Shown: positions 1 through 64,000 of the stretch, piece after piece | How positions within the stretch are numbered: position 1 is the first letter of the stretch | Layout of the letters: every line of letters begins with the position of its first letter | Source of the DNA: an uncultured Holophagaceae bacterium | GTDB taxonomy: Bacteria > Acidobacteriota > Holophagae > Holophagales > Holophagaceae | DNA: 64,000 nt | NCBI GenBank assembly: GCA_903937385.1 | Contig: CAIZZF010000026.1 | Span: forward strand, 248,001-312,000 | Direction: 5' to 3' | Translations under genes and position numbers: made by a program | The notes under the pieces: generated by a model | The model's input: the letters and a program-made list of their open reading frames with translations, nothing else | What the model was told of the DNA's origin: nothing | The model's database searches: none

Positions 1-1180
<1,180 letters not shown>

Positions 1181-1258
1181 ACACAGAACTCCGGGGGGGG
1201 TCGCGCCTACATGGTAGTTAGTTCTCGCCAGCCCTTCCAGCACAAGGATTAGGCAAAC

Positions 1259-1957
1259 CTAGGATTTTTCCGGGTCATGCACCCGATTCACCACGACCCT
1301 TGCTGCCCGCAGGAGCTGGCCCCGGAGGTTGTAGCCCCCCTCGAAGATGGCCGCCACCGAGCCATCCGGCAGGTTGGGATCGGTGAAGGTGGTGAGTGCC
1401 TCGGCGTTCAGGGCGTCGAAGGGATCCCCGACCTGCAGCGCCAGTGGCTCGACATTCAGGCGGCGGAGGGCCTCGAGAAACTGCTTCCGGATCAGCTCCA
1501 CCCCGGCACGGAAGGATTCCACGTCCTGGTAGCTGGCCCCGAGGCTGCGCTCGAAATTGTCCAGCATCGGCAGCATCTCCAGCAGGATCTTCCGCTCGGA
1601 CTGGTCCACCGCGAGAGCTATGTCCCGCTGGGCCCGGTTGCGAAAGTTGTTGAAGTCCGCCGCCAGCCGCCGCTGGTGGTCCATCAGCTCGGCCTCACGC
1701 CGAAGCAGGTCCTCCATCTGCCGCTCGGCCTCATTCAGGGCCGACTCCAGGTCGACCTTGCCGCCGGAGCCGCGCACGGGCTCGACCTCATCAAACGCTG
1801 GCACCACCTGAGTGTGGTAACCCGAGGCCACCTCGTCGGCCACCGCCTGGAGGTCCCCCTCCAGACTTTCGTCCAAAGTGAGATCGACCAAATCCTCAGA
1901 CTCGGCCAAAGGTGGAATGGATTCAGGCTCAGGAGCGGCAGGATGATCAGTAGGCAT
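1259..1957 (-). CDS. grpE: Nucleotide exchange factor GrpE
   Basis: Releases ADP from DnaK. The 232-residue protein has an acidic, low-complexity N-terminus (residues about 1-80), a long charged helix with heptad-like spacing around NEAERQMEDLLRREAELMDH, and the C-terminal GrpE wing signature ending in GGYNLRGQLLRAARVVV. The track ORF starts 32 codons earlier, but those codons overlap the end of hrcA and read as non-GrpE sequence, so ATG at 1957 (MPTDHPAAPE) is preferred. No Shine-Dalgarno is obvious. A TATACT hexamer ends 6 bases before this ATG, which would place a transcript start on or next to the start codon. It lies between hrcA and dnaK. Confidence 0.93.
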   Translation of the reverse strand: MPTDHPAAPEPESIPPLAESEDLVDLTLDESLEGDLQAVADEVASGYHTQVVPAFDEVEPVRGSGGKVDLESALNEAERQMEDLLRREAELMDHQRRLAADFNNFRNRAQRDIALAVDQSERKILLEMLPMLDNFERSLGASYQDVESFRAGVELIRKQFLEALRRLNVEPLALQVGDPFDALNAEALTTFTDPNLPDGSVAAIFEGGYNLRGQLLRAARVVVNRVHDPEKS

Positions 1958-2013
1958 CGCAAAAGTATAGTCCGGTCGGGCCAGCGGGGGGAAATCCGGG
2001 GTTAGCCCGGACC

Positions 2014-3063
2014 TCAGACCGAGTCCTGCCGCCGCTGGACCTGCCGGGTCCACCAGCGCAGGCCGCCCATGACCCGGCCATAGTCCATGCGCAGGGGACC
2101 CACCAGGGCGAAGGTGACATAGCCTGCCGGTCCCAGGGCCACGGTGCTCACGGCGGTGGCCAGGGGCCAGGCGTCCAGGTAGGGGTTCTCGGTGCCGAGC
2201 AGCAGCTGGACATCCTCGGAGGCCCGGTCCGCGAAGGCGTTCAGCAGCCGGGCCAGGCGGCCGTGCTCCTCGAAAGCGGCGACGAGGGCGCGGAACCGCG
2301 GCACGTCATCGAACTCCGGGAGGCCGCCAAGGCGGCCCAGGCCCGACACCAGGACCCGGGCATCGGCCCCGCCTGGATCCTCGGGCCAGCGCTCAGCCAG
2401 CTCCTGGAGGCGGCGGCAGAGGGACTCGCCCTCCTGCACCCCAACCCGCAGGGCCTCGAGCAGCCGGGCGCGCATCTCCGCAAGGGTCAGGCCGGAGAAG
2501 TGGGCCGTGGCATAGTTCCCCAGCTCCGTCAGAACGATCTGGGAGAGGTTCCAGGGATTCTCCATGAGCCGGTGCTCCACCTCGCCCAGGCTGCCCACCC
2601 ACACCGCCACGAAGCGACCGGGACCTACCGGCACGAACTCCATGCGCACCAGTCGGCTCTGGGTGAGCGGCAGGGGCAGCGCCACACAGACACCCCCCAT
2701 GACTTCCGCCAGGGTGCGGCTGGCGTGGCGGGCCCAGGACTCCGGATCCAGCTCCAGGCCATCCAGGGCCGCGGACAGGCGGCCTTCGACCTCGTGCCCC
2801 GGGGGCAGCGCCCGGAGCCAGCGGTCCACGTAATAGCGGTAGGCCAGCTCCGTGGGCACCCGGCCGGAGGAGGTGTGGGGCTGGGCCACCAGGGATTCCT
2901 CCTCCAGGTCGGAGAGCACGCTGCGGATCGTGGCGCTGGAGAGGGTCTCGGGATACCGCTTGGCCAGCAGCCGCGACCCCACAGGCTCCCCCGCCTCGAG
3001 GTAGGTCTCGATGAGGGTGCGCAATACGGACTCGCCGCGGGGGTTGAGGTTGGGTCGGGACAT
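2014..3063 (-). CDS. hrcA: Heat-inducible transcription repressor HrcA
   Basis: Represses heat-shock operons by binding CIRCE operators. The 349-residue protein has the N-terminal winged helix (TLIETYLEAGEPVGSRLLAK, then LSSATIRSVLSDLEEESLV and the wing TSSGRVPTELAYRYYVD), followed by the GAF-like dimerisation region and a C-terminal segment with ALGPAGYVTFALVGPLRMDYGRV, all as expected for the family. ATG at 3063 gives the standard N-terminus. A TATAGT hexamer about 20 bases upstream could be a -10 box. It is 35 bp downstream of prfA and first in hrcA-grpE-dnaK. A repressor gene at the head of its own heat-shock operon is the usual arrangement, yet no CIRCE element was found in front of it. 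Confidence 0.95.
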   Translation of the reverse strand: MSRPNLNPRGESVLRTLIETYLEAGEPVGSRLLAKRYPETLSSATIRSVLSDLEEESLVAQPHTSSGRVPTELAYRYYVDRWLRALPPGHEVEGRLSAALDGLELDPESWARHASRTLAEVMGGVCVALPLPLTQSRLVRMEFVPVGPGRFVAVWVGSLGEVEHRLMENPWNLSQIVLTELGNYATAHFSGLTLAEMRARLLEALRVGVQEGESLCRRLQELAERWPEDPGGADARVLVSGLGRLGGLPEFDDVPRFRALVAAFEEHGRLARLLNAFADRASEDVQLLLGTENPYLDAWPLATAVSTVALGPAGYVTFALVGPLRMDYGRVMGGLRWWTRQVQRRQDSV

Positions 3064-3098
3064 GGGGGACTTCCCACCCCTACTATACGGCAGTCAGG

Positions 3099-4175
3099 TC
3101 AGGCCTCGAGGGCCTGCAGCCGCTCGGCCTCGAAGGCGGCGCGGAGGGGCTCGATGATGGGCTCGATGGCGCCGCCCATGAAGGCGTCGATCTGGTGGAG
3201 GGTGACGCCGATCCGGTGGTCCGTCACCCGGCCCTGGGGGAAGTTGTAGGTGCGGATCTTCTCGCTGCGGTCCCCGCTGCCCACCTGGGATTTGCGCATG
3301 GCCGAGTGCACCGCGTCGGCCTCGTCCTGGGCCTTCTGGAGCAGGCGGCTGCGGAGCACGGTCATGGCCTTGGCCATGTTCTTGAGTTGGCTGCGCTCGT
3401 CCTGGCACTGGACAACGGTATTGGTGGGTAGGTGGACGAGGCGCACCGCTGACTTGGTGGTGTTCACGCTCTGGCCGCCCTTGCCGCCGGAGCAGAAGGT
3501 ATCAATCCGCAGGTCGTTCGGATGGATGTCGACCCCATCCAGTTCCTCGGCCTCAGGCATGACGGCCACAGTGCAGGCGGAGGTGTGAATGCGGCCCTGG
3601 GTCTCGGTCTTCGGCACCCGCTGCACCCGGTGTACGCCGCTCTCGAAGCGGAAGAGGCTGTAGGCGCCCTCGCCCTGAATCTCCGCCGTGGCGTCCTTGA
3701 GTCCGCCGGCGTCGGCGTCGCTCTGGTCCAGCACCGAGACCTTGAAGCCCCGCCGCTCCGCGAACCGGAGGTACATGCGGAAGATCTCTCCCGCGAACAG
3801 AGCGGCTTCCTCGCCGCCAGTACCGGCGCGGACTTCCAGGATCACGTTCTTGGCGTCGGCGGGATCCTTGGGCACGAGCAGGCGGCGGATCTCGGTCTCG
3901 CCCTCGGCGATGGCCTGCTTCAGGTCGGGGATCTCCAGCTCGGCCAGCTCCCGGAAGTCGGCGTCCAGGGTCTTGTCCGCCAGGATGGCTTCGGCCTCCT
4001 CCAGCTGCCTGCGCCGGCTGCGCTGGACCTGGAAGGCCAGCACCACGGGCTCCAGCTCCGCCCGGAGCTTGCTCAGCTCCCGCAGGCGCTTGGGGTCCGA
4101 GACCACGGCGGGATCCTGCAGCTGCGCCTCCACTTCCTGGAAGCGGGCTTCGACGGCGGCAAGCTGATCGAGCAT
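3099..4175 (-). CDS. prfA: Peptide chain release factor 1
   Basis: Terminates translation at UAA and UAG in the ribosomal A site. The 358-residue protein has the RF1-type codon-recognition tripeptide PxT (VPKTETQGRIHTSA) rather than the SPF of RF2, and the catalytic GGQ in SGGKGGQSVNTTKSAVR. N-terminal coiled-coil domain 1 (LDQLAAVEARFQEVEAQL) starts at ATG 4175. The track start 15 codons upstream adds non-family sequence that runs towards the rpmE terminator. It lies between rpmE and hrcA on the same strand. The intrinsic terminator behind rpmE suggests prfA has its own promoter or is reached by read-through. Confidence 0.96.
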   Translation of the reverse strand: MLDQLAAVEARFQEVEAQLQDPAVVSDPKRLRELSKLRAELEPVVLAFQVQRSRRRQLEEAEAILADKTLDADFRELAELEIPDLKQAIAEGETEIRRLLVPKDPADAKNVILEVRAGTGGEEAALFAGEIFRMYLRFAERRGFKVSVLDQSDADAGGLKDATAEIQGEGAYSLFRFESGVHRVQRVPKTETQGRIHTSACTVAVMPEAEELDGVDIHPNDLRIDTFCSGGKGGQSVNTTKSAVRLVHLPTNTVVQCQDERSQLKNMAKAMTVLRSRLLQKAQDEADAVHSAMRKSQVGSGDRSEKIRTYNFPQGRVTDHRIGVTLHQIDAFMGGAIEPIIEPLRAAFEAERLQALEA

Positions 4176-4220
4176 GGGGGCTCCGGCGTGGTCAGGTGGG
4201 GGCTGAGGGAGCGCAAACAA

Positions 4221-4252
4221 AAAGGACGGGCCGATTGCTCGGCCCGTCCTTT
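4221..4252 (-). terminator. Intrinsic terminator downstream of rpmE
   Basis: A perfect 14-bp stem (AAAGGACGGGCCGA pairing with TCGGCCCGTCCTTT) with the 4-base loop TTGC. On the minus strand it is followed by TTTTTGTTTGCGC. It sits 12 bases past the rpmE stop and 45 bases before the prfA start. Confidence 0.88.
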
Positions 4253-4264
4253 GGAATGTCGCAG

Positions 4265-4525
4265 CTAGGCTTCGGTCGGAGCCTGGGCTTCAACGGCCAC
4301 GGGGGCCTCGACGGCCGCGGGGACTTCCTTCTTGGCATATTTCCGGTTGAACTTCTCAACCCGGCCTTCAGCGTCCATCAGACGCTGCTTGCCCGTGTAG
4401 AACGGGTGGCAGGAGGAGCAGACTTCCACGCGGAGTTCCTTTTTCGTGGAGCGGGTCTCGAACTCGACGCCACAGGCGCAGTGCACCTTCACGTCGTGGA
4501 GAACGGGGTGAAGTTTCTCTTTCAT
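4265..4525 (-). CDS. rpmE: 50S ribosomal protein L31
   Basis: Large-subunit ribosomal protein of 86 residues. [19 protein letters not shown] and [19 protein letters not shown] are the L31 signatures. Two CxxC-like pairs (HCACG and CSSC) make it the zinc-binding C+ type. The chosen start at 4525 has AGGAGG six bases upstream. The longer track ORF adds 21 codons of unrelated sequence. The last roughly 18 residues ([17 protein letters not shown]) form an Ala/Glu/Val-rich tail beyond the usual L31 end, probably disordered. A strong intrinsic terminator follows. Confidence 0.96.
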
Positions 4526-4652
4526 GTCTTCCTCCTGGGACCGACCGGATGCCCCCGGAAATGGGGTATCTGCACGCGGCTTGTCCACGCAAGAGGACCA
4601 GTCTACCGTCGGAAGGCTTCCAGCTCAAGGGGGATTCCCGGAAACCAGGCGC

Positions 4653-5411
4653 TCAGGCCTGTTCCTGGGGCGTCAGGACCCGCCGCTCGGCCAGGAGCCG
4701 ACGGAAGCGGGAGGCCACCATGACGCTCAGCAGGATGGTCGCGTTGAAGCTCAGCTCCAGCGGCACCTTCCACCAGGCAAAGCGGATCCGGCCCAGGACC
4801 ACGGTCTCGAGGAAGAACATGAAGGCGGTGAACGCCACGGGCTCGAGGAGGGTCTGCCAGAGGGGGCGTTCCTGGCTGTGGCGCTCCAGCAGGTAACCGG
4901 TGAAGGCGCCATAGAGCAGCCGGGTCGGCCGGAACCCGTGGTGGGTGGTGAACCCCAGGGGAATGGCCAGCAGGGATGTGGTCAGCACCGCCACCGCCAT
5001 GCGGCCCCAGGACGGCAGCCGGAGCCAGTGCCGCCGGACCCAGAAGTAGCCGGCGCCCACGGCCAGGCCCTGCGAGGCGGCAAAGGCCAGGGCGATATAC
5101 CAGCGCCAGCCTTCGAACCACATGTGCCCGCCGGTGGCGATGCCGATAATCATGCCCGCCGCCAGGGCGGTGCCGCTGCGGTGGTTGGCGTCCTGGCCCT
5201 CCCCGCTGGCGATCTCCTCTCCCAGCAGGGTGGGATGCTCTTTCTCGGCCAGCATGGCGGCCATGGCCGATTCGGAGCTGATACCCCGGGCCTCGGCCTC
5301 ATCCAGGAGATGGGCCTGCAGTTCCCGGACCAGGTTCAGGCGACGCCGTCGCGTCAGGCCCTTGAGGCCTGAACCCACCTGGGCGAGATAGGCTTCCAGG
5401 GCCCGGGACAC
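4653..5411 (-). CDS. HAAS-domain membrane protein, PadR-associated
   Basis: Integral membrane protein of 252 residues. The first about 60 residues (MSRALEAYLAQVGSGLKGLT, RELQAHLLDEAEARGIS) resemble the cytoplasmic HAAS / permease-prefix helical domain found next to PadR regulators. Several hydrophobic segments follow (AAGMIIGIATGGHMW, IALAFAASQGLAVGAGYFW, RMAVAVLTTSLLAIPLGF and a last pair). It starts 9 bp after the padR stop and is the last gene of the exporter operon. PadR-HAAS pairs are known to work as signalling or regulatory units, so a role in sensing or tuning the adjacent ABC exporter is inferred. No enzymatic motif is visible. Confidence 0.7.
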   Translation of the reverse strand: MSRALEAYLAQVGSGLKGLTRRRRLNLVRELQAHLLDEAEARGISSESAMAAMLAEKEHPTLLGEEIASGEGQDANHRSGTALAAGMIIGIATGGHMWFEGWRWYIALAFAASQGLAVGAGYFWVRRHWLRLPSWGRMAVAVLTTSLLAIPLGFTTHHGFRPTRLLYGAFTGYLLERHSQERPLWQTLLEPVAFTAFMFFLETVVLGRIRFAWWKVPLELSFNATILLSVMVASRFRRLLAERRVLTPQEQA

Positions 5412-5420
5412 CGAATGGCC

Positions 5421-5747
5421 TCAGGCCTTGGGTTCGACGAAGGCCTGGACCATGTTCACGAACTGGTTCCATTCCTTTTTCTTGGCGGCCAGGAACGCCT
5501 GCCCCGCGGGCAGCAGGGAGTAGTAGCGGCGCTCCCGCCCGTTCTCCTGGGTCTCCCAGTAGGACGTGATGAACTCCGTGGCCTCCAGCTTGTGGAGAGC
5601 CGGGTATAGGGCCCCTTCTTTCAGGGTGTAGGTGCCGCCCGTGCGCTGCCGGACCGTCTCGATGATCTGGTAGCCGTACATCGGACCCTCGCAGAGCAGC
5701 GACAGCAGCAGCAGGGGCGTGCTGCCCTTGAGAAGTTCGCGGTCCAT
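5421..5747 (-). CDS. PadR family transcriptional regulator
   Basis: Small winged-helix repressor of 108 residues: MDRELLKGSTPLLLLSLLCE, then PMYGYQIIETVRQRTGGTY, KEGALYPALHKLEATEFITS and ENGRERRYYSLLPAGQAFLA, the full PadR pattern, with a short C-terminal helix (WNQFVNMVQAF) for dimerisation. ATG at 5747 has GGAGG upstream. The 52 extra codons in the track ORF run into the 74-bp repeats and are not coding. It lies downstream of the MacAB-like exporter genes and 9 bp upstream of the HAAS protein, so it probably controls this operon. The effector is unknown. Confidence 0.9.
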   Translation of the reverse strand: MDRELLKGSTPLLLLSLLCEGPMYGYQIIETVRQRTGGTYTLKEGALYPALHKLEATEFITSYWETQENGRERRYYSLLPAGQAFLAAKKKEWNQFVNMVQAFVEPKA

Positions 5748-5813
5748 GGGGCCTCCGGTCGAGGAAAAACCAGGCTCAGTGTGCATCGCAAAGCGATGGC
5801 AGTCAAGGCGAAG

Positions 5814-6035
5814 CCCAGCCGGGTGGCGAGGGGCGCTGCTACGGCAGCGCTCTGAGCCGGGCACCCGGCGGGCTGAGCATAACTGGGCCCAGCCGGGTGG
5901 CAAGGGGCGCTGCTACGGCAGCACTCTGAGCCGGGCACCCGGCGGGCTGAGCATAACTGGGCCCAGCCGGGTGGCAAGGGGCGCTGCTACGGCAGCGCTC
6001 TGAGCCGGGCACCCGGCGGGCGGAGCATAACGCCG
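5814..6035. repeat. Three tandem 74-bp GC-rich hairpin repeats
   Basis: Units begin with CCCAGCCGGGTGGC at 5814, 5888 and 5962, a strict 74-bp period; the third unit is cut short. Each unit holds an inner hairpin GCGCTGC-TACG-GCAGCGC (one base changed in unit 2) and an outer inverted pair GCCGGGTG/CACCCGGC. The array fills the gap between the second permease gene and padR, so it would be transcribed in the exporter mRNA. It may act as an attenuator or mRNA-stability element. Confidence 0.9.
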
Positions 6036-6037
6036 CC

Positions 6038-7267
6038 TCACCCGCCCTTCATGGCTTCGGTCAGTGGCAGGCGGCTGGCTCTCCATGCGGGCAGGAACCC
6101 ACCCACCAGCCCCATCACCAGGCTGAAGGCCAGGCCTTGGGCCATGAGGCCCGGCGTGATCGTGAAGGCGAAGCTCACGTCACTGAAGGTCTGCAAGCTC
6201 GTGGTGCCAGCCTGGATGCCATTGGCGAAGAGGGCCAGCCCCGACCCCAGCAGCCCCCCCACCAGGCAGAGGAAGACCGCCTCCCACTGGAAGCTGGCCA
6301 GAATCTCCCGCTGCCGGAACCCCAGGGCGCGCAGGGTCCCGATCTCCCGTGTGCGGCCGGCCACGGCAGCGTACATGGTGTTCATGGCGGCGAAGATGGC
6401 AGCCCCGGTGAGGATCAGGGTAATGAGGTTGCCCAGCACCTTCACCGGATCGCCGGCCTTGGTGAGCTCCTTGAAGTAGGCCTTCTCCGCCACCACCTCC
6501 AGCTTCAGGCGCTTGTCGTCGTCCACCGCCTGGGTGAAGGCCTCCATGCGGCTGGGATCCGCCAGGCGGACCAGGAGGGAGGAGTAGGACTCCCGGCGGA
6601 AGGCCTGCATCACGTCATTCACATCGGACCAGACCTCACTCTCGTAGCTGGAGGCACCCCCATCGAAGGTCCCGACGATCGCCCAATCCCGGCCCCCCAT
6701 GCGGACGCTGCCCCCCCGCTCCAGGCCGGGGAAGCGTCCGCGCATCTTCCGGGGCACCACCACCTCGCTCAGGCCGGGGCGGAACCAGCGGCCCTCCACC
6801 AGCTGCACCTGGGGTCGCATGCGCAGGCCGGTGGGCTCCAGGCCCCGCACGGTGACGTTGGTGTCAGTGCCATCGGCCACCGGGAACAGCTTGACCACCA
6901 CCACCTCGGCGCTGGCCAGGGGGCCCAGGTCATCCCGCTGCACCAGCGGATGGACCTTCAGGATCCGCATCCGATCCCGCTCGATGGTGCTGTTCAGCTC
7001 GTAGCGGGCATTGGGGCGCAACACCAGGGCCTGGTCCTCCCGACCGCTGCTGACGAAGGCCACCGACAGGCCCTGGGCCAGGCTGAGCACCACCACGAAG
7101 ATTCCCACCACCAGGGCGATGGCGGCGGCGGTGCTGAGGGTCGAGACCTTCCGCTGCCAGAGGGAGCGCAGGTTGTAGCTGAGGGGGATGGGATAGGCCA
7201 CCAGGGCCCAGACCAGCCAGAGCAGGTAGCCGACGAGCGGCAGGGCGAGGAGGCCGAGGAGGATCAT
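6038..7267 (-). CDS. ABC transporter permease, FtsX/MacB type (second)
   Basis: Inner-membrane permease of 409 residues. Hydrophobic helix at the N-terminus (MILLGLLALPLVGYLLWLVW), a second (AAIALVVGIFVVVLSLAQGL), then a roughly 200-residue periplasmic MacB-type domain, and the FtsX block of three C-terminal helices (LITLILTGAAIFAAMNTMYA, a middle pair, and GLAFSLVMGLVGGFLPAWRA). The conserved FtsX segment REIGTLRALGFRQREIL is present. ATG at 7267 overlaps the stop of the first permease as ATGA, indicating translational coupling. It would pair with the other permease as a heterodimer served by the ATPase at 8611. Confidence 0.88.
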   Translation of the reverse strand: MILLGLLALPLVGYLLWLVWALVAYPIPLSYNLRSLWQRKVSTLSTAAAIALVVGIFVVVLSLAQGLSVAFVSSGREDQALVLRPNARYELNSTIERDRMRILKVHPLVQRDDLGPLASAEVVVVKLFPVADGTDTNVTVRGLEPTGLRMRPQVQLVEGRWFRPGLSEVVVPRKMRGRFPGLERGGSVRMGGRDWAIVGTFDGGASSYESEVWSDVNDVMQAFRRESYSSLLVRLADPSRMEAFTQAVDDDKRLKLEVVAEKAYFKELTKAGDPVKVLGNLITLILTGAAIFAAMNTMYAAVAGRTREIGTLRALGFRQREILASFQWEAVFLCLVGGLLGSGLALFANGIQAGTTSLQTFSDVSFAFTITPGLMAQGLAFSLVMGLVGGFLPAWRASRLPLTEAMKGG

Positions 7268-8430
7268 CCCACGGACCTCAGGCCCTCGGTGATGGGGCGA
7301 CGGGTGGCGGCATAGGCCGGGATGAAGGTGGACAGGAGGCCCACCGCCAGGGCCCCCGCCAGGCACAGCAGGGCTGTGGCCGAGGCGATCTCGAAGTCGG
7401 CGAAGAACGGCATCACGGCACCCATGGCGCTGCGCACGCCCCCGGCGGCGGCCTGGGCCAGGAGGAGCCCCAGGGCGGCCCCCAGGCCCACCAGCAGGAC
7501 GCCCTCGGCCAGGAGCAGGCTCAGCACGCGGCTGGCGGAAAAGCCCATGGCCCTGAAGACGGCGATCTCGGCCCCGCGCTCCCGGATGGCGGTGCCCATG
7601 GTGTTGGCGGTGACGATGAGGATGGCCAGCACCACGGCGATGGTGATGCCCTGGATGATGGCCGAGATGTTGCCGAGCATCTTCACGAAGGCCAGGTTGA
7701 AGGCGCTCTCGGTCTCCGTGAGGGTCTCGTAGGCGCTGTTGGCGAAGTGGCGATCCACCCGCTCGATGAGCCGAGGGATGTCCTCGGGCCGGTGGACCCG
7801 CACCCAGAACGCCCCCGTCAGGCCCTTCATGCGGGGCACGCCCTCCTCCAGGACCTTGTAGTGGAAGTGGAGGACATTCTCATCGGAGGGCCGGGAGCTC
7901 TTGAAGATCAGGCGGATGGTAAGGCGGGGGTTGATGGGGAAGATGGTCCCCGTGAGGGGCACCACATCGCCCACCTTCCAGCCGTTCTTGAGGGCGAGGC
8001 TCTCTCCCACGATGCAGCCAGCGCCATCCCGCAGGTACTCCTTGACCTGAGCCTCGGTGATGTTCGCGAGGCCGAACTCCTCCCGGAAGGTCTGGAAGAT
8101 CGTGGTCTCGTCGCTGGCGAAGTTGGCGAAGAAGTTCCGGGGGTCCTGGTAGTAGCCCCCGAACCACTGGAGGGAACAAACGGTCTCCACCTCCGGCTGC
8201 TGGCGCAGGAAGGTCTCATAGCTGCGGGGCAGCATCTGGGTGATGCCGCTCTTGTGGCGCACGGCCAGGCGGCTCCCCGAGTTGGGGTTGTTGGTGATGG
8301 AGTCGAGCGTGGTGAGCAGGCTCTGCAGGACGGCCACCGTGAAGACGGACAGCACCAGGCTGCCCACGATGAGCAGGGTGCGCCGCCGGGAGCGAAGCAG
8401 ACTCTTCCAAATGAGGGCCAGCCAGCGCAT
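7264..8430 (-). CDS. ABC transporter permease, FtsX/MacB type (first)
   Basis: Inner-membrane permease of 388 residues. N-terminal helix (RTLLIVGSLVLSVFTVAVLQ), MacB-like periplasmic domain (residues about 40-230), then three helices in the FtsX domain including AIIQGITIAVVLAILIVTAN, the segment ERGAEIAVFRAMGFSASRVL and a last helix before FIPAYAATRRP. The start at 8430 has GGGGAG upstream. The 180 bp between it and the ATPase gene contains a duplicated ATPase tail and a hairpin element. The stop overlaps the second permease start. Confidence 0.88.
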   Translation of the reverse strand: MRWLALIWKSLLRSRRRTLLIVGSLVLSVFTVAVLQSLLTTLDSITNNPNSGSRLAVRHKSGITQMLPRSYETFLRQQPEVETVCSLQWFGGYYQDPRNFFANFASDETTIFQTFREEFGLANITEAQVKEYLRDGAGCIVGESLALKNGWKVGDVVPLTGTIFPINPRLTIRLIFKSSRPSDENVLHFHYKVLEEGVPRMKGLTGAFWVRVHRPEDIPRLIERVDRHFANSAYETLTETESAFNLAFVKMLGNISAIIQGITIAVVLAILIVTANTMGTAIRERGAEIAVFRAMGFSASRVLSLLLAEGVLLVGLGAALGLLLAQAAAGGVRSAMGAVMPFFADFEIASATALLCLAGALAVGLLSTFIPAYAATRRPITEGLRSVG

Positions 8431-8444
8431 CAGGTCTGCTCCCC

Positions 8445-8669
8445 GCTCACCGGTTCACCTCGACCGCCCGGTCCAGGACACCCTTCTCGAGGTGGATCTG
8501 GTGCCCTCCAGCTATCGCGCAGGACATCCAGTCCTGCGCTCCCACTCGCCCGCTGCGCGGGCTCCTGGAGCTGGAGCCTCCATGCGGGGCATGCGCGGCC
8601 CCTGACCGGCTCACCGGTTCACCTCGACCGCCCGGTCCAGCACGCCCTTCTCGAGGTGGATCTGGTGCC
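8445..8669. repeat. 61-bp direct repeats flanking a hairpin-rich 103-bp insert
   Basis: 8445-8505 and 8609-8669 match at 59 of 61 positions. The second copy is the real 3' end of the ATPase gene and its stop; the first lies in the spacer. Between them (8506-8608) is a GC-rich segment with a perfect 9-bp hairpin GCGCAGGAC-ATCCA-GTCCTGCGC (8517-8539), a GCCCGC-TGC-GCGGGC hairpin (8548-8562) and the tail GGAGCTGGAGCCTCC. It resembles the insert beside the tRNA at 12710-12796. Confidence 0.85.
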
Positions 8670-9333
8670 GCGCATGGTGGGCGGCTTTGGGGTCGTGGGT
8701 GACCATCACGATGGTCTTGCCCATGTCGGCGTTGAGGCGACCCATGAGACCTAGGACCTCCTCGGCGTTCTTGGCATCCAGGGCTCCCGTGGGCTCATCT
8801 GCCACCAGGATGTCGGGGTCCGTGACGATGGCCCGGGCGATGGCCACCCGCTGCTCCTGGCCGCCACTCAGCTGCCGGGGATAGTTCCACTGCTTGTCCG
8901 TGAGATTCACCAGTGCCAGCACCTCGGCCACCCGCTCCCGGCGGGCGCGGCGGCCCAGGCTCGTGAGCAGCAGGGGCAGCTCGACGTTCTCGAAGGCCGT
9001 GAGCACCGGCACCAGGTTGTAGTTCTGGAAGATGAACCCCACATGGGTATTCCGCCAGGCCGCCAGCTCGTCGTCATCCAGGTCGTTCAGCTCGTGCCCG
9101 CAGACCTCCAGGGTGCCGCCGGTGGGCCGGTCGATGCCCGCCACCAGATTGAGCAGAGTGGTCTTTCCCGAGCCCGAAGGCCCCATGAGGGCCACAAAGC
9201 TGCCCACAGGGATCTCCAGATCGATGCCCTGGAGCACGGGGATCTCGAGGGCCTCCCGCCAGTAACTCTTGGCGATGCCACGGAGGGTGATGATGGGCTC
9301 CCCTCCACCCAGGTCGAAGCGGTTGGCGTTCAT
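8611..9333 (-). CDS. ABC transporter ATP-binding protein, MacB/LolD type
   Basis: Cytoplasmic ATPase of 240 residues powering the two FtsX-type permeases. Walker [14 protein letters not shown]-loop [20 protein letters not shown], signature [15 protein letters not shown], Walker [14 protein letters not shown] and switch histidine MVTHD are all present. The MacB/LolD flavour is clear from the [17 protein letters not shown] segment. ATG at 9333 overlaps the adaptor stop as TGATG; the 43 additional codons in the track ORF lie inside the adaptor gene and are not used. Its last about 20 codons are duplicated downstream in the spacer before the permease gene. Confidence 0.93.
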
Positions 9334-10433
9334 CAGCCCCGGACCCTTACCTTGGCCCCGGGCTTGAGGGACTCCGGGGGTGCCACGATGAGCTTGGCGT
9401 CCTTGGCCAGGCCGCCCACCTCGAGACCAACGGGATTCTCGCCCACCACCGTCAGGAAGCACTGCACCGCCAGGCCGTTCTCCACCACCCAGGCGTAGGC
9501 CCGCCCATCCTGCTTCTTGACCTGCTCCCGGCCCAGCACCACCACATCCTGCGTGTAGGGCTCGCCCAGGAAGGTAACCTTGGCTCCCATGTCCGGCACC
9601 AGCAGGGGGTCCCGCTCAACAATGGCCACCCGCACCACCACCACGGCCTTCTGCCGGTTGGAGCTGGGGTAGATCTCCCGCAGCCGGCCCTTCAGCACAG
9701 AGCGCTTGCCCTGCCCCTCCAGGGCGTCCACGCGGATCTCAGCGGGCATGTTGCGGGCGAGCTTGGCGATGGAGGCCTCGTTCACCTCCACCTCCACCTC
9801 CAGGGTGTCGAAGTCGGCCATCACCAGGACGGCATTGATGGCATTGGCGCCTCCGGCGCTGCCCGGGGCCACGGTCTCGCCCACTTCCGACAGCTTCTGG
9901 GTGACGATGCCGCTGAACGGCGCCCTCAGCTCCATGCTGTCCAGGAGAGCTGCCTGGTAGGCCAGCTGGGCCTCCAGGGTCAGCTTCTGGCTCCGCAGGC
10001 GGTCCACGGTGGCTGCGTCCTGGATGCCCAGGGCCTGCAGCTTCACGGCCCGATCCAGGTCCACCTTGGCCTGGTCCAGCTGAGCCTTCACCTGGTCCCG
10101 GCTGGCGGCCAGGTCCGGCGACTCCAGGCGGGCCAGCACCTGGCCCTTGGTGACCCGGCTGCCCTCCTGCACCCCCAGCCAGCTGACGCGGCCCAGGACC
10201 TTGCTGGACAAGGTGGCCCGGGTGCGAGCCACCAGATAGCCCGAGGCCGTCACCAAGGGGTTGCGCTCGCCCGCCTTGAACACCGTGGGCACCGAGATGG
10301 ACACGGCCACCGGCGCCCCCTTGGAGGCGGCCAGGGCGCCCAGGGCCAGGATGCCGAGACCACCCAGCACCACCCAGCCCCACGGAAAGCGCTTCCGGAT
10401 CACGGCGGACTTGCGGACGGGGGCTTCACTCAT
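9333..10433 (-). CDS. Periplasmic adaptor (membrane fusion) subunit, MacA/HlyD family
   Basis: Membrane-anchored periplasmic adaptor of 366 residues. One N-terminal helix (WGWVVLGGLGILALGALAAS), then a biotinyl-lipoyl-like half-motif (VQEGSRVTKGQVLARLESPD), a helical hairpin rich in Q/K/D (residues about 110-170), the second lipoyl half (LRAPFSGIVTQKLSEVGETV) and a beta-barrel domain with DVVVLGREQVKK near the end. ATG at 10433 has GGAG at good spacing; a start 8 codons upstream is also open. First gene of the exporter operon. No outer-membrane factor gene is in the window, so a shared TolC-like protein would be needed. Confidence 0.9.
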   Translation of the reverse strand: MSEAPVRKSAVIRKRFPWGWVVLGGLGILALGALAASKGAPVAVSISVPTVFKAGERNPLVTASGYLVARTRATLSSKVLGRVSWLGVQEGSRVTKGQVLARLESPDLAASRDQVKAQLDQAKVDLDRAVKLQALGIQDAATVDRLRSQKLTLEAQLAYQAALLDSMELRAPFSGIVTQKLSEVGETVAPGSAGGANAINAVLVMADFDTLEVEVEVNEASIAKLARNMPAEIRVDALEGQGKRSVLKGRLREIYPSSNRQKAVVVVRVAIVERDPLLVPDMGAKVTFLGEPYTQDVVVLGREQVKKQDGRAYAWVVENGLAVQCFLTVVGENPVGLEVGGLAKDAKLIVAPPESLKPGAKVRVRG

Positions 10434-10598
10434 GCCAGAGACTCCATGGGGATTCACAAGTACAGGCTACCCGTGGACCCAGGGGCCCAGGAAGCCTTGG
10501 CGGTTGGATGCCCGCCAACAGTGAGACGAGTCAGACCTGGGGCCAGGCTCCAGGGGCAGGGCCCCCGCCCGCCGCCAGTTGGGCCAGGAAGGCACCGC

Positions 10599-11095
10599 TC
10601 ACGGGGCCTCGCGGCGGGTGCGGGTGGCCACGGCGCGGAACACCGGACCCAACGCCAGCGCCAGGAGAGCCATCGCCGGCAGGGCCAGCAGGGCCCAGGC
10701 GAGGAAGGCCGGGAGGATCCGGCTGCCCAGGGAGACCAGCGTGCCCCAGGCGTCCGCCTTGGCTCCGTGCACCAGGACCGACACGGAGAGCGGCAGTGGC
10801 GCCTGCCCCGTGAGGCGCTCCCCCACCCGGATGAAGGGAATGAGAAGCAGCAGCTGGAGGGGATAGGCCAGATAGTTCGCCAGCTGCAGGGCGGGCTGGT
10901 TGAGGCGGAAGGCAACTCCCGCCAGGGCGCAGAGCAGGGTGCTGGTACCCATGACCGGGTTCACCCCCAGGGCCAGACCCACCGCCAGGCTCCAGGCCAG
11001 GCCCCGGGGACTGAGCCCCTGCCGAAGCAGGGCCGCCATGGGATCAAGGAGGCGGCGCCGAAGCCAGCCGACCGCCGGTCCCGGAGGGAGGTGGC

Positions 11096-11099
<4 letters not shown>
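10599..11099 (-). CDS. DUF2062 domain membrane protein
   Basis: Protein of 166 residues with the DUF2062 pattern: GLSPRGLAWSLAVGLALGVN, then PVMGTSTLLCALAGVAFRLN and QPALQLANYLAYPLQLLLLI, with two more hydrophobic segments towards the C-terminus (PAFLAWALLALPAMALLALA). The function is unknown; some relatives are fused to glycosyltransferases. The start at 11099 overlaps the desaturase stop as ATGA, so the two are translationally coupled. The 279-residue track ORF extends through the desaturase gene and is an artefact upstream of this ATG. Confidence 0.82.
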
Positions 11100-11929
<830 letters not shown>

Positions 11930-12086
11930 GCAGACTCCTCGAAGGGTCAAGGGTACCCCAGGCATTGACACTAAAAAATCTATCTTTGCGTCACGGGGGG
12001 CCACCCAATGCTATGAGATGTGCTCAGGGGACCTGCGACTCAGGCAGGCCTGGCGGGAGTAGAATCCTGGCAACCCCGGAGGCCCC

Positions 12087-12299
12087 ATGGCCCGCAAGCG
12101 TGGCACTGGCATCCCTGGCCTGTCCTTCTCCTGGCGGCGCGCCCTGGGAATCTCCCAGGCCCAAGCCCGCCTCTCCCGGCAGATCGGCATCCCGCTTTCC
12201 CGCAGCGGGCGGCAGCGGAAGCTGGGGAGGATGGGCGGCTGCTGCGTGCCTCTGCTCTTCGCGGCTGGGGTGCTGAAGCTGTTGGGCTGGCTGGTCTAA
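12087..12299 (+). CDS. Small basic protein of unknown function
   Basis: Seventy residues: a basic N-terminal part (MARKRGTGIPGLSFSWRRAL, RLSRQIGIPLSRSGRQRKLG) and a C-terminal hydrophobic segment (GGCCVPLLFAAGVLKLLGWL) that could be one membrane helix. ATG at 12087 is preceded by GGAGG at good spacing, which with the ordered basic/hydrophobic pattern supports a real gene. I recall similar short SFSW-RALGIS proteins as uncharacterised entries but can give no function. It stands alone between the divergent desaturase gene and the tRNA-repeat region. Confidence 0.6.
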   Translation: MARKRGTGIPGLSFSWRRALGISQAQARLSRQIGIPLSRSGRQRKLGRMGGCCVPLLFAAGVLKLLGWLV

Positions 12300-12302
12300 G
12301 CT

Positions 12303-12599
12303 GGGGCCTCGCTGGTTCGATTCCAGGAATATCAAGAATCCAAGGGGGACCGGTAGGCCCCGGGGGGGTCGCTGGTTCGATCCCAGAAGCATCAACAAAC
12401 CAAGGGGGGCCGGTTGGCCCGGGGGGGGGAATCGAACCGCACCCAGCTTTGCCGGTTGCCGGTCTGCTTCGGCGCGCCATTCAGGCGCGCCTCGGGCAGC
12501 CCACTCGCTGGTTCGATTCCAGAAACAGCAACAAACCAAGGGGGGCCGAATGGCCCCCCTTGGTTTGTTGGTGCACCCGACTGGAATCGAACCAGCGAC
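12303..12599. repeat. Inverted tRNA T-arm/terminator cassettes beside tRNA-Arg
   Basis: On the plus strand TCGCTGGTTCGATTCCAG occurs at 12309 and 12505, and with one change at 12369. Each copy is followed by six or seven variable bases and a CAACAAACCAAGGGGGGCC-like trailer. These match the T-arm plus 3' trailer of the adjacent minus-strand tRNA-Arg but in opposite orientation and without the acceptor 3' strand. The last unit and the tRNA end form a near-perfect long palindrome (12505-12599: 18-bp outer arms, 19-bp inner arms). A further inverted piece GGAATCGAACC lies near 12428. Confidence 0.85.
12536..12563 (-). terminator. Terminator of tRNA-Arg
   Basis: CCAAGGGGGGCC-(4-base loop)-GGCCCCCCTTGG, a 12-bp perfect stem. 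On the minus strand it lies 5 bases past the encoded CCA end and is followed by TTTGTTGCTGTTTC. The same palindrome is the core of the inverted T-arm cassettes. Confidence 0.8.
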
Positions 12600-12645
12600 C
12601 TCTGGCTTCGGAGGCCAGCGCTCTATCCAACTGAGCTACGGGTAC
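12569..12645 (-). tRNA. tRNA-Arg (anticodon CCG)
   Basis: The minus strand folds as a standard cloverleaf: acceptor GTACCCG/CGGGTGC (one U-G pair), D-arm GCTC/GAGC, anticodon stem CTGGC/GCCAG with loop CTCCGAA giving anticodon CCG, variable AGGTC, T-arm GCTGG-TTCGATT-CCAGT, discriminator A and an encoded CCA. It reads CGG arginine codons. Its first 19 bases and upstream DNA are duplicated at 12797-12879 and its T-arm region is copied in inverted orientation downstream. Confidence 0.95.
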
Positions 12646-12879
12646 GGATCACCGTGGCAAGCACGGCCCTCCATCATGGCTTCGAATGGGCTTTCGTTCA
12701 AGCTCGGGCCTCCAGCCAGCGCTCCTCCGCCTGACGGACAGCGCCTCGCGCTGCCCTCCCGCTCCTCGCTTTGCTCGCTCGCGGAGGCGGAGCCTCCCAA
12801 CTGAGCTACGGGTACGGATCACCGTGGCAAGCACGGCCCTCCAACATTGCTTCGAATGGGCTTTCGCTCAAGGTCGGGC
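12627..12879. repeat. 83-bp direct duplication of the tRNA-Arg 5' end flanking a hairpin element
   Basis: 12627-12709 and 12797-12879 match at about 79 of 83 positions. Copy 1 includes the first 19 bases of the tRNA and its promoter; copy 2 is a detached remnant. The 87-bp DNA between (12710-12796) is GC-rich, with hairpin CAGCGC-CTC-GCGCTG, a CGCTTTGCTCGCTCGCGG segment and the end GGAGGCGGAGCCTCC. Its layout parallels the insert at 8506-8608. Confidence 0.85.
12673..12701 (-). promoter_or_regulatory. Candidate sigma-70 promoter of tRNA-Arg
   Basis: Minus strand TTGAAC (12696-12701), a 17-base spacer and CATGAT (12673-12678). A transcript would start near 12666, about 20 bases before the mature 5' end. 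In the duplicated copy the boxes read TTGAGC and AATGTT, as expected for a decayed duplicate. Confidence 0.55.
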
Positions 12880-12893
12880 TGAATCAGCAGCGC

Positions 12894-13673
12894 TCAGCTC
12901 CGCCCGCCGACCATTCTTCGCCGGACACTGCCATTGGTGCCGGCGAAGTAGCGGCGGACGCCCTGGGTGATGGCGTCGGCCACCTGGGCGCGGAAGGCGG
13001 CGTCCTGGAGCTTCTTCTCCTCCTTGGGGTTGGAGATGAAGGCGACTTCGACCAATACCGCAGGCATGGCGGCGCCCCGCAGGACGATGAAGGGGGCCTG
13101 CTTCACGCCGCGCTCCTTGATGCCGGCCAGCTGGTTGAGCTGCCCCTGGAGGGCCACGGCCAGCCGCTCGGAGTCCTGCAGGTAGGCCTTCTGGGCCAGG
13201 TCGTCCAGGATGCTGGCAACCACACTGTCCGCGCTGCCAGGGGGCGCTCCGGCCCCGGCGTTTTCCGCCGCGGCGACGTCGTCGTTCTTGCCCTTGGCAA
13301 GGCTCAGGAAATAGACCTCCGACCCCCGCGCCGCCTTGGCCCGGGCGGCGTTCAGGTGGAGGCTGATGAACAGGTCCGCGCCCTGCTCGTTGGCGGCCTT
13401 CGCCCGATCCCAGAGGGGGATCAGCGAATCGTCCTCGCGGGTGCAGACGGCCTCGAAGCCTGCCGCTTCCAGCTTGGCTGAGACGACCCGCGCCAGCTCC
13501 AGGGCAGCGGTCTTTTCTTTCAGCCCCTTGGACCCCCGGGCGCCGCCATCCTCGCCTCCATGACCTGGGTCCAGCATCACCTTCAGGCGGGCCGCCGGTC
13601 CCTGGGGTTTGGGAACCTGGGCCCAAGACAGTAGGCTGAAGGTGGCGAGCAATAGGCTCGGGAGTCGGATCAT
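12894..13673 (-). CDS. N-acetylmuramoyl-L-alanine amidase (Amidase_3)
   Basis: Exported zinc amidase that cleaves the peptide stem from peptidoglycan, 259 residues. Signal peptide MIRLPSLLLATFSLLSWAQ. Zinc/catalytic motifs: DPGHGGEDGGARG (His), the Glu region KEKTAALELARVV, SLHLNAA (second His) and the C-terminal VEVAFISNPKEE with the catalytic Glu. This is the bare catalytic domain without an AMIN or SPOR domain, so targeting is not evident. Its ATG (13673) shares the tetranucleotide CATG with the hisS start on the other strand, so the genes diverge with overlapping start codons. No good Shine-Dalgarno precedes this ATG. Confidence 0.93.
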   Translation of the reverse strand: MIRLPSLLLATFSLLSWAQVPKPQGPAARLKVMLDPGHGGEDGGARGSKGLKEKTAALELARVVSAKLEAAGFEAVCTREDDSLIPLWDRAKAANEQGADLFISLHLNAARAKAARGSEVYFLSLAKGKNDDVAAAENAGAGAPPGSADSVVASILDDLAQKAYLQDSERLAVALQGQLNQLAGIKERGVKQAPFIVLRGAAMPAVLVEVAFISNPKEEKKLQDAAFRAQVADAITQGVRRYFAGTNGSVRRRMVGGRS

Positions 13674-14919
13674 GGCCCAGTCAGTGAAAGGTATGCGGGA
13701 TCTCTTCGGAGCGGAGCTGCGTTGGTTCCAGCATATCGAGGAAACGGCCCGGCGCGTATTCGGGCGCCACGGCTACGGCGAGATCCGCACTCCGATCCTG
13801 GAGGAGCTGGACGTCTTCAAGCGCAGCGTGGGCGAGAGCTCGGACATCGTGAACAAGGAGATGTACCAGTTCACGGACAAGGGCGGCCGCGAGGTGGTGA
13901 TGCGCCCCGAGAACACCGCGGGCGTGGTCCGGGCCGCCATCCAGCACAAACTGCTGAGCTCCAATGACCCGGTGCTGTTCTACTACATCGGCCAGCAGTT
14001 CCGCTACGAGCGCATGCAGACGGGCCGCTACCGGCAGTTCTGGCAGATCGGGGCCGAGAGCTTCGGCGTGGCCAGCCCCGAGAGCGAGGCCGAGAGCCTC
14101 CTCATGCTCTACAGCTTCCTCAAGGAGCTGGGCCTCAAGCAGCTCAGCTTCTCGATCAACAGCGTGGGCACTCCTGAGTCTCGGCCGGCCTTTCACGCGG
14201 CCATCCGGGCCTTTTTCAGCGAGCGGCAGGAGCAGTTCTGCGGCGACTGCCACCGCCGCATCGAGACCAACCCCCTGCGGGTGCTGGACTGCAAAAACGA
14301 GGGCTGCCAGGCCGCCCTGGCGGGGCACCCGGTCATCACGGACTTCCTGGACGAGGGCTCCGCCAAGCACCATGCGCGGCTCAAGGAGCTGCTGACGGTC
14401 CTTGGCATTCCCTTCGTGGAGGACCCTCGGCTGGTGCGTGGTCTGGACTACTACACCCGCACGGCCTTCGAGCTGCTCAGCTCCGACCTGGGCGCCCAGA
14501 GCGCCCTGCTGGGCGGCGGCCGCTACGACGGCCTGGTGAAGCAGCTGGGCGGCCCCGAGGTCCCGGCCTTTGGCTGGGCCATCGGCCTGGACCGCCTGGC
14601 CTTGATCCTCCAGCAGGTGCGAGGCGAGGCCCCTGCCACGCCCCCGGTCCTGCTGATCCCCCTGGGTGAGCGGGCCGCCACCGCGGCCCTCCAGCTGGCC
14701 CGCAGCCTCTGGGACGCCGGCATCGCCCTGCAGCTGGAGACCCGTGGCGGCGCCTTGAAGAAGGCCATGGCCAGCGCCAACCGCATGGGCATCCAGACCG
14801 TGCTCATCCTGGGCGACGGCGAGCTGGACGCGGGCACGGTCACAGTCAAGCACATGGCCACGGGAGAGCAGGAAAGCTGGCCCTTGACCGAAGTCACCGC
14901 GCGACTGGGCACTGCCTAG
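13672..14919 (+). CDS. hisS: Histidyl-tRNA synthetase
   Basis: Class II aminoacyl-tRNA synthetase of 415 residues. Starts MAQSVKGMRDLFGAELRW like other HisRS. Motif 1 around YGEIRTPILEELDVFKRSVG, motif 2 QFRYERMQTGRYRQFWQIGA, the histidine-specific loop LVRGLDYYTRTAFEL, motif 3 AFGWAIGLDRLALIL, and a C-terminal anticodon-binding domain (PVLLIPLGERAATAALQLAR). The start at 13672 has GGGAG upstream; the track start 21 codons earlier lies inside the divergent amidase gene. The reading frame is intact. Confidence 0.97.
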   Translation: MAQSVKGMRDLFGAELRWFQHIEETARRVFGRHGYGEIRTPILEELDVFKRSVGESSDIVNKEMYQFTDKGGREVVMRPENTAGVVRAAIQHKLLSSNDPVLFYYIGQQFRYERMQTGRYRQFWQIGAESFGVASPESEAESLLMLYSFLKELGLKQLSFSINSVGTPESRPAFHAAIRAFFSERQEQFCGDCHRRIETNPLRVLDCKNEGCQAALAGHPVITDFLDEGSAKHHARLKELLTVLGIPFVEDPRLVRGLDYYTRTAFELLSSDLGAQSALLGGGRYDGLVKQLGGPEVPAFGWAIGLDRLALILQQVRGEAPATPPVLLIPLGERAATAALQLARSLWDAGIALQLETRGGALKKAMASANRMGIQTVLILGDGELDAGTVTVKHMATGEQESWPLTEVTARLGTA

Positions 14920-15774
14920 AGAACCTGCACCCTGATGCTCGCAGGGGAGGAACTCCATTCTCCCTTCGACCGGGCGGAGCCTGAGACTCAAACCGCTGAG
15001 CCCACCATCAGGCTCGGGAAAGCAGGATGGTCCCCGGCGTTGGCGACCTGATCGCACCTCCGGGACCGAGCCATGAACAGGCGGGTCCAGGACCGTCCAA
15101 CTTTTACGGCCGCGAGGCCCACCGACGGGATCTGGGTTCCATGCTCGGCTGCTTTCCAATCTTCGGGCGGCACTCCCCCAACGCCCAGGAACCTTCTGGT
15201 TTGGCTTCATGGGTCCCAAGACGTTGTTAATATTATAGATAAATTTTCAGAAACGGACCCGTAGGGCTGGCGCCGGAGCACGCTGGCAAGGTGACTTCGA
15301 GCCTCCCTATTCCTTAAGCATCAGCAGTGAACTTGACTCTGGAGACTGGCGACCTACATTTTCTGACGGTTGCCTACCACCCGGTTGATTATATGCAATA
15401 TGGTTTCTTGTAGGAAATTACCGGACTTCCAATTATTACAAACGACTGACTGTCGTTTTAGTGTTCACGCGATCCATCACCACGCTCAGCCCAGGGTTTG
15501 ACGCACGGGATGGCGAGGGTGTGCCTGGAGGTTGTCCATGGGCGCCATGGTTAGAGCCAAGAGGAAGTGCCACCCTGGCGCCGACAAAAATGCCGCCGAG
15601 AGTGCTTGGTTCCTGGAGCGACAGCCTCCGCCTGGGTACAGGGGACAGGCTCACCTGAGCCTAGCGGATCTCTTCTTCGGGCAAGACCACCCTGGGCCAG
15701 GATGCCAATTCCCGCTCTTTCCCGCCAACCTCCACCCTGCGGCGGTTGCCGCACCCCCCATTTAAGGAGTTCCC
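14920..15774. other. Non-coding 855-bp spacer between hisS and the TonB receptor
   Basis: No ORF here looks like a protein. An inverted pair GAGCCTGA (14977) / TCAGGCTC (15008) lies just after hisS. The middle (about 15220-15470) is markedly AT-richer, with GTTGTTAATATTATAGATAAA, a weak promoter-like TTGTAG-N17-AATTAT (15408-15436) and an inverted repeat AAACGAC-TGACT-GTCGTTT (15440-15458). AGGCTCA-CC-TGAGCCT (15647-15662) is a further palindrome. These suit regulation of the downstream receptor, but none is assigned. Confidence 0.45.
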
Positions 15775-18633
15775 ATGAATCGGATCTCGGCAAGATTAGG
15801 CCTCACCGTCGTAGCCCTCGTAGCAGGAGCCATGCCTAGCGTGGCCCAAGGCGTCCAGACTGGGAACATTTCCGGTTCGGTCAAGAATGCGGCCACAGGT
15901 CAACCCATTGCTGGCGCCCGGGTGGTTCTGGCCACCCCGCAAGGGGAACGAACCACCGTCACCAATGCCCAGGGTTTCTTCCGATTCGCGCTGCTGATCC
16001 CGGGGCCCGTGACGGTCAAGGTAACCGCCGATGGCTTCATTGGCGCCTCTCTGGCTTCCCGCGTCCTCCTCGGCGATACCAACATCACGGACTTTCCCCT
16101 GAAGGCCATCACGGAGAGCCAGGCCACCGTCGCGGTGATCGCTACCGCGAACAACATCGACACCGCGGACGCCAAAGCGGGTCAGTCCTTCACCACGGAA
16201 GCCATCACCGCCTTGCCCATCAATGCCCGCACCGTGGCCAACATCGCGGCGCTGGCCCCGGGCATCAGCTTCGACGCCAATAACGGGTTGACCATCCGGG
16301 GTGCGCAAAGCACCCAGGTGCTCTACCTGGTGGATGGCGCCGACGTGGCGGACCAGGTGACCGGGGGGTTCATCGCCATGATGAACGAGGACATGATCTC
16401 GGATGTCCAAGTCATCAGCGGCGGCATCTCCGCGGAGTATGGCCGCTTCACGGGCGGGGTCGTCAACACGGTGACGCGGTCAGGCGCGAACGATTTTGCG
16501 GGCATCCTGCGCCTCACCGTGACGGACCCGGCCTGGAATGCCTACAACCCCCTGGGCCGGGGGACCTCCGGCTTGATCACCTTCAAGGACACCCACAACG
16601 TCCTCCAGAACATCGTGGTCTCGGGCCCGATCATCAAGGACAAGCTCTTCTTCGTCCTGGGCTATCGCACCAACGCCCCCTCTAGCACCTCCACCGCCCT
16701 TCAGACCACGGCCCCTGCCGCCTTCGGCGGAGGCCTCTCCTTCTACCAGACCCGGACCGACGAGCGGAAGGACATCAAGCTGGACTGGCAGATCAACACC
16801 GACCACCGGGTGTATTGGCAGTACAACTCCGCCAACATCCCGGTCAACGGCATCGACTACGCCACCCAGTTCTTTGGAGCAAGCACCTCCCTGGCCACCC
16901 TCAGCAACCAGCCTCAGAGCTTTTCCTATTACACGCTGGGCTATCAGGGTCAGCTCACCCGGAACATGCTGCTGACCGCGCACTTCGGCTACAAGAAGGA
17001 GACCCTCGGAGGGGCCAGTGGCGGTGGCCAGGGTGGCCCCACTGCGCCCATGATGATTGACTTGAACACCGGTTATTGCTTTGACAACGGGGTCTTCGGC
17101 TCCGATGGGGACTCCCGCCCGATCAAGAACGGGACTCTCAGCCTGCTGTCCTTCCTGAGCGGCGCCGGGGAACACGAGCTCAAGGTCGGCCTAGACTGGT
17201 ACCAGTCCAGCCATAGCGCCGCGAACGCCCAGACTCCCAGCGGGATGTTCGTTTACTTTAACGGTTTCAGTGTGGACCCGGCTGCTGGAGGAAGCACCGG
17301 GCTCTCTAATCGCGTCTTCACGCCGAACGATCCCGGCTCCACCTTCCTAGACATGTGGACCCCCTTCTACGGGGCCCGGACTCAGAACACCATCACCGCT
17401 GCCTATGTCAACGACAAGTGGAAGCTGGACAAGAACTGGAGCTTCAACCTGGGGCTGCGCGCCGATCAGTTCAAGTCCCAGAATGATCTGGGGGTGGACA
17501 ATTTCAAGCTCACCACCCTCGCCCCCCGCCTCGCCGCCATCTGGGACCTGCGCGGCGATGGAGCCTGGGTCACCCAGCTCTCCTATGGCGAGTATGTGGG
17601 GCAGGTCCTTCAGGGCGCCACCGACAACACCTCGGTAGTGGGCAACCCTGCCCAGTATGACTACGTCTATGTGTCGGGGCCCGGCAACTTGCGCTCGAGC
17701 TACTCGACCACGCCCTTCTATACCAACAATCCCGCCCTGTACCGGCACTCCCAGTTCATCGATCCGAATATCAAGATGCCGACCATGCAGGAGGTCTCCC
17801 TCAGCCTCAAGCATGCGGATGCCCACAACGGCATCTGGAACGTGGCCTTCAGTCGACGCCGCTGGAAGAACTTCGTGGACGACTTCAAGACCGCCCAGGC
17901 CAACCCGATCGATGGCAATGACCTCGCCATGACCACCATCAAGAACGATCCCTCGCTCGTGCGCGACTACTGGGGACTGGAGCTCCAGTTCCAGAAGCAG
18001 GTGACCGAGGCCTTCAGCATCGGTGGGAATGTCACGTTTAGTGAGCTCCACGGGAACTACGAAGGTGGCCAGGTCGGCACGACCGAGCAGATCAACAACT
18101 TCGGCCCCCTCGGCGGCACCGCCGGCGCCTATGCAGGTGCACCGACCCGGGCCCAGCTCTCTCCTTACGGCGCACTCGCCGCGGATGTCCCAGTGAGAGC
18201 CCGGATCACCGCCAACTATGTTGTAGCCCTCGGACCGGGGAAGCTGAACCTGGGGTGGCTGGGATCCTATACCTCCGGGGCCCCCTACAACAAAACGGCC
18301 ACCGCGCCCTTGGCCTCCGGAGTCCCGACCTCCATCGGGGGGAGCACCTACACCGAGTACTTTGCCGCCCGCGGCTTTGCCCGCTTCCCGGACACCTATC
18401 GCCTTGATCTGCAGATCGGCTACGAAGTGCCCGTGTGGAGGAAGTTCACTTTCTTCACGAACCTCAACTTCATCAATTTCCCCAACCACCAGCAGGAATT
18501 CAGCTACAACACGTCAGCCAGAGTGGCGACCGGGAACATCTGGACCCCGGGCACGAGCTATGGCCTGCCCACTAGCTCGGCCAACTACATCACGGCCCGT
18601 ACCGTCACCCTCATGGCCGGTCTCAAGTTCTGA
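15775..18633 (+). CDS. TonB-dependent receptor, Oar-like, with N-terminal carboxypeptidase-regulatory domain
   Basis: Outer-membrane protein of 952 residues. Signal peptide MNRISARLGLTVVALVAGAM with cleavage after AQG. Residues about 30-115 form a CarboxypepD_reg/Ig-like domain (GSVKNAATGQPIAGARVVLA). The plug domain follows (ALPINARTVANIAALAPGIS, IRGAQSTQVLYLVDGADVAD, EYGRFTGGVVNTVTRSGAND), then a long beta-barrel rich in aromatic strands ending in ...LMAGLKF, with the terminal Phe used for outer-membrane insertion. AAGGAG precedes the ATG. No TonB box is obvious and the substrate is unknown; large Oar-like receptors of this kind are abundant in Acidobacteria. It is monocistronic, with a terminator after it. 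Confidence 0.93.
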   Translation: MNRISARLGLTVVALVAGAMPSVAQGVQTGNISGSVKNAATGQPIAGARVVLATPQGERTTVTNAQGFFRFALLIPGPVTVKVTADGFIGASLASRVLLGDTNITDFPLKAITESQATVAVIATANNIDTADAKAGQSFTTEAITALPINARTVANIAALAPGISFDANNGLTIRGAQSTQVLYLVDGADVADQVTGGFIAMMNEDMISDVQVISGGISAEYGRFTGGVVNTVTRSGANDFAGILRLTVTDPAWNAYNPLGRGTSGLITFKDTHNVLQNIVVSGPIIKDKLFFVLGYRTNAPSSTSTALQTTAPAAFGGGLSFYQTRTDERKDIKLDWQINTDHRVYWQYNSANIPVNGIDYATQFFGASTSLATLSNQPQSFSYYTLGYQGQLTRNMLLTAHFGYKKETLGGASGGGQGGPTAPMMIDLNTGYCFDNGVFGSDGDSRPIKNGTLSLLSFLSGAGEHELKVGLDWYQSSHSAANAQTPSGMFVYFNGFSVDPAAGGSTGLSNRVFTPNDPGSTFLDMWTPFYGARTQNTITAAYVNDKWKLDKNWSFNLGLRADQFKSQNDLGVDNFKLTTLAPRLAAIWDLRGDGAWVTQLSYGEYVGQVLQGATDNTSVVGNPAQYDYVYVSGPGNLRSSYSTTPFYTNNPALYRHSQFIDPNIKMPTMQEVSLSLKHADAHNGIWNVAFSRRRWKNFVDDFKTAQANPIDGNDLAMTTIKNDPSLVRDYWGLELQFQKQVTEAFSIGGNVTFSELHGNYEGGQVGTTEQINNFGPLGGTAGAYAGAPTRAQLSPYGALAADVPVRARITANYVVALGPGKLNLGWLGSYTSGAPYNKTATAPLASGVPTSIGGSTYTEYFAARGFARFPDTYRLDLQIGYEVPVWRKFTFFTNLNFINFPNHQQEFSYNTSARVATGNIWTPGTSYGLPTSSANYITARTVTLMAGLKF

Positions 18634-19012
18634 GCCACTGCAGGACCTGCAGGCAGGGCGCCTCCCCGGGGGCGCCCTGCTGTTGGTTCCTGCCGCCGAT
18701 CTGTTGAATGATTTGCAGCCCTCACCGGCCCTCCTCGCGCGGTGGACCTGTCCGCAGCCGGGACGGTAGAACGCGGACCGAACCGAGCTGCCAACAGGCC
18801 GGAATCTACCTAGACCAAGGGCCAAGTCCAGCAGGAAGGCACGAGGTGCCGCCAAGGCGCTGCGACAATTCCTGACTTTTGTGGTAAGGTAATCACTTCG
18901 TGATCACAGGCGACCCCCGGTCTCCGCCTCTTTACCAATCCGAATACCCCCACTTTCGCCCTGACCGGGCCCCCGGAAACCTTCCGCGGGCGGGCCCTCT
19001 CAGGAGAAATAC
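18634..19012. other. Spacer between the TonB receptor and rhlE
   Basis: Apart from the receptor terminator, this 379-bp stretch holds no credible gene. Near 18880-18920 is TTTTGTGGTAAGGTAATCAC with a small ATCAC-TTC-GTGAT hairpin. It is a plausible promoter or leader region for rhlE, leaving a leader of about 100 bases as is common for RNA-helicase mRNAs. No defined motif can be claimed. Confidence 0.35.
18653..18680 (+). terminator. Intrinsic terminator of the TonB receptor gene
   Basis: Perfect 10-bp stem GCAGGGCGCC/GGCGCCCTGC with an 8-base loop, 19 bases after the stop and followed by TGTTGGTTCC, a weak U-tract. Confidence 0.7.
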
Positions 19013-20311
19013 ATGTCCTTCGAAACCCTCGGGCTGCTGCCCGAGCTTCTGCGCGCGGTTCGCGAGCAGGGCTACGAGACCCCCACCCCCATCCAGCTCC
19101 AGGCCATTCCCCTGGTGCTTGAAGGCCGCGACCTCATGGCCCGGGCCCAGACCGGCACCGGCAAGACCGCCGGCTTCACCCTGCCCCTGCTGCAGAAGCT
19201 GGCCCCCCACGCCAACAGCTCGGCCTCCCCGGCCCGCCACGCCATCCGCGCCCTCATCCTCACGCCCACCCGCGAGCTGGCCCTCCAGGTCGAGGAGAGC
19301 GTCCGGACCTACGGCAAGCACATCCCCCTGCGCTCCACCACCATCTTTGGCGGCGTGAACATCAACCCCCAGACCAAGGCCCTGCGCGCCGGCTGCGAGA
19401 TCGTCGTGGCCACGCCCGGCCGCCTGCTGGACCACCAGGGCCAGGGCAACCTCAACTTCAGCCAGCTGGAAGTCCTGATCCTGGATGAAGCGGACCGCAT
19501 GCTCGACATGGGCTTCATCCGCGACATCCAGAAGATCCTGGCCCTGCTGCCCGCCAGCCGCCAGACCCTGCTCTTCTCGGCCACCTTCACCGACGAGATC
19601 AAGCAGCTGGCCTCCAAGTTCCTCAAGAACCCCGCCCTGGTGGAGATCACCGCCCAGAACACGGCCGCTGAGCTCGTGAAGCAGATCGTCCATCCCGTGG
19701 ACCGGGAGCGCAAGCGCGCCCTGCTGGCCCACATCATCCAGAGCCGCAACCTCGAGCAGGTGCTGGTGTTCACCCGCACGAAGCACGGGGCCAACCGGCT
19801 CTCCGAGCAGCTGGACCGCGACGGCATCAACTCCATGGCCATCCACGGCAACAAGAGCCAGCCCCAGCGCATCAAGGCCCTGGAAGACTTCAAGAAGGGC
19901 TCCATCCGCGTGCTCGTCGCCACGGATATCGCCGCCCGGGGCCTGGACATCGACCAGCTGCCCCACGTGGTGAACTACGAACTGCCCCAGGTTCCCGAGG
20001 ACTACATCCACCGCATCGGCCGCACGGGCCGGGCTGGCACCGAGGGCGAGGCGCTCTCCCTGGTCTGCGTGGATGAGCACCGCCTGCTGAAGGACATCGA
20101 GAAGCTCCTGCGCCGGGAACTGCCCAAGGATGTGGTGACGGGCTACGCACCGGATCCCAGCATCCCCGCGGAGCCCATCCAGACGGGTCGCCAGAGTGGC
20201 GGCGGCGGCCGCAGCCGCGCTCCTGTCCGCAGCAGCCGACCCTCCTCCGGCTCAGCCCCCCAGGGCGAGCGCGGTCGTCATCCCTCCCGCCCGGGCTTCC
20301 GGGGCAAGTGA
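19013..20311 (+). CDS. rhlE: DEAD-box RNA helicase RhlE
   Basis: ATP-dependent RNA helicase of 432 residues for ribosome assembly or RNA turnover. The N-terminus [20 protein letters not shown] matches RhlE. Motifs in order: Q-motif [19 protein letters not shown], Ia [28 protein letters not shown], then IV ([15 protein letters not shown]), [13 protein letters not shown] and [12 protein letters not shown]. The C-terminal tail (about residues 385-432) is Arg/Gly/Ser-rich, probably for RNA binding. AGGAG lies six bases before the ATG. A candidate terminator follows. Confidence 0.95.
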
Positions 20312-20328
20312 TCCCAAGGTCTGCCCAC

Positions 20329-20364
20329 GCCTGACTGAGCCCGAGCACATGGGCCCCGTCAGGC
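20329..20364 (+). terminator. Candidate terminator of rhlE
   Basis: GCCTGAC (20329-20335) pairs with GTCAGGC (20358-20364), with an inner GCCC/GGGC pairing. It starts 17 bases after the rhlE stop and is followed by GCTGTTATAC, so the U-tract is poor. Confidence 0.5.
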
Positions 20365-20390
20365 GCTGTTATACCCCTTGACGCGAGGGT

Positions 20391-20424
20391 CGTTCTTGCC
20401 CAGGATTCTTGCTTATGCAAGAAC
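20391..20424. promoter_or_regulatory. Palindromic operator candidate at the marR start
   Basis: TTCTTGC-TTAT-GCAAGAA (20406-20423) is a perfect 7-bp inverted repeat overlapping the marR start region, and a further direct copy GTTCTTGC lies at 20391. A possible promoter, TTGACG (20378-20383) with CAGGAT 17 bases later, sits immediately upstream. The position suits autorepression by the MarR protein. Confidence 0.6.
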
Positions 20425-20426
20425 CC

Positions 20427-20909
20427 ATGCCTGACACCCTCACCGATGCCGGCGCCGGCACCCTGGCTGCGGCCGTCCGCCGTCGGCTGAAGCACGCCGT
20501 GGCGGCCCAGCTGGCGCCCTACGACCTTACCTTGCAGCAGTTCTGGGTCATCCTGGTCCTGCTGGAGCAGGGGGCCACCTCGCTGCATCCCCTGGCCCAG
20601 CAGGTCTGGATGGACGATCCCACCGCCAGCCGCGTGGTCAAGGGCATGGTGGCCCGCGGCCTGCTCAGCACCCGGCCGGATCCCAAGCACGGTCGTCGGA
20701 TCCTCATCAACCTGAGCCCTGAGGCGCTCCCCCTGGCCCGGGAGCTGCAGGTCCTGGCCAACGAGATGAAGTTCAGCCTCGTCGCCGGCCTGGACCTTGA
20801 GCAACAGGCGGCCCTGAAGCACGGCCTGCGGACCATGATCGCCAACCTCGATGCCATGCTCGTCGGTCTGCCGGCTTCAGCCGGGGAGCGCGACGAAGTC
20901 GCCTCCTGA
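20427..20909 (+). CDS. MarR family transcriptional regulator of the mdtABC operon
   Basis: Winged-helix dimeric regulator of about 160 residues. The HTH (TLQQFWVILVLLEQGATSLH, then AQQVWMDDPTASRVVKGMVA) and wing (RGLLSTRPDPKHGRRILINL) follow the MarR pattern, and a C-terminal helix with MIANLDAM supports dimerisation. Starts at 20415 (with AGGA upstream) and 20409 (TTG) are also open; 20427 is chosen because the operator-like palindrome covers the earlier codons, and this choice is uncertain. It is 106 bp upstream of mdtA on the same strand and so is the likely local regulator of the RND pump. The inducer is unknown. Confidence 0.88.
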   Translation: MPDTLTDAGAGTLAAAVRRRLKHAVAAQLAPYDLTLQQFWVILVLLEQGATSLHPLAQQVWMDDPTASRVVKGMVARGLLSTRPDPKHGRRILINLSPEALPLARELQVLANEMKFSLVAGLDLEQQAALKHGLRTMIANLDAMLVGLPASAGERDEVAS

Positions 20910-21015
20910 GGCCAAGCCCCGGAAACTCCCCCAGCGTTCCTTGAAGAGCCCCTAGCCCCTGACTGTCCCCCCGCCGGACTTCCCCCACCGGAATTCAAAG
21001 AAGGCAGCTTCTCGC

Positions 21016-22200
21016 ATGAGCGACACCAACCTCCCCTCCCTCGATTCCGGCACCGACCGCCCCGCCCTCCTCCGCGGCTGGCGTCCCTGGGCCATCCTCG
21101 GCGGTGCCGCGGTCATCGGCCTGGTGCTCTTCGCCCGCGGGGGCAAGAAGGACGCCGCCGTGAATCCGGCGGGTCGCCCGGTGCCCGTGAGCGTGACCCA
21201 GGCCCGCAAGGGCGACATGGCCGTCCGGCTCACCGGCCTGGGCACCGTGGTCTCCCTGGAGAGCGTGACCGTCAAGAGCCGGGTGGACGGGCAGCTGCTC
21301 CGCGTCGCCTTCACCGAAGGGCAGATGGTCCGCGCCGGGGATCTCCTGGCCGAGATCGATCCGCGCCCCTTCCAGGTGCAGCTCATGCAGGCCGAGGGCC
21401 AGCTCGCCAAGGATCAGGCCGCCCGCGACAACGCGCTGGCCGACCTGCGGCGCTACCAGTCCCTGGTGCAGCAGGGCATCCTCTCGCGCCAGCAGGTGGA
21501 CACCCAGAGCTCCTCCGTCACCCAATACGAAGCCGCCATGAAGGCCGACCAGGCCGCCGTGGAGAGCGCCAAGCTGAACCTGACCTACAGCCGCATCACC
21601 GCCCCGACCTCGGGCCGGGTGGGCCTCCGGCTCGTGGACGCCGGCAACATCGTGCGCGCCACGGATGCCACGGGACTGGCCACCATTGCCCCGATCCAGC
21701 CCATCAACGTAGTGTTCTCGGTGCCCGCCGACCACATCCAGCAGGTGCTGGCCCAGACCGCCAAGAACGGGCGGCTGCCGGTGGAGGCCTGGGACCGGGA
21801 CCTCAAGTCCCGCCTTGGCTCCGGCGCCCTCGCAGCCATCGACAACCAGGTGGATCCCGCCACGGGCACCGTGAAGCTGAAGGCCCTGTTCACCAACGAG
21901 GACCGTGTCCTGTTCCCCAACCAGTTCGTCAATGCGCGGCTGCTGGTGGACACCCTGCGCGAGGTCGTCATCGTGCCCACCGCCGCTGTGCAGCGCGGGC
22001 CCCAGGGCTCCTTTGTCTACATCGTCAAGCCGGACAGCACCACGGAGCTGCGCGTGATCGAGGTGCTGGGCACCGATGGCGACGAGACGGCCCTGCGGAA
22101 GGGGCTCTCTGGTGGCGAGACGGTCGTCACGGACGGCCTCGAGAAGCTGCGGCCCGGCAGCAAGGTGGCCCTCCCCAAGCCCGCCGGCGCGAAGGGCTGA
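21016..22200 (+). CDS. mdtA: RND efflux periplasmic adaptor MdtA
   Basis: Periplasmic adaptor of 394 residues linking the MdtBC pump to an outer-membrane channel. One N-terminal membrane helix ([20 protein letters not shown]), lipoyl half-motif [20 protein letters not shown], a helical hairpin (residues about 115-180), second half [20 protein letters not shown], beta-barrel, and the membrane-proximal region ([20 protein letters not shown]), which closely match MdtA. The stop is 4 bp before the mdtB ATG. Confidence 0.92.
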
Positions 22201-22204
22201 GCGA

Positions 22205-25200
22205 ATGAATCCCTCCAGGCCGTTCATCCTCCGGCCCATCGCGACCTCCCTGCTCATGGTGGGGCTCCTGCTGGTGGGCCTGCTGGCGTTCCGCCAGCTG
22301 CCGGTCTCGGCCCTTCCCCAGGTGGACTACCCCACCATCCAGGTGGTCACCTTCTACCCCGGGGCCAGTCCCGACGTCATGGCGTCGGCCATCACCGCCC
22401 CCCTGGAGCGCCAGTTCGGCCAGCTGCCCGGCCTGAACCGCATGTCTTCCACCAGCTCGGGCAGCAGCTCGGTGATCACGCTCCAGTTCGTGCTGGACCT
22501 GAACATCGACGTCGCCGAGCAGCAGGTCCAGGCGGCCGTGAACGCCGCCGGCACCTACCTGCCGGCCAACCTGCCCAGCCCCCCGATCTACAGCAAGATC
22601 AACCCTGCCGACTCCCCGATCCTGACCCTGGCCCTGACGTCGAAGACCCTGCCCCTCTCCAAGGTCGAGGACTTTGCCGACACCCGGCTGGCCCAGAAGA
22701 TCTCGCAGCTGCCCGGCGTGGGCCTCGTCAGCATCAGCGGCGGCCAGAAACCCGCCGTGCGCATCCAGGCCAACCCTGTGGACCTGGCCGCCAAGGGCCT
22801 CACCCTGGGTGACGTGCGCACCGCCGTGGCCCTGAGCAACGTGAACCAGGCCAAGGGCAGCTTCGACGGGCTCCGCCAGGCCTACGCCATCGGCGCCAAC
22901 GACCAGCTGCTCTCCAGCGAGGACTACCGCCCCCTGGTGGTGGCCTACCGCAACGGGGCCCCGGTGCTGCTCTCCGAGGTCGCCACGGTCACTGACGACG
23001 TGGAGAACAGCCGCCTCGCCGCCTGGCAGAACACCACGCCCGCCGTGATCCTCAACATCCAGCGACAGCCCGGCGCCAACATCATCGCCGTGGTGGACCG
23101 GGTCAAGGCCCTGCTGCCCCAGCTGCGGGCCTCCCTGCCCGCAGCCGTGGAGCTGAACACCCTCACGGACCGCACCATCACCATCCGCGCCTCCGTGGAG
23201 GACGTGGAGTTCGAGCTGATGCTCACCATCGCCCTGGTCGTGATGGTGATCTTCCTGTTCCTGCGCACGATCGCCGCCACCATCATCCCCAGCGTAGCCG
23301 TGCCCCTGTCCCTGGTGGGCACCTTCGGGGTGATGTATCTGCTGGGCTACAGCCTGAACAACCTGACCCTGATGGCCCTCACGATCTCCACGGGCTTCGT
23401 GGTGGACGACGCCATCGTGATGATCGAGAACATCATGCGCTACATCGAGGAGGGCGAGCCGCCCCTCCAGGCGGCGCTGAAGGGCTCGGGGCAGATCGGC
23501 TTCACCATCCTGTCCCTGACCGTCTCACTCATCGCCGTGCTGATCCCCCTGCTCTTCATGGGGGACATCGTGGGCCGGCTCTTCCGGGAGTTCGCGGTCA
23601 CCCTCAGCGTCACCATCCTGGTCTCCGCCGTGGTGTCCCTGACCCTGACGCCCATGATGTGCGCCAAGCTGCTCAAGCACACGCCCCCCGAGGAACAGGG
23701 CCGCTTCTACCAGTCCTCTGAGCGAGTCTTCCAGCGGGTCATCGCCTTCTACGGCCGCACCCTGGCCGTGGTGCTCCAGCACCAGACCGCCACCCTGGTC
23801 GTGGCTGTGACCACCCTTGTCGCCACGGTGCTGCTCTACATCGCCGTCCCCAAGGGCTTCTTCCCGGTGCAGGACACCGGCGTGCTGCTGGGCATCTCCG
23901 AGGCCCCCCAGACCGTGTCCTTCCCCGCCATGGCCGAGCGGCAGCAGGTGCTCTGCGCCGAGATCCTCAAGGACCCGGCCGTGGAGAGCCTGTCGTCCTT
24001 CATCGGTATCGACGGCACCAACACCACGCTCAACAGCGGCCGCATCCAGATCAACCTCAAACCCCTGGAGGAGCGCCGCCTCAACGCCAGCGACATCATC
24101 CGCCGGCTCCAGCCCCAGCTGGCCAAGGTGGAGGGCATCCGCCTCTACCTCCAGCCGGTGCAGGACCTGACCGTGGAGGACCGGGTCAGCCGCACGCAAT
24201 ACCAGTACACCCTCGAGGACGCCGATCCCAAGGAGCTGGGCGAGTGGGTGGGCCGCTTCGTGGACCGCTTCTCGGCCCTTCCCGAGCTGCGGGACGTGGC
24301 CAGCGACCAGCAGAACGCCGGACTCCAGATCCGCCTGACCCTGGACCGGACCAGCGCCTCCCGCCTCGGCATCACCCCGCAGATGCTGGATGACGCCCTC
24401 TACGACGCCTTCGGCCAGCGCCAGGTGTCCACCATGTTCACCCAGCTGAACCAGTACCGCGTGGTGCTGGAGGCCCCGCCCCGGCAGTATCAGCGGCCCG
24501 AGGACCTGCAGAACATCTACGTCCGCAGCGCCTCCGGTGGCTCGGTGCCCATCAGTGCCTTCACCCGCGTGGAGACCCTGACCGCACCCCTGGCGGTGAA
24601 CCACCAGGGGCAGTTCCCCACGGCCACGGTGTCCTTCAACCTGGCGCCCGGCGTCTCCCTGGGCGACGCCGTGAAGGCCGTCCAGAACGCGCGCAAGGAC
24701 ATGGATGTGCCCCCGAGTCTCAAGACCGGCTTCCAGGGCACCGCCCAGGCCTTCGGAGCCTCGCTCACCAACACGCCGCTGCTGATTCTGGCCGCAGTCC
24801 TGACCGTCTACATCCTGCTGGGCGTGCTCTACGAGAGCTACATCCACCCCATCACGATCCTGTCCACGCTGCCCTCCGCGGGCGTGGGCGCCCTGCTGTC
24901 GCTCATGCTCTGCCGCACGGACTTCAGTGTCATCGCCCTCATCGGCATCATCCTGCTCATCGGCATCGTGGAGAAGAACGCGATCATGATGATCGACTTC
25001 GCGCTGGAGGCCGAGCGCAAGGAGGGTCTGCCCCCCGAGCAGGCCATCTACCAGGCCTCCCTGCTGCGCTTCCGCCCCATCATCATGACCACCCTGGCGG
25101 CCATGCTGGGCGGTGTGCCCCTGGCCCTCGGCTCTGGCGTGGGCGCCGAGCTGCGGCGCCCCCTGGGCATCGTCATCGTCGGCGGACTCATCTTCAGCCA

Positions 25201-25315
25201 GGTGCTGACCCTCTACACGACGCCCGTGATCTATTTAGCCTTTGACCGCCTGGCCGCCCGCGTGCGCCGCTTGCGCGGCGCACGAAAAACGGCGCCTTCG
25301 GCGCAGGAATCATGA
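22205..25315 (+). CDS. mdtB: RND multidrug efflux permease MdtB
   Basis: Inner-membrane proton-driven pump subunit of 1036 residues. N-terminal helix region [20 protein letters not shown] is followed by [20 protein letters not shown], almost the MdtB signature. Two repeats of large periplasmic loop plus helix bundle; TM4 carries the proton-relay aspartates in [17 protein letters not shown], and [17 protein letters not shown] and [20 protein letters not shown] are conserved. The ATG at 22205 follows mdtA by 4 bp; the 43 extra track codons are mdtA sequence. The last about 18 codons are made of GC-rich hairpin DNA ([19 protein letters not shown]), unlike the rest. It pairs with MdtC as a heterotrimer. 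Confidence 0.95.
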
Positions 25316-25383
25316 CTCAGTCCCTCAACGTTCTCCCTTCGCGCTGCGCCAGCAGCGCCTATCTCCAGGCGGCACGCCTGGAG
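25261..25383. repeat. Four stacked hairpins at the mdtB-mdtC junction
   Basis: CGTGCGCCGC-TTGC-GCGGCGCACG (25261-25284), GCGCC-TTC-GGCGC (25292-25304), GCGCTGC-GCCA-GCAGCGC (25341-25358) and CTCCAGGCG-GCA-CGCCTGGAG (25363-25383) lie in 123 bp. The first two are inside the mdtB 3' end, the last two in the intercistronic stretch. They may set mRNA stability or the B:C stoichiometry. Confidence 0.8.
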
Positions 25384-25407
25384 CAAGTGCCGCAGGCGCG
25401 ACGGTGA
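25312..25407 (+). CDS. Possible 31-codon coupling ORF between mdtB and mdtC
   Basis: ATG at 25312 overlaps the mdtB stop as ATGA, and the frame runs 31 codons ([20 protein letters not shown]...) to a TGA that overlaps the mdtC GTG as GTGA. A ribosome finishing mdtB could pass through this frame to reach the mdtC start, which lacks a good Shine-Dalgarno. The peptide itself has no recognisable features, so the ORF may be only a coupling device or the accidental remains of an earlier mdtC start. Confidence 0.4.
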
Positions 25408-28400
25408 GCCTCTCTTCCCCCTTCATCCACCGGCCCGTCGCCACCACGCTGCTGACGGTGGCGCTGGCGCTGCTGGGCGGCATCGCCTACCAGTTCCTGC
25501 CCGTGTCGCCCCTGCCCCAGGTGGAGTTCCCCACCATCCAGGTCTCCGCCGGCCTGCCCGGCGCCAGCCCCGAGACCATGGCCTCCTCCGTGGCCACGCC
25601 CCTGGAGCGCCAGTTCGGCCGCATCGCGGGCATCACCGAGATGACCTCGGCCAGCAGCCTGGGCTCTACCAACATCACCCTGCAGTTCGACCTGGGCCGC
25701 AACATCGACGCCGCGGGCCGGGACGTGCAGGCCGCCATCAACGCCGCCCGGGGCGACCTGCCCGCCAACCTGCCGAACAATCCCAACTACCGCAAGGTGA
25801 ATCCTGCCGATTCCCCGATCATGCTGCTGGCCCTCACCTCTAAGCTGATCCCCCGGGAGCGGATGTACGACATCGCCTCCTCCGTGCTGCAGCAGAAGCT
25901 CTCCCAGATCGAGGGCGTGGGCCAGGTGTTCGTCTGGGGCGGCGCCCTGCCGGCGGTGCGGGTAGACGTGAACCCGGCCCTGCTCAATGCCCAGGGCCTC
26001 GCCCTGGAAGATGTCCGGCTGGCCATCGCCGCGTCCAACCTGAACCTGCCCAAGGGCGAGCTCGCCAACAGCACCACCACCTGGTCCCTCGACACCACCG
26101 ACCAGCTCAAGGGCGCCGCGGACTACCAGCCCCTCATCCTCCGCTACCGGAACGGCAATGCCGTGCGGCTCTCGGACGTGGCCCGGGTCACGGACTCCGT
26201 GGAAAACGTCCGCAACGCGGGGCTCTCCAACGGCGTTCCCGCCATCATGGTGCCCATCTTCCGCCAGCCCGACGCCAACATCATCGAGACCGTGGACCGG
26301 GTGCGGGCCATCCTGCCCCAGATGCAGGCCAGCCTGCCGCCCACCATCGAGCTCAAGGTGCTCATCGACGCCACCCGCACCATCCGGGCCTCGGTCCGGG
26401 ATGTGCAGATCGCCATGCTCATCTCCATCCTGCTGGTCATCCTGGTTGTCTTCCTGTTCCTGCGCAGCTGGCGCTCAACCCTCATCCCCAGCGTGGCTGT
26501 GCCTATATCGCTGATCGGCACCTTCGGGGTGATGTACCTGCTGGGCTACACCATCGACAACCTCTCCCTGATGGCGCTCACGGTGGCCACGGGCTTCGTG
26601 GTGGACGACGCCATCGTGGTGGTGGAGAACATCACCCGGCACCTCGAAGAGGGCATGACGCCCATGGAGGCCTCCCTCCACGGCGCCAAGGAGATCGGCT
26701 TCACCGTGATCTCCATCAGCATCTCCCTCATCGCCGTCTTCATCCCCATCCTGCTCATGGGCGGCATCGTGGGGCGGCTGTTCCGCGAGTTCGCCGTGAC
26801 CCTGTCCGTGGCCATCGTGATCTCCATGGTGGTGTCCCTCACCACCACGCCCATGATGTGCTCCCGCATCCTGCGCCCGCCCAGTGAGGAGAAGCACGGG
26901 CGGATCTTCCAGGCCAGCGACCAGTTCCTGAAGTGGATCATGGGCAAGTACGAGCGCTCTCTGGGCTGGGTGCTGCGCCACCAGGGTCTGACCCTGGGCG
27001 TGGCCATCGCCACCATGATCGCTACCGTGGCACTCTACATCGTCATCCCCAAGGGCTTCTTCCCCCAGCAGGACACGGGCCGCCTCACGGGCGCCATCCA
27101 GGCCGCCCAGGACATCTCCTTCAACGGGATGGAGAAGCTGATGACGGAGTACGTGGCCATCGTCCAGGCTGATCCTGCCATCGAGAACGTCACGGCCTTC
27201 GTCGGCGGGGGCAATACCGGGCGCCTGTTCACGTCGCTCAAGCCCAACAACCAGCGCAAGGACACCGCCGACCAGATCATCGCCCGACTGCGTGCCAAGA
27301 CGGCCCACCTGCCGGGCGGCACCCTGTTCATGCAGCCGGTGCAGGACCTCCGGCTGGGCGGCCGGGCCTCCAGCTCCCAGTACCAGTACACCCTCCAGGG
27401 CGATGACGCCCGGGAGCTCTTCGACTGGGCCCCCCGGGTGCTCCAGAAGCTGCGGACCGTGCCCCAGATCACCGACGTCAACACGGACCTGCAGAACAAG
27501 GGCCTTGAGGCCTCCCTGGTCATCGACCGCACCACCGCCTCCCGCCTGGGGGTCTCGCCCAAGGCCATCGACAACGCGCTCTACGACGCCTTCGGCCAGC
27601 GCTTCGTGTCCACCATCTACACGCCCCTGAACCAGTACCACGTGGTCATGGAGGTGGACACCCCCTTCATGCAGACCCCGGAGGGACTGCGCCACACCTA
27701 CGTCCGCTCCACCACGGGCGACCTGGTCCCCCTGAGCGCCTTCACCAAGCTGGAGCGCCGGAACACGCCCCTCTCCGTGAACCACCAGGGACAGCTGCCC
27801 TCGGTGACCATCTCCTTCAACCTGCCCGTGGGGGTGGCCCTGGGGGATGCCGTGACCGCCATCGACAAGGCCCAGCAGGAGATCCGCATGCCCGGAACTC
27901 TGCGGGGAACCTTCATGGGCACGGCCCAGGCCTTCAAGGCCTCCCTGTCGAACCAGCCCCTCCTGGTGGTGGCCGCCCTGCTGGTGGTCTACATCGTGCT
28001 GGGCATGCTCTACGAGAGCCTCATCCACCCGCTGACCATCCTCTCCACCCTGCCCTCGGCGGGGGTGGGCGCCCTCCTGGCCCTGCTGGCCTGGCGCACG
28101 GAGCTGAGCGTCATCGCCTTCATCGGCATCATCCTGCTCATCGGCATCGTGAAGAAGAACGCCATCCTGATGATCGACTTCGCCATCGAGGTGGAGCGCC
28201 GACAGGGCACCACGCCCGAGGCGGCCATCTTCCAGGCCTGCCTGCTGCGCTTCCGCCCCATCACCATGACCACCATGGCGGCTCTGCTGGGCGGCCTGCC
28301 CTTGGCCATCGGCATGGGCACCGGCTCCGAGCTGCGCCAGCCCCTGGGCATCGCCATCGTGGGCGGCCTGCTCTTCAGCCAGATGCTGACCCTCTACACC

Positions 28401-28487
28401 ACCCCGGTGATCTACCTCTACATGGACCGCCTCCGCCTCCGCTGGGAGCGCCTGCGGAGCCGCCGGAAGCCCGTCCCAACGGCCTGA
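25404..28487 (+). CDS. mdtC: RND multidrug efflux permease MdtC
   Basis: Partner pump subunit of 1027 residues. Begins [20 protein letters not shown] like MdtC, with LPVSPLPQVEFPTIQVSAGL. Proton-relay aspartates in [20 protein letters not shown]; also [20 protein letters not shown] and a C-terminal helix set with IGIVKKNAILMIDFAIEVER, where the KKN variant differs from the EKN of mdtB here. The start is GTG at 25404; the track ATG 54 codons upstream lies inside mdtB. No outer-membrane factor gene follows, so the pump must share one encoded elsewhere. A long inverted repeat terminates the operon. Confidence 0.94.
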   Translation: MSLSSPFIHRPVATTLLTVALALLGGIAYQFLPVSPLPQVEFPTIQVSAGLPGASPETMASSVATPLERQFGRIAGITEMTSASSLGSTNITLQFDLGRNIDAAGRDVQAAINAARGDLPANLPNNPNYRKVNPADSPIMLLALTSKLIPRERMYDIASSVLQQKLSQIEGVGQVFVWGGALPAVRVDVNPALLNAQGLALEDVRLAIAASNLNLPKGELANSTTTWSLDTTDQLKGAADYQPLILRYRNGNAVRLSDVARVTDSVENVRNAGLSNGVPAIMVPIFRQPDANIIETVDRVRAILPQMQASLPPTIELKVLIDATRTIRASVRDVQIAMLISILLVILVVFLFLRSWRSTLIPSVAVPISLIGTFGVMYLLGYTIDNLSLMALTVATGFVVDDAIVVVENITRHLEEGMTPMEASLHGAKEIGFTVISISISLIAVFIPILLMGGIVGRLFREFAVTLSVAIVISMVVSLTTTPMMCSRILRPPSEEKHGRIFQASDQFLKWIMGKYERSLGWVLRHQGLTLGVAIATMIATVALYIVIPKGFFPQQDTGRLTGAIQAAQDISFNGMEKLMTEYVAIVQADPAIENVTAFVGGGNTGRLFTSLKPNNQRKDTADQIIARLRAKTAHLPGGTLFMQPVQDLRLGGRASSSQYQYTLQGDDARELFDWAPRVLQKLRTVPQITDVNTDLQNKGLEASLVIDRTTASRLGVSPKAIDNALYDAFGQRFVSTIYTPLNQYHVVMEVDTPFMQTPEGLRHTYVRSTTGDLVPLSAFTKLERRNTPLSVNHQGQLPSVTISFNLPVGVALGDAVTAIDKAQQEIRMPGTLRGTFMGTAQAFKASLSNQPLLVVAALLVVYIVLGMLYESLIHPLTILSTLPSAGVGALLALLAWRTELSVIAFIGIILLIGIVKKNAILMIDFAIEVERRQGTTPEAAIFQACLLRFRPITMTTMAALLGGLPLAIGMGTGSELRQPLGIAIVGGLLFSQMLTLYTTPVIYLYMDRLRLRWERLRSRRKPVPTA

Positions 28488-28530
28488 TCAACAGATGGAC
28501 CGCGAAGACAAAAGAAGAGCGCTTCGGTTC

Positions 28531-28597
28531 ACCACGAAGACAGGAAGACCACGAAGGAGGACGGGGCTTTTCTTCGTGGTCTTCCCGTCTTCGTGGT
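28531..28597 (+). repeat. Long inverted repeat of the CCACGAAGACA type, likely mdt operon terminator
   Basis: Arms 28531-28556 and 28572-28597 pair at 25 of 26 positions. Each arm is two repeats of an ACCACGAAGACNGGAAG-like unit. A T-rich tail (TAATTCCTGTTTTTTGC) follows on the plus strand. Imperfect outer arms (CGCGAAGACAAAAGAAG and TTTCTTAGTGTCTTAGTGGCG) suggest a larger composite element spanning about 28500-28640. Confidence 0.85.
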
Positions 28598-28703
28598 TAA
28601 TTCCTGTTTTTTGCATTTCTTAGTGTCTTAGTGGCGATCAGTTGACCTGCTGACGCCCCCTCGTGCTTGAGCCGGACCGCTCCGGGTGCGATCCTGTAGG
28701 GCT

Positions 28704-30707
28704 ATGAGACTCGACCAGCTCGGCGACTTCCAACGCACCCACCGCAACGGCGACCTCCGCCTCGATCACGCGGGCCAGACCGTGCGCCTGCTCGGCTGGT
28801 GCCGGCGCGTCCGGAACCTGGGCTCCCTGGTGTTCCTGGACCTCCGGGACCGCTGGGGGCTGGTGCAGCTGGTGGCCAACGAGGAGACCGCCGACCCGGC
28901 CCTGCTGGCCAAGCTCAAGGCCGTCCGCAGCGAGTTCGTCCTGGCGGTCGAAGGCGTGGTGGCCGAGCGCCAGAGCAAGAACCCCAACATGGCCACGGGC
29001 GACGTCGAGATCCGGCTGACCGGCCTGAAGATCCTGAACACCGCCGCCCCCCTGCCCTTCCCCCTGGACGACGAGAACGTGGGCGAGGACCTGCGCCTCA
29101 CCTACCGCTTCCTGGACCTGCGCCGCGAGCAGCTCCAGCGCAACCTGCGGCTGCGCAGCGACGTCGCCAACCTCACCCGCGAGCACTTCCGCGACCTGGA
29201 CTTCATCGAGGTCGAGACCCCCATCCTCACCAAGTCCACCCCCGAGGGGGCTCGGGACTACCTGGTGCCCAGCCGCGTCCATCCGGGCCAGTTCTTCGCC
29301 CTGCCCCAGAGCCCCCAGCTCTTCAAGCAGCTCCTGCAGGTCAGCGGCTTCGAGCGCTACATCCAGATCTGCCGCTGCTTCCGCGACGAGGACCTGCGCG
29401 CGGACCGCCAGCCCGAGTTCACCCAGGTGGACATCGAGATGAGCTTCGTGCGGCAGGAGGACGTCCAGGGCGTCATCGAGCCGCTCATGGTCAAGCTGGC
29501 CAAGGTGGTCGGCAAGGATGTCAGCGCCCCCTTCCCGCGCCTGCCCTACCGCGACGCCATGGAATGGTACGGCTCCGACAAACCCGACCTCCGCTGCGGC
29601 CTGAAGATCCAGGACGCCACGGCCCTCTTCGCCGCCAGCGGCTTCAACCTCTTCCGCGCCGCCGCCGAAAGCCAGGGGCAGCGCCGCGTGCGGGCCCTGT
29701 TCTTCCCCGGCGAGGCCGCAGGCAGCCTGAGCCGGAAAGTGCTCGACGGCTACCAGGAGCTGGCCCGGCAGCAGGGCGCTGGCGGCCTGCCCTACGCCAA
29801 GTGGGGCAAGGACGGCCTCGCCAGCAGCTTCAAGAAGTTCCTCGAACCCGCCGACGAGGCGGCCCTGCGCGCGAGCCTGGGCATCACCGGCGAGGGCCTG
29901 GCCATCTTCGCCGTAGGCACCGACGCCCAGACCAGCCGCGTCCTGGGGGACCTCCGCGTAAAAATCTCGAACGAACTTGCGCCCCTGGAATCCGACCCAG
30001 CTCTCTCCCGTCTCCTGATGGATAAAAACGCGTACGCGTTTTTATGGGTCGTGGACTTCCCCCTGCTCGACTGGAGTGAGGAACACCAGCGCTTCATCGC
30101 CTGCCACCACCCCTTCACCAGCCCCCACCCGGACGATCTGGAGCTGCTGGAGACCAACCCTGGCGCCTGCCGCGCCGTGGCCTACGACCTGGTGCTCAAC
30201 GGCTTCGAGGTGGGCGGCGGCAGCATCCGCATCCACGACGCCGAGACCCAGAGCCGCATGTTCCGCACCATCGGCATCGGCGAGGCCGAGGCCCGCGAGA
30301 AGTTCGGCTTCCTGCTGGATGCCCTCAGCTACGGCGCCCCGCCCCACGGCGGCCTGGCCCTGGGCCTGGACCGCCTGGTGATGCTGCTGGCGGGCGTGGA
30401 CAACATCCGCGAGGTGATCGCCTTCCCCAAGACCGCCCAGGCCCGCTGCCTCATGACGGACGCACCCAACTCTGTGGACGAGCGCCAGCTCCGCGAACTG
30501 CATCTCAGCCAGGAGGCCAAGCAGACCTACCGGGTGGGTGCGGTGTTCTTCGAGAGCGCCGAGGGCGGCAGCCCAGAGCTGCGCGGCCAGGCTCTCCAGC
30601 AGATCAGCCAGCTGACGCCCCGCCAGGCGCAGGGCCTCGTGACCCTGGATGCCCAGGGCCAGCTCCTCGACGCCCAGACCCTGAGCGGGCCCACCTTCGA
30701 CTTCTGA
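28704..30707 (+). CDS. aspS: Aspartyl-tRNA synthetase (bacterial type)
   Basis: Class II synthetase of 667 residues. N-terminal OB-fold anticodon domain (QTVRLLGWCRRVRNLGSLVF), motif 1 region FIEVETPILTKSTPEGARDY, motif 2 FRDEDLRADRQPEFTQVDIE, the bacterial GAD insertion (residues about 290-400), motif 3 GLALGLDRLVMLLAG. ATG at 28704 is chosen over the GTG at 28686 because the family starts here and TAGGG precedes it. Compared with typical about 590-residue enzymes it has a C-terminal extension of roughly 60 residues after LRELHL. A 24-bp perfect palindrome lies in the coding sequence at 30022-30045. Confidence 0.96.
   Translation: MRLDQLGDFQRTHRNGDLRLDHAGQTVRLLGWCRRVRNLGSLVFLDLRDRWGLVQLVANEETADPALLAKLKAVRSEFVLAVEGVVAERQSKNPNMATGDVEIRLTGLKILNTAAPLPFPLDDENVGEDLRLTYRFLDLRREQLQRNLRLRSDVANLTREHFRDLDFIEVETPILTKSTPEGARDYLVPSRVHPGQFFALPQSPQLFKQLLQVSGFERYIQICRCFRDEDLRADRQPEFTQVDIEMSFVRQEDVQGVIEPLMVKLAKVVGKDVSAPFPRLPYRDAMEWYGSDKPDLRCGLKIQDATALFAASGFNLFRAAAESQGQRRVRALFFPGEAAGSLSRKVLDGYQELARQQGAGGLPYAKWGKDGLASSFKKFLEPADEAALRASLGITGEGLAIFAVGTDAQTSRVLGDLRVKISNELAPLESDPALSRLLMDKNAYAFLWVVDFPLLDWSEEHQRFIACHHPFTSPHPDDLELLETNPGACRAVAYDLVLNGFEVGGGSIRIHDAETQSRMFRTIGIGEAEAREKFGFLLDALSYGAPPHGGLALGLDRLVMLLAGVDNIREVIAFPKTAQARCLMTDAPNSVDERQLRELHLSQEAKQTYRVGAVFFESAEGGSPELRGQALQQISQLTPRQAQGLVTLDAQGQLLDAQTLSGPTFDF
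30022..30045. repeat. 24-bp perfect palindrome inside aspS
   Basis: The core AAAAACGCGTACGCGTTTTT extends by AT on the left and AT on the right to a 24-bp perfect palindrome with no spacer. It encodes part of DKNAYAFLWV using AAA, AAC, GCG, TTT and TTA codons that are rare in this GC-rich gene. Confidence 0.9.
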
Positions 30708-30790
30708 CCAGGGTCGCCGCTGGAGTCCGGGGCAGCCCCCTTCCCCTTGTGCGACAATGAGCCTGGCCACGACGAGCACCGAGGAACCCC

Positions 30791-31357
30791 ATGACTGCGA
30801 CTCCGGGAAAAGCCCCTAAAAAAGTGAAAGACAAGCGGCAGACCCCCCAGGAGCGTGCCGAGGCTCTGCGCTACAACCACATGATGTACGGCCCCACAGC
30901 CAAGGAAGTGCCCCGCGTCCAGAAGAAGGTGAACCTGGGCTCGGCCTACCTGCAGCACCCCAAGTTCCAGGCCCTCATGCTGGCCTTCAAGAAGGGCACC
31001 GCCTTCCAGTTCGATGTGACGGACAAGGGCAAGGTCTTCACCGTCGCCACGGACGGCACCCAGATCCTCTTCGACGGCAAGAGCCTCTTCTACTCCCGGC
31101 CCTCCAACCGCTTTGAGGAGCACCTGCTCCTGGACCGGAGCATCCTTCTCCAGTACCAGACCTCGGATGCCCTGGTGCACCTGGCCGCGGCTGTGCTGCG
31201 CAGCATGCCGGAGCTGGAGGCGTTGCCGCTCAGCTTCATCAACCAGCAGTTCTACTACGGCTCCGAGACCCTGGAGACGGGCATCGCCGAGCACGGCCCC
31301 AACCTGATGGTGGGCTCGTACAAGCACCTCAAGGCCGCCGAGAGGGCCCGGAAGTAG
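30791..31357 (+). CDS. Conserved-looking protein of unknown function
   Basis: Protein of 188 residues, not recognised. The N-terminal 30 residues are highly basic (MTATPGKAPKKVKDKRQTPQ), followed by a compact mixed alpha/beta-looking region (AFQFDVTDKGKVFTVATDGT, LFDGKSLFYSRPSNRFEEHL). No signal peptide, membrane helix or cysteine motif. GAGGAAC precedes the ATG at good spacing and codon use matches the neighbours, so it is a real gene. It is separated by 3 bp from the SprT-like gene, which suggests the two are cotranscribed and functionally linked. Confidence 0.75.
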   Translation: MTATPGKAPKKVKDKRQTPQERAEALRYNHMMYGPTAKEVPRVQKKVNLGSAYLQHPKFQALMLAFKKGTAFQFDVTDKGKVFTVATDGTQILFDGKSLFYSRPSNRFEEHLLLDRSILLQYQTSDALVHLAAAVLRSMPELEALPLSFINQQFYYGSETLETGIAEHGPNLMVGSYKHLKAAERARK

Positions 31358-31360
31358 GGC

Positions 31361-31771
31361 ATGGCGCCGGCGCCGGGACAGCTCACCCTCCGCCAGCGCG
31401 CCCAGGCCATCCTCCGCGAGGCGGGGTGGGACATGGCGCCGCCGCCGGTGGTCTGGTCGCCGCGCATGCTGCGCTGTGCCGGGCTCTTCGTCATCGAGAA
31501 GGACTCGCGGGGCAAGTGGCATCCAGAGATCCGCCTCAGCATCCCGCTGCTTCGCCGCCGGGACTGGCCCTGGCCCCAGCAGGTCTGCGGCATGAACTGC
31601 CACGATCCCGCCGCCGTGCAGGCCCGGATCCTCGAGCACGAGCTCATCCACTACAAGCTCTGGATGGACCGGGAGAAGGACTGGGGCCACAGCGAGCGCT
31701 TCCGGCAGCTGGCCTGGGAGACCTTCGGGCACCAGAGCATCACACATGGGATAGGCACCGACGCAGACTGA
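31361..31771 (+). CDS. SprT-like zinc metalloprotease-family protein
   Basis: Protein of 136 residues with ILEHELIHYKLWMD, an HExxH zinc site, and a downstream GHSERFRQLAWETFGH that can supply the third ligand, as in the SprT fold. It lacks the C-terminal zinc ribbon of longer SprT proteins. The upstream region (WSPRMLRCAGLFVIEKDSRG, PEIRLSIPLLRR) resembles the N-terminal beta strands of SprT domains. Starts 3 bp after the preceding gene. A specific substrate cannot be inferred. Confidence 0.65.
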   Translation: MAPAPGQLTLRQRAQAILREAGWDMAPPPVVWSPRMLRCAGLFVIEKDSRGKWHPEIRLSIPLLRRRDWPWPQQVCGMNCHDPAAVQARILEHELIHYKLWMDREKDWGHSERFRQLAWETFGHQSITHGIGTDAD

Positions 31772-31822
31772 GTCCTGCCAGGACTGCACCAACCCAGAGG
31801 TTCTGCCGAGTACACTCCTGCC

Positions 31823-33292
31823 ATGACTTCCCGGGATCAGGCCCTCCTCGCTGCACCTCCGCTGACGGAGGAAGCCGACCGTCTGCCCCCGGCCCACAAG
31901 CTCTATGCCCTGCGGACGCTGCCCCTGGGGGACATCAAGGCCATCGGCTTCGACATGGACCACACGCTGGCCCGGTACCGCTCGCCGGAGATCGATGAGC
32001 TGGCCTTCAAGAAGGCCGCCCGGCTGCTGGTGCGGGAGCGCGGCTACTCCCCCTGGCTGCTCGAGGTCGCCTACAACCCCACCTTCGCGGTGCGCGGCCT
32101 GGTGCTGGACGGGATCCGGGGCAACCTCCTGAAGCTCAACCGCGAGCGCCAGGTGGTGCGGGCCTGCCATGGCAGCAAAGCCATGCCCCGGCCCGCCCTG
32201 GACCTTGTCTACAGCCGACGGCGCCTGGCCACCTCCGCCAAGGGCTTCCGCAGCATCGACACCCTGTTCGAGATCCCTGAGAGCTTCCTCTACGCCCAGC
32301 TGGTGGACGGCCTGGACCAGGGCATCCTGAAGGCCGAGAACTACCTCCAGCTCTTCCAGGATGCCCGGTGGGCCATCGACACCGCCCACCGCAACGGGGA
32401 GATGAAGACCGAGATCCTCGCCCACCGCGACTTCTTCATCGCCCAGGATCCCCAGCTGGCCTTGGCCCTGGACCGCCTGAAGCGCGAGGGCAAGAAGCTG
32501 TTCCTGCTCACCAACAGCGAGTGGAGCTTCACCAACGGCGTGCTGGGCCACCTGCTCGACGGGCAGGACGAGGCCCGACCCCACTGGGCCGACTACTTCG
32601 ACCTGATCGTGGTGAGCAGCCGCAAGCCGGCCTTCTTCCTGGAGACTCCCGAGGCCAGGCCGCTGGAGGGTCACCCCCGCTGCTTCACAGGCGGCCACAC
32701 CGCCTGGCTGGAGGCCCTGCTCGGCGCCCAGGGGGAGCAGGTGCTCTACGTGGGCGACCACATCTACGGCGACGTGCTTCGCTCGAAGAAGAATGCCTCC
32801 TGGCGCACCCTGCTGCTCGTGCCTGAGCTGGAGCGCGAGCTGAAGCTGCTGGAGGCGAAGGCGGATGACCTGCGCACCCTCCTGCGGCTGGAGACTGCGC
32901 GGCGGCGGACTCTGCGCCGCAGCTCCGTGCTCATGGACCAGTGGAAGCGGAACCGCGTGCGCCGCCACGTGCTGGGGCCCCGCCTCAGTCCGGATGCCAC
33001 CGTGGCGCTGGACCACGAGGCAGCCCACCTGGCGGCCAGCACGGAGGCGCTGCAGCGGCGGGCAGAGCTGCAGAGCCTGGAGCTGGACCGGCTCATGGCC
33101 GCGGTGGAAGCTGCCTTCAATCCCATGTGGGGCCCTATGTTCCGGGACCGGGATGAGCAGACCCGCTTCGCAGACCAGATCCAGCAGTTCGCCTGCGCCT
33201 ACACGGGCAAGGTCGGGAACCTCTACATGGTGGACTCCCACAGCACCCTGTACGCCCCGGTGCCTGCCCTGCCCCACGAGCGGCTGGGCTGA
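31823..33292 (+). CDS. HAD-IG family 5'-nucleotidase
   Basis: Cytoplasmic HAD phosphatase of 489 residues of the purine 5'-nucleotidase group. Motif I is IKAIGFDMDHTLARYRSPEI (DxDxT) near residue 45; motif II is probably KKLFLLTNSEWSFTNGVL; motif III/IV is VLYVGDHIYGDVLRSKKNAS. The helical C-terminal region (residues about 340-450) with paired charged helices is typical of this subfamily. The likely reaction is dephosphorylation of IMP/GMP-type nucleotides, inferred from the family. Monocistronic, convergent with the hybrid kinase gene. Confidence 0.85.
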   Translation: MTSRDQALLAAPPLTEEADRLPPAHKLYALRTLPLGDIKAIGFDMDHTLARYRSPEIDELAFKKAARLLVRERGYSPWLLEVAYNPTFAVRGLVLDGIRGNLLKLNRERQVVRACHGSKAMPRPALDLVYSRRRLATSAKGFRSIDTLFEIPESFLYAQLVDGLDQGILKAENYLQLFQDARWAIDTAHRNGEMKTEILAHRDFFIAQDPQLALALDRLKREGKKLFLLTNSEWSFTNGVLGHLLDGQDEARPHWADYFDLIVVSSRKPAFFLETPEARPLEGHPRCFTGGHTAWLEALLGAQGEQVLYVGDHIYGDVLRSKKNASWRTLLLVPELERELKLLEAKADDLRTLLRLETARRRTLRRSSVLMDQWKRNRVRRHVLGPRLSPDATVALDHEAAHLAASTEALQRRAELQSLELDRLMAAVEAAFNPMWGPMFRDRDEQTRFADQIQQFACAYTGKVGNLYMVDSHSTLYAPVPALPHERLG

Positions 33293-33331
33293 CGGCGCCA
33301 TCAACAGACTCGGGGTAATCAGGCGCTTCGC

Positions 33332-35713
33332 CTACTTCGTCCGCTGCCCCATGACCCGGTTGAGCATGGCCTCCAGCTCCACGCTGCTGAAGGGCTTCTT
33401 CAAGAAGTCGGCGAAGCCCTGGGTGATGGCCTCGTCCCGGGAGGCCGGCAGGGCGTAGCCGCTGCAGAGAATCCCCGGCAGCCCCGGCCGGACGGCCCGC
33501 ATGGCCTTGAAGGCTTCGACGCCCCCCAGGCGGGGCATGGTGGCATCCAGGATCACCAGGTCAAAGACCTCCGGCCGCTGATTGAAGGCGTCGAGGGCTT
33601 CCTGGCCGTCCGCTACTGGCACCACCTCCAGGCCGAACCAGGTCTCCAGCATCTCGGCCATGACCTCGCGCAGCTCCACCTCGTCATCGGCCAGGAGCAC
33701 GAGGTTCCGAGCGCGGGGCCCTGCCACCGGCGCGACCGGCACACTCTCCTGCGCCTCCGGCGAAGGGAAGTGCACCCGGAACACGCTGCCGACGCCAGGG
33801 ATGCTCTCGACCTGGAGACCTCCCCGGTGGCTCCGCACGATGCCCAGGGCCGCGGGCAGCCCCAGCCCCCGCCCCAGGTCCCGGGTGGAGTAGAACGGGT
33901 CGAAGATGTCGGGCAGGCTCGCCGCGTCGATGCCGTGGCCCTGGTCCGAGACCTCGAGCACCGCATAGGAGCCGGGCTCCACCGGCTCGGGCCAGTACCC
34001 GGTGCCCAGGTCCAGGGGCGTGACCGTCCGCAGGTAGGTGCGGACGCGAACGACGCCCTGGGAGGTGTTGGCCTCCTGGGCGTTGGTGACGAGGCCCTCC
34101 ACCACCCGACCCACCAGGAGGGGATCCACCATGACCCGAGGCAGGGTCTGAGAGAAGTCCCGGAGCACCGGCAGCCGCAGGCGGTCCAGCGCTTCCGCGA
34201 TGAGGGGGGTGAGCTCCAGGGACTCCGGTCGCCGGAGGTCTCCTCCGGAGCTGTGCAGGATGTCGCGGCTGAGGCGGCTGGCCCGGTCCAGGGCGGTCTT
34301 CAGCCGCTGCAGGTAGAGGTGCCCGCGAGAGTCCTCGGGCATGGCAGTCTCGGCCATCTCCAGGTTCGCCACCATGGCCTGAAAGATGTTGTTGAAGTCA
34401 TGGGCGATGCCGCCGGAGAGCAGCCCCAGGCTCTCCATCTTCCGGGCCTTGACCAGGGCCTCCTCGGCCTTGCGGCGCTCGACGATGCTCCACAGCCCGT
34501 TCATGAAGAGGGTCAGCTGCTCGACGTCCTGCTCTTCGTAGGGGTCCGGCTTGTTCCCGATGCCCACTACCGCCACGATCTGGCTGCCGCTGAAGAGCGG
34601 CACGCTCATGAACCGGGAGAGCGGCGCATCACCATCAGGTCCGCCCTTGAGCATGGGGTCCGGCGCCGAGAGGTCGTTGCGAAGGATCGGCCGCCGCTGG
34701 CGCACCACCTCACCCCAGAGGCCCGCGTTCTCCAGCTTGTAGGTCGTCATTGGCCCCTTGACGGCACCGGCCTCCAGGACCTCCCTGGACCAGGAGTGGA
34801 GGGTGAACTCCTGGGTGCCCTCGTCGTAGAAGTAGATGCAGCCGATGGCGCTGTCAGTGAGGGCCACCGCCTCGTCCAGGCCGTAGTCGAGGATCTCCCG
34901 GATGCTGGCGCCTTCCACCTGGTTCAGTCGGACCAGGGCGCCGAGCCGGTCCGCGTTCTGCTGGACCTTGGCCTCGCTGGCCCGCAGGGCCTCCTCGACC
35001 CGCCGCAAGTCCGTGACATCGACCATGCAGCACACAGCGCCGGAGATGTGCCCCTCAGGATCCCGAAGCGGAGTTGCAGAGGCCATGAGCTGCCGCACCT
35101 CGCCATCTGCGAAGGCCAGCTCCAGCGACTGCCCCTGGACCCGCTCCCCGAGCAGGGCGGCCTGCTGCATGGGCATCTCCTCCGGTAGCAGCTCCCGGCC
35201 CTCCCGGAGCAGGCGGAAGTGCCCAGGCTGCTCCCCGGGGGAGGCCGACTTCGAGTGGTTCGCCCCGGGGGCCATGCGGAGGAGGGCCTCGGCGGCCGTG
35301 TTTCCACGGATGACGGCGCACAGAGGATCTTCGGCGATCCAGAGAGGTACGGGCGTCGCGGCCATCACGGCCTTCAGCTTGTCCGCCTCGGCCATGGCGC
35401 GGCTGGCCGCCTCCAGCTGCCCGACGACCTGCTCGGCCTTGGACCGGAAGAGGCCCCGGATGAGGAGCACCCCGGCCAGCATCAGGCCCGAGATGATCAG
35501 ACCCAGGACCTCGTTGGGCAGCAGCTGCGCAGGCATGCCGGCCTCGGCCAGCTCCGCCAGCACATAGAGGCGGCGGGCGGCCATGAGCACCAGCGCCAGG
35601 GAGAGCAGCATCCAGGCGAGCGGCTTCCGGGCGGTCCGGTTGATGCGGACGGCGAAGCCCGCCGCAGCAATCTGCAGCGCCACCGAGACCAGGATGATCA
35701 CAAGGTTCAGCAA
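33332..35713 (-). CDS. Membrane hybrid sensor histidine kinase (PAS-GAF-HK-REC)
   Basis: Protein of 793 residues. N-terminal hydrophobic segments (VIILVSVALQIAAAGFAVRI, LAWMLLSLALVLMAARRLYV, EVLGLIISGLMLAGVLLIRG); a PAS-like domain (about 110-245) with DPEGHISGAVCCMVDVTDLR; a GAF domain (about 265-415) with DSAIGCIYFYDEGTQEF; phosphoacceptor box GLLSGGIAHDFNNIFQAMVA; ATPase boxes VSDQGHGIDAASLPDIFDPF and GRGLGLPAALGIV; and a C-terminal receiver with acidic pair DDE, phospho-Asp in LVILDATMPRLGG and Lys in FLKKPF. The C-terminal REC suggests phosphorelay to another protein. It is last in a minus-strand run after an ArnB-like gene; no DNA-binding response regulator is in the window. Confidence 0.92.
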   Translation of the reverse strand: MLNLVIILVSVALQIAAAGFAVRINRTARKPLAWMLLSLALVLMAARRLYVLAELAEAGMPAQLLPNEVLGLIISGLMLAGVLLIRGLFRSKAEQVVGQLEAASRAMAEADKLKAVMAATPVPLWIAEDPLCAVIRGNTAAEALLRMAPGANHSKSASPGEQPGHFRLLREGRELLPEEMPMQQAALLGERVQGQSLELAFADGEVRQLMASATPLRDPEGHISGAVCCMVDVTDLRRVEEALRASEAKVQQNADRLGALVRLNQVEGASIREILDYGLDEAVALTDSAIGCIYFYDEGTQEFTLHSWSREVLEAGAVKGPMTTYKLENAGLWGEVVRQRRPILRNDLSAPDPMLKGGPDGDAPLSRFMSVPLFSGSQIVAVVGIGNKPDPYEEQDVEQLTLFMNGLWSIVERRKAEEALVKARKMESLGLLSGGIAHDFNNIFQAMVANLEMAETAMPEDSRGHLYLQRLKTALDRASRLSRDILHSSGGDLRRPESLELTPLIAEALDRLRLPVLRDFSQTLPRVMVDPLLVGRVVEGLVTNAQEANTSQGVVRVRTYLRTVTPLDLGTGYWPEPVEPGSYAVLEVSDQGHGIDAASLPDIFDPFYSTRDLGRGLGLPAALGIVRSHRGGLQVESIPGVGSVFRVHFPSPEAQESVPVAPVAGPRARNLVLLADDEVELREVMAEMLETWFGLEVVPVADGQEALDAFNQRPEVFDLVILDATMPRLGGVEAFKAMRAVRPGLPGILCSGYALPASRDEAITQGFADFLKKPFSSVELEAMLNRVMGQRTK

Positions 35714-35768
35714 GGGAGCCTTCCCTCGAAACCCTATCGGCAGCCGGGGCGCGCTTAGTAAATTCCGC

Positions 35769-36983
35769 TCAGGACTGGGGGCGATTCCCGTCCCTGGCCC
35801 GGGCGATGACCTGCCGAATGGCCGCCACCACCTGATCCTGGTCAGCCTCGGTCAGTCCCGGCCAGAGCGGCAGGCTGAGCAGGCGCTCCCCGCTCCACTC
35901 GCTGTGGGGCAGTCCATCCTTGGGTAGGTGCTGGGGATGGGCGGTATAGAAGTCCCGGTACCAGGGATGGAGGTGCGCCGGCCGGTAGTGGATGCCGGTG
36001 CCGATGTTCTCCTCCTTGAGCGCCGCGACGAAGGCATCGCGGTCCAGGCCCAGCTTCTCCGGGTGGATGCGCAGCACGAAGAGGTGGAAGCAGTGACCGT
36101 GGTCCGCGTCCCCGGGCCAGGGCAGCAGAACCTCGTCCAGATCGGCCAGCAGCTCCAGGTAGCGGCGGAAGAGGTGCCCCCGGCGGGCATTGAAGCCGTC
36201 CAGCTTCTGGAGCTGATGCAGCCCCATGGCGGCCTGCAGGTCCATGAAGTTGGCCTTGCGACCGGGCTCGAAGACCTCGGTGTGGGGGCTGCCCTCCTTG
36301 GCGAAGCGCTTCCACGCATCGCGGTCGATCCCGTGGAAGCGCAGGCGCTTGATGCGACCTTCGTAGTCGTCGTTGAAGAAGGCGATGGCGCCGCCCTCTC
36401 CGGTGGTCATGTTCTTGTTGGGGTGGAAGCTGTAGACACTCATGACCGAGCGCTGGTTGCCGCCGATCTTGGTGCCGCGGTAGTGGGCGCCCATGGCCTG
36501 GGCCGCGTCCTCCACCACCCAGAGGCCATGCTTTTCCGCCAGGGCCCAGATGGCCTCCATCGGACAGGGCAGGCCCGTGAGGTGCACGGGGATGATGCCC
36601 ACGGTGCGGGGCGTGATGGCCGCCTCCAGCTTGGCGGGATCGAGGTTCAGGGTCACGGGGTCGATGTCCACCAGCACCGGCACGCCCCCCTGCAGCACCA
36701 CCGTGCTGAGGGTGCTCACCCAGGTCAGCGAGGTGGTGATGACCTCATCGCCGGGCTGGAGGCCCAGCACCTGCATCGTGATCTCCTGGGCCGTGGTGGC
36801 GCTGTTCATGGCCAGGCAGTGGGGCACCCCGTTGTAGGCCTGCAGGGCCTCCTCGAACTTGGCGGACTTGGGCCCCGTGGTGATCCACCCGCTGTGGATC
36901 GTGTCGATGATCTCGGCGATCTCCTCCTCCCCCACCATCGGGCGGGTGAAAGGCAGGAACTCGGGGCGGCGGACGTACGTCAC
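35769..36983 (-). CDS. DegT/DnrJ/EryC1/StrS sugar aminotransferase, ArnB-like
   Basis: PLP enzyme of 404 residues transferring an amino group to a 4-keto (or 3-keto) nucleotide sugar. The sequence resembles ArnB through its length: EFLPFTRPMVGEEEIAEIID, SGWITTGPKSAKFEEAL, GDEVITTSLTWVSTLSTVVL, VEDAAQAMGAHYRG, and the PLP lysine in YSFHPNKNMTTGEGGA. GTG at 36983 with GGAG upstream gives VTYVRRPEFLPF; ATG at 37007 is an alternative. ArnB makes UDP-4-amino-4-deoxy-L-arabinose for lipid A modification, but arnA, arnC, arnT and other sugar genes are absent here, so the substrate is open. It lies between two kinase genes. Confidence 0.85.
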   Translation of the reverse strand: MTYVRRPEFLPFTRPMVGEEEIAEIIDTIHSGWITTGPKSAKFEEALQAYNGVPHCLAMNSATTAQEITMQVLGLQPGDEVITTSLTWVSTLSTVVLQGGVPVLVDIDPVTLNLDPAKLEAAITPRTVGIIPVHLTGLPCPMEAIWALAEKHGLWVVEDAAQAMGAHYRGTKIGGNQRSVMSVYSFHPNKNMTTGEGGAIAFFNDDYEGRIKRLRFHGIDRDAWKRFAKEGSPHTEVFEPGRKANFMDLQAAMGLHQLQKLDGFNARRGHLFRRYLELLADLDEVLLPWPGDADHGHCFHLFVLRIHPEKLGLDRDAFVAALKEENIGTGIHYRPAHLHPWYRDFYTAHPQHLPKDGLPHSEWSGERLLSLPLWPGLTEADQDQVVAAIRQVIARARDGNRPQS

Positions 36984-37037
36984 GGGGACTCCAGGCTGGC
37001 AGTCCATTGTTCCATATCGCGGAGCGTGGCTCCGCGA

Positions 37038-38480
37038 TCACGCAATCTGCATCGTGATCCGCAGGGTGCTGCCGTGGCCGAGGCCTTCGCTGCTCAAGCT
37101 GATGGTGCCGCCCATCATCTCCATGAGGTGCTTGCAGATCACCAGGCCCAGGCCCGTGCCACCGTACTCACGGCTGTGGCCACCTTCCGCCTGGGCGAAC
37201 TTCTGGAAGAGCCGGGCCTGGGACTCGAGGCTGACCCCAATGCCTGTATCCACTACGGAGAGGCTGACCACGCCGGGATGCCGCTCCACCCGGATGGATA
37301 CCCAGCCCTCCTTGGTGAACTTGAGAGCGTTAGAGAGCAGGTTCAACAGCACCTGCTTGAGCCGGTTCGGATCCACCAGGACCTCGGGGATGTCACTCGG
37401 CTCCGGCCAGACCAGCTCGACCCCCGGCTTGCGCGGATAGGCCTCGGCGATGGGCCGGACCTCATCCAGCAGCACCCCGAGGCTGACAGGCTCTGGATGG
37501 GTCTCCAGCTTGCCGGACTCGATCTTGGCCAGGTCCAGGATGTCGTTCAGGAGGCCCAGCAGGTGCTGGCCCGAGATGTAGCTGTCCTGCAACATCGAGC
37601 GCATCTCGTCGGCGTCATCGTAGAGGCCATCCATGACGAGGCGGGTGAAGCCGAGGATACCTGTCAGTGGCGTGCGCAGCTCATGGCTGGTCAGGGCCAG
37701 GAACTCGCTCTTGAGCTGGTCGGCCTCGCGCAGGGCGTCGTTGACGCGCTCCAGCTCCATGGCCTGGCGCTGGAGTGCGTCGCGCTGCTCGGACAGGTCC
37801 CGGAACAGCCAGGCGTTGTAGAGCGAGATGGCCGCCTGCCGCTGGAGGATGGTGATGGAGTCGAGGTCCTCTTCCTCCCAGCGCCGGTCCGCGGGCATGG
37901 CCAGGATGGCGAACCCCAGGAGCAGCAGCTGATGCTCGAAAGGGATGAAGTAGAGCGGTGACCCGTCCCCGCTGCGGAGGTCATCCAGGATGCCGTGGTC
38001 GCAGGGGGCGTCCAGCCACTGGCTCTGGAACAGCACCAGCGGCGTCTCGGGAAACGGGTTCGGGGCCGACAGCCGCATGGCGGACCACTGGGCCTTGGCC
38101 AGGCCCGTGCCCTCTTTGGGGACGTAGCCGGCCCCGCCATCCTCCAGGGTCCAGACCACGGCACGCCGGCAGTGGAACTCCTGGGCCAGCACGTCCAGCA
38201 CCACGCTGACCACCTGCCCACCCTTGGATGTGGCGGCCAGGATCTCCGACACATGCTGCAGCACCTGCATCTGGTGGGAGCGGCGCCCCAGCTTGGCGCG
38301 CAGGTCCCGGATCTCCTGCATGGACTGGGTCAGCTGCCGCTGGGTCTGCATGAGCTCTGCCAGCAGCTCAGAACCCTGGGGCCGCACCGTCGGCACGGTG
38401 GGCAGCTGCCGAGGACCCGAGCTGGTCTTGACGGGGGGCGGCAGCGGTTTGGGACCCGACGAGTCGTTCGAGCTGGACAT
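37038..38480 (-). CDS. Soluble GAF-domain sensor histidine kinase
   Basis: Protein of 480 residues without membrane segments. A Pro/Ser-rich N-terminus (PKPLPPPVKTSSGPRQLPTV), a coiled coil (LLAELMQTQRQLTQSMQEIR), a GAF domain (about 75-225; HCRRAVVWTLEDGGAGYVPK, DLDSITILQRQAAISLYNAW), a linker coiled coil, HisKA with LTSHELRTPLTGILGFTRLV, and a HATPase with DTGIGVSLESQARLFQKFAQ and GGTGLGLVICKHLMEMMGG. The track ORF continues far upstream through the divergent kinase gene; MSSSNDS at 38480 is the start, 66 bp from the divergent kinase ATG. Its partner regulator is not evident. Confidence 0.9.
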   Translation of the reverse strand: MSSSNDSSGPKPLPPPVKTSSGPRQLPTVPTVRPQGSELLAELMQTQRQLTQSMQEIRDLRAKLGRRSHQMQVLQHVSEILAATSKGGQVVSVVLDVLAQEFHCRRAVVWTLEDGGAGYVPKEGTGLAKAQWSAMRLSAPNPFPETPLVLFQSQWLDAPCDHGILDDLRSGDGSPLYFIPFEHQLLLLGFAILAMPADRRWEEEDLDSITILQRQAAISLYNAWLFRDLSEQRDALQRQAMELERVNDALREADQLKSEFLALTSHELRTPLTGILGFTRLVMDGLYDDADEMRSMLQDSYISGQHLLGLLNDILDLAKIESGKLETHPEPVSLGVLLDEVRPIAEAYPRKPGVELVWPEPSDIPEVLVDPNRLKQVLLNLLSNALKFTKEGWVSIRVERHPGVVSLSVVDTGIGVSLESQARLFQKFAQAEGGHSREYGGTGLGLVICKHLMEMMGGTISLSSEGLGHGSTLRITMQIA

Positions 38481-38546
38481 GGTCCCCAAGCATGGCCGCC
38501 CACAGCAGTGCTGCCAAGGGGTGCAGAATGCGTCCAAGATGGAGAC

Positions 38547-39770
38547 ATGGCGAACCGCGCCCCCACCTTCTCCCTCCAACGGATCATTTTCCTGGCCGTC
38601 TCTCTGGTGCTCTGCGTCCAGGTGGGCTGGTGGATCAGCGTCCAGATCCGGGAGTCCCGGCGGCTGCTGGAGGCCCGCTCCCAGGCCCTGCAGGCCAGTC
38701 GGGCCGAGGCCTGGCAGCTGGACAGCCTCAGCATCCTCAACGCCATCCATGCCCGGCCCGACCGCTCCTCCCGAGTTGGAGCCGTCGAGGGCCAGCTGCC
38801 AACCCTGCCCAGCTTCGAAGAGCGCCGCCAGGCCATTCAGCGGAAATACCCCCACGTGGCCCTGGTGCCGACGCCGCACTCGCCCGACGACCTCGCCCTG
38901 CTGGACGGCGCGGCCTTCCTGTCCCTGCGCCCCGAGCCCCTGGCCGAGCTGCGCAACCAGCGCTGGCACTCCGTCTTCCGGGCCGCCACCGAAGGCGCCT
39001 TCATGGTGGTGGTGGTGCTCTCGGGCCTGGTGCTCCTCTACCGCAAGCTCTCCGAGGAGCTGGACCTGCGGCTGCGGCAGCGCAATTTCACCTCCGCGGT
39101 CACCCATGAGCTGAAGACGCCCATCGCCTCCCTGCGCGTCTGGACCGAGACTCTGTTCACCCGCACCCTGCCCGAAGAGCAGCGGACCCGCATCCGGACC
39201 CTCATGGAGAAGGATCTGGAGCGGCTCAATGAGCTGGTGGGCAACCTGCTGGACGTGGCCCGGGCCGAGTCCGGCAGCCTGGTGCTGCACCTGGTGCCCC
39301 TGGAGCTGGGCCCCTGGCTCCGCGGCATCTGCGAAGCCATGGACCAGCGGCTGGGCGCCGGCGAGCTCGGGCTGAAGCTGGAGTTCACCTCGGAGCCCCT
39401 CTGGATCGAGGCGGACCCCAAGGCCCTGGGCACCGTGGTGGAGAACCTGCTCTCGAACGCCTACAAGTACGCAGCCGAGCCCCGGGAGACCACAGTCACC
39501 CTCGACGGGGATGGCGATGAGGTCCTGCTCGTGGTCAGCGACCTGGGCCACGGCCTCGCCCCCAAGGACCTGCCTCGGGTCTTCCACCGCTTCTTCCGGG
39601 TCGGGGACGAGATGACCCGCCAGGTGGCCGGGACAGGCCTGGGCCTCTTCCTGGTGAAGGAGATCACCACGCGCCACGGGGGCAAGGTGCAGGCCTTCAG
39701 CCGGGGCCCTGGCCTGGGTGCGGCCTTCACCGTGCGCCTGCCCCGCATCCCCAGGCCCGCCGATGTCTGA
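38547..39770 (+). CDS. Membrane sensor histidine kinase, coupled to an ECF sigma gene
   Basis: Protein of 407 residues. Two membrane helices (IIFLAVSLVLCVQVGWWISV near residue 20 and AFMVVVVLSGLVLLYRKL near 165) enclose a periplasmic sensor region of about 120 residues with no known domain. HisKA: NFTSAVTHELKTPIASLRVW. HATPase: N-box VVENLLSNAYKYAAEP, VSDLGHGLAPKDLPRVFHRF, and G2 GTGLGLFLVKEITTRHGG. It overlaps the sigma-factor gene by 8 bp and no response regulator follows, so the output may be linked to the sigma/anti-sigma pair. The start at 38547 has GGAG close upstream. Confidence 0.9.
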   Translation: MANRAPTFSLQRIIFLAVSLVLCVQVGWWISVQIRESRRLLEARSQALQASRAEAWQLDSLSILNAIHARPDRSSRVGAVEGQLPTLPSFEERRQAIQRKYPHVALVPTPHSPDDLALLDGAAFLSLRPEPLAELRNQRWHSVFRAATEGAFMVVVVLSGLVLLYRKLSEELDLRLRQRNFTSAVTHELKTPIASLRVWTETLFTRTLPEEQRTRIRTLMEKDLERLNELVGNLLDVARAESGSLVLHLVPLELGPWLRGICEAMDQRLGAGELGLKLEFTSEPLWIEADPKALGTVVENLLSNAYKYAAEPRETTVTLDGDGDEVLLVVSDLGHGLAPKDLPRVFHRFFRVGDEMTRQVAGTGLGLFLVKEITTRHGGKVQAFSRGPGLGAAFTVRLPRIPRPADV

Positions 39771-40386
39771 GCCCAGCCTGCCGATCCGCCCGGAGACGGC
39801 CCTGGTCCAGGCCGCTGCCCAGGGAGACCCCGAGGCCTTCGAGGCCCTGGTGCGCCCTCACCTAGGCATGCTTTTCCGGGTCATCGACCGGATCCTGGGC
39901 AACGAGGCCGAGAGCCAGGACGCCCTCCAGGACGCCCTGCTGACCCTCCACCGGGAGCTGCCGGGCTTCCAGGGGGCCAGCAAGTTCAGCACCTGGGCCT
40001 ATCGGATCTGCGTGAACCAGGCCCTCATGGCCCGCCGGAAGCGGGTCCGGCGCCGGGAGGATGCCATCGAGGATCTGATGCCACGTTTCGGGGACGACGG
40101 GCATCACATGAACGTCGACACCCTGATCGATTGGAGTGAGGACGCGGAGGCCCTGATGCATGTCGAGCAAGATGAGCTCAAGGCCAAGGTGCGCCAGGGC
40201 CTGGATCGCCTCTCCGACGATCAGCGCGCGGTGTTCGTGCTGCGGGACCTGGAGGGCTGGAACACCGAGGAGATCGCCCAGCACCTCGGCCTCACCCGCG
40301 AGCTGGTGCGCCAGCGTGTCCACCGCGCCCGGCTGGCCCTGCGTGCCCTGCTGCCCGAGTTCGCCCCGGCCCCGGAGGGGAAATGA
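39763..40386 (+). CDS. ECF-family RNA polymerase sigma factor
   Basis: Protein of 207 residues. Region 2 covers DPEAFEALVRPHLGMLFRVI through DALQDALLTLHRELPGFQGA and FSTWAYRICVNQALMARRKR (-10 recognition). A linker of unusual length (DAIEDLMPRFGDDGHHMNVD, residues about 105-145) precedes region 4, LDRLSDDQRAVFVLRDLEGW with HTH EEIAQHLGLTRELVRQRVHR. Overlaps the upstream kinase gene by 8 bp and the anti-sigma gene by 4 bp (ATGA), so all three are translationally coupled. Target promoters are unknown. Confidence 0.93.
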   Translation: MSEPSLPIRPETALVQAAAQGDPEAFEALVRPHLGMLFRVIDRILGNEAESQDALQDALLTLHRELPGFQGASKFSTWAYRICVNQALMARRKRVRRREDAIEDLMPRFGDDGHHMNVDTLIDWSEDAEALMHVEQDELKAKVRQGLDRLSDDQRAVFVLRDLEGWNTEEIAQHLGLTRELVRQRVHRARLALRALLPEFAPAPEGK

Positions 40387-41159
40387 CCATCCTCATCCCC
40401 ACCTGTGAGCAGTTCACCAATCTCCTGACCGACTACGAGGAGGGCGCCCTGGGCCCCCTGGACTGGCTGGGCATGAAGCTCCACCTGGCCCTCTGCCCTC
40501 CCTGCCAGACCTTCCTCCGCAGCTTCGAGCGCACCCCCGCTCTGCTCCGCCAGGCCTGGGAGGGCGCGGCGGAGGCCCCGGCGGAGCACGCCCTCGCCAG
40601 TGTCCTGGCCGCGCTGCGCGAAGGGCGCCAGCCCCGGGGCCCTCAGCACCACCCGGAGCCCGAGGCCTGGACCGCCCTCCATGACAGCAGCGACCTCTTC
40701 ACCGCCCTGCTCCTGCGGCTCCACCTGGGCCACTGTCCCTCCTGCCGGGCAGCGCAAGGGGACGAGCTCGCCTTGACGCCAACGGCGGCGGATCCCCTGG
40801 AAGCCCTCCGTCCCCACCTGCCTGCGGAGTCCCGCTGGCGCTGGTCCCGCATCGGGGACGGCCGCATCGCAAGGGTGCTGGCCGACGCCCAGAGCGGCGC
40901 CACCCTGAGCCTGGCCCGGCTCCAGGGGGGCGGCACCGTGCCTCGCCACGACCACGTGGGCGAGGAAGTCTCGGTGCTGCTCTGTGGCGGCCTCCAGGAT
41001 GGCCCGGCCCACCTGGGTCCTGGCGACTGGATTGCCCACGGCCCCGGCTACCTGCACGCCCCCGAGGCCGATCCCCAGGGCGAGTGCTGGGCCCTGGTCC
41101 GCCTGGAAGCCGGCATTCGCTTCGAGGGCTGGCGCGGGCTGTTTGGCACGGTCCGCTAG
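40383..41159 (+). CDS. ChrR-like zinc-binding anti-sigma factor with cupin domain
   Basis: Protein of 258 residues. The N-terminal zinc anti-sigma motif is KLHLALCPPCQTF (Hx3Cx2C) at about residue 38; a second copy LHLGHCPSCRAAQ occurs at about residue 117, so the zinc-finger unit appears duplicated. The C-terminus is a cupin (VPRHDHVGEEVSVLLCGGLQ, GPGYLHAPEADPQGECWALV), as in ChrR, where the cupin senses oxidative or singlet-oxygen stress. It should hold the adjacent sigma factor inactive. Its stop overlaps the convergent hypE end by 4 bp. Confidence 0.85.
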   Translation: MTILIPTCEQFTNLLTDYEEGALGPLDWLGMKLHLALCPPCQTFLRSFERTPALLRQAWEGAAEAPAEHALASVLAALREGRQPRGPQHHPEPEAWTALHDSSDLFTALLLRLHLGHCPSCRAAQGDELALTPTAADPLEALRPHLPAESRWRWSRIGDGRIARVLADAQSGATLSLARLQGGGTVPRHDHVGEEVSVLLCGGLQDGPAHLGPGDWIAHGPGYLHAPEADPQGECWALVRLEAGIRFEGWRGLFGTVR

Positions 41160-42202
41160 CAGATCCTCGGCAGCTGCTCGCCGCTGAGCAGGTCCAGCAG
41201 GCGGGAGGTGCCCAGGGCCGTGCGCAGCCCGACCCGTCCCGCGGGTCCCACCACCGTGCGGCCGATGATGGCGGCCCCCTCGCCGCCCGGGGTGGCCTGC
41301 AGGACAGCCAGGGCACGCTGCGCCTGGGCCTCGGGCAGGAAGGCCACCAGCCGACCCTCGCAGGCCACGTAGAGCGGGTCCAGACCCAGGATCTCGCAGG
41401 CGGCGGCGACGTCCTCCGCCACGGGGATCGCGGCCTCATCAGCTTCGATGGCGAGCCCAGCCGCGGCGGCGATCTCGTTGAGCACCGAGGCCAGGCCGCC
41501 CCGGGTGGGGTCCCGCAGGCAGTGGACGTCCAGCCCAGCGTCCAGCAGCGCCGCCGCCAGCTGGTGGACCGGCCCGCAGTCGCTGGTGACCGAGGTCTCG
41601 AACTGGATGCCCGCTCGCACGGACATCACCGCGATGCCGTGGCGACCCAGGTCGCCGCTGACGAGAACCGCGTCCCCAGGCTGCACGCGGCGCGGGTGGA
41701 TCTCCACCCCGGCGGGGATGAGGCCGATGCCTGCGGTGGTGATGAAGATCCCGTCGGCCTTGCCCTTGTCCACCACCTTGGTATCGCCGGTGGCGAGCCG
41801 CACGCCGCAGCGGTCCGCCGCGGCCTTCATGGACGCCACCAGCGGGGCCAGCTCCGCGAAGGGGAAGCCCTCCTCCAGGATGAAGGCCGTGGACAGAGCC
41901 AGTGGCTTCGCGCCGGCCATGGCCAGGTCGTTGACGGTCCCGTAGACCGCCAGCTCGCCCAGGTCACCGCCGGGAAAGACCCGGGGATGCACCACGAAGC
42001 CGTCCGTGGTGAAGGCCAGGCGCGCGCCGCCAGCCTCGATCACGGCGCTGTCGTGGAGCCCGGCGGGATCCGCGCCCAGGGCGGGCAGGAAGATCCCCTC
42101 GATGAGCTCCTTCATGAGCCGGCCGCCGCCTCCGTGGGCCATCTGCACCGTCTCATGGCGCAGGGGGCGGGGACAGGCGAGGGCGAAGGGATCGGCGGTC
42201 AT
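41156..42202 (-). CDS. hypE: [NiFe] hydrogenase maturation protein HypE
   Basis: Protein of 348 residues that dehydrates the C-terminal Cys thiocarbamate, made by HypF, to thiocyanate, supplying the CN ligands of the active site. The C-terminus is LPRIC with the required terminal cysteine. PurM-like features: GGRLMKELIEGIFLPALGAD, DSAVIEAGGARLAFTTDGFV, GDLGELAVYGTVNDLAMAGA and CLRDPTRGGLASVLNEIA. ATG at 42202 matches the family start; the 46 upstream track codons are not coding. Last gene of hypC-hypD-hyaABCD-hypE. Confidence 0.96.
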   Translation of the reverse strand: MTADPFALACPRPLRHETVQMAHGGGGRLMKELIEGIFLPALGADPAGLHDSAVIEAGGARLAFTTDGFVVHPRVFPGGDLGELAVYGTVNDLAMAGAKPLALSTAFILEEGFPFAELAPLVASMKAAADRCGVRLATGDTKVVDKGKADGIFITTAGIGLIPAGVEIHPRRVQPGDAVLVSGDLGRHGIAVMSVRAGIQFETSVTSDCGPVHQLAAALLDAGLDVHCLRDPTRGGLASVLNEIAAAAGLAIEADEAAIPVAEDVAAACEILGLDPLYVACEGRLVAFLPEAQAQRALAVLQATPGGEGAAIIGRTVVGPAGRVGLRTALGTSRLLDLLSGEQLPRIC

Positions 42203-42243
42203 GGGGCGTCCGGGGGGGTGTTCCAGCTTCGCATGAAAGCCGC

Positions 42244-42708
42244 TCAGGCCCGGAGGCACTCCGCGCGGACGGCGGCTGCGATCCCCGGCAGGGCGGCCTC
42301 CACCTCGGGGCTCAGGCCCCAGCGCATGTCCTGCGGCCACTCGATGGACACGGCGAAGAGCACCACCTGCGGCACCTCGTCGCCCAGCATGTAGAAGCTG
42401 TCCAGCAGGTCCCGCAGCCCGATGTCGTGGGCCGTGAGGCTGGCGGGATACTCCGAGGAGAACCGGGGCTCCAGGCGCCGCACCGTGCCCGGCGGCTGGC
42501 CGTCGGCGGTGGCGTCCACCAGGATCATGCGCCCGGCCTCGCGCATGGGCTCCAGCAGCACGAGGCTGCCGGTGCCGCCGTCCAGGAGGTCCACGTGGCC
42601 GGGCAGGCCGCCCTCCCGGGTCAGCTGATCGACCACGGCAACCCCCACCCCTTCGTCGCCGAGGAGGGTGTTGCCGATGCCGAGAACCAGGATCCGGCCG
42701 TCAGTCAT
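42244..42708 (-). CDS. hyaD: Hydrogenase maturation endopeptidase HyaD/HybD type
   Basis: M52 peptidase of 154 residues that removes the C-terminal peptide from the large subunit once Ni is inserted. GIGNTLLGDEGVGVAVVDQL carries the nickel-ligand Glu, HVDLLDGGTGSLVLLEPM the Asp, and LTAHDIGLRDLLDSFYMLG the His. Starts at 42708, overlapping the hyaC end by 8 bp; the longer track ORF reads back into hyaC. The likely substrate is HyaB encoded two genes upstream. Confidence 0.94.
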   Translation of the reverse strand: MTDGRILVLGIGNTLLGDEGVGVAVVDQLTREGGLPGHVDLLDGGTGSLVLLEPMREAGRMILVDATADGQPPGTVRRLEPRFSSEYPASLTAHDIGLRDLLDSFYMLGDEVPQVVLFAVSIEWPQDMRWGLSPEVEAALPGIAAAVRAECLRA

Positions 42709-43384
42709 CAAGCCGGTCTTCCCGCTCGAACTTCCAGCCGCCGACCATGGAGGAGGTGGTGCCGCGGCCCTCCACGTAGTCGTGGTAGAAGACCAGGTAG
42801 ACATGCACCAGGGTGAACAGCACGTAGAACCAGAGCATCGCGTGGTGCCACTGGCGCACCACCGCCTCGCTGCCCATGAGGGGCACCACCCAGGCGGCCA
42901 GGTTGCCGAAGACCGAGTGGCTCATGGGGCCGTAGAGCGCGAAGCCCGTGAGGCCCTGGAACATGAAGATGAAGAAGGTGACGAAGTAGATGAGCCCCGC
43001 CAGGCGGTTGTGGCCGATGTGGATGGGCCCCGTGCCCCGGGTCTGGAGGATGTCGATGCGCAGCACCTCCACGATGTCCCGCCAGGCCTGGCGGTTCAGG
43101 GGGATGAACTTGTCCCAGGAGGCGAAGCGGTTGCCCACGAAGCCCCAGTAGGTCCGGACCAGCATGTTGAAGAGGAACACGTAGCCAGCCATGAAGTGCA
43201 GGAAGCGCACCGTGCCGAACCAGTACTGGAACGAGGCCTCCTGGGCATAGCCCACAGTGAAGGGCCTCCCGATGAGGTAGCCGGTGACTCCCAAGACCGT
43301 GATGGCCAGGGCGTTCAGCCAGTGGTAGAGGCGCACCGGCATTTCCCAGACATAGAGCCTGCGGTAGGTCTGTGTTGCGGGCAT
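42701..43384 (-). CDS. hyaC: Ni/Fe-hydrogenase b-type cytochrome subunit
   Basis: Membrane di-haem cytochrome b of 227 residues that anchors the HyaAB dimer and passes electrons from H2 to quinone. Four hydrophobic segments with haem-ligand histidines: VRLYHWLNALAITVLGVTGY, RFLHFMAGYVFLFNMLVRTY, HIGHNRLAGLIYFVTFFIFM and WHHAMLWFYVLFTLVHVYLV. The length and HDYVEGRG near the end fit HyaC. It starts 12 bp after the hyaB stop. Confidence 0.95.
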   Translation of the reverse strand: MPATQTYRRLYVWEMPVRLYHWLNALAITVLGVTGYLIGRPFTVGYAQEASFQYWFGTVRFLHFMAGYVFLFNMLVRTYWGFVGNRFASWDKFIPLNRQAWRDIVEVLRIDILQTRGTGPIHIGHNRLAGLIYFVTFFIFMFQGLTGFALYGPMSHSVFGNLAAWVVPLMGSEAVVRQWHHAMLWFYVLFTLVHVYLVFYHDYVEGRGTTSSMVGGWKFEREDRLDD

Positions 43385-43396
43385 GAGGGCCTCCGC

Positions 43397-45115
43397 TCAG
43401 TAGAACTGCACCTGGTGGACGTGCTTGCCGGAGGGATCGTAGAGGTGCACTGCGCAGGCGAGGCAGGGATCGAAGGAGTGGATGGTCCGGAGGATCTCCA
43501 CGGGCTGCTCGATGTTGGCGACAGGGGTGCCGATGAGAGCCTCCTCGTAGGAGGAACGCTGGCCCTTGGCATCCCGGGGCGAGGCGTTCCAGGTGCTCGG
43601 GACCACCAGCTGGTAGTTGTCGATGACCCGGTCCTTGATGCTGATCCAGTGGGCCAGGGCGCCGCGGGGCGCCTCGGTCATGCCCACACCCTCGGCGGTG
43701 GCGGGCCAGGTATCGGGCTCCCAGCGGTAGGGGTTGAAGGTCTTGCGCTCGCCGTTCTTGAGGTTGGTCACCAGGTCGTCGTAGAAGCCCTTCATCCAGT
43801 GGGCCACGACCTGGGTCTCCACGCCGCGGGCGGCGGTGCGGCCCAGGGTCGAGAAGAGCGCCGTGATCGGCACGTTGAGCTGCTTCAGCACCCCACCCAC
43901 CAGCTCCTTCACGTCGGTGTTGCCCTTGGCATAGGCCACCAGCATGCGGGAGAGGGGGCCCACTTCCATGGCATGGTCCTTCCACCGCGGCGTCTTCAGC
44001 CAGGAGTACTTGCCGTCGGTATTGAGGTGCTCGAAGGGCGGCTTGGGGCCGGTGTAGTTGAACTCGGTCTCGCCCTTGAAGGGGTGCAGGCCCACACCGT
44101 CGCCGGCGCCATACTGGTACCAGGAGTGGCTGATGTATTCCTTGATCTCGCTGGCGTCCTTTCCATTGACCTCATGGATCTCGTTGAGGTTGCGGTTGAG
44201 GATGGCGCCCCGGGGCAGCAGGTAGGAGCTGGGGTCGTTGTAGCCCTTGGTGGGCAGATCCCCGTAGGCCAGGTAGTTCTTCAGGCCGCCGCCGATGGCG
44301 CCCCAGTCCTTGTAGAAGCTGGCGATGGCCAGGAGGTCCGGGACGTAGACCTGCTCGACGAAGGTGATGGCGTCCTTGATGAGACTGCCCACATGGTTCA
44401 GCCGCTCGGTGTTGATGGCGTTCACTTCCTCGAGGTTGAAGGAGCAGGGCACTCCGCCCACCAGGTAGTTCGGGTGGGGGTTCTTGCCGCCGAAGATGGC
44501 GTGGATCTTGACGAGCTCCTTCTGCCACTCCAGGGCATCCAGGTAGTGGGACACGGCCAGGAGGTTCACTTCGGGCGGCAGCTTGTAGGCCTTGTGGCCC
44601 CAGTAGCCATTGGCGAAGATGCCCAGCTGCCCACTCTCCACAAACTTCTTCATGCGGCTCTGCACCGCGGCGAAGTGGCCGGGGTTGGACTTGGGCCAGG
44701 GGCTCAGCGACTGGGCCAGCTTGGAGGTGGCCACGGGGTCGGCCTTGAGCATGCTGACCACGTCCACCCAGTCCAGGGCGTGCAGGTGGTAGAAGTGCAC
44801 CACGTGGTCCTGGACGAACTGGGCGCAAAACATGAGGTTGCGCACCAGCTCCGCATTCTTGGGCACGGTGATGCCCAGGGCGTCCTCCACGGACCGCACG
44901 CTGGCTAGGGCGTGCACGGTGGTGCACACGCCGCAGACGCGCTCGGTGAAGGCCCAGGCATCGCGAGGGTCGCGGCCCTTCAGGATCTTCTCGATGCCGC
45001 GGACCATGGTGCCGGCGCTGAAGGCGTCCGTCACGACGCCATTCTCGACCACCGCCTCGATGCGGAGGTGCCCCTCGATTCGGGTGACGGGATCAATGAC
45101 GATGCGGTTGCTCAT
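43397..45115 (-). CDS. hyaB: Membrane-bound uptake [NiFe] hydrogenase large subunit
   Basis: Catalytic subunit of 572 residues holding the Ni-Fe(CN)2CO site. N-terminal DPVTRIEGHLRIEAVVENGV; first Cys pair RVCGVCTTVHALASVRSVED; second Cys pair near the C-terminus DPCLACAVH, followed by a 15-residue tail (LYDPSGKHVHQVQFY) to be cut by HyaD after the His. ATG at 45115 overlaps the small-subunit stop as TGATG; the track start is a GTG one codon earlier. Sequence features place it in group 1 respiratory uptake enzymes. Confidence 0.97.
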   Translation of the reverse strand: MSNRIVIDPVTRIEGHLRIEAVVENGVVTDAFSAGTMVRGIEKILKGRDPRDAWAFTERVCGVCTTVHALASVRSVEDALGITVPKNAELVRNLMFCAQFVQDHVVHFYHLHALDWVDVVSMLKADPVATSKLAQSLSPWPKSNPGHFAAVQSRMKKFVESGQLGIFANGYWGHKAYKLPPEVNLLAVSHYLDALEWQKELVKIHAIFGGKNPHPNYLVGGVPCSFNLEEVNAINTERLNHVGSLIKDAITFVEQVYVPDLLAIASFYKDWGAIGGGLKNYLAYGDLPTKGYNDPSSYLLPRGAILNRNLNEIHEVNGKDASEIKEYISHSWYQYGAGDGVGLHPFKGETEFNYTGPKPPFEHLNTDGKYSWLKTPRWKDHAMEVGPLSRMLVAYAKGNTDVKELVGGVLKQLNVPITALFSTLGRTAARGVETQVVAHWMKGFYDDLVTNLKNGERKTFNPYRWEPDTWPATAEGVGMTEAPRGALAHWISIKDRVIDNYQLVVPSTWNASPRDAKGQRSSYEEALIGTPVANIEQPVEILRTIHSFDPCLACAVHLYDPSGKHVHQVQFY

Positions 45116-46233
45116 CACTCCACCTCTTTGCTGTCAGGCGTGTCTTTGACGGCCTCGACCACCTGGTCGTGGATCAGCTTCCGCTTGCGGATGTTCGTGG
45201 AGACGGCGTGGGCGGCCACCCCGACCGCGGCGGCGGCACCCAGGGTCAGGCCCACGGTGTCCGCCGTGGACTCGATGCCGAAGCCCGGGAAGGCCGGCAG
45301 GTGCCGGTAGAAGGGTCCGTTGTCCCAGAAGCCGTTCTCGCTGCAGCCCAGGCAGCCGTGACCGGACTGGATGGGATAGCTGGTGCCCCCGTTCCACTTT
45401 ACGACCGCGCAGGCGTTGTAGGTGAGCGGCCCGCGGCAGCCCATCTTGTAGAGGCAGTAGCCCTTGCGCGCGTTGTCGTCGTCGAAGGCTTCCACGAAGA
45501 GGCCCGCGTCGTAGTAGGGGCGGCGGTAGCAGGTGTCGTGGACGCGCCGGGAGTAGAACTCCTTGGGCCGGCCCTGCGAATCCAGCTCGGGCATGCGGCC
45601 GAACATGAGGATGTGCGTAACGATGGCCACCATCACATCGGCGATGGGCGGGCAGCCCGGCACGTTGATGACGGGCTTGTTCACCAGCTTCTGGATGGCC
45701 GTGGCCCCGGTGGGGTTGGGCTTCGCGGCCTGCACGCAGCCGTAGGAGGCGCAGTTGCCCCAGGCCACGATGGCGGCGGCGCCCGCGGCGGCCTCCTTCA
45801 AGATGTCCTCAGCGGTGCGGCCCCCGATCATGCAGAAGACGCCGTTCTCCTTGGTAGGGACCGAGCCTTCCACCAGCAGGATGTACTTCCCGGCGTAGGC
45901 CTTCATGACGTCGGCCTTGCACTTCTCGGCCTGGTGGCCCGCGGCGGCCTGGAGGGTCTCGTCATAGTCCAGGGAAATGGCATCCAGCAGGACGTCCGCC
46001 ACCATGGGGTGCGAGGCGCGGATGAAGGACTCGCTGCAGCAGGTGCACTCCTGGAAGTGGAGCCACAGCACCGGCGGCCGATCCTTCTTCTCGAAGGCCT
46101 TGGCCACGGCGGCCGAAGCGCTGGTCCCAAGGCCCGCGGCGGTGGCGGCGAAGGTGCAGAACTGCATGAAGTCCCGCCGGCTGTAGCCTTTCTCCCTCAT
46201 CACCTCCCACAGGGAGTTTCCTGCTCGTGGCAT
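45115..46233 (-). CDS. hyaA: Uptake [NiFe] hydrogenase small subunit, O2-tolerant type, Tat-exported
   Basis: Iron-sulfur subunit of 372 residues. Twin-arginine signal YSRRDFMQFCTFAATAAGLG. The proximal-cluster region reads HFQECTCCSESFIRASHP (CxCC) and WGNCASYGCVQAAKPNP, so both supernumerary cysteines typical of O2-tolerant [4Fe-3S] clusters are present. Medial and distal cluster ligands are in VHDTCYRRPYYDAG, CLYKMGCRGPLTYNAC and SGHGCLGCSENGFWD. A C-terminal membrane helix (DTVGLTLGAAAAVGVAAHAV) anchors it. It is very like E. coli HyaA (Hyd-1) throughout. A CRP/FNR-type palindrome and a TTGACA box lie upstream. Confidence 0.97.
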   Translation of the reverse strand: MPRAGNSLWEVMREKGYSRRDFMQFCTFAATAAGLGTSASAAVAKAFEKKDRPPVLWLHFQECTCCSESFIRASHPMVADVLLDAISLDYDETLQAAAGHQAEKCKADVMKAYAGKYILLVEGSVPTKENGVFCMIGGRTAEDILKEAAAGAAAIVAWGNCASYGCVQAAKPNPTGATAIQKLVNKPVINVPGCPPIADVMVAIVTHILMFGRMPELDSQGRPKEFYSRRVHDTCYRRPYYDAGLFVEAFDDDNARKGYCLYKMGCRGPLTYNACAVVKWNGGTSYPIQSGHGCLGCSENGFWDNGPFYRHLPAFPGFGIESTADTVGLTLGAAAAVGVAAHAVSTNIRKRKLIHDQVVEAVKDTPDSKEVE

Positions 46234-46307
46234 GCTGCCTCCTCGGCCATGGGCCCAAGATGTTGAGACTGCGTCTAAAAATATATAATTGGGGGAACAG
46301 TTAGAGT

Positions 46308-46336
46308 TAACCTAGGAGCAGACAGGGGGCTGTCAA
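46308..46336 (-). promoter_or_regulatory. Candidate hyaA promoter
   Basis: Minus strand TTGACA (46331-46336), a 17-base spacer and AGGTTA (46308-46313). TAGGTT at spacing 16 is the alternative -10. The -35 box is a perfect consensus, the -10 is poor, as expected for an activator-dependent promoter. The AT-rich AATTATATATTTTTAGA lies between it and the hyaA start. Confidence 0.45.
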
Positions 46337-46390
46337 CCCTTGCCCTGCAATTTCCTGGGACAAAGGGCTAAAGAGGCCCGTGCAAGCTGG

Positions 46391-46406
46391 TGTGACTTTT
46401 GTCACA
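46391..46406. promoter_or_regulatory. CRP/FNR-family binding site upstream of hyaA
   Basis: TGTGACTTTTGTCACA is a perfect TGTGA-N6-TCACA palindrome in the hypD-hyaA spacer, about 165 bases upstream of the hyaA start and roughly 95 bases upstream of the predicted transcript start. The half-site is the CRP class; some FNR-like proteins also use it. Confidence 0.65.
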
Positions 46407-46439
46407 ACACCTGTCTCGCCGACCGACCAGGTCGCGACC

Positions 46440-47537
46440 TCAGTGCGCCGGGTCGAAGCGCCGGTAGCGGTAGTAGGCCGCACAGGCCCCCTCGGAGGAG
46501 ACCATGGTGGCCCCCAGCGGGTGGTCCGGGGTGCAGAGGGTCCCAAAGGCGGGGCAGGCGGGCGGCTTCAGCAGGCCCTGGAGGACCAGGCCGCTCTGAC
46601 AGTCCGGGGACTCGGCGCCACCGACATCCTGCACGCCGAACCGAAGCGCCGCGTCGAAGGCCTCGAAATCTGGCCTGAGCCCGAAGCCGCTGGCCGGGAT
46701 GGGGCCGATGCCACGCCAGGTTCGGTCCACCACCTGGAAGACCCGCTGGATGAGCGCCTGGGCGGGCCGGTTGCCGCCGGCCTTCACCAGCCGAGAGTAC
46801 TGGTTCTCCACTTCCGCACGGCCTTCTTCCAGCTGGGTCACGGCCATGAGGATGCCCTGGAGGAGATCCAGGGGCTCGAAGGCCGTCACCACGATGGGCA
46901 CGTGGAAGCGCGCCGCCAGGGGGTGGTACTCCTCGGTGCCCATGACGCTGCAGACGTGGCCCGCGGCCAGGAAGGCGTTCACGAGGCACTGGGGCGAGGC
47001 CATGAGGGCCTCGATGGCGGGCGGCACCCGCACGTGGCTCACCAGAATCGAGAAGTTCGTGAGGCCCTCGTCCGCGGCCTGGGCCACGGCCAGCGCATTG
47101 CCCGGGGCGGTGGTCTCGAAGCCCACCGCCAAGAACACCACCTGCCGCTCCGGCAGTTGCCGGGCCAGGGCCACGGCGTCCAGGGGCGAGTAGACCACCC
47201 GCACGTCCCCGCCCCGGCTCTTCACCGAGAACAGATCCTCGGCGCTGCCCGGCACCCGCAGCATGTCGCCGAAGGAACAGAAGGTGACTTCCGGCCGGGC
47301 GGCGATGGCCAGAGCCTGGTCGATGATGGCCACGGGCGTCACGCAGACGGGGCAGCCCGGGCCGTGCACCAGGGTGAGGTCCTTGGGCAGCAGCTCATCG
47401 AGGCCGAAGCGGACGATGGCGTGGGTCTGGCCGCCACAGACTTCCATCAGCGTCCAGGGACGCGTCACCTTCCGGCGGATGGCCTCGCCCAGGGCCTGGG
47501 CCTTGCGCCCATCGCGGAACTCCTCGACGAACCTCAA
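46440..47537 (-). CDS. hypD: [NiFe] hydrogenase maturation protein HypD
   Basis: Iron-sulfur protein of 365 residues; with HypC it forms the scaffold where Fe receives CN and [41 protein letters not shown] and the C-terminal [20 protein letters not shown] with ACAAYYRY are characteristic. The start is TTG at 47537: GGAGGAGGC precedes it, it overlaps the hypC stop by two bases, and the ATG 14 codons upstream lies inside hypC in another frame. [12 protein letters not shown] is the typical HypD beginning. Confidence 0.95.
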
Positions 47538-47776
47538 GCCTCCTCCTGCTCCACGCCCTCGGCCAGCGCGTTCAGGCACGCCAGCATGTGCATGGCCTCG
47601 GCCTCATCCAGCTGATCCAGGGCCAGGCCCGCGTGGACCACGACCCAGGCCCCCGGCCCTGCGTCCGGCACGCAGGCAAGGCTGATCTCCTTGACGGTGG
47701 AGCCGAAGGCCACGCGCCCCAGGCGCAGGGGCGATTCCACCACGTCGAGGATCTGGCCGGGAACGCCAAGGCACAT
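47534..47776 (-). CDS. hypC: [NiFe] hydrogenase maturation chaperone HypC
   Basis: Eighty-residue chaperone carrying the Fe(CN)2CO unit from HypD to the large subunit. The N-terminus [14 protein letters not shown] is the HypC/HupF signature, with the essential Cys2 exposed after Met removal. Also [18 protein letters not shown] and [23 protein letters not shown] at 47776 is fixed by the signature; the track start 17 codons upstream is wrong. First gene of the hyp/hya run, divergent from the EamA gene with 65 bp between starts. Confidence 0.96.
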
Positions 47777-47841
47777 GCGGGACTCCTGGGGGAGGGTGGG
47801 GATCAGGGTAGTCCACTCCGGCTCCATGCTCCAATAGATCC

Positions 47842-48726
47842 ATGACGGCCCACCGGGAGCATCTGCGGGGCGCGGCCCTGGTGGCCGCGGCGGCCCTGCT
47901 GTGGAGCTCCAGCGGGCTCTTCATCAAGGCCCTGCCCCTGGGCCCTCTCCAGATCGCCGGGGTCCGCAGCCTGGTGGCGGCCCTCACCATGGCCGTCGTG
48001 GTGCGCCTGCGGGGCGGCCGCCCCTTCCCGCGGCCGGACGGCCTTTCCCTGGCCTGCGCTGCCTCCTACGCGGGGGTCCTGATCCTCTTCGTCGCTGCCA
48101 CCAAGCTCACCACCGCCGCGAACGCGATCTTCCTGCAGTTCTCCGCGCCCATCTACCTGGTGTTCCTGGAGCCCTGGGTCACGAAGCGGTCGCTCCAGGG
48201 ACGCGACCTGATCGCCGTGGGGCTCTGCCTGGGCGCCATGGGGCTGTTCTTCGTGGGCCGCTTCGAGGCGGGCAGCTTTGCGGGCAACGTGCTGGCGGTC
48301 ATCTCCGGCGTCTGCCTGGCCCTCTTCGCCCTGACCCTCAAGCTGAAGCGGGAGCGGCAGCCGGACGCCGACCCCATCAGCGCCATCATCCTCGGCAACC
48401 TGCTGGTGGCGGCCCTCTGCCTCCCCTTCGCCCTGCCCGGGCTCCAGCCCACCCTGCTCCAGTCCGGAATGCTGCTGTACCTGGGCGTCTTCCAGATCGG
48501 GCTCGCCTACCTGCTATTCAACGCAGGCATGAAGCGGCTCTCGGCCACGGCCGCGGTGGTGACGGGCACCCTGGAGGCCGTGCTGAACCCGGTCTGGGTG
48601 TTCCTGGGCGTGGGCGAGCGACCTTCGCCCTGGGCCCTGCTGGGCGGTGTGCTGATCCTCGGCACCATCGCCTGGTATACCCTTGCGCCCAGGCCTAGGC
48701 TCGCCCTGCCGCCCGCCGCTCCATGA
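47842..48726 (+). CDS. EamA/DMT-superfamily permease
   Basis: Inner-membrane transporter of 294 residues with the 10-helix two-repeat DMT layout: ALVAAAALLWSSSGLFIKAL starts repeat 1 and VLAVISGVCLALFALTLKLK repeat 2, with VTGTLEAVLNPVWVFLGVGE as the conserved penultimate segment. The family exports amino acids or other metabolites; the substrate is unknown. Divergent from hypC. Its 3' end overlaps the convergent MFS gene by 32 bp. Confidence 0.88.
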   Translation: MTAHREHLRGAALVAAAALLWSSSGLFIKALPLGPLQIAGVRSLVAALTMAVVVRLRGGRPFPRPDGLSLACAASYAGVLILFVAATKLTTAANAIFLQFSAPIYLVFLEPWVTKRSLQGRDLIAVGLCLGAMGLFFVGRFEAGSFAGNVLAVISGVCLALFALTLKLKRERQPDADPISAIILGNLLVAALCLPFALPGLQPTLLQSGMLLYLGVFQIGLAYLLFNAGMKRLSATAAVVTGTLEAVLNPVWVFLGVGERPSPWALLGGVLILGTIAWYTLAPRPRLALPPAAP

Positions 48727-49897
48727 ACCCGGTGCTCAGGGGCACCAGCAGCGCCGCTGCACAGAGTGCCACCACGCCGTGCCAGCCCCGGGCGTGGTAT
48801 CCGTGGCCACTGAGGGTGATGCCCGCAGCGCCGCCCAGGTAATAGAACAGCACGTAGAAGGCATTGGCGCGGCCCCGGCCTGCCTGCAGCTTACGGTTGA
48901 GGGCCCCGGCCGCCGCCGCGTGGACCGTGAAGAAGCCCGCGCACACCAGCGTCAGCGCCGCAGCCATGGCCCAGCCCCGGGGCACCAGCGTCAGCGCCAC
49001 GCCCCCACCGAGCACCAGGGTTCCCACCACCATGGCCGTGCCGTTGCCGATGCGGTTGCTGAGGCGCCCCGCCAGGGGCCCCGCCACCACGCCCATGACG
49101 TAGGACAGGTAGAGCAGCGTCACGGCCCGGGTGGACCAGTGGAAGGGTGCGCCGTAGAGGTAGAAGGGCAGGTAGTTGAAGATCGAGGAAAAGACGAAGT
49201 AGGCGCCAGCCCCCACCGCGTAGAGGCGGATCAGGTCGTGGCGCAGCAGCACGTCCCGGAAGCGGGTGGTGTCCCGGGCCACGGGCCCCTCGTCGGGCTC
49301 CACGGGCAGGCCCGCGTAGGCCGCCAGGGCCGCGGCGATGAGCAGGGCCGAGGCCAGGAAGAAGGCCCAGCGCCAGTGCGCGGCGGGCATGAGGACCCCC
49401 GCCAGCAGGCGGCCGGAGAGACCCCCCAGCACGGTTGCGGACACGTAGGTGCCCATCACCACGTTCAGGCGGCCCACCGGCATCACCCGCGCCAGGTAGG
49501 CCGCGAGGCAGGTGGTCAGCGCGGGGATGAACAGCCCCTGGACGAAGCGCGCTGCCACCAGCCACTCCAGGCTGGGCGCTAGGGCCGAGGCCAGGCCGCA
49601 GATCGCCACCACCAGCCCGCCCGTGAGCAGGATCCGCCGGATGGGCAGGCGGTCCGCCAGGGCGCCGAAGGGCAGGTTCGCCAGGGCCATGCCCAGCACC
49701 ACCGCCGACACCGTGCGGGAGGCCACGCCCTCCGCCACGCCGAACTCCAGGCGCAGCACCGGCAGTACCGGCTGCGGAATGTAGACCGTGGTGAACACCG
49801 CCGCCACCAGCGCGAACACCAGCACCTGGATGCGCAGGAAGGGATCCCTCTGGACCGGCCCCTCCGTGCTGCTGGCCTGGCCTGGAAGGACGTTCAT
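48695..49897 (-). CDS. MFS transporter
   Basis: Twelve-helix major facilitator of 400 residues. VFALVAAVFTTVYIPQPVLP (TM1), the MFS loop 2-3 signature PFGALADRLPIRRILLTGGL, and VQGLFIPALTTCLAAYLARV are visible, and the second half begins around LIRLYAVGAGAYFVFSSIFN. It resembles YnfM-type efflux permeases, but the substrate is unknown. ATG at 49897 is chosen; the track ORF adds 90 codons with no transporter character. The convergent overlap with the EamA gene suggests both ends are transcribed into each other. Confidence 0.87.
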   Translation of the reverse strand: MNVLPGQASSTEGPVQRDPFLRIQVLVFALVAAVFTTVYIPQPVLPVLRLEFGVAEGVASRTVSAVVLGMALANLPFGALADRLPIRRILLTGGLVVAICGLASALAPSLEWLVAARFVQGLFIPALTTCLAAYLARVMPVGRLNVVMGTYVSATVLGGLSGRLLAGVLMPAAHWRWAFFLASALLIAAALAAYAGLPVEPDEGPVARDTTRFRDVLLRHDLIRLYAVGAGAYFVFSSIFNYLPFYLYGAPFHWSTRAVTLLYLSYVMGVVAGPLAGRLSNRIGNGTAMVVGTLVLGGGVALTLVPRGWAMAAALTLVCAGFFTVHAAAAGALNRKLQAGRGRANAFYVLFYYLGGAAGITLSGHGYHARGWHGVVALCAAALLVPLSTGFMERRAAGRA

Positions 49898-50536
49898 CAG
49901 CGGCTCCGAATGCTGTCCCAGTATGAATGGGCAGGAGCTTTTCCGTGCATGAGGCAGGCCGTCGGGGGGCGCGATGGCCCCTGCCCCGACCCGTGCCGCA
50001 CGCTCCGTGGGGTTTTGATTATTTGGCTTCTTCCGGGAATCCAGGAGAGACTCTCTCCGCAGATCAGGCAGTAGGACTGAAGCCTCGCTGTTCATCTCCC
50101 GGTGCCTCCTTCCTGAAAGCAGAAGGGCCGTAAGCCGGGGATGCACGGCGGAAAGATTTTGGTTCATCGCGTTTTAGCGTGGAGGTTGGAGCCCGGGAAA
50201 CCCGTTCTCCTCATCCCTGCCCGAGCCCCGCCGCCAGGGCCAGAAAAGCAATAAAACCAAAGGAAACCGGTGAGGAACAGTGAGGAACGGTGAGACTGCC
50301 ACGAGCTAAGGCTCTTTCTCACCGGCCCTCACCGTTCCTCACCGGTCCATCAGCTTTTTTGTCCGGACCATGTGCCGCATGGGAGATGTTCCTGAGCCAG
50401 GGATGATCTGGTCCGGATGCTGAGCCCCAATGCGCAGAGCACCTTCCATCAGGCGCCCCGCGTTGGCACACGCTATTCCGCGATGATCCAAAATTTTTGA
50501 GGCGGCGTGGAGTCGGCCTTGGAGATCCCTCCGTCC
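49898..50536. other. Spacer between the MFS and esterase genes
   Basis: Contains the start region of the MFS gene, a long inverted repeat at 50266-50346, and about 190 bp (50347-50536) with no recognisable feature. ORFs here are short and do not look like proteins. Confidence 0.4.
50266..50346 (-). repeat. Long inverted repeat, ACCGGTGAGGAAC type; likely esterase terminator
   Basis: Arms 50266-50294 and 50318-50346 pair at 26 of 29 positions and consist of internal GTGAGGAAC repeats. On the minus strand the hairpin is followed by a T-rich run (TTCCTTTGGTTTTATTGC), fitting a terminator for the esterase gene. A related element lies at 54285-54348. Confidence 0.8.
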
Positions 50537-52282
50537 TCAGTACCGCCAGCTCTTGAGGTCCGCCCCGGCCGGGGCCGTCTTTTCCATGCGGGCCAGCATC
50601 TTCGCCAGGTAGAGGGTGCTGTAGTGCAGGCGGGAGATGTGGTTGGGGTGCTCGGGATCGCCATTCCAGCAGTGCTCGGCGCGGTCCCCGTACTTCACCT
50701 CGCCCTCGTAGGGGGGGTTGCGGGTCTGCTTCAGGAAGTCCTCCAGCAGATAGACCGCATCGTTGAGGAAGAAGGTATCGGCGCTGCCGCAGTACACGTG
50801 CAGCTTGCCCTGCAGCTTGGGACCCAGTACCGGCCAGTGCTTCTCCAGGATGGCCCGCAGGTCGTAGTGCTCCTTCCAGTAGGCGGCCACCTTGGGGTCG
50901 ATGAGGCCTGTCCGCTTGTCGAAGATGGGCTGGGGATAGCCGTCCGCGCCCTGGGGCGAGAACACCGCCTGCCAGATGTCGAACTGCTCGCTGGAGCGGC
51001 CATGGCTGCCCAGGGCCAGCTCGTAGGCATTGACCTCCTCCAGGGTCTGGAAGGTGTGCCCCAGGTAGTCCCGGGTCGCGGGCTGGGCCACGCGCTTGTG
51101 GGCACCCTCCACGTAAAAGGCGTTCTTGTCTTTGTAGAGATCGATGATGGTGTAGGCCCGGAAGTCCACGGGATCCGGGCAGGACCCGAAGGCGCCGTTG
51201 TAGTGGTCCGGGTAGAAGATCTGGGCCGCCAGGGCCTCCCAGCCCCCAGTGGAGCCGCCGCAGAGGAACCGGGCCCAGCTGGGCAGGACCCGGAAGGCCT
51301 TCTCGATGGCCGGCATCAGCTCCGTCTCGATGGCATCGCCGTAGGGGCCCAGGTTGGCGGAGTTCACGGCGTAGGAGTCGTCGTAGTAGGGGTTGGCGTG
51401 CTGCAGCTTCACGAAGAGGTAGCGGGGGAAGTCCGGCGCGGTCCACTGCTGGAAGTTGCGATAGGCCTCCTCCTGCTGGATGCGGTTGTAGCCCGAGAGG
51501 CGGAAGCGCGCGCTGTAGTCCGGCTTCAAGTCCGGGTCCGGCGGCACCGTGCGGAAGGAGTCGTCGAAGTCCCGCACGAAGTGGTCGTGCATGAGCAGCA
51601 TGGGAAAGCGGACCTCGGGATGCGCGTCGAAGCCCTCGGGCACCAGCACCAGGGCCGACAGGAACATGGGCCGCCCCCAGAACTTCGTGAGCAGCTGGCT
51701 CTGGATGCGCAGGTGGCGGACGTATTTGGAATCGGGGAGCTCCGGCAGGGGCGGGATCACCTGGTCCAGGAGCACCTGGATGGGGGCCTGACCCGGCCCC
51801 ACCCGCACCTTCCGGGGGCGGCTGTAGAGGTTCCCCGGGGCCAGGTTCCAGTGCTGGCCCTCGCCCCGGTCCATGGGCAGCTTCAGCGTGTGTCCGTCCG
51901 CCCGGTGGAAGGTCTCGTAGCGGTGCAGCAGGGCCTGCACGGTGTACTCACCCGGCGGGAGGTCCTTCAGCGAGCGGATGGGATAGCCGTCCGCCCGGGC
52001 GTCCACCTGGGCCCGCTGTCCGGGCGCAAGGCTCTCCACGTCCGTGCCGAAGATGAGCTGCGAGTCCGGGGTGTCCCCGATCTGCATGCGCGGCTCGGCG
52101 CTGGGGTCCGTGGAGAGCAGCAGGTAGAGCCGACCATCCAGGGGCTGCGCACTCAGACCCGGCGCGAAACGCACCGCGAAGCGGGCCGGTGCCTTGGGGC
52201 TGGGCTTCGGCGGGGCCGCCAGGGCCGGAAGGGCCAGGGCGAGGAAGACACCAAGTCGGAGCAGGTCTGAGATTTTGGGCAT
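50537..52282 (-). CDS. Secreted alpha/beta-hydrolase esterase
   Basis: Exported protein of 581 residues. Signal peptide MPKISDLLRLGVFLALALPA; residues about 40-180 are a beta-rich domain of unknown role; the esterase domain (about 195-560) has MLLMHDHFVRDF, the nucleophile in FLCGGSTGGWEALAAQIFYP (GxSxG), a likely acid in VYCGSADTFFLND and a likely His in DRAEHCWNGDPEHPNH. This is the 'putative esterase' family with a large lid (GYNRIQQEEAYRNFQQWTAP). The substrate is unknown. The gene stands alone inside the hydrogenase region. Confidence 0.85.
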   Translation of the reverse strand: MPKISDLLRLGVFLALALPALAAPPKPSPKAPARFAVRFAPGLSAQPLDGRLYLLLSTDPSAEPRMQIGDTPDSQLIFGTDVESLAPGQRAQVDARADGYPIRSLKDLPPGEYTVQALLHRYETFHRADGHTLKLPMDRGEGQHWNLAPGNLYSRPRKVRVGPGQAPIQVLLDQVIPPLPELPDSKYVRHLRIQSQLLTKFWGRPMFLSALVLVPEGFDAHPEVRFPMLLMHDHFVRDFDDSFRTVPPDPDLKPDYSARFRLSGYNRIQQEEAYRNFQQWTAPDFPRYLFVKLQHANPYYDDSYAVNSANLGPYGDAIETELMPAIEKAFRVLPSWARFLCGGSTGGWEALAAQIFYPDHYNGAFGSCPDPVDFRAYTIIDLYKDKNAFYVEGAHKRVAQPATRDYLGHTFQTLEEVNAYELALGSHGRSSEQFDIWQAVFSPQGADGYPQPIFDKRTGLIDPKVAAYWKEHYDLRAILEKHWPVLGPKLQGKLHVYCGSADTFFLNDAVYLLEDFLKQTRNPPYEGEVKYGDRAEHCWNGDPEHPNHISRLHYSTLYLAKMLARMEKTAPAGADLKSWRY

Positions 52283-52863
52283 GGGCTACTTTAAGGCATA
52301 TGCGCTTGTTCGTCTGAACGATCTGGAGCAGCCACGGGTCGCGGAATTTCTCGATGCCTGGTTCTCGATGGGCCAGGTCGATTCCTGGGCCGGGACTTTC
52401 GTGGTGGCGAGTTCCAGGAAGGTTCGCGCAGTACGCCCCTGACTCTGCGCAGAGGTCTGCCTTAACCAAGGGTGCGTGGCCTACCGACGAATGGAACCGC
52501 CTGTCGTGAAAGGGCGAGCACCATGGCGGGCATCCCCGTCGCCCCCGGCCCCTCCCCACCCCGCATGCGCCCGTCGCCCGCTTAGGGTTTGGACTGCTTA
52601 TGGCATTGTTCCAGGGTGAATAATAGGCACCCTCCTGTTTAATTTATTGAATTTTATCGTATTTTGGAATTCAATCATGTTGATTTAAAATTTTATCAAT
52701 AAGCTTTGTTTTACCGGCGTGTTTGCCGTTCCTCGGGTGAGGGCATCGAGTGCAATTGTAATGTTTGAGGATTTGCATTCTGGGCATTTCATGGGCGAGC
52801 CTCCTAAACGTCGCAGAACACTCGAAATAACGGATCAAGTTGCTTTAGCTTGGCTGAGAACCC
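52283..52863. other. AT-rich spacer, no gene recognised
   Basis: The right part (about 52600-52760) is strikingly AT-rich for this genome, e.g. TTTAATTTATTGAATTTTAT and GTTGATTTAAAATTTTATC. The plus-strand ORF 52719-53045 starts here but has a serine/arginine-rich, non-protein-like tail antisense to the next gene. The region probably contains the end signals of the 52864-53877 gene and the promoter of the esterase gene. Confidence 0.4.
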
Positions 52864-53877
52864 TTAGTAGCTTGGGGTCCAGCTCAAGTTCTTCGCGTTC
52901 TTGTCAAGATACTTCACCTCACCCGTTTTGGGGTTCAGCGACCACTGCGCTTTTGAGGGTACGTCTGGGTTCCCGTTCAGCCCGCGGTCAACAAAGGAGA
53001 AGGTCACGGTCCAGATTCCATCCTGCTTCTCTGCCGTCCACTTGAGAGAATCGCTGATGAAGGAGCCTGCCGAGGCGAAGGTCTTCACAGCCACACCAAC
53101 AGTGTCGTGAGACCTCCCCTGGCTGCCAGGAAGGGTTAGCCTCGCCGCCTTCACCTTGGTGATGGCGGCGGTCTCCTCAGGGCTGCCAGAAGGTGCCCTT
53201 TCTTTATCCAACTCGACCTTCAGCTTCACATCCAGTTCAAAGCGGGTCTGTGCAGATGCCGGAAGATCCGGGTCCTGAGACTTCAGCGCCGCCCTGGGAA
53301 GGTTCGCGCCGCCCTCGCCAGTGATGGCGCGGACCGCCGTTGTCTGCCAGACCCCGTCGAATCGGGAGAAGAAGGCCACCTGGTAGGTCCCAGAGGACCA
53401 GGGAACATTCTTTATTGTGAAGGCCGGTGACACAAGGCGTCCACCTGAGACCTTCACTTTGGCCTGCCCAAAGGCCTTCGGATTCCCAGCGGGACCGAAA
53501 TTGATCATCACGTCCGTCCCATCAGGCAAGGCAGCGTTAGCGGACACGATGACCCCACCGTACTGGTCCCTGGAGGCCGTCAAATCAGAAATAAGGGTTT
53601 TGGCGTTTGGATCAGGTGCAAAGGGCTTGGCCGAAGGCGCAACGGCCCCAGAATCAGTCTTCTTTTCGCCCCCAAAGATAGATCCAACGATACCGCCGAA
53701 CACCCCAAGGCCGAGGAACACCGCAAGGCAACCGACAGCCCAGTGGGTCTTCTTCTTCGCCACACCTGGTGCCCCATTCGTGGGCACAGCCGCACCCAGG
53801 CTGGATCTGCAAAACGGGCAGACCGATGCTAAGGCTGGAACCTCCTTGCGGCAGGCATAGCAAACCTTGGTTTCCAT
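52864..53877 (-). CDS. Zinc-ribbon membrane protein of unknown function
   Basis: Protein of 337 residues, not recognised. N-terminal zinc ribbon (METKVCYACRKEVPALASVC and CPFC), one membrane helix (HWAVGCLAVFLGLGVFGGIV), then about 260 residues with a beta-rich look (VIVSANAALPDGTDVMINFG, SSGTYQVAFFSRFDGVWQTT) and a C-terminal TGEVKYLDKNAKNLSWTPSY. The zinc ribbon-TM-extracytoplasmic layout resembles several uncharacterised families. Its base composition is more AT-rich than its neighbours and its flanks are AT-rich too, which suggests acquisition. No operon partner. Confidence 0.7.
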   Translation of the reverse strand: METKVCYACRKEVPALASVCPFCRSSLGAAVPTNGAPGVAKKKTHWAVGCLAVFLGLGVFGGIVGSIFGGEKKTDSGAVAPSAKPFAPDPNAKTLISDLTASRDQYGGVIVSANAALPDGTDVMINFGPAGNPKAFGQAKVKVSGGRLVSPAFTIKNVPWSSGTYQVAFFSRFDGVWQTTAVRAITGEGGANLPRAALKSQDPDLPASAQTRFELDVKLKVELDKERAPSGSPEETAAITKVKAARLTLPGSQGRSHDTVGVAVKTFASAGSFISDSLKWTAEKQDGIWTVTFSFVDRGLNGNPDVPSKAQWSLNPKTGEVKYLDKNAKNLSWTPSY

Positions 53878-54284
53878 TTTTTACCTCTTGGTGTGATTTC
53901 TTGTGAATAACTTGAGGTGTCGTGTGAATAGGGAATTCAAAGGCCCCATACTGAAATTCCGGAAACATTTCTTCCCGATCGATGGTTCGTTCGTAGGATT
54001 TCTTGGCTCTTTCTGTGGGTCGAGGAAGGCCTGAAGAGCCTTCGGGGCTTTGCCTACGGCTGTCAAAGAGGTTTGGCCCCACGATGGGCCAAGGCTTCGC
54101 TGGGGTCAAGATCAACTCATCCCACATATTAGGCGTCTGACCACGCGGAGGCATCACACCGTCAAGGCGGCTGTTCTTTTCGGCTGAGGCAGTCGAGGAC
54201 CGCGGCGATGACGCTGGGCTGCTGGATGACGTCTATGCGCTGCATGCGACTGTCGCAGTGCGAAGCGGCGACGATAGGCCCTTA
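53878..54284. other. AT-richer spacer with a possible transposase remnant
   Basis: Upstream region of the zinc-ribbon gene. Short minus-strand ORFs (61 and 167 residues) show no protein-like pattern. The only notable content is the 40-codon transposase-like fragment at 54162-54281, next to an inverted repeat. Confidence 0.4.
54162..54281 (-). pseudogene. Possible remnant of a transposase C-terminus
   Basis: An open stretch bounded upstream by a stop reads ...ASHCDSRMQRIDVIQQPSVIA and ends LDCLSRKEQPP. From memory this resembles the C-terminal end of transposases of the IS91/zinc-binding type (C-x2-C/M-R-V-I-x-F-I-x-x-P-x-V-I). No other part of such a gene is present, so it would be a small decayed fragment. 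Low certainty. Confidence 0.28.
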
Positions 54285-54348
54285 TCACCGTTCATCACTG
54301 TTCATCACCGGTTCCAAAAGATCTTTTAACCGGTGATGCACGGTGATG
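54285..54348. repeat. Inverted repeat, AACCGGTGATGAAC type
   Basis: The left arm TCACCGTTCATCACTGTTCATCACCGGTT pairs over about 21 bases (2 mismatches) with AACCGGTGATGCACGGTGATG. The loop AAAAGATCTTTT is itself self-complementary. It shares the ACCGGTGAKGAACAGTGAKGAACGGTGA pattern with the repeat at 50266-50346, though the two differ in detail. It lies 16 bases past the hypF stop. Confidence 0.75.
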
Positions 54349-54363
54349 TTCATGAATAGGACT

Positions 54364-56628
54364 TCACCGGTCAACCGTCGTCAGCACCGCCACGGCGGCC
54401 TGGCCGAGGGAGATGCCGCCATCGTTGGTTGGGAAGGCGCGATGGCGGTGGACGCGGAAGCCGGCGCCGCCAAGTTTCTGCTGCACCCGCGCGGTGAGCA
54501 GGGCGTTCTGGAAGCAGCCGCCGGAGAGCACCACGTCGGGCAGACCCGCCTGCTGTGCCCAGGCCAGGGCCAGGTCCGCCAGAGCCGCGTGGAAGCGGGC
54601 GGCGATGAAGCCCGCGTCCCGGCCCGCGGCCAGGTCCGCCAGCACGCCGGCCACCAGGGGTGCGGGATCCGCGGTGCCGTCGCGGAAGTCCCAGGCATAG
54701 GGCGCCTCCACCCGCTCTCCGGCGGCGAACTCCAGGGCCATGGCCGCCTGCCCCTCGAAGCCGCCCCGGGCGTGGAGCCCCGTCAGGGCCGCCACGGCAT
54801 CGAAGAGGCGGCCGAGGCTTGAGGTAAGGGGGCTGTTGAAGGCCCCGGCGAGCAGGGTCTGCAGCTGCTCCCACTCGGCGCCGTCGAAGGCGGCGGCCAG
54901 CGGCGGAGGCGGAGCCCCCGCGCCCTGCACTGCCCACAGGAGGCCGCAGGCGCTTCGGCGGGGCTGCTTCACGGCGGCGGCCCCGCCAGGCAGGGGGAAG
55001 GGCTTCAGGTGACCCAGCCGCGTGAACGCCGCGCCCTGAAGCCGCAGGGCCTCGCCGCCCCAGAGCGTGCCGTCGCTGCCCAGGCCCGTGCCGTCCCAGG
55101 TGAGCGCCAGCGCGGGCCCGGTCAGGGCATGTTCCGCGGCGCAGGCGGCGCCGTGGGCGTGGTGGTGCTGGACGCGAACCAGGGGCACCTGCCACTCGGC
55201 CGCCAGCCGCTCCGCCAGGCGCGTGCTGGCGTAGTCCGGATGCAGGTCGCAGGCCAGCAGCTCGGGCCGGGCCCCGAAGAAGGCCAGCAGGTCATCCACC
55301 GTGCGCGCCAGCAGGTCGCTGCCCTCCAGGCTGGTGAGGTCGCCCAGGTGCTGGCTCATGACCAGCTCCCCACCCTTCAGCAGGGCCACGGTGTTCTTCT
55401 GGTGGGCGCCCAGGGCCAGCACGCAGGGGCTACTGAGGCCTTCCAGGCCTAGGGTCACCGCCAGGGGCGCGAAGCCCCGGGCCCGGCGCAGGAGGGTCGG
55501 GCCGTCGGCGTCCACCCGCAGGACCGAGTCATCCACGGGCCGCGTGATGGGCCGGTCGTGGCTGAGGAACAGGTCCGCCAGACCGCCCAGCCGCCGCCGG
55601 GCCTCGTCGTCCTCGAAGGCCATGGGCTCGTCGCTGAGGTTGCCCGAGGTGCAGACCAGGGGCCGCCCCGCCGCAGCCAGCAGCAGGCGGTGCAGCGGCG
55701 TGTTGGGCAGGAAGGCGCCCAGCCGCGGGTTGCCGGGCGCCACCTCGGCCACCACCGCGCCGCCGGGCCGCCGCCGCAGCAGCAGGATGGGCGCCTCGGG
55801 CGAGGCCAGCCAGGCGGCTTCTTCCGGCGATACCTCGCAGTCCCGCAGGAGGCTCGCGCGGTCCGGGAACATCACGGCGAAGGGCTTCGCCTCCCGCCGC
55901 TTGCGGGATCGCAGCAGTCCCACGGCTGCAGCGGCGGTGGCATCCACCAGCAGCTGGTAGCCGCCCAGCCCCTTCAGCGCCAGCACCGCGCCCTGGCGCA
56001 GGGCCTCGGCGGCGGCGGCCAGGGCGGCCTCGCCCTCAGCGCGGAGGATGCCGTCGGCACCCTGCAGCGCGAGCCGCGGGCCGCAGGCCGGGCAGGCCAC
56101 GGGCTGGGCGTGGAAGCGGCGGTCCAGGGGATCGCGGTATTCCCGCTCACAGTCCGGGCACAGCGGGAAGGCCTTCATGGCGGTGCGCGGCCGGTCGTAG
56201 GGGAGGCCCTCGATGATCGTATAGCGCGGGCCGCAGCGGGTGCAGTTGGTGAAGGGGTAGCGGTAGCGCCGCTCGCCGGGCGTGTCCACCTCGGCGGCGC
56301 AGGCCTCGCACAGGGCCAGGTCCGGCGGCACCACGGGGCGCGGGGCCTCGCCCTGCCCGCTCTCCCGAATCCGGAAGTCGGCCTCGCCCGGGACTTCATC
56401 GATGGCTTCACCGACCAGCGACTGAACCCGCGCCGGCGCGGGGATCTCCTGCAGGGCCCGCTCGAAGTCGGCGAGGTCTGCCTCGGTGCCCTGGGCCTCG
56501 AGGGTGACGCCCTCGGCGTGGTTCCAGACAAAGCCCGTCAGACCCCGGGCCAGGGCGAGCCGATAGACCGCGGGCCGGAAGCCCACGCCCTGGACCACGC
56601 CTCGGACCTGGCAGCGCCGGCGCGGCAT
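54364..56628 (-). CDS. hypF: Carbamoyltransferase HypF
   Basis: Protein of 754 residues that makes the thiocarbamate on HypE from carbamoyl phosphate and ATP. Domains in order: acylphosphatase (RCQVRGVVQGVGFRPAVYRL), zinc fingers (PDLALCEACAAEV, NCTRCGPRYTII, CPDCEREY, CPACGPRL), YrdC-like (AALAAAAEALRQGAVLALKG, TSGNLSDEPMAFEDDEA), and a Kae1-like C-terminal domain with VQHHHAHGAACAAEHALTG and LSGGCFQNALLT. ATG at 56628 overlaps the hypB stop as TGATG. Last gene of the hox-hypABF operon. Confidence 0.96.
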   Translation of the reverse strand: MPRRRCQVRGVVQGVGFRPAVYRLALARGLTGFVWNHAEGVTLEAQGTEADLADFERALQEIPAPARVQSLVGEAIDEVPGEADFRIRESGQGEAPRPVVPPDLALCEACAAEVDTPGERRYRYPFTNCTRCGPRYTIIEGLPYDRPRTAMKAFPLCPDCEREYRDPLDRRFHAQPVACPACGPRLALQGADGILRAEGEAALAAAAEALRQGAVLALKGLGGYQLLVDATAAAAVGLLRSRKRREAKPFAVMFPDRASLLRDCEVSPEEAAWLASPEAPILLLRRRPGGAVVAEVAPGNPRLGAFLPNTPLHRLLLAAAGRPLVCTSGNLSDEPMAFEDDEARRRLGGLADLFLSHDRPITRPVDDSVLRVDADGPTLLRRARGFAPLAVTLGLEGLSSPCVLALGAHQKNTVALLKGGELVMSQHLGDLTSLEGSDLLARTVDDLLAFFGARPELLACDLHPDYASTRLAERLAAEWQVPLVRVQHHHAHGAACAAEHALTGPALALTWDGTGLGSDGTLWGGEALRLQGAAFTRLGHLKPFPLPGGAAAVKQPRRSACGLLWAVQGAGAPPPPLAAAFDGAEWEQLQTLLAGAFNSPLTSSLGRLFDAVAALTGLHARGGFEGQAAMALEFAAGERVEAPYAWDFRDGTADPAPLVAGVLADLAAGRDAGFIAARFHAALADLALAWAQQAGLPDVVLSGGCFQNALLTARVQQKLGGAGFRVHRHRAFPTNDGGISLGQAAVAVLTTVDR

Positions 56629-57377
56629 CAAGCCTGCTGGGGCGCCAGGCGCCGGGCCTCGATCCACGCGATCCAGGCGTCGAGTCCCTCGCCGGACTGG
56701 GCGGACACCCGCAGGATCTGGATCGCGGGGTTCACGCGGCGGGCATAGCTCAGGCAGAGCTCCGGATCGAAGCGGAGGTGGGGCAGCAGGTCCACCTTGT
56801 TGAGCAGCATCAGGTCCGCCGCGGCGAACATGTCCGGGTACTTGAGCGGCTTGTCCTCACCCTCGGTGACGGAGAGGATCACCACCTTGTGCGCCTCGCC
56901 CAGGTCGAAGGCCGCGGGGCAGACCAGATTGCCCACGTTCTCGATCATCACCACGGCCCCGGCGGGCGGGGCCAGCAGGTCCAGAGCATGGCCCACCATG
57001 TGGGCGTCCAGGTGGCAGCCCTTGCCGGTATTGATCTGCACCGCGGGCGCACCCGCGGCCTTGATGCGGTCCGCATCCTGGCTGGTCTGCTGGTCGCCCT
57101 CGATGACCACCACGGGCACCCGGCCCTGCAGGCGCCGGATGGTCGCCTCCAGCAGGGTGGTCTTGCCGGACCCGGGGCTGCTGACGAGGTTCAGTGTGAA
57201 CCAGCCCTGGGCCGCGCAGCGCTCGCGGTTTCGGGCCGCCAGGGCGTCGTTCTTCGCCAGGAGGTTCTGCTCCAGGCTGACCCGCCGCCGGCCCGGCCGC
57301 AGCGGCGCGGCCTCATGGGCGTGCGCGTGGCCGTCCAGCGTGGCGCCGTCGCCTCCGCAACCGCAGGTGGTGCACAT
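56628..57377 (-). CDS. hypB: Hydrogenase nickel incorporation GTPase HypB
   Basis: GTPase of 249 residues driving Ni insertion. The N-terminus [11 protein letters not shown] carries the high-affinity nickel motif CxxCGC; the His-rich stretch is short ([10 protein letters not shown]). P-loop [20 protein letters not shown], switch [20 protein letters not shown], metal-site segment [19 protein letters not shown], and [17 protein letters not shown] at 57377 is fixed by the metal motif; the 29 upstream track codons are hypA sequence. It lies 2 bp after hypA. Confidence 0.96.
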
Positions 57378-57379
57378 GG

Positions 57380-57727
57380 TCAGGCCTCCTCGACGTCGAT
57401 GTCCTTGATGCGCAGCTCCGTGCCGCCGGTGACCGTGACGAAGCCTTCGCCGCAGGCGGGACACAGGTCGAAGCGGGCCTCGATCTCCACCTGGGCGCCG
57501 CAGTCCTGACAGAGGCCCGTACCCGGAAGCTCCAGAATGTCGAGGCTGGCGCCCTCCGCCAAGGTGTCCTGGGAGACCGCCTCAAAGGCGAAGCGCAGCG
57601 CCTCCACCTCGGCGCCAGAGAGCTTGCCCACCTCGAGGCGCACCTGCACGACCCGGGCGAAACCGGCGGCCAGGGCCTCCTCCTGGATGCCCTGGATCAT
57701 TCCCTCCAGGATGGAAAGCTCATGCAT
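57380..57727 (-). CDS. hypA: Hydrogenase nickel chaperone HypA
   Basis: Zinc- and nickel-binding protein of 115 residues delivering Ni with Hyp[21 protein letters not shown] has the Ni-binding MHE start, and the zinc site is [20 protein letters not shown] (CxxC-x12-CxxC). HVE-type variants are excluded. It starts 4 bp after the hydrogenase protease stop and is followed by hypB 2 bp later. Confidence 0.96.
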
Positions 57728-57731
57728 GCAG

Positions 57732-58226
57732 CTACTCTACCCTGGGCAGCAAGGCGGTCCAGGCCTTCAGGTCGGCGGCGCCCAGGAGGACTTCCAGCAG
57801 ACCCCAGGCTGCCGCCAAGTGGGCTTCGGCAGCGGCGGACAGGGGCTCGCCCAGCTCGAAGGCCACCCCCCGGATGCCCAGGACGAACGCCGGCGGCGCG
57901 GGCTCTCCGGTGATCCGCTCGTAGACATGGAGGACCGCCCCGGGGCTGAGCTCGTGCGTGGTGTAGCTGCGGTCCTGCGCGGGCTGGACGCGACGGAAGG
58001 CGAAGGGCGGCGGGCAGGCGGCGTCCGCATCCAGGAACAGGGCCAGGTCGTGGCCTCGGAGGTCCTCGGCGTGCTCGATCTGCAGCTGAAAGTCCGCCAC
58101 CGGCGTGACCCGCAGGTCGGGGTGCTCCCCCAGCCAGGCCACCGCCCGGTCCAGCAGCAGGGGGCCCAGTGCGTCATCCCCCCGGCTGGGGTTGCCATAG
58201 CCGAAGAGAATCACGGACGGGCTCAC
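57732..58226 (-). CDS. hoxW: Hydrogenase maturation endopeptidase for HoxH
   Basis: M52-like peptidase of 164 residues: GYGNPSRGDDALGPLLLDRA (metal-binding Asp), DFQLQIEHAEDLRGHDLALF, and a His in SYTTHELSPGAVLHVYERIT. The start is GTG at 58226 overlapping the hoxH stop as GTGA. Position and GNPSRGDD-type motif match HoxW proteins that process NAD-linked hydrogenases; HoxH here carries a long C-terminal tail to remove. Confidence 0.88.
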   Translation of the reverse strand: MSPSVILFGYGNPSRGDDALGPLLLDRAVAWLGEHPDLRVTPVADFQLQIEHAEDLRGHDLALFLDADAACPPPFAFRRVQPAQDRSYTTHELSPGAVLHVYERITGEPAPPAFVLGIRGVAFELGEPLSAAAEAHLAAAWGLLEVLLGAADLKAWTALLPRVE

Positions 58227-59713
58227 AGCGTGGGTCGGGAGAGCTGTCCCTCGGCGGACCGCACCAGCCGGTCCAGCGGCTCGCCGTCAACAGCCAGCAG
58301 ACTCACCTCCAGTGGCATCCGGCCCAGGGCGTGAGTGGCGCAGGAGAGACAGGGATCGTAGGCCCGGATGGCCACTTCGATGTGGTTGAGCAGGCCTTCC
58401 GTGAGCTTCCGGCCATCCAGGTAGCGGGAGGCCACCTGCCGCACGGCCTCGTTCATGGCCTGGTTGTTGTTCGTGGTGCTCACGATGAGGTTGGCCTTCT
58501 CCACCACGTCGTTCTCGTTGATCTTGTAGTGGTGGAACAAGGTGCCCCGGGGGGCCTCCACCACGCCCACGCCCTCCAGGGCCCGGGCTCCCCGGGTGAC
58601 CAGGTCCGTGCCGAGCAGGTCCGGGTCCTCCAGCAGCTGCTCAATGGCCTCAGCGGCGTGCAGCATCTCGATCATGCGGGCCCAGTGGTAGGCCAGGGTT
58701 GCGTGCTGCAGCCCGCCGCCGGCGGCGGCGCGGAAGGCCTGGCGCTCGGCCTCGGCCAGGGGAGTGGACACCCGGTCACAGATGTTGAGCCGCGCCAGGG
58801 GCCCCACTCGGTACCAGCCCTCCTCGGCACCCTTGCCGATGATGAAGGGGAACTTCATGTAGGACCAGGACTTCACTTCCTCGCGGATGTAGCGGTTGTA
58901 GTGGGTGTAGTCCACATGGTCGAAGATGGTGGCGCCCCCAGGATCCAGGGCCCTCAGACCGCCGTCATAGAGCTCAAGGTCCCCACCGGCCCCGACGAGT
59001 CCGAGGTGATTGGAGGGAAAGGTCCCGAACTCCGCGCTGTACTCGCTGGAGGTGAAGAAGTCCCGGCTGAGCTTCACCGCCGCCTGGCTCCAGGCCACCA
59101 CCTGCGCGATGCCGCCCCGGAGCTCGTCCCGTTCGGAGGCCTTGAGCGCCTTGTTCATGCCGCCGGGCAAGGCCGCAGTGCCGTGGACCCGCTTGCCCGT
59201 GATGTGGCGGATGACCTCCTGGCCGTACTTGCGGAGCTTCACACCCTGCAGGGCCAGCTCCGGGTGGCTGGCGATGACGCCAATGATGTTGCGCCGCTCC
59301 ACCTCGGAGTCGAAGCCGAAGAGCAGGTCCGGGCTGGCGAGGTGGAAGAAGTGGAGGGCGTGGGACTGGAGCATCTGGCCGAAGTGCAGCAGCCGACGCA
59401 GCTTCTCCGCGGGTGGAGTCAGGGTGCGGGCCCCCACCAGCATGTCCACGGCCTTGGCCGCGGCCAGGTGGTGGCTCACGGGGCAGATGCCGCAGAGCCG
59501 CTGGACCAGGACAGGAACCTCCCAGTAGGGCCGGCCCTGGATGAACTTCTCGAAGCCCCGGAACTCCACGATGTGCAGGCGGACCTGGTGGACCCGGTTC
59601 TGCTCGTCCAGGAGGATCGTGACCTTGCCATGGCCCTCCACCCGGGTGACCGGCTCGATCACGACGCGCCTCAGGGCCTCTGGGTTGGCGGCGGATTCCA
59701 GGTTGTGGCTCAT
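58223..59713 (-). CDS. hoxH: NAD-linked bidirectional [NiFe] hydrogenase large subunit HoxH
   Basis: Catalytic subunit of 496 residues. IEPVTRVEGHGKVTILLDEQ; first Cys pair RLCGICPVSHHLAAAKAVDM; second pair AYDPCLSCATH, followed by about 35 more residues (ALGRMPLEVSLLAVDGEPLD...) removed in maturation. These features mark a group 3d enzyme. ATG at 59713 is the start; the 64 upstream track codons are hoxY in another frame. It works with HoxY, and the HoxFU diaphorase pair exchanges electrons with NAD(H). Confidence 0.96.
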   Translation of the reverse strand: MSHNLESAANPEALRRVVIEPVTRVEGHGKVTILLDEQNRVHQVRLHIVEFRGFEKFIQGRPYWEVPVLVQRLCGICPVSHHLAAAKAVDMLVGARTLTPPAEKLRRLLHFGQMLQSHALHFFHLASPDLLFGFDSEVERRNIIGVIASHPELALQGVKLRKYGQEVIRHITGKRVHGTAALPGGMNKALKASERDELRGGIAQVVAWSQAAVKLSRDFFTSSEYSAEFGTFPSNHLGLVGAGGDLELYDGGLRALDPGGATIFDHVDYTHYNRYIREEVKSWSYMKFPFIIGKGAEEGWYRVGPLARLNICDRVSTPLAEAERQAFRAAAGGGLQHATLAYHWARMIEMLHAAEAIEQLLEDPDLLGTDLVTRGARALEGVGVVEAPRGTLFHHYKINENDVVEKANLIVSTTNNNQAMNEAVRQVASRYLDGRKLTEGLLNHIEVAIRAYDPCLSCATHALGRMPLEVSLLAVDGEPLDRLVRSAEGQLSRPTL

Positions 59714-59729
59714 GGTCAGTTCTCCTGGA

Positions 59730-60272
59730 TCAGTCGTAGCGGAGGAGCTGGAGGGGCAGGTTGGGATCGCGGCCGGCGATGAGCTCCGTGAGGAAGTGCC
59801 AGAACGCGTCCGCCGAGGGGGGACACCCGGGCAGGTAGTGGTCCACCCGGACGACCGCGTGCAGGGGATAGACCTTGTCCAGCAGCAGCGGAAGCTCGGC
59901 GTCATCAGGGATGTGCGCGTTCTCGACGCCGACCCCCCGGATGTAGGTCTCGTACAGGCACTCCTTGAGGGTGTGGTGGTTCCGCATGGACGGGATGCCG
60001 CCGGTGATGGCGCACTCGCCTACGGAGACCAGGACCCGGCAGTGCTCCCGGAAGTGCTTCAGCAGGTGCACGTTCTCCGCATTGCAGAGCCCGCCTTCCA
60101 CGAAGCCGAAGTCCACGATGCCTTCGATGGTCTTGATGTCGTTGATGGGGCTGCGGTCGAACTCGATGAGCTCCAGCAGGTCCAGCAGGCGCTCGTCGAT
60201 GTCCAGGAAGGACATGTGGCAGCCGAAGCAGCCGGCCAGGGAACAGGTGGCGACCTTCACTTTGCTAGCCAT
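59730..60272 (-). CDS. hoxY: NAD-linked hydrogenase small subunit HoxY
   Basis: Short small subunit of 180 residues without a signal peptide or distal cluster domains. Proximal [4Fe-4S] ligands are visible in VATCSLAGCFGCHMSFLDID, VSVGECAITGGIPSMRN and YLPGCPPSADAFW. It starts at 60272, overlapping the hoxU end by 8 bp; the track's extra 12 codons are hoxU sequence. The cytoplasmic partner of HoxH. Confidence 0.95.
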   Translation of the reverse strand: MASKVKVATCSLAGCFGCHMSFLDIDERLLDLLELIEFDRSPINDIKTIEGIVDFGFVEGGLCNAENVHLLKHFREHCRVLVSVGECAITGGIPSMRNHHTLKECLYETYIRGVGVENAHIPDDAELPLLLDKVYPLHAVVRVDHYLPGCPPSADAFWHFLTELIAGRDPNLPLQLLRYD

Positions 60273-61005
60273 GGGTGAGCGCCTCCCGCGCCTGGAACCG
60301 GCGGACACTGGCCACGGCGATGGGCTCCTTATCGTAGATTCGCTCGCCGATGGGCACCTCGAAGGCCTTCCCCTTGACGAGGATTGCGCCCACCGGGCAG
60401 TGCTGGACGGCCTCGTCTTCGACGGTGACCCGGCTGTCCTTCAGCAGTCCGCTGGCGGAATCCACCACGATGACGGTGTGGATGCCCCGGCCGGTCATGG
60501 CGAAGACGTTCTTGCGGTCCACGTCCCGGCTGATCCGCACGCAGAGGCCACAGAGGATGCAGCGATCCCGGTCGAGGATGATGTCGGCATGCGAGGCGTC
60601 CATCTCGCGCCGGGGGAAGAACTGGGGGTAGTGGTTGTCCTGAAGGCCCAGATGGTAGGCCGTGGCCTGCAGCTTGCAGCTGCCGCTCTTCTCGCAGGAG
60701 GGGCAGTAGTGGTTGCCCTCCACGAAGAGCATCTGGGTGAGCGTCCGCCGCATGGCACGCAACTCAGCCGTGTCACTCTGCACCATCTGGCCCGCCACCG
60801 CAGGCTGGGTGCAGGAGGCGAAGGGGCGCCCGTTCACGATGACGGTGCAGAGCCGGCAGCTGCTGTGCGGCTCATAGTCGGGGTTGTGGCAGAGGTGCGG
60901 GATGAAGACCCCCGCGGACATGGCTGCGTCAAAGACGCTCTGTCCCTCCCGGAAGGGGATCTCCTGGCCATCGAGAAAGAAAGTCCTGTTGGAATCCGGA
61001 GACAT
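60265..61005 (-). CDS. hoxU: Diaphorase subunit HoxU
   Basis: Iron-sulfur electron-transfer subunit of 246 residues, homologous to the N-terminus of NuoG. N-terminal [2Fe-2S] ligands in PHLCHNPDYEPHSSCRLCTV and FASCTQPA; a His/Cys cluster in VEGNHYCPSCEKSGSCKLQA; a [4Fe-4S] ferredoxin-like set DRCILCGLCVRISRDV with QHCPVGAILVKG. It is 11 bp downstream of hoxF and overlaps hoxY. Confidence 0.94.
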   Translation of the reverse strand: MSPDSNRTFFLDGQEIPFREGQSVFDAAMSAGVFIPHLCHNPDYEPHSSCRLCTVIVNGRPFASCTQPAVAGQMVQSDTAELRAMRRTLTQMLFVEGNHYCPSCEKSGSCKLQATAYHLGLQDNHYPQFFPRREMDASHADIILDRDRCILCGLCVRISRDVDRKNVFAMTGRGIHTVIVVDSASGLLKDSRVTVEDEAVQHCPVGAILVKGKAFEVPIGERIYDKEPIAVASVRRFQAREALTHG

Positions 61006-61016
61006 GGATCACCCCC

Positions 61017-62879
61017 TCACAAATGGGCCGCGTCGTCATCACGGCCCGTGAGCTGCCGCGCTTCCTCGAGAGAGGCGTCCAGGTCGAAGGCAGGCTCGAA
61101 GCCGCCCACCATCATCCGTTTATCCCAGTCCCCCCGGAACTTCGCCAGGCTGTCCACCAGGTGGTTGGGAGCGCTCTGGCCCAGGCCACAGTGGGCCGTG
61201 GTCTTCATGAGGTGGCTGATCCGCTGGACCTCCTCCAGATCCAGGGGGCTCCCCTTCCCTGCGGCCACCCGGTCCACCAGGTTCGCCAGCAGGCTGGTCC
61301 CGACGCGACAGGGCGTGCAGAGGCCGCAGCTCTCGTGCTGGAAGAAGTGGGTGAAGTTCTGGACTACCTCGAACATGTCCCGCTTTGGCCCAAAGATCAT
61401 GAACGTGCCCACGGTGGTGAGGTCTTCGTAGGCCAGGGCCCGGTCGAACTCCTGCTGGGTGATGGTGGTGCCGGAGGGGCCGCTGACCTGGACGGCCTGG
61501 GCATCCAGGCCGCCGCAGTCGCGCAGGATCTCCCGGGCGCTCACACCGAAGGGATACTCGTAGATGCCGGGCCGCTCGCAGTCGCCGGACACGCAGAACA
61601 GCTTGGTCCCCGTGGAGTGCATGGTCCCGTGGCCCGCGAACCAGGCGCCCCCCTTCAGAGCCACCATGGCCACTGCGGCGAAGGTCTCCACATTGTTCAC
61701 CACCGTGGGGCGCTTCTCCACGCCGGCCACCACGGGCAGCGGCCAGCGCTTCCGGGGCTTGCCGCGCCGCCCCTCGATGGACTCGATCATCGCGGACTCC
61801 ATGCCGCAGATGTAGGCCCCGGCGCCCCAGTGGATGGCGATGTCAAAGGCGTGGCCGGTGCCCAGGAGGTTCCGGCCCAGGAGGCCCGCTTCCCGCCGCC
61901 GGGCCAGCACCGCCTCCAGGTGGGCCTTGAGATACCAGTATTCCTGCCGGATGTAGAGGATGCCCTGGCTCGAGCCCACCACGTAGCCGCAGAGGGTCAT
62001 GCCCTCGAACACCATATCGGCGTAGCTGCTCAGCATCACGCGGTCCTTGAACGTGCCGGGCTCACCCTCGTCGGCATTGCACACCACATAGCGCTCGGGA
62101 GCTGGCGTGTCCCGGCAGGCCTCCCACTTGAGGGCGGCCTTGAAGCCCGCGCCGCCCCGGCCCCGGAGGTCGGAGCGGTAGAGCTCCTTCAGGGTCTCGT
62201 CAGCGCCGCGCTTCCAGGCGATGCCCGAGGCAGGATCCACCGCCTCCTCGAACTGGATCGCCTTCAGCGTCTCATCCCCCCCGCGCAGCAGTGCGGACTT
62301 GAGGGCCGCCCCGGGCTCGAAGGCACGGCGGAACAGCACATCGGAGCGGCGGAAGTTGTCCTCCACCAGGAACAGTTCCGGCGGCCAGTCCGAAACCGGC
62401 GTCCGGGCCATGATGAGGTCCACCATGCGGTCCGCCCGCTCCCGGCTGAGCCGGGTCACCGGCCGACCATTCACCAGGGCCGCGGGTCCCTGGTCGCACA
62501 TGCCGGTGCAGGAGGTGAAGTGGACGCTCACCCGACCGTCGCTTCGGACCCTTCCCAGCTTCACACCCAGGCGGCTGCAGAGGTACTTTCCGATTTCCTT
62601 GTTGCCGAGCATGCGGTCCGTGATGTTGTCGCTGAGGTAGATAACGTAGTCGCCAAGGAAGCTGTCACTGAGGAACGAATAGAATCCCACCAGGCCCCGG
62701 ATGTGGGCGCGTGTGACCCGGAGGTGTTCGGCAATGAGACCCACGGCCTCCTCGGATACCCAGTGGTAGGCGTGCTGGACCGCCACCAGGATCTGCAGCA
62801 GCTCGCCAGCATCGCGGGGGTGCTTCTGCAGAATCTGCTGCACCGATTCCTGAGCTTGGGTCGTGACGGCTTGGGACAT
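61017..62879 (-). CDS. hoxF: Diaphorase subunit HoxF with fused HoxE-like N-terminus
   Basis: NAD(H)- and FMN-binding subunit of 620 residues. Residues about 1-160 resemble HoxE/NuoE (HAYHWVSEEAVGLIAEHLRV, then VHFTSCTGMCDQGPAALVNG), with only a partial Cys set. The NuoF-like part has SDLRGRGGAGFKAALKWEAC, VVCNADEGEPGTFKDRVMLS, GAGAYICGMESAMIESIEGR and the [4Fe-4S] motif ESCGLCTPCRVGTSLLANLV. No separate hoxE gene is present, so this is the fused form known from Ralstonia-type enzymes. ATG at 62879 has GGGGAG upstream. First gene of the operon. Confidence 0.95.
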   Translation of the reverse strand: MSQAVTTQAQESVQQILQKHPRDAGELLQILVAVQHAYHWVSEEAVGLIAEHLRVTRAHIRGLVGFYSFLSDSFLGDYVIYLSDNITDRMLGNKEIGKYLCSRLGVKLGRVRSDGRVSVHFTSCTGMCDQGPAALVNGRPVTRLSRERADRMVDLIMARTPVSDWPPELFLVEDNFRRSDVLFRRAFEPGAALKSALLRGGDETLKAIQFEEAVDPASGIAWKRGADETLKELYRSDLRGRGGAGFKAALKWEACRDTPAPERYVVCNADEGEPGTFKDRVMLSSYADMVFEGMTLCGYVVGSSQGILYIRQEYWYLKAHLEAVLARRREAGLLGRNLLGTGHAFDIAIHWGAGAYICGMESAMIESIEGRRGKPRKRWPLPVVAGVEKRPTVVNNVETFAAVAMVALKGGAWFAGHGTMHSTGTKLFCVSGDCERPGIYEYPFGVSAREILRDCGGLDAQAVQVSGPSGTTITQQEFDRALAYEDLTTVGTFMIFGPKRDMFEVVQNFTHFFQHESCGLCTPCRVGTSLLANLVDRVAAGKGSPLDLEEVQRISHLMKTTAHCGLGQSAPNHLVDSLAKFRGDWDKRMMVGGFEPAFDLDASLEEARQLTGRDDDAAHL

Positions 62880-62984
62880 GGGCTTCTCCCCGGGATAGGG
62901 CCGGCACCACAAATCCGGCCCTGCTCACCGCGTGTGTCCAGCACACCCGGCGCCTGACTCCAAAGACGACTAAACCATCGCAAA

Positions 62985-63012
62985 ACTATACCCAGCCCCC
63001 CCATGAACACAA
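62985..63012 (-). promoter_or_regulatory. Candidate hoxF promoter and structured leader
   Basis: Minus strand TTGTGT (63007-63012), a 16-base spacer and TATAGT (62985-62990). A transcript would start near 62978, giving a leader of about 100 bases containing GTGTG-CTGGA-CACAC and the hairpin GGGCCGG/CCGGCCC. The leader pairings may influence expression, but no known riboswitch is recognised. Confidence 0.5.
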
Positions 63013-63072
63013 CCCGGCATCTCGCCAGGTTGTAATAAAGACCCTGAATCCGAATTTTTTCGGGGATCTCTT

Positions 63073-63924
63073 TCAGAGGATGGAGGCTCGCCGGTAGAGC
63101 TCAGAGGCAGGCAGGCCCAGGTGCTTGGCCAGGGGCTTGACCGCATCCCGAAGGGTCATGCCACCCTCCCGCGCAGCGGCGAGGAAGGCCTTGGCCCAGA
63201 GCGGTAGCTCCTCACCCTCGGAGTCCGGGATGCCGTCCGTGACCACGCGCTTGGCCCCGGCCCCGGCCAGCACCAGCACCATCTCCCCGCGGTCCTCACG
63301 GCCCAGTTGGACCTTGACCTGGGCGGGCGTGCCCCGGTACCAGGTTTCATGCAGCTTGGTCAGCTCGCGGCCCAGGGCGATCTCCCGATCCGGCAGCAGA
63401 GCTTCCAGGTCGGCCAGGGTGTCGTGGATGCGGTGGGGCGTCTCGAAGACCACCATGGTCTCTTCCTCGGCCCCCAGCTGCTTCAGCAGCGTGCGCCGCG
63501 GCTCGCTGCGGCTGGGCAGGTAGCCCCGGAAGCTGAAGCTGTGGCAGGGGAGGCCCGAGGCCACCACCGCCAGCAGCACCGCCGAGGCGCCGGGCAGTAC
63601 GGTGACTTTCGCACCCGCGGCCCGGGCGGCCCGGGCGAGCTCGAAGCCCGGGTCGTTGATGCCGGGCATGCCCGCGTCGCTGCAGTAGGCCACGGTACGG
63701 CCCGCGGCCAGCTCCAGGCCCAGGCGCTCGTAGGCCGCGGCGCCCGCGTGGTCATCGAAGCGCAGCAGCGGCTTGTCGATCTCCAGGTGCTTCAGCAGGC
63801 CGCCGGTGCGGCGGGTGTCCTCGCAGGCCACCAGGTCGGCGCCAGCCAGGGCCTCCTTCGCGCGGTCCGTGAGGTCGCCGAGGTTGCCAATGGGGGTGGG
63901 GACAAGGATGAGGTGGCCGGTCAT
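63073..63924 (-). CDS. rsmI: 16S rRNA (cytidine(1402)-2'-O)-methyltransferase
   Basis: SAM-dependent methyltransferase of 283 residues acting on C1402 in the ribosomal decoding centre. LILVPTPIGNLGDLTDRAKE, ADLVACEDTRRTGGLLKHLE, VAYCSDAGMPGINDPGFELA, VTVLPGASAVLLAVVASGLP, FETPHRIHDTLADLEALLPD and ALGRELTKLHETWYRGT are all RsmI hallmarks. It is convergent with nothing and lies 150 bp upstream of the hox promoter region on the same strand. Confidence 0.96.
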   Translation of the reverse strand: MTGHLILVPTPIGNLGDLTDRAKEALAGADLVACEDTRRTGGLLKHLEIDKPLLRFDDHAGAAAYERLGLELAAGRTVAYCSDAGMPGINDPGFELARAARAAGAKVTVLPGASAVLLAVVASGLPCHSFSFRGYLPSRSEPRRTLLKQLGAEEETMVVFETPHRIHDTLADLEALLPDREIALGRELTKLHETWYRGTPAQVKVQLGREDRGEMVLVLAGAGAKRVVTDGIPDSEGEELPLWAKAFLAAAREGGMTLRDAVKPLAKHLGLPASELYRRASIL

Positions 63925-64000
63925 AGCTCCCCAGTCTGGCAGGCCTGGGCCAGGTGCGTCCCGAGAGCCCCCAACGAGGCCCTAGGCCCGCCGCAGGGTA

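Follow-up and report, generated by a model that had tools for sequence, protein, structure and literature searches.

A structured repeat behind Geothrix tRNA genes with arms matched to the T-arm of the host tRNA

Organization of the tRNA-Arg(CCG) locus

The window, that is the whole stretch of 64,000 nucleotides analysed here, belongs to a genome of the genus Geothrix (Holophagaceae) and carries on its minus strand a tRNA-Arg(CCG) gene (12569..12645; ARAGORN and Rfam RF00005, 68 bits), flanked by an N-acetylmuramoyl-L-alanine amidase gene and a fatty acid desaturase gene, one on each side. The T-arm of this tRNA lies at 12581-12598. The features described below, the palindromic repeat excepted, are placed on the same minus strand, the tRNA-sense strand, which is also that of the element, and are given in the direction of the tRNA. 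A terminator-type hairpin (12526..12573; arms 12526-12547 and 12552-12573, 95% complementary; predicted fold -35 kcal/mol) overlaps the CCA end of the tRNA and occupies the interval between it and the element. It is followed by antiT 1 (12505..12522), the reverse complement of the host T-arm, which matches its own tRNA at 17/17 positions and constitutes the 5' arm of the folded element. The 3' arm of the outer stem is T' (12428..12438, GGTTCGATTCC), a direct copy of the T-loop recognised from the sequence and from alignment A1. Together with a core folding as a three-way junction, antiT 1 and T' form a structured element (12426..12520) which scores 104 bits with covariance model R1, has a DNA fold z of -4.5 and is also supported by covariation.

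Beyond T', the locus contains a second terminator copy (unit 2, 12389..12420; repeat D1/inverted repeat I2 and close-species alignment), antiT 2 (12369..12386), with one mismatch and the core lost behind it, a third and degenerate terminator copy (unit 3, 12333..12361; inverted repeat I3) and antiT 3 (12309..12326), the final antiT of the array, after which begins a flank common to genomes G060 and G023; antiT 2 and antiT 3 are both delineated by sequence, repeats and close-species alignment. The array thus consists of one full structured element and two decayed, core-less units. On the other side of the locus, a partial 5' copy (12797..12879; repeat D2), comprising the upstream region and the first ~19 nt of the tRNA, is 95% identical to 12627-12709, and a palindromic repeat of ~73 bp (12724..12796) lies at its junction.

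The sequence-only reading of this locus had described three plus-strand copies of the T-arm, each followed by the same trailer as the tRNA gene. The copies at 12309-12326 and 12505-12522 are indeed exact (TCGCTGGTTCGATTCCAG), while the one at 12369-12386 differs by one mismatch (TCGCTGGTTCGATCCCAG). Behind the 12505 and 12369 copies the trailer CAACAAACCAAGGGGGGCC is kept exactly, but behind 12309 it reads CAAGAATCCAAGGGGGACC, with 3 mismatches, so that the identity of the trailers is only approximate at that copy. The pairing proposed between the nearest copy and the tRNA 3' end was confirmed, with 18 nt (12505-12522 with 12581-12598) in addition to the 22-nt arm pair around the terminator. 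The structured core (12426-12520), T' (12428-12438), the partial 5' tRNA copy (12797-12879) and the genus-wide recurrence presented below are additions to that reading.

A structured element family at tRNA 3' ends

Recurrence of the cassette near other tRNA genes, which had been put forward as a check, was found by DNA search of relatives, the same arrangement being present behind other tRNA genes. On the tRNA-sense strand, a unit comprises a terminator, an antiT, a core of ~70 nt forming the three-way junction and a T'; it measures about 125-200 bp and contains no gene. The antiT sometimes extends to the reverse complement of the host tRNA acceptor too, and the freshest copies include the whole tRNA 3' end in the unit. 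The alignment A1 gathers 17 cores, including one whose three-way-junction fold has -56.3 kcal/mol and z = -5.9, and displays compensatory changes in 11/24 predicted pairs. The covariance model R1 built from it matches 5 copies in the window genome and is matched in 44/47 Geothrix genomes, with 1-16 copies each. Outside Geothrix, matches were limited to four other genera of the family, with a few genomes in all and one of them marginal, and a search of the other families in the class returned zero matches. A chance or local duplication accident, for which relatives lacking the cassettes would have spoken, is ruled out by this presence in 44 genomes, which is the opposite pattern; nor is the locus simply a decaying site, as had been suggested, the core being kept with compensatory changes genus-wide.

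A pattern scan retrieved the element in the named genomes of Geothrix fermentans, G. limicola, G. rubra, G. campi, G. paludis, G. oryzisoli, G. terrae and G. fuzhouensis. Pattern matches in Jiangella, Cellulomonadaceae, Thermoanaerobaculia, Akkermansia, Rhodopseudomonas, a haloarchaeon and others lack a tRNA and were attributed to chance by model score. A known RNA family was rejected, as in an Rfam scan of 11900-13000 with 4227 families the gathering score was reached by the tRNA alone, and no description of the element was found in the literature searched (open-licence papers).

Within the window genome, 6 of the 42 tRNA genes have a downstream inverted T-arm copy with no more than 2/16 mismatches and a seventh has 3, bringing to 7/42 the tRNA genes followed by an antiT; the same census on upstream controls gave two matches, both tRNA-Ser rows, which excludes chance as the source of these inverted copies. 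The placement of 108 copies relative to tRNA genes showed that the start of the first unit is usually 10-90 nt downstream of a same-strand tRNA, with later units in tandem, and that the hosts are Thr-CGT, Pro-CGG, Pro-GGG, Pro-TGG, Arg-CCG, Arg-TCT, Asn-GTT, Met-CAT and Asp-GTC. At all the loci examined except L027 the element follows either a tRNA gene or a tRNA 3' end. Most loci without a complete tRNA present either a tRNA truncated by the contig end or the displaced 3' part of a tRNA, the break, due to other insertions, lying in the anticodon loop or T-loop. Such fragments, starting from the anticodon loop or the T-loop, retain terminator and element at L064, L074, L113, L099 and L102, indicating tRNA genes split by other integrated DNA. 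L027 consists of two copies head to head flanking a terminator, an arrangement which may be an assembly artefact. Inverted tRNA fragments in Geothrix should be annotated as a repeat family and not as chance occurrences.

Four nearly identical tandem units with a 126-bp period follow a tRNA-Arg(TCT) at L107 (G024:C38:7445-7918). An extra hairpin (e.g. CCTCGCGGCGCATGCGCCGCGAGGATCT) is found between antiT and core at L034, L075, L103, L088 and L045; the presence of such insertions at several tRNAs makes the junction behind antiT look like an insertion hot spot.

Arms matched to the host tRNA and the folded strand

The trait that is novel in this family is that its arms equal the T-arm of their own host tRNA. 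Matches between antiT and own tRNA reach 15-17/17 positions in 64/68 first units, and 0/100000 shuffles of the partners gave a total as good as the one observed. In the four unmatched first units the antiT is missing at the expected place, and at L034, L103 and L088 another hairpin is inserted there. Among copies behind the same isoacceptor with a species-variable T-arm, 113 informative positions carry the variant of their own tRNA, 1 carries the alternative and 4 carry neither. T' also tracks the host, reading TTCAAAT in the Met and Asn copies; at Arg-TCT, T' can be GAGGCC while antiT fits the GAGTCC of the tRNA, so that the relation between tRNA and antiT is the primary one. Conversely, the core tree, which rests on few columns, only weakly follows tRNA identity (39 changes vs 53 when shuffled) and genome (67 vs 79), suggesting that cores are exchanged between loci while arms stay local. 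Some process holds the arms in match with their own tRNA even as the repeat spreads from one tRNA gene to another. For short structured repeats of bacteria the usual explanation is a fixed hairpin on which a transposase acts, whereas here the arms vary with the host tRNA, down to variants between species, and the core is common.

In 144 aligned copies, all 24 modelled pairs (24/24) display a compensatory change, double-change cells number 489 vs 143 in shuffles and paired cells amount to 94.8% vs 26-42% when slid, counts that lean towards the model since the alignment was fitted to it. The strand can be deduced from the wobbles: 149 cells are G.U on the tRNA-sense strand vs 42 on the other strand, these latter being A.C cells when read on the sense strand. 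Similarly, 47 deviations of antiT from the tRNA keep sense-strand pairing and 14 break it, the majority of all deviations being GAACC to GGACC/GGGCC; neither these nor the wobble cells are phylogenetically independent. Judged by these substitutions, the strand that folds is the tRNA-sense one, as RNA or single-stranded DNA.

This makes unlikely the plus-strand small RNA, a mimic of the 3' portion of a tRNA, that the sequence-only reading had envisaged. Each antiT does read on the plus strand as a T-arm with a terminator behind, but pairing is kept on the opposite strand and the commonest drift, to GGACC/GGGCC, breaks the plus-strand T-loop motif while preserving the sense-strand wobble. We consider such a mimic barely credible.

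The same observations bring in a cis-acting RNA element, which is the main rival of the explanation preferred below and which we retain as a tentative possibility, on the unlikely side. Transcription past the terminator would allow antiT to capture the T-arm and the tRNA to refold into a long hairpin, silencing or marking the read-through transcript, with T' in the core competing for antiT; the element would have spread due to its usefulness. The predicted folding of the window transcript agrees with this scheme: up to the terminator the T-arm is not engaged with antiT, and once antiT is included the prediction switches from the native tRNA to a T-arm:antiT helix running through the terminator, the full-length fold reaching a modelled -146.2 vs -134.0 kcal/mol for the pieces folded apart. 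As the ViennaRNA fold of the tRNA alone is not the textbook cloverleaf, these predictions should be relied on for nothing beyond the switch to antiT, by which a read-through transcript could lose the tRNA fold. The sense-strand bias of wobbles and of antiT deviations, the tracking of the tRNA T-arm by antiT even when T' differs (Arg-TCT) and the location at tRNA 3' ends (L027 excepted) are also in favour of an RNA function. Against it, a strong terminator precedes antiT at most tRNAs, although tRNA-Arg(TCT) has no separate one in between; the element is dispensable, as three Geothrix genomes have no match and most tRNAs of each genome have no antiT; it tolerates arrays, loss of the core and a 73-bp insertion into the core loop; and some intact copies lie behind promoterless displaced tRNA fragments. 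Further extended, this reading would define a class of tRNA-specific switches, in which a downstream antisense of the own T-arm would co-evolve with the tRNA, inactivate read-through transcripts, spread and re-adapt to a new host tRNA, a proposal that we regard as doubtful. Structured sequence in a tRNA 3' trailer is otherwise met in the tRNA 3' external transcribed spacer RNAs, of which 3'ETS-leuZ of E. coli is an example. The putative Geothrix trailers differ from these in being complementary to their own tRNA. They raise the testable question of bacterial tRNA 3' trailers controlling the folding of their own tRNA.

Entry, amplification and comparison with known systems

The integration or recombination site that had been proposed for this locus gains partial support from three sources, namely displaced tRNA 3' ends, an element-free orthologous locus and a variable number of units. 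A full tRNA 3' end, displaced to the far junction of the unit as with integrative elements, was found at L046 (Thr), L079 (Arg-CCG) and L101 (Met), and only decayed remnants of it at other loci. In G003, the terminator after the displaced tRNA-Thr end is homologous to the one that immediately follows the element-free tRNA-Thr of G002, a tRNA whose adjacent gene matches the usual Thr neighbour, and the tRNA-Thr of G003 now has a different terminator; compared as sequences, the two loci fit with entry at the T-loop of a segment made of 3' end, terminator, antiT and core. An island inserted in the T' of G003 was also considered and a second T' was not found in the next 20 kb, which makes element insertion the preferred explanation, the flank being unique to G003 and the case thus falling short of proof. 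Finally, the window locus differs between three close species sharing both flanks: G060 has one core, G023 at least two, and the window one core with two core-less remnants.

The description itself is secure: anatomy, linkage to tRNAs, match to the own tRNA, conserved fold, array variation and displaced 3' ends at three loci. The reading of it that is best supported is a non-autonomous DNA repeat located at tRNA T-loops and amplified in tandem, in which template switching and/or selection keeps the arms in register, a proposal in which our confidence is evenly poised. Units would enter at the T-loop, or arise by tandem duplication across it, the tRNA 3' end being restored on entry as with tRNA-targeting integrative elements; they would then multiply in tandem and be exchanged between tRNA genes. 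The acting form would be the folded non-template (tRNA-sense) strand, and the T-arm copies would be matched to the host either through template switching between the inverted repeats or through selection for pairing, or through a combination of the two. Template switching is described as creating and maintaining RNA hairpins (PMC8794818). Whether template switching or selection for pairing sets the register of inverted repeats beside essential genes is a testable question raised by this family. Several observations stand against a mobile repeat: no transposase or recombinase is tied to the element, neither excised nor circular forms were seen, the displaced 3' end is clean at three loci only, and the same tRNAs are occupied in many species, as vertical inheritance of a useful structure would equally produce. 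Moreover, the wobble bias points to selection on the folded strand, against a purely passive repeat.

Replication accidents without mobility could instead account for these features through tandem-inversion duplications formed by template switching at the terminator palindrome, followed by slippage and homogenisation. The succession of T-arm, antiT and T' is in direct-inverted-direct order with both joints palindromic, the arms are homogenised, and a different palindromic repeat of the genus likewise lies between long partial gene duplications. Quasipalindrome template-switch products and tandem inversion duplications similarly combine local inverted and direct copies joined at palindromes with homogenised arms. 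However, the joints are not purely local in Geothrix: the one homologous core, conserved across tRNAs and species, did not originate afresh at each locus, and the different terminator that accompanies displaced 3' ends (L046) indicates imported sequence. We hold this explanation to be unlikely.

Very unlikely is the origin of the element as a scar of larger tRNA-targeting islands or prophages, of which it would be the former attachment region. In Geothrix, tRNA genes are hot spots for islands and show displaced 3' fragments, and displaced 3' ends do occur at unit ends; nevertheless, where such an island is present the element remains attached to the old, displaced 3' end and does not come with the island, and a scar would not retain compensatory folding at many loci. 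The phage and plasmid collections contain no matching element, and three exact pattern matches in viral contigs do not include a model match, so that a phage or plasmid carrier was rejected. The element does resemble the tRNA-targeting integrative elements that use a tyrosine integrase at the T-loop sublocation, by its putative entry at the T-loop, the restored 3' end and the displacement of the old one. It differs from them by its size of 125-200 bp, too small to encode an integrase, and by carrying an inverted T-arm copy that stays in match with its host tRNA.

Compared with other known systems, the element partly resembles REP-type repeats and attC sites as well as these integrative elements, and each of the three likenesses breaks down on one or more of the defining features tested. 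With REP, BIME and REPIN sequences and their RAYT it shares being a short, structured, non-autonomous and family-restricted bacterial repeat, the known ones being spread by an enzyme acting in trans. Unlike them, it is found in 1-16 copies at tRNA 3' ends (L027 excepted) and not as a dispersed, high-copy extragenic repeat, and it has host-tRNA-specific arms and a three-way junction instead of a simple hairpin. The corresponding Y1 transposase (PF01797) is absent from the window genome and from 42/47 Geothrix genomes, and the REP/RAYT hypothesis was rejected on this basis. At L092 (G056:C1:2192230-2192586), an IS200-type Y1 transposase gene lies a few hundred bases behind the tRNA-Met element; having five identical copies in G056, it is probably an unrelated insertion.

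Integron cassettes and their attC sites offer another likeness, with a folded inverted-repeat site, tandem units beside a fixed receptor sequence and folding conserved on one strand, as shown for the Geothrix element by covariation and strand bias. But the unit has no gene, and its outer boxes are of the TTCGAAC/GTTCGAA type and change with the host tRNA, instead of being RYYYAAC/GTTRRRY. Full integron integrases are encoded in 29/47 Geothrix genomes (430-471 bits in most), for example G041:C7:3575-4519 and G020:C1:166045-166989 besides those of 27 other genomes, and no paper on Geothrix integrons was found in the open-licence literature searched. A full integron integrase is absent from the window genome (G000), where TIGR02249 remains below cut-off. 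G017 and G054 have a full IntI and no element, a pattern showing that the integrase does not track the element. An integron origin was consequently discarded on the boxes, the ordinary Geothrix attC (GCCTAAC...GTTAGGC) and the presence pattern, despite IntI in 29 genomes. Repeats of this attC type occur in L183, L185 and L187.

The 73-bp palindromic repeat is a separate, dispersed repeat of Geothrix, distinct from the element. At L022, L011, L012 and L038 it replaces the loop of the long hairpin of the core, leaving the stem intact. In other species, the unit with the partial 5' tRNA copy (of the 12627-12709/12797-12879 type) is in tandem at L003 and L005. Relatives of the 73-bp repeat lie between long direct repeats at L202, L209, L208, L211, L200 and L207 (around 1350-1750). 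These direct repeats, of 65-119 nt and 87-95% identity, resemble the ends of host genes (uvrA-like in L207), which suggests that the pattern of insertion with partial gene duplication also exists at protein genes.
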